From Deltaproteobacteria bacterium (GTDB lineage Bacteria; Desulfobacterota; Syntrophia; Syntrophales; UBA2210): a stretch of DNA of 6,887 bases. Where the stretch lies: assembly GCA_019314085.1 (NCBI GenBank), contig JAFCZZ010000199.1:1-6887 (forward strand), read 5' to 3'. The position numbers and the translations under genes are program-made. Positions within the stretch are counted from its first letter, which is position 1, and each line of letters opens with the position of its first letter. The notes beneath the pieces were generated by a model that was not told where the DNA came from, made no database searches, and saw only the letters and a list, made by a program, of their open reading frames with translations. Below are positions 1 through 6,887 of the stretch, piece after piece.

Positions 1-676
1 CTACGGATACCGGCAGATGGGAAAGGGCAATACCGTCGGGTGAGTAATGTGAGGGAGTCGCCGTGCAGCCGGATTCTTCGAGCCGCGTGATCAGATCGGC
101 CCGGGTGGTCTTCAGCCTGTTTGCCCTGACCGTCAGGGAAGGTGTTTTATTGTTGCTCTCACACAGTGCGCGCGTCTCTTCAAGACCAAGCTGATCCGCC
201 CACATTCTCACCAGCCATAATGGGTGCGAGTGGACCACCGATATGTGAGACAGCGGGTCTTCGTTAAAGGGAGGGTAGGGGAGCGTGTCCATCCTCCGTG
301 CGGCATTCCTCAGGACGGCATTTACCAGGTTGGACCGCCCGGGATAGAGCCTCTTCGCCATCTCCACGGCCTCGTTCGTCGCGGCGTATGCGGGCACCCT
401 GTCCATACACATCAGTTGGTAGAGTGCCACACGCAGTATATTGCGTATCCCCGGCTCCATCTGATCGAAGGTGCCGGTATATACGGCGCCAAGGACCCAG
501 TCCAGGCGGCCTCGAAGGCGCAATGCCCCGTAGACAAGTTGTGTCAGGAGCCTCCTGTCCTGCGCGGTGGGAAGGGTGGCGCGTGAAAGGTACGCGTCCA
601 GGAGGGGTTGCGCAAAGGCCCCCTCCTCGACCCTGTTCAGAATCTGAACTGCCAAGGTACGTGGGGTGTTTTTCAT
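1..676 (-). CDS. rsmB: 16S rRNA (cytosine-C5)-methyltransferase RsmB, N-terminal part
   Basis: Partial gene: the first 225 residues are visible and the frame stays open to the left edge. RsmB (also called Sun/Fmu) methylates C967 of 16S rRNA using S-adenosylmethionine. The visible part is the NusB-like RNA-binding domain (about residues 5-140), with the helical block DRRLLTQLVYGALR at 40-53, LVNAVLRNAARR at 117-128 and the family-typical HSHPLWLV at 149-156. The start of the linker/RRM-like part of the methyltransferase module follows. The SAM-binding motifs and catalytic cysteines lie outside the window. The start is ATG at 676, 13 bases after the fmt stop; an in-frame GTG sits directly before it at 679. 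No clear Shine-Dalgarno sequence precedes it, so translation is probably coupled to fmt. The fmt-rsmB order is common in many bacteria. The identification rests on sequence motifs recognised by eye. Confidence 0.93.
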   Translation of the reverse strand, partial: MKNTPRTLAVQILNRVEEGAFAQPLLDAYLSRATLPTAQDRRLLTQLVYGALRLRGRLDWVLGAVYTGTFDQMEPGIRNILRVALYQLMCMDRVPAYAATNEAVEMAKRLYPGRSNLVNAVLRNAARRMDTLPYPPFNEDPLSHISVVHSHPLWLVRMWADQLGLEETRALCESNNKTPSLTVRANRLKTTRADLITRLEESGCTATPSHYSPDGIALSHLPVSV

Positions 677-689
677 CACGTATGGTCTT

Positions 690-1631
690 TTATTCGAGGA
701 TGTCATCCGGTGTCAGGCGGTTTCCTCTCAGGAAGTCTTCAATCAGCATCCGTTTTTTACCCTCAAGCTGCACGTCCTTCAGGTAGACGTGTCCGTCCCG
801 TGTGGCTATTTGTAATCCCGCTTCCATCAGCCTTCCCGGTGTGCCCGGTTCCTTTTCGCCCGAGGATTTTTCCTCTCCCGCCACGGCGTAGAATATCTTC
901 AGCTTTTTGTCTCCGAAAAAGGAGTATGCACCGGGGCGAGAGGAGAGGCCCCGGATGAGATTGACGATTTTTCCCGGGTCGTCGTTCCAGTCGATATGCC
1001 CTACTTCTCGCTCAAGGCGGGGTGCCAGGGTGACGAGGGCCGGATCCTGCGGGGTCCTGACAATTGTCCCGTCCAGGGCGCCCCGAATGGCCCGGACAAG
1101 AAGCTCGGCACCCATCGTGGACAGGGTTTCATGCAGATCGTCGAAGGTGTCATCGGGATCTATGGCGACCTCCTCCTGTAGCAGGATGTCCCCCGAATCC
1201 ACCCCCTCGTCCATCAGCATGATCGTCACCCCCGTCTCCCGGTCTCCATTGATAATGGACCAGTTGATCGGCGCCGCCCCCCGGTACCGCGGGAGGAGGG
1301 AGGGATGCACATTGAGGCACCCGAGGCGGGGAAGGTCGATAATCTCCCGGGGGAGTATCTGGCCGAAGGCGGCCAGCACCACCATGTCGGGGGATAATTC
1401 CCTGAATGTCTCCAGAAAGTCCCCGTCCCGGACGCGATCGGGCTGGCAGACCTCGAGCCCCATCTCCAGCGCGCAGGTCTTCACGGGCGGAGGAACGGGC
1501 CTTCTTCCTCTCCCCTTTGGTCTGTCCGGTTGCGTAACGGCACCTATAATATTGTACCCGGCCTCTGCCAGGGCCTTCAGTGAGGGAACGGCAAAGACCG
1601 GCGTTCCCATAAACAGTATCTTCGGTTTCAT
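690..1631 (-). CDS. fmt: Methionyl-tRNA formyltransferase
   Basis: Cytoplasmic enzyme that formylates the amino group of Met-tRNA(fMet) using 10-formyltetrahydrofolate, giving the initiator tRNA. The 313-residue product has the usual length (E. coli about 315). It begins with the Rossmann-type motif KILFMGTPVFAVPSL. The folate/catalytic core includes LNVHPSLLPRYRGAAPINW at about 106-124 and MDEGVDSGD at 140-148. The catalytic triad known from E. coli (N106, H108, D144) matches N107, H109 and D145 here. The C-terminal tRNA-binding OB-fold domain starts near 205 and includes RPGAYSFF. I chose ATG at 1631 because GAAGGAAGGTGG lies just upstream. A GTG at 1640 would add three residues (MAV) but would overlap that ribosome site and leave almost no leader after the predicted promoter. 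It is first in a two-gene minus-strand unit with rsmB. Confidence 0.97.
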   Translation of the reverse strand: MKPKILFMGTPVFAVPSLKALAEAGYNIIGAVTQPDRPKGRGRRPVPPPVKTCALEMGLEVCQPDRVRDGDFLETFRELSPDMVVLAAFGQILPREIIDLPRLGCLNVHPSLLPRYRGAAPINWSIINGDRETGVTIMLMDEGVDSGDILLQEEVAIDPDDTFDDLHETLSTMGAELLVRAIRGALDGTIVRTPQDPALVTLAPRLEREVGHIDWNDDPGKIVNLIRGLSSRPGAYSFFGDKKLKIFYAVAGEEKSSGEKEPGTPGRLMEAGLQIATRDGHVYLKDVQLEGKKRMLIEDFLRGNRLTPDDILE

Positions 1632-1654
1632 GACAGCCACCTTCCTTCACGAGG

Positions 1655-1683
1655 GTTATACCCTTTTGCCTTGTTTTAATCAA
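1655..1683 (-). promoter_or_regulatory. Sigma-70-type promoter for fmt-rsmB
   Basis: Reading the minus strand, TTGATT (1683-1678) is followed after exactly 17 bases by TATAAC (1660-1655). Transcription would start near 1648, giving a leader of about 17 bases that holds the purine-rich ribosome site before ATG 1631. This short leader is a further reason to prefer ATG 1631 over GTG 1640. Predicted from sequence only. Confidence 0.6.
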
Positions 1684-1736
1684 TTCGGTCTTCGAGTGCT
1701 CAGGCTCTCTCCCTGTTCTGTCCTTTGATTTTGCAT

Positions 1737-1765
1737 TTGACTACGCACGGAGATCCTAATAGAAT
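1737..1765 (+). promoter_or_regulatory. Sigma-70-type promoter for the PAS/sigma-54 activator gene
   Basis: TTGACT (1737-1742), a 17-base spacer, then TAGAAT (1760-1765): each box matches consensus at five of six positions. Transcription would start near 1772 and leave about 46 bases before ATG 1818. It diverges from the fmt promoter roughly 55 bases away. It suggests the activator is made from its own constitutive-type promoter. Confidence 0.5.
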
Positions 1766-1817
1766 GCCACATCGCAGATGTCAGTATTATCAAATATATG
1801 TTTTGGCGGTTTTTATC

Positions 1818-3581
1818 ATGACTGAGCAAAAAGAATTTGCAGAAGAGATATTATCAAATCCGACGATTCCCTGTAAGGCGATCCTTGACTCCGCTTATTT
1901 TGCGGTTATCGCAATCGATAGAGAAGGGTACGTGGTATATATCAATGAGATAGCGAGATCTTTGCTGGATTTCAAGCTGGAGATAACGCCCCGCCCCGTT
2001 CATTTTTCTGAGATTGACAATGATGCCTGGCTCGAGTTTAAAAAAGTTATAGAGACAGGTGAACCACAGATAACGATCCCTGTTGTAAATAAAAAGTATT
2101 CCTTGCTGGCTAACAGAACCCCCATCATCTGGGAGGGTGAACTGGTGGGGGTAATGAGCGTATTTCACGACAGGGAAGAGTACGAGAAAATATCCCAGTA
2201 CCTGTTCAGATATCAGGCGGTGGTACGTGAGGTCGAGGCAATTATCGGTTCCTCATATGATGGCATATATGTAACCGATGGTGAGGCTAATACGATACGG
2301 GTAAACAGTGCGTATGAAGATATCACCGGCATTAAGGCTTCGGAAGTGCTGGGGCACAATATGCGGGATCTTGTAGATGAGGGGTATTTCAGTGAGAGTG
2401 TTACGCTGAAAGTTCTGGAGGAGAGAAAGACCGTAACCCTCTCGCAAAAGCTGAAAACAGGGAAACGTATACTGGTAACAGGCAATCCTTTTTTCGATGA
2501 TGAAGGGAGGATCAAGATGGTCGTGACCAATGTCCGGGATATGACCGATCTGGACAGGTTAAATCAACGGCTTGAAGAATCTCTGGAGATGACGAGAGCC
2601 TACAGGGATAAACTCCAGAAGTTGCAATTATCGACATACAAAGATAATGAAATTATACGGGTCTCCAAGGCGATGAGATCCGTATATGAACTTGTCGAGC
2701 GCGTTTGCATAACAGATGCCACCATACTCTTCCAGGGAGAGACCGGTGTGGGGAAGGACAGAATTGCAGAGGAGATACATGCCAAGTCCGACCGTTCCGA
2801 GGGGGGAATTTTTGTAAAGATCAATTGCGGAGCTATCCCCGAAACGCTTCTGGAGAGTGAACTGTTTGGATACGAACGGGGTGCGTTCACGGGAGCCAGC
2901 AGAGAGGGGAAACCGGGGTTGTTTGAAGTGGCCGACAACGGGACTCTCTTCCTGGATGAAGTAGAGTCCATGCCGTTTGTCCTGCAGGGTAAATTGCTCA
3001 GGGTGCTGCAGGACTTCGAGATAACGCGGGTTGGAGGAACAGTACCCAGGAAGGTGGATGTGCGGCTGATATGTGCGTCCAACCAGGACTTGGAGGAACT
3101 GGTGCAGCAAAAGAAATTCCGTTTAGATCTGTATTATCTTCTGCGCGTAATTCCCGTTTATATCCCTCCCCTGCGCGAGAGGGTCGAGGATATACCTCAT
3201 CTGATAACGCTTTTTCTCAATCGTTTTAACAATAAATATTCCAAAAAGAAGGTCTTAAGTAGTGCGGCCATGGATACACTGATCAAATACTCATGGCCTG
3301 GAAACGTGAGGGAAATGGCCAACCTGATAGAGCGGCTTGTGGTTATTACCCCCGGCAACCGTATAGGCATCAACGATCTTCCGGCTGAGATATATAAGAT
3401 GCAGGAATATGAAAATATATGTCAGGGAGACACACTGCAAGAATACCTGCAGTGTGTAGAGATGTCCGTCATCCGCAATGCCATCAATAAATATGGCAAT
3501 GCACGGAGGGCGGCGCCATACCTCGGGGTGAATCCTTCAACGCTGACACGGAAACTCAAAAAATGTAATGATGCAGTTTAG
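1818..3581 (+). CDS. PAS-domain sigma-54-dependent transcriptional activator
   Basis: Enhancer-binding protein of 587 residues that would remodel sigma-54 RNA polymerase at a -24/-12 promoter. It has no phosphoreceiver domain. Two PAS sensor domains come first (about 15-130 and 140-245), so it probably senses a small ligand or redox state. A coiled-coil linker follows (about 246-275, DLDRLNQRLEESLEM). The AAA+ domain has Walker A GETGVGKD at 307-314, the sigma-54 contact loop GAFTGA at 355-360, Walker B GTLFLDE at 375-381, sensor I near CASNQD and sensor II near WPGNVREMANLIERL. A Fis-type HTH ends the protein (NARRAAPYLGVNPSTLTRKL). All motifs needed for activation are intact. The frame is open from a TTG at 1725, but that lies upstream of the predicted promoter; ATG 1818 has GGCGG seven bases before it. 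The adjoining sigma-54 promoter and abf genes suggest it regulates 4-hydroxybutyrate use. The ligand cannot be read from the sequence. Confidence 0.93.
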   Translation: MTEQKEFAEEILSNPTIPCKAILDSAYFAVIAIDREGYVVYINEIARSLLDFKLEITPRPVHFSEIDNDAWLEFKKVIETGEPQITIPVVNKKYSLLANRTPIIWEGELVGVMSVFHDREEYEKISQYLFRYQAVVREVEAIIGSSYDGIYVTDGEANTIRVNSAYEDITGIKASEVLGHNMRDLVDEGYFSESVTLKVLEERKTVTLSQKLKTGKRILVTGNPFFDDEGRIKMVVTNVRDMTDLDRLNQRLEESLEMTRAYRDKLQKLQLSTYKDNEIIRVSKAMRSVYELVERVCITDATILFQGETGVGKDRIAEEIHAKSDRSEGGIFVKINCGAIPETLLESELFGYERGAFTGASREGKPGLFEVADNGTLFLDEVESMPFVLQGKLLRVLQDFEITRVGGTVPRKVDVRLICASNQDLEELVQQKKFRLDLYYLLRVIPVYIPPLRERVEDIPHLITLFLNRFNNKYSKKKVLSSAAMDTLIKYSWPGNVREMANLIERLVVITPGNRIGINDLPAEIYKMQEYENICQGDTLQEYLQCVEMSVIRNAINKYGNARRAAPYLGVNPSTLTRKLKKCNDAV

Positions 3582-3603
3582 CATTATCCCACGATCTGCA
3601 TCA
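3569..3603 (+). terminator. Possible weak terminator hairpin at the end of the activator gene
   Basis: TGATGCAG (3569-3576) and CTGCATCA (3596-3603) form a perfect 8-base inverted repeat with a 19-base loop, spanning the TAG stop at 3579-3581. A T-rich but interrupted tail (AATTTCATTTGTT) follows. The loop is long and there is no clean U-run, so termination is only a possibility; it could instead be an operator or chance. Confidence 0.3.
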
Positions 3604-3662
3604 ATTTCATTTGTTACACTTGCTACAAACCTTTGAGCCGCTTCAAGGGATGCTCAACCTTA

Positions 3663-3682
3663 ATAATGCGCTGGAGCATTAT
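3663..3682. repeat. Inverted repeat, candidate upstream activator site
   Basis: ATAATGC and GCATTAT are perfect 7-base half sites around a 6-base spacer. The centre is about 220 bases upstream of the predicted sigma-54 transcription start, a usual distance for a dimeric Fis-type activator that reaches the polymerase by DNA looping. The right half plus two bases (GCATTATCC) is repeated at 3581-3589. Assignment to the adjacent activator is inference. Confidence 0.4.
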
Positions 3683-3837
3683 CCTGCCAGACCAACCTAA
3701 ATGGCCTGATTCCAAATAGATAGAGTCTCTTGTTGCCAAAATGATGCGGTCTGGAATTATTTTTCCCGAAGCAACAGTGGTGAACATAGGTGCATGCAGA
3801 TTCCAGTGGACGTGTAACTGCTCTGATTTACATATCT

Positions 3838-3853
3838 TATCAGGATGCTGATA
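3838..3853. repeat. Inverted repeat just upstream of the sigma-54 promoter
   Basis: TATCAG and CTGATA are perfect 6-base arms around GATG. The site ends 15 bases before the -24 element, closer than typical activator sites. It could bind a second regulator or be a low-affinity site; a 6-base palindrome can also arise by chance. Confidence 0.3.
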
Positions 3854-3868
3854 TTGCAGGCAGATGAA

Positions 3869-3884
3869 TGGCGTGAAAGTTGCT
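3869..3884 (+). promoter_or_regulatory. Sigma-54 (-24/-12) promoter for the abf cluster
   Basis: TGGCGTG, four bases, then TTGCT compares with the sigma-54 consensus TGGCACG-N4-TTGCW: the invariant GG and GC are exactly ten bases apart, and only two positions of the -24 box differ. The start would be near 3895, leaving a leader of about 85 bases before ATG 3980. It lies directly downstream of a sigma-54 activator gene with an intact GAFTGA loop, which supports the call strongly. Confidence 0.75.
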
Positions 3885-3922
3885 AGCAGCATTCTCAATA
3901 TATATGCAATACAAAACAGTCG

Positions 3923-3943
3923 CTGGTTGAATGAGTCAACCAG
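3923..3943 (+). repeat. Perfect inverted repeat in the abfD leader
   Basis: CTGGTTGA (3923-3930) and TCAACCAG (3936-3943) pair perfectly around the 5-base loop ATGAG. The site lies between the predicted sigma-54 start (about 3895) and the abfD ribosome site AAGGAG (3967-3972). In RNA it would form a stable 8-bp hairpin. No U-run follows, so it is not an obvious terminator. It could be an operator, an mRNA-stabilising hairpin or a protein-binding element. Confidence 0.5.
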
Positions 3944-3979
3944 GATAAGACGGCAAATAAACATATAAGGAGAGGTATT

Positions 3980-5429
3980 ATGTCATTAATGAACGCAAAG
4001 CAGTACGAAGAGAGCTTGAGGAAGTTAAATTTCAAGATCTACATGTTCGGTAAACTGGTGGAGAACCCCGTCGATAATCCTATCATTCGTCCCTCCATGA
4101 ATGCCGTTGCCGCGACCTATGAATTCGCGCACTCTCCGGAGTATGAGGATCTTATGACGGCCACGTCCCATATCACGGGCAAGAAGATCAACCGCTTCTG
4201 TCATATTCACCAGAGCACGGAGGACCTGGTCAAGAAATCCAAGATGGGCCGACTCCTCGGATCGCTCACCGGTTGTTGCTTCCAGCGCTGTGTGGGGATG
4301 GACGCCATGAACGCCCTCTCGATGACCACGTACGATATCGACCAGAAGTACGAGACGGAGTATAACAAAAGTATAACAAACGCTTTTTGAAATATCTCGA
4401 ATACGTACAGGAAAACGATCTCACCTGTGACGGTGCCATGACGGACCCCAAGGGTGATCGGAGCAAGGCACCGCACCAGCAGGACGATCCGGACATGTTC
4501 ATGCACGTGGTAGAGGAACGCGAGGGCGGGATTGTGGTCAGGGGTGCGAAGTGCCACCAGACCGGGAGATCATTATCATGCCCACGATCAGCATGCGTGA
4601 AGAGGACAAGGACTACGCCATCTCCTTTGCTATCCCGGCGGACAGCGAGGGGATCACCTACATCATGGGCCGTCAGTCGTGCGATACCCGCAAGCTGGAA
4701 AAGGGTACCATGGATCGCGGCAACCAGCTCTACGGCGGTCACGAGGCCCTGGTGGTCTTCGACGACGTTTTCGTCCCCTGGGATCGGATCTTCATGTACA
4801 AGGAGTGGGATTTTGCCGGTCAGCTGGTGGAACAGTTCGCGTCGTACCACCGTCAGAGCTACGCCTGCAAGGCGGGGGTTGGCGATGTTCTTATCGGTGC
4901 CACCCAGACCATTGCCGAATACAACGGGGCCCAGAAGGCATCACATGTCAAGGACAAGATCATCGAGATGAATCACCTCAACGAGACCCTGTACTGCGGT
5001 TCTATTGCCTGTGCATCCGAAGGGCACAAAGAGCCGAGCGGCACCTACTACGTCAACACGCTCCTTGCCAATGTCTGCAAGCAGAACGTGACACGCTTTC
5101 CCTACGAGATCGCGCGTCTGGCTCAGGACATTGCCGGTGGCCTGATGGTGACCCTCCCATCGGAGGAAGACCTGCGCTCGCCCGAGGTCGGCAAGTGGAT
5201 TGAGAAATACTACAAGGGGAATGCGGATGTCCCCACGGAATACCGGATGCGGATACTGCGTCTGATCGAGAACATCACCCTGGGTACTGCCGCTGTCGGC
5301 TATCTGACCGAGTCGATGCACGGTGCCGGTTCACCTCAGGCTCAGCGGATCATGATCTCCCGGCAGGTCAATATGGATGCAAAGAAGAAGGTCGCCAAGA
5401 AACTGAGCGGTATTCCGAAGGATGAATAA
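3980..5429 (+). pseudogene. abfD: 4-hydroxybutyryl-CoA dehydratase / vinylacetyl-CoA delta-isomerase, frameshifted twice
   Basis: The intact enzyme is a cytoplasmic [4Fe-4S]/FAD protein that converts 4-hydroxybutyryl-CoA to crotonyl-CoA. Sequence along the whole length matches the Clostridium aminobutyricum enzyme as I recall it, but in three frames. Frame one covers 3980 to about 4380 and includes the cluster cysteines CFQRC (residues 100 and 104), then stops at 4390. Frame two covers about 4381-4566 (KYLEYVQENDL, GAMTDPKGDR, GIVVRGAKCHQTG). Frame three covers about 4566-5429 (EIIIMPTISM to the end). The first break is an exact 11-base tandem duplication at 4359-4380. The second fits loss of about 16 bases at 4564-4568, removing roughly five residues before the Glu of the usual NSHE motif. 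Undoing both gives 484 residues, against about 490 for the family. The equivalents of E257 (4743-4745), H292 (4848-4850), C299 (4866-4868), K300 (4869-4871) and E455 (5310-5312) are present, but the H-to-C spacing is one residue short. The ribosome site is AAGGAG at 3967-3972. Either a young pseudogene or a sequence error. Confidence 0.9.
4359..4380 (+). repeat. Exact 11-base tandem duplication inside abfD
   Basis: AGTATAACAAA occurs twice in a row (4359-4369 and 4370-4380). Removing one copy joins GAG-TAT-AAC-AAA directly to CGC-TTT-TTG-AAA-TAT and restores the expected family reading EYNKRFLKYLEYVQEND. With both copies present the frame ends at TGA 4388-4390. This identifies the duplication itself as the cause of the first frameshift. 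Confidence 0.95.
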
Positions 5430-5721
5430 CATACGCAAGATCGGCCTGAAGTACTGCGGGGGTTGTGCCCCGCAGTACGATCGGGTACAGGCGGTGGCGT
5501 CTATCAAGAGGCGCCTGGCGGGCAGGGTCGAGTTTGTTTCGTACGAGGACCGGGATGTTGAAGGGGTTCTTGTTGTAGTCGGCTGTCCCACCGCCTGCGT
5601 CGATTTTACGCCCTTTGAGGGGCGTCCCCTGTGGGTTGTGACCCGTGAACAGGATGCCGAAGACTTCATTGAAAAAATGAGAAAAATGGAGAATACCAAT
5701 GGACTGGAAAGAAGTATATAA
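5422..5721 (+). CDS. Small four-cysteine CGGC protein of unknown function
   Basis: A 99-residue protein that I cannot assign to a characterised family. It begins IRKIGLKYCGGCAPQYDR, with a CxxC pair at C12 and C15, and carries a second pair in VVGCPTACVD at C55 and C59. Predicted strands and helices alternate (LKYCGGC, a helix near 20-33, VEFVSY, GVLVVVGC, LWVVT, a final helix), suggesting a small alpha/beta thioredoxin- or ferredoxin-like fold. There is no signal peptide or membrane segment. The four cysteines could bind a metal or an Fe-S cluster, or act in thiol redox. Its ATG overlaps the last 8 bases of abfD and its end overlaps abfT by 23 bases, so it is probably translationally coupled within the operon. 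A role in cluster assembly, redox protection or regulation of the dehydratase is only inference. Confidence 0.85.
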   Translation: MNNIRKIGLKYCGGCAPQYDRVQAVASIKRRLAGRVEFVSYEDRDVEGVLVVVGCPTACVDFTPFEGRPLWVVTREQDAEDFIEKMRKMENTNGLERSI

Positions 5722-6887
5722 AAGCAAGCTCACGACTGCACAGGAAGCAGTGAAACAGATCAAATCGGGTGACAGGGTTGTCGTCGGTCATGCGACCGGA
5801 TCGCCGGAGGTATTGCTGAAGGCGATGGTGGATAATAAAGAGGCCTATGAAAAGGTTGAGATAGTCCACATGGTTGCGATGGGGCCTTCCGAGTATTGCC
5901 TTCCGGAGAATTCGGCTCATTTTATTCACAATTCCCTCTTTGCCGGTGGGTCAACCAGGAAGGCCATTCACGATGGGCGGGGCATCTTTACCGCTGCTCA
6001 CTTCAGCCAGATCCCCCGCCTCTTTACCGAAAAGATCCTGCCGGTTGATGTCACCCTCTGTATGCTTTCCGCGCCCGACGAGCATGGATACTGTTCGTTC
6101 GGTATATCGGTGGACTATACGAAGCCCGCGGCGGAAAGTTCCAGGGTTGTCATAGCGGAGGTGACACCTCATATGCCCAGGACACTGGGTGACGCGTTTA
6201 TTCATGTCTCTGACATAGACTATATCGTTGAATGTGACTCCAGGCCCATTGAGATGCAGCCACCGAAAATAGGCCCGATCGACGAGGCCATCGGGGGATA
6301 CTGCGCCGAATTGATACGGGACGGGGATTGCCTGCAGTTGGGCATCGGCGCCGTTCCCGATTCGATGCTGGGCTTCTTGAAGGACAAGAAAGATCTTGGG
6401 ATACATACAGAGATGTTTTCCGACGGAGTCGTGGATCTGGTTAATAAAGGCGTTATTACCTGCGCGAGGAAGAACTTCCATCCAAACAAGATGGTTGCCA
6501 CCTTCTTTATGGGAACGGAAAAACTGTACAGTTTTATTCACAACAACCCCAAGGTGGAGATGTTTACGGTGGATTACACGAACAACCCGGCTATCATAGC
6601 CAGGAATGACAATATGGTATCCATTAATTCTTCTCTGCAGGTTGATCTTACCGGTCAGGCAGCGTCTGAATCGATCGGGTATAAGCAGTTCAGCGGGACC
6701 GGAGGGCAGGCGGATTTTGTGAGAGGAGCCGCCTGGTCAAAGGGAGGACGTTCGATAATAGCCTTTCACTCAACGGCGGCCAAGGGGAAACTATCCAGGA
6801 TTGTTTCGCACCTTGATGAAGGGGCAATTGTAACGACCACACGGACGGATATTCATTATGTAGTAACGGAATACGGGATTGCCGATA
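5699..6887 (+). CDS. abfT: 4-hydroxybutyrate CoA-transferase, C-terminus cut by window edge
   Basis: Family I CoA-transferase of the acetyl-CoA hydrolase/transferase type. It would move CoA from acetyl-CoA (or a similar donor) to 4-hydroxybutyrate, supplying the AbfD substrate. The visible 396 residues start MDWKEVYKSKL, as in the C. aminobutyricum enzyme (about 438 residues as recalled), so about 40 residues are missing at the right edge. Seen here: the N-terminal domain with IKSGDRVVVGHA at 21-32, GIGAVP at 215-220, the catalytic glutamate in IHTEMFSDGVVDL at E238 (the same number as the known active-site Glu), the glycine-rich FSGTGGQADFVRGA from 331, and YVVTEYGIAD at the end. No frame breaks are seen. 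ATG 5699 has GGAGA at 5688-5692 six bases upstream and overlaps the preceding small gene by 23 bases. Closely related transferases for butyrate or acetate are possible; the abfD neighbour favours 4-hydroxybutyrate. Confidence 0.93.
   Translation, partial: MDWKEVYKSKLTTAQEAVKQIKSGDRVVVGHATGSPEVLLKAMVDNKEAYEKVEIVHMVAMGPSEYCLPENSAHFIHNSLFAGGSTRKAIHDGRGIFTAAHFSQIPRLFTEKILPVDVTLCMLSAPDEHGYCSFGISVDYTKPAAESSRVVIAEVTPHMPRTLGDAFIHVSDIDYIVECDSRPIEMQPPKIGPIDEAIGGYCAELIRDGDCLQLGIGAVPDSMLGFLKDKKDLGIHTEMFSDGVVDLVNKGVITCARKNFHPNKMVATFFMGTEKLYSFIHNNPKVEMFTVDYTNNPAIIARNDNMVSINSSLQVDLTGQAASESIGYKQFSGTGGQADFVRGAAWSKGGRSIIAFHSTAAKGKLSRIVSHLDEGAIVTTTRTDIHYVVTEYGIAD

Follow-up and report, generated by a model that had tools for sequence, protein, structure and literature searches.

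The abfD locus and its surroundings

The window, i.e. the complete stretch of 6,887 nucleotides that was analysed, carries a partial rsmB gene and fmt on the minus strand, both assigned from open reading frames (ORFs) and profiles. On the plus strand, an intact gene for a PAS/sigma-54 activator (1815..3581; ORF and profiles) is found. Between this gene and the dehydratase gene abfD lie three inverted-repeat sites with the pattern ATnATGC-N6-GnATTAT (3568..3760, plus strand; individual sites 3568-3587, 3663-3682 and 3741-3760). The expected number of matches in the window with at most one mismatch is 0.03, a value that has to be read in the light of the pattern having been derived from the window itself. 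Number and spacing of the sites (95 and 78) are the same in L112 from genome G024, the closest syntenic relative, where two of the three match the pattern exactly. It is likely that these putative sites are bound by the activator. A sigma-54-type promoter-like site, TGGCGTGAAAGTTGCT, is located at 3869..3884 (plus strand). It is an exact match to the sigma-54 pattern used in the search, and its GG and GC are kept in L112; allowing for at most one mismatch, two matches were found where 0.82 are expected, which is not significant alone.

The end of abfD is overlapped by a plus-strand gene for a 99-residue protein with a CGGC motif (5422..5721), which has no Pfam or NCBIfam match. A CoA-transferase gene with AcetylCoA_hydro domains is intact up to the edge of the window (5699..6887, plus strand); its score against TIGR03948 is 324.7 bits, under the cut-off of 674.8. 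Among 82 related loci, 35 carry a similar CoA-transferase gene and 28 a gene for a similar small protein directly downstream of abfD, and a similar activator is found close upstream in seven. Judged by their sequence, the surroundings of abfD are those of an orthodox sigma-54-type operon. All reading frames of the window other than abfD are open, in line with the preliminary description, which had regarded the control region and the downstream genes as intact. None of the papers listed in the literature searches deals with this locus.

The nearest full locus, L111 (genome G018), is without 2.1 kb of the window: the alignment skips from 1820 to 3923 (approximately 12160-12200 of L111), beginning just past the first codons of the activator gene. 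Activator, inverted-repeat sites and promoter are gone, and abfD is kept. L001 likewise has no activator between fmt and abfD.

The abfD gene itself lies in three pieces, which occupy three different reading frames of the ORF list. The N-terminal fragment (3980..4390, plus strand) comprises 136 residues, of which the final ones are aberrant, and ends with a stop codon at 4388-4390. The middle piece (4384..4563, plus strand) follows in a second frame and the C-terminal piece (4566..5429, plus strand) in a third, within an ORF that extends from 4551 to 5429. In profile searches, 3980-4387 corresponded to positions 2-131 of HpaB_N (E 7.7e-40), 4387-4563 to positions 131-188 (E 2e-26), and 4551-5426 to positions 195-270 and then to HpaB (E 5.1e-75). 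The solved structures nearest to the C piece are a vinylacetyl-CoA isomerase (6vjr) and a dehydratase/isomerase of GABA metabolism (1u8v), both with E values of about 1e-120; the next structure, from the HpaB hydroxylases, follows at 3e-17. Among the best 120 of 7997 homologues, the top five intact ones have 484 residues and are 93-96% identical to the C piece. The motifs TGCCFQRC and SYHRQSYAC, which we take to bear the cluster ligands, are undamaged, one in the N and one in the C fragment. The pieces, searched separately, thus belong to the AbfD family over its whole length, and the earlier identification as a 4-hydroxybutyryl-CoA dehydratase holds. Instead of a single uninterrupted frame of about 484 residues, however, the window contains three frames separated by two indels.

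An 11-base duplication and a 16-base gap

The first indel is an exact tandem duplication of AGTATAACAAA at 4359..4380 (plus strand), which shifts the frame by +11 and was detected by a sequence scan, by TRF and in alignments with relatives. The two copies (4359-4369 and 4370-4380) are directly adjacent, there is no further copy in the window, and 200 shuffles gave zero such duplications. When 82 related loci (912,523 bases) were scanned for exact adjacent units of 8-60 bases, with internally periodic units excluded, 38 such duplications were found. Five had units of at least 10 bases, and one had a unit of at least 11 bases that is not a multiple of three. As the scan gave just one other comparable case, the duplication is not a chance pattern. 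The exact unit was not found in 122 related loci, where the corresponding codons are spelled differently, so that this result has little bearing on copy number. The N-terminal ORF stops at 4390, and the family match resumes in the next frame immediately past the repeat. Both the duplication and its effect on the frame are therefore as first described.

The same is not true of its supposed origin by replication slippage. The exact match at 4359-4380 is not longer than the 11-base unit and the two copies have no flanking base in common, so slippage is not favoured. Alternatively, a duplication of this kind could be a target-site footprint, left behind when an insertion sequence departed. Target sites of 11 bases fit some insertion sequence families, and the missing flanking homology is in accord with this origin. 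However, no insertion sequence remnant is among the families of the window and the second indel would be left unexplained, which makes a footprint very improbable.

This second indel lies about 185 bases downstream. Between 4565 and 4566 (plus strand), the window is without at least 16 bases that relatives carry in every one of the 90 alignments across the two sites. In 80 of these alignments, the difference is precisely +11 and -16 bases; the 90 were drawn from 112 loci and do not represent 90 independent genes, several being one locus counted twice. In the remaining ten, 2-13 extra bases are placed at the repeat and 16-18 are lacking at the gap; these sizes are read as shifted gap placement. 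Twelve relatives aligned in detail likewise gave +11 at the repeat and -16 between 4565 and 4566. The gap removes residues 192-197 (GAVNSH), which are nearly invariant: in 115 full-length homologues, G, A and N occur in 115, S in 114, H in 112 and V in 109. The position of the deletion junction is uncertain by no more than one base. Since terminal repeats are absent, slippage is not favoured here either. Compared to L112, the other indels are intergenic, with the exception of a single-base indel within the final codons of the activator gene.

The +11 and the -16 do not compensate each other, and consequently the protein would remain broken after the loss of a single repeat copy. The statement that deleting one copy repairs the gene is correct for the local junction only; for the whole protein it fails at 4565|4566. 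The lesion is accordingly not the clean single event that had been assumed. The comparison with related genomes, which had been proposed as a check, recovers the 11 extra bases and in addition reveals the missing 16, which had been overlooked.

One may ask whether the fragments could act together as a split enzyme, with the N and C parts made separately and the latter started at the ATG at 4578. Each fragment keeps its motif intact, and a GGGAG is found 9 bases upstream of this ATG. On the other hand, neither fragment would supply the middle piece in its correct frame, and the nearly invariant residues 192-197 are missing. We therefore regard a split enzyme as hardly conceivable.

Conservation of the remaining sequence

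Apart from the two indels, the gene displays no sign of decay. The dN/dS values of the window against eight relatives are 0.041-0.070, and those of the intact copies among themselves are 0.029-0.075. At 235 columns with a conservation of 97% or more among 115 full-length homologues (five of 120, shorter than 440 residues, were excluded), the window departs once, at I20, a residue that is common to the homologues P0001 and P0006. For comparison, 54 of the 115 full-length homologues depart at least once. Relaxed selection on the rest of abfD was thus not found, either in the eight dN/dS comparisons or at the 235 conserved columns. Residues unique to the window in the C piece, in comparison with P0001-P0003 and P0005-P0007, are those at positions 340, 400, 468 and 482. 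Since the indels are the only decay observed, they are either very recent or absent from the organism.

The first case corresponds to a real and very young pseudogene, in which one indel inactivated abfD and a second followed too recently for further decay. Both indels fall within abfD, all other frames of the window being unbroken, and the four unique residues of the C piece are in agreement with this view. Of the two marks of a decaying pseudogene, frame-breaking lesions are present and relaxed selection is not; a very young pseudogene may be compatible with selection that appears unrelaxed. The counterargument is that two hits need time, and yet there is no excess of amino acid changes and none of the window's own at the 235 columns. 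We assign this explanation a probability a little short of an even chance.

Frame breaks in homologous genes

Another conceivable reading is that of a reversible phase-variable switch, operated by the loss of a repeat copy, or of a fragile stretch that is broken repeatedly. The N piece has 125 matches at E 1e-40 in 155 genomes of one order. Counted by eye, 112 of them lie in open frames of at least 440 residues and 13 in shorter ones. Four of the 13 were inspected: L125 and L126 run to a contig end; in L124 the similarity breaks off near residue 132, with about 200 bases of the contig left; and L123 (genome G102), a paralogue, truly changes frame near residue 134.

Short homologues were further considered as the best 120 of 719 (lengths 75-238), ranked against the 136-residue query. 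All of them end between residues 110 and 235, and 62 of the 120 carry tails of at least four unrelated residues. Among these 62, 11 end at residues 134-136 and one at 128-133. By eye, the frame shifts near residues 124-129 in six short homologues (P0168, P0179, P0181, P0194, P0200 and P0203). A reading of the ends as mere scatter is too simple in view of the 11 tailed homologues at 134-136. Frame breaks seem to be somewhat denser near residues 124-136, which speaks against a wholly arbitrary site of the break. This density may in part be an effect of ranking, because a query of 136 residues favours fragments of that length. The duplication of the window was absent from the protein ends of the 34 short homologues checked.

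The exactness of the repeat, its out-of-frame length, the breaks near 124-136 and the G102 paralogue speak for a switch or a fragile site. These points have to be weighed against the presence of two repeat copies only, the ranking effect, the 112 of 125 frames that are open in the genomes and the duplication's absence from the 34 protein ends. Phase variation was rejected mainly because of the second lesion at 4565|4566, which keeps abfD dead at any copy number: neither loss nor gain of one unit restores the frame. The switch proposed in the preliminary description consequently fails in the form given there; it could be upheld only if the 16-base gap were erroneous. Little credence can be given to either version.

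Origin of the two indels

According to the preferred explanation, two unrelated indels (+11 and -16) interrupt the frame of abfD, and nothing in this arrangement is programmed. What is observed are the two indels, the open neighbouring frames and the lack of other decay; from these we infer an assembly or consensus error, which we put at about an even chance and slightly favour over a very young pseudogene. Fragments of a well-conserved gene, possibly stemming from related strains that occur together, would have been joined end to end. One join would have kept an overlap of 11 bases twice, another would have skipped 16 bases, and the organism's own abfD would be intact.

Several observations support this explanation: the two frame-breaking indels are close to each other and lack terminal homology, dN/dS and conserved columns indicate no decay, the other frames of the window are open, and intact frames are the usual state (112 of 125 N-piece matches). 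Pseudogenes made by assembly are documented (PMC11017572).

The nearest relatives of each piece form a suggestive pattern. The N piece agrees with P0001 in 127 of 130 residues and with P0002 in 121, whereas the middle piece agrees with P0002 in all 60 residues and with P0001 in 55; for the C piece, the two are about equally near (277 and 275 of 287). At the positions that distinguish P0001 from P0002, the window agrees with P0001, P0002 or neither 8, 2 and 1 times in the N piece, 0, 5 and 0 times in the middle piece and 4, 2 and 0 times in the C piece (counted by eye). As a weak indication, this would be consistent with a joining of sequences from strains that occur together. However, the DNA identity to L112, L111 and L001 is flat across the borders of the middle piece. 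Moreover, P0002 may itself be the mosaic, as it is identical to P0003 except for four positions, all in the middle piece.

Further points argue against an assembly error. The usual sequencing error concerns one base, and lengths of 11 and 16 bases are atypical. A real pseudogene would likewise show two hits, and the denser breaks near residues 124-136 could mean that the site is truly fragile.

With regard to a possible second copy of abfD in the host, the C piece has, in the nearest genomes, six matches in G001 (next best 42%), three in G018 (the other two 37% and 42%) and seven in G024 (next best 61%). Ten plasmid records were matched in a search for a plasmid origin, none over 80% of the query. 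A homologue of 173 residues, P0121, on a contig of 1745 bases, changes frame behind TDP. Judged by eye, the tail of P0121 corresponds to the window DNA near 4450 read in another frame, which would make this homologue a second broken copy with window-like sequence.

A more far-reaching scenario is that a natural strain has just lost AbfD by two quick indels and has kept a complete sigma-54 control region and the CoA-transferase. Broken and intact abfD would then coexist in the community, the broken form living on the metabolism of its neighbours, and residues 124-136 would perhaps be fragile. We consider this scenario unlikely.

The consequences differ. If the indels are assembly errors, it would be wrong to conclude that the organism has lost its 4-hydroxybutyrate metabolism. 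If they are real, a key radical enzyme has only recently been lost, with its control otherwise intact. The case also calls for caution: the striking repeat was noticed first, yet it is the second break in abfD that defeats the idea of a switch.

Comparison with known systems

In the given sequence, abfD of the window is an ordinary doubly frameshifted gene. Its three pieces span the family of AbfD (1u8v; relative 6vjr) in order and keep both ligand motifs; unlike in AbfD, the frame is broken twice and residues 192-197 are absent. With phase-variable genes that contain out-of-frame tandem repeats, it shares an exact repeat whose copy number is out of frame, but it has two copies only and is damaged at a second place. 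With the frameshifted genes of draft and metagenome assemblies, as documented in PMC11017572, it shares several frames without other decay; it differs in the size of its indels, 11 and 16 bases, and in that an assembly cause is here no more than the slightly favoured reading of the sequence.
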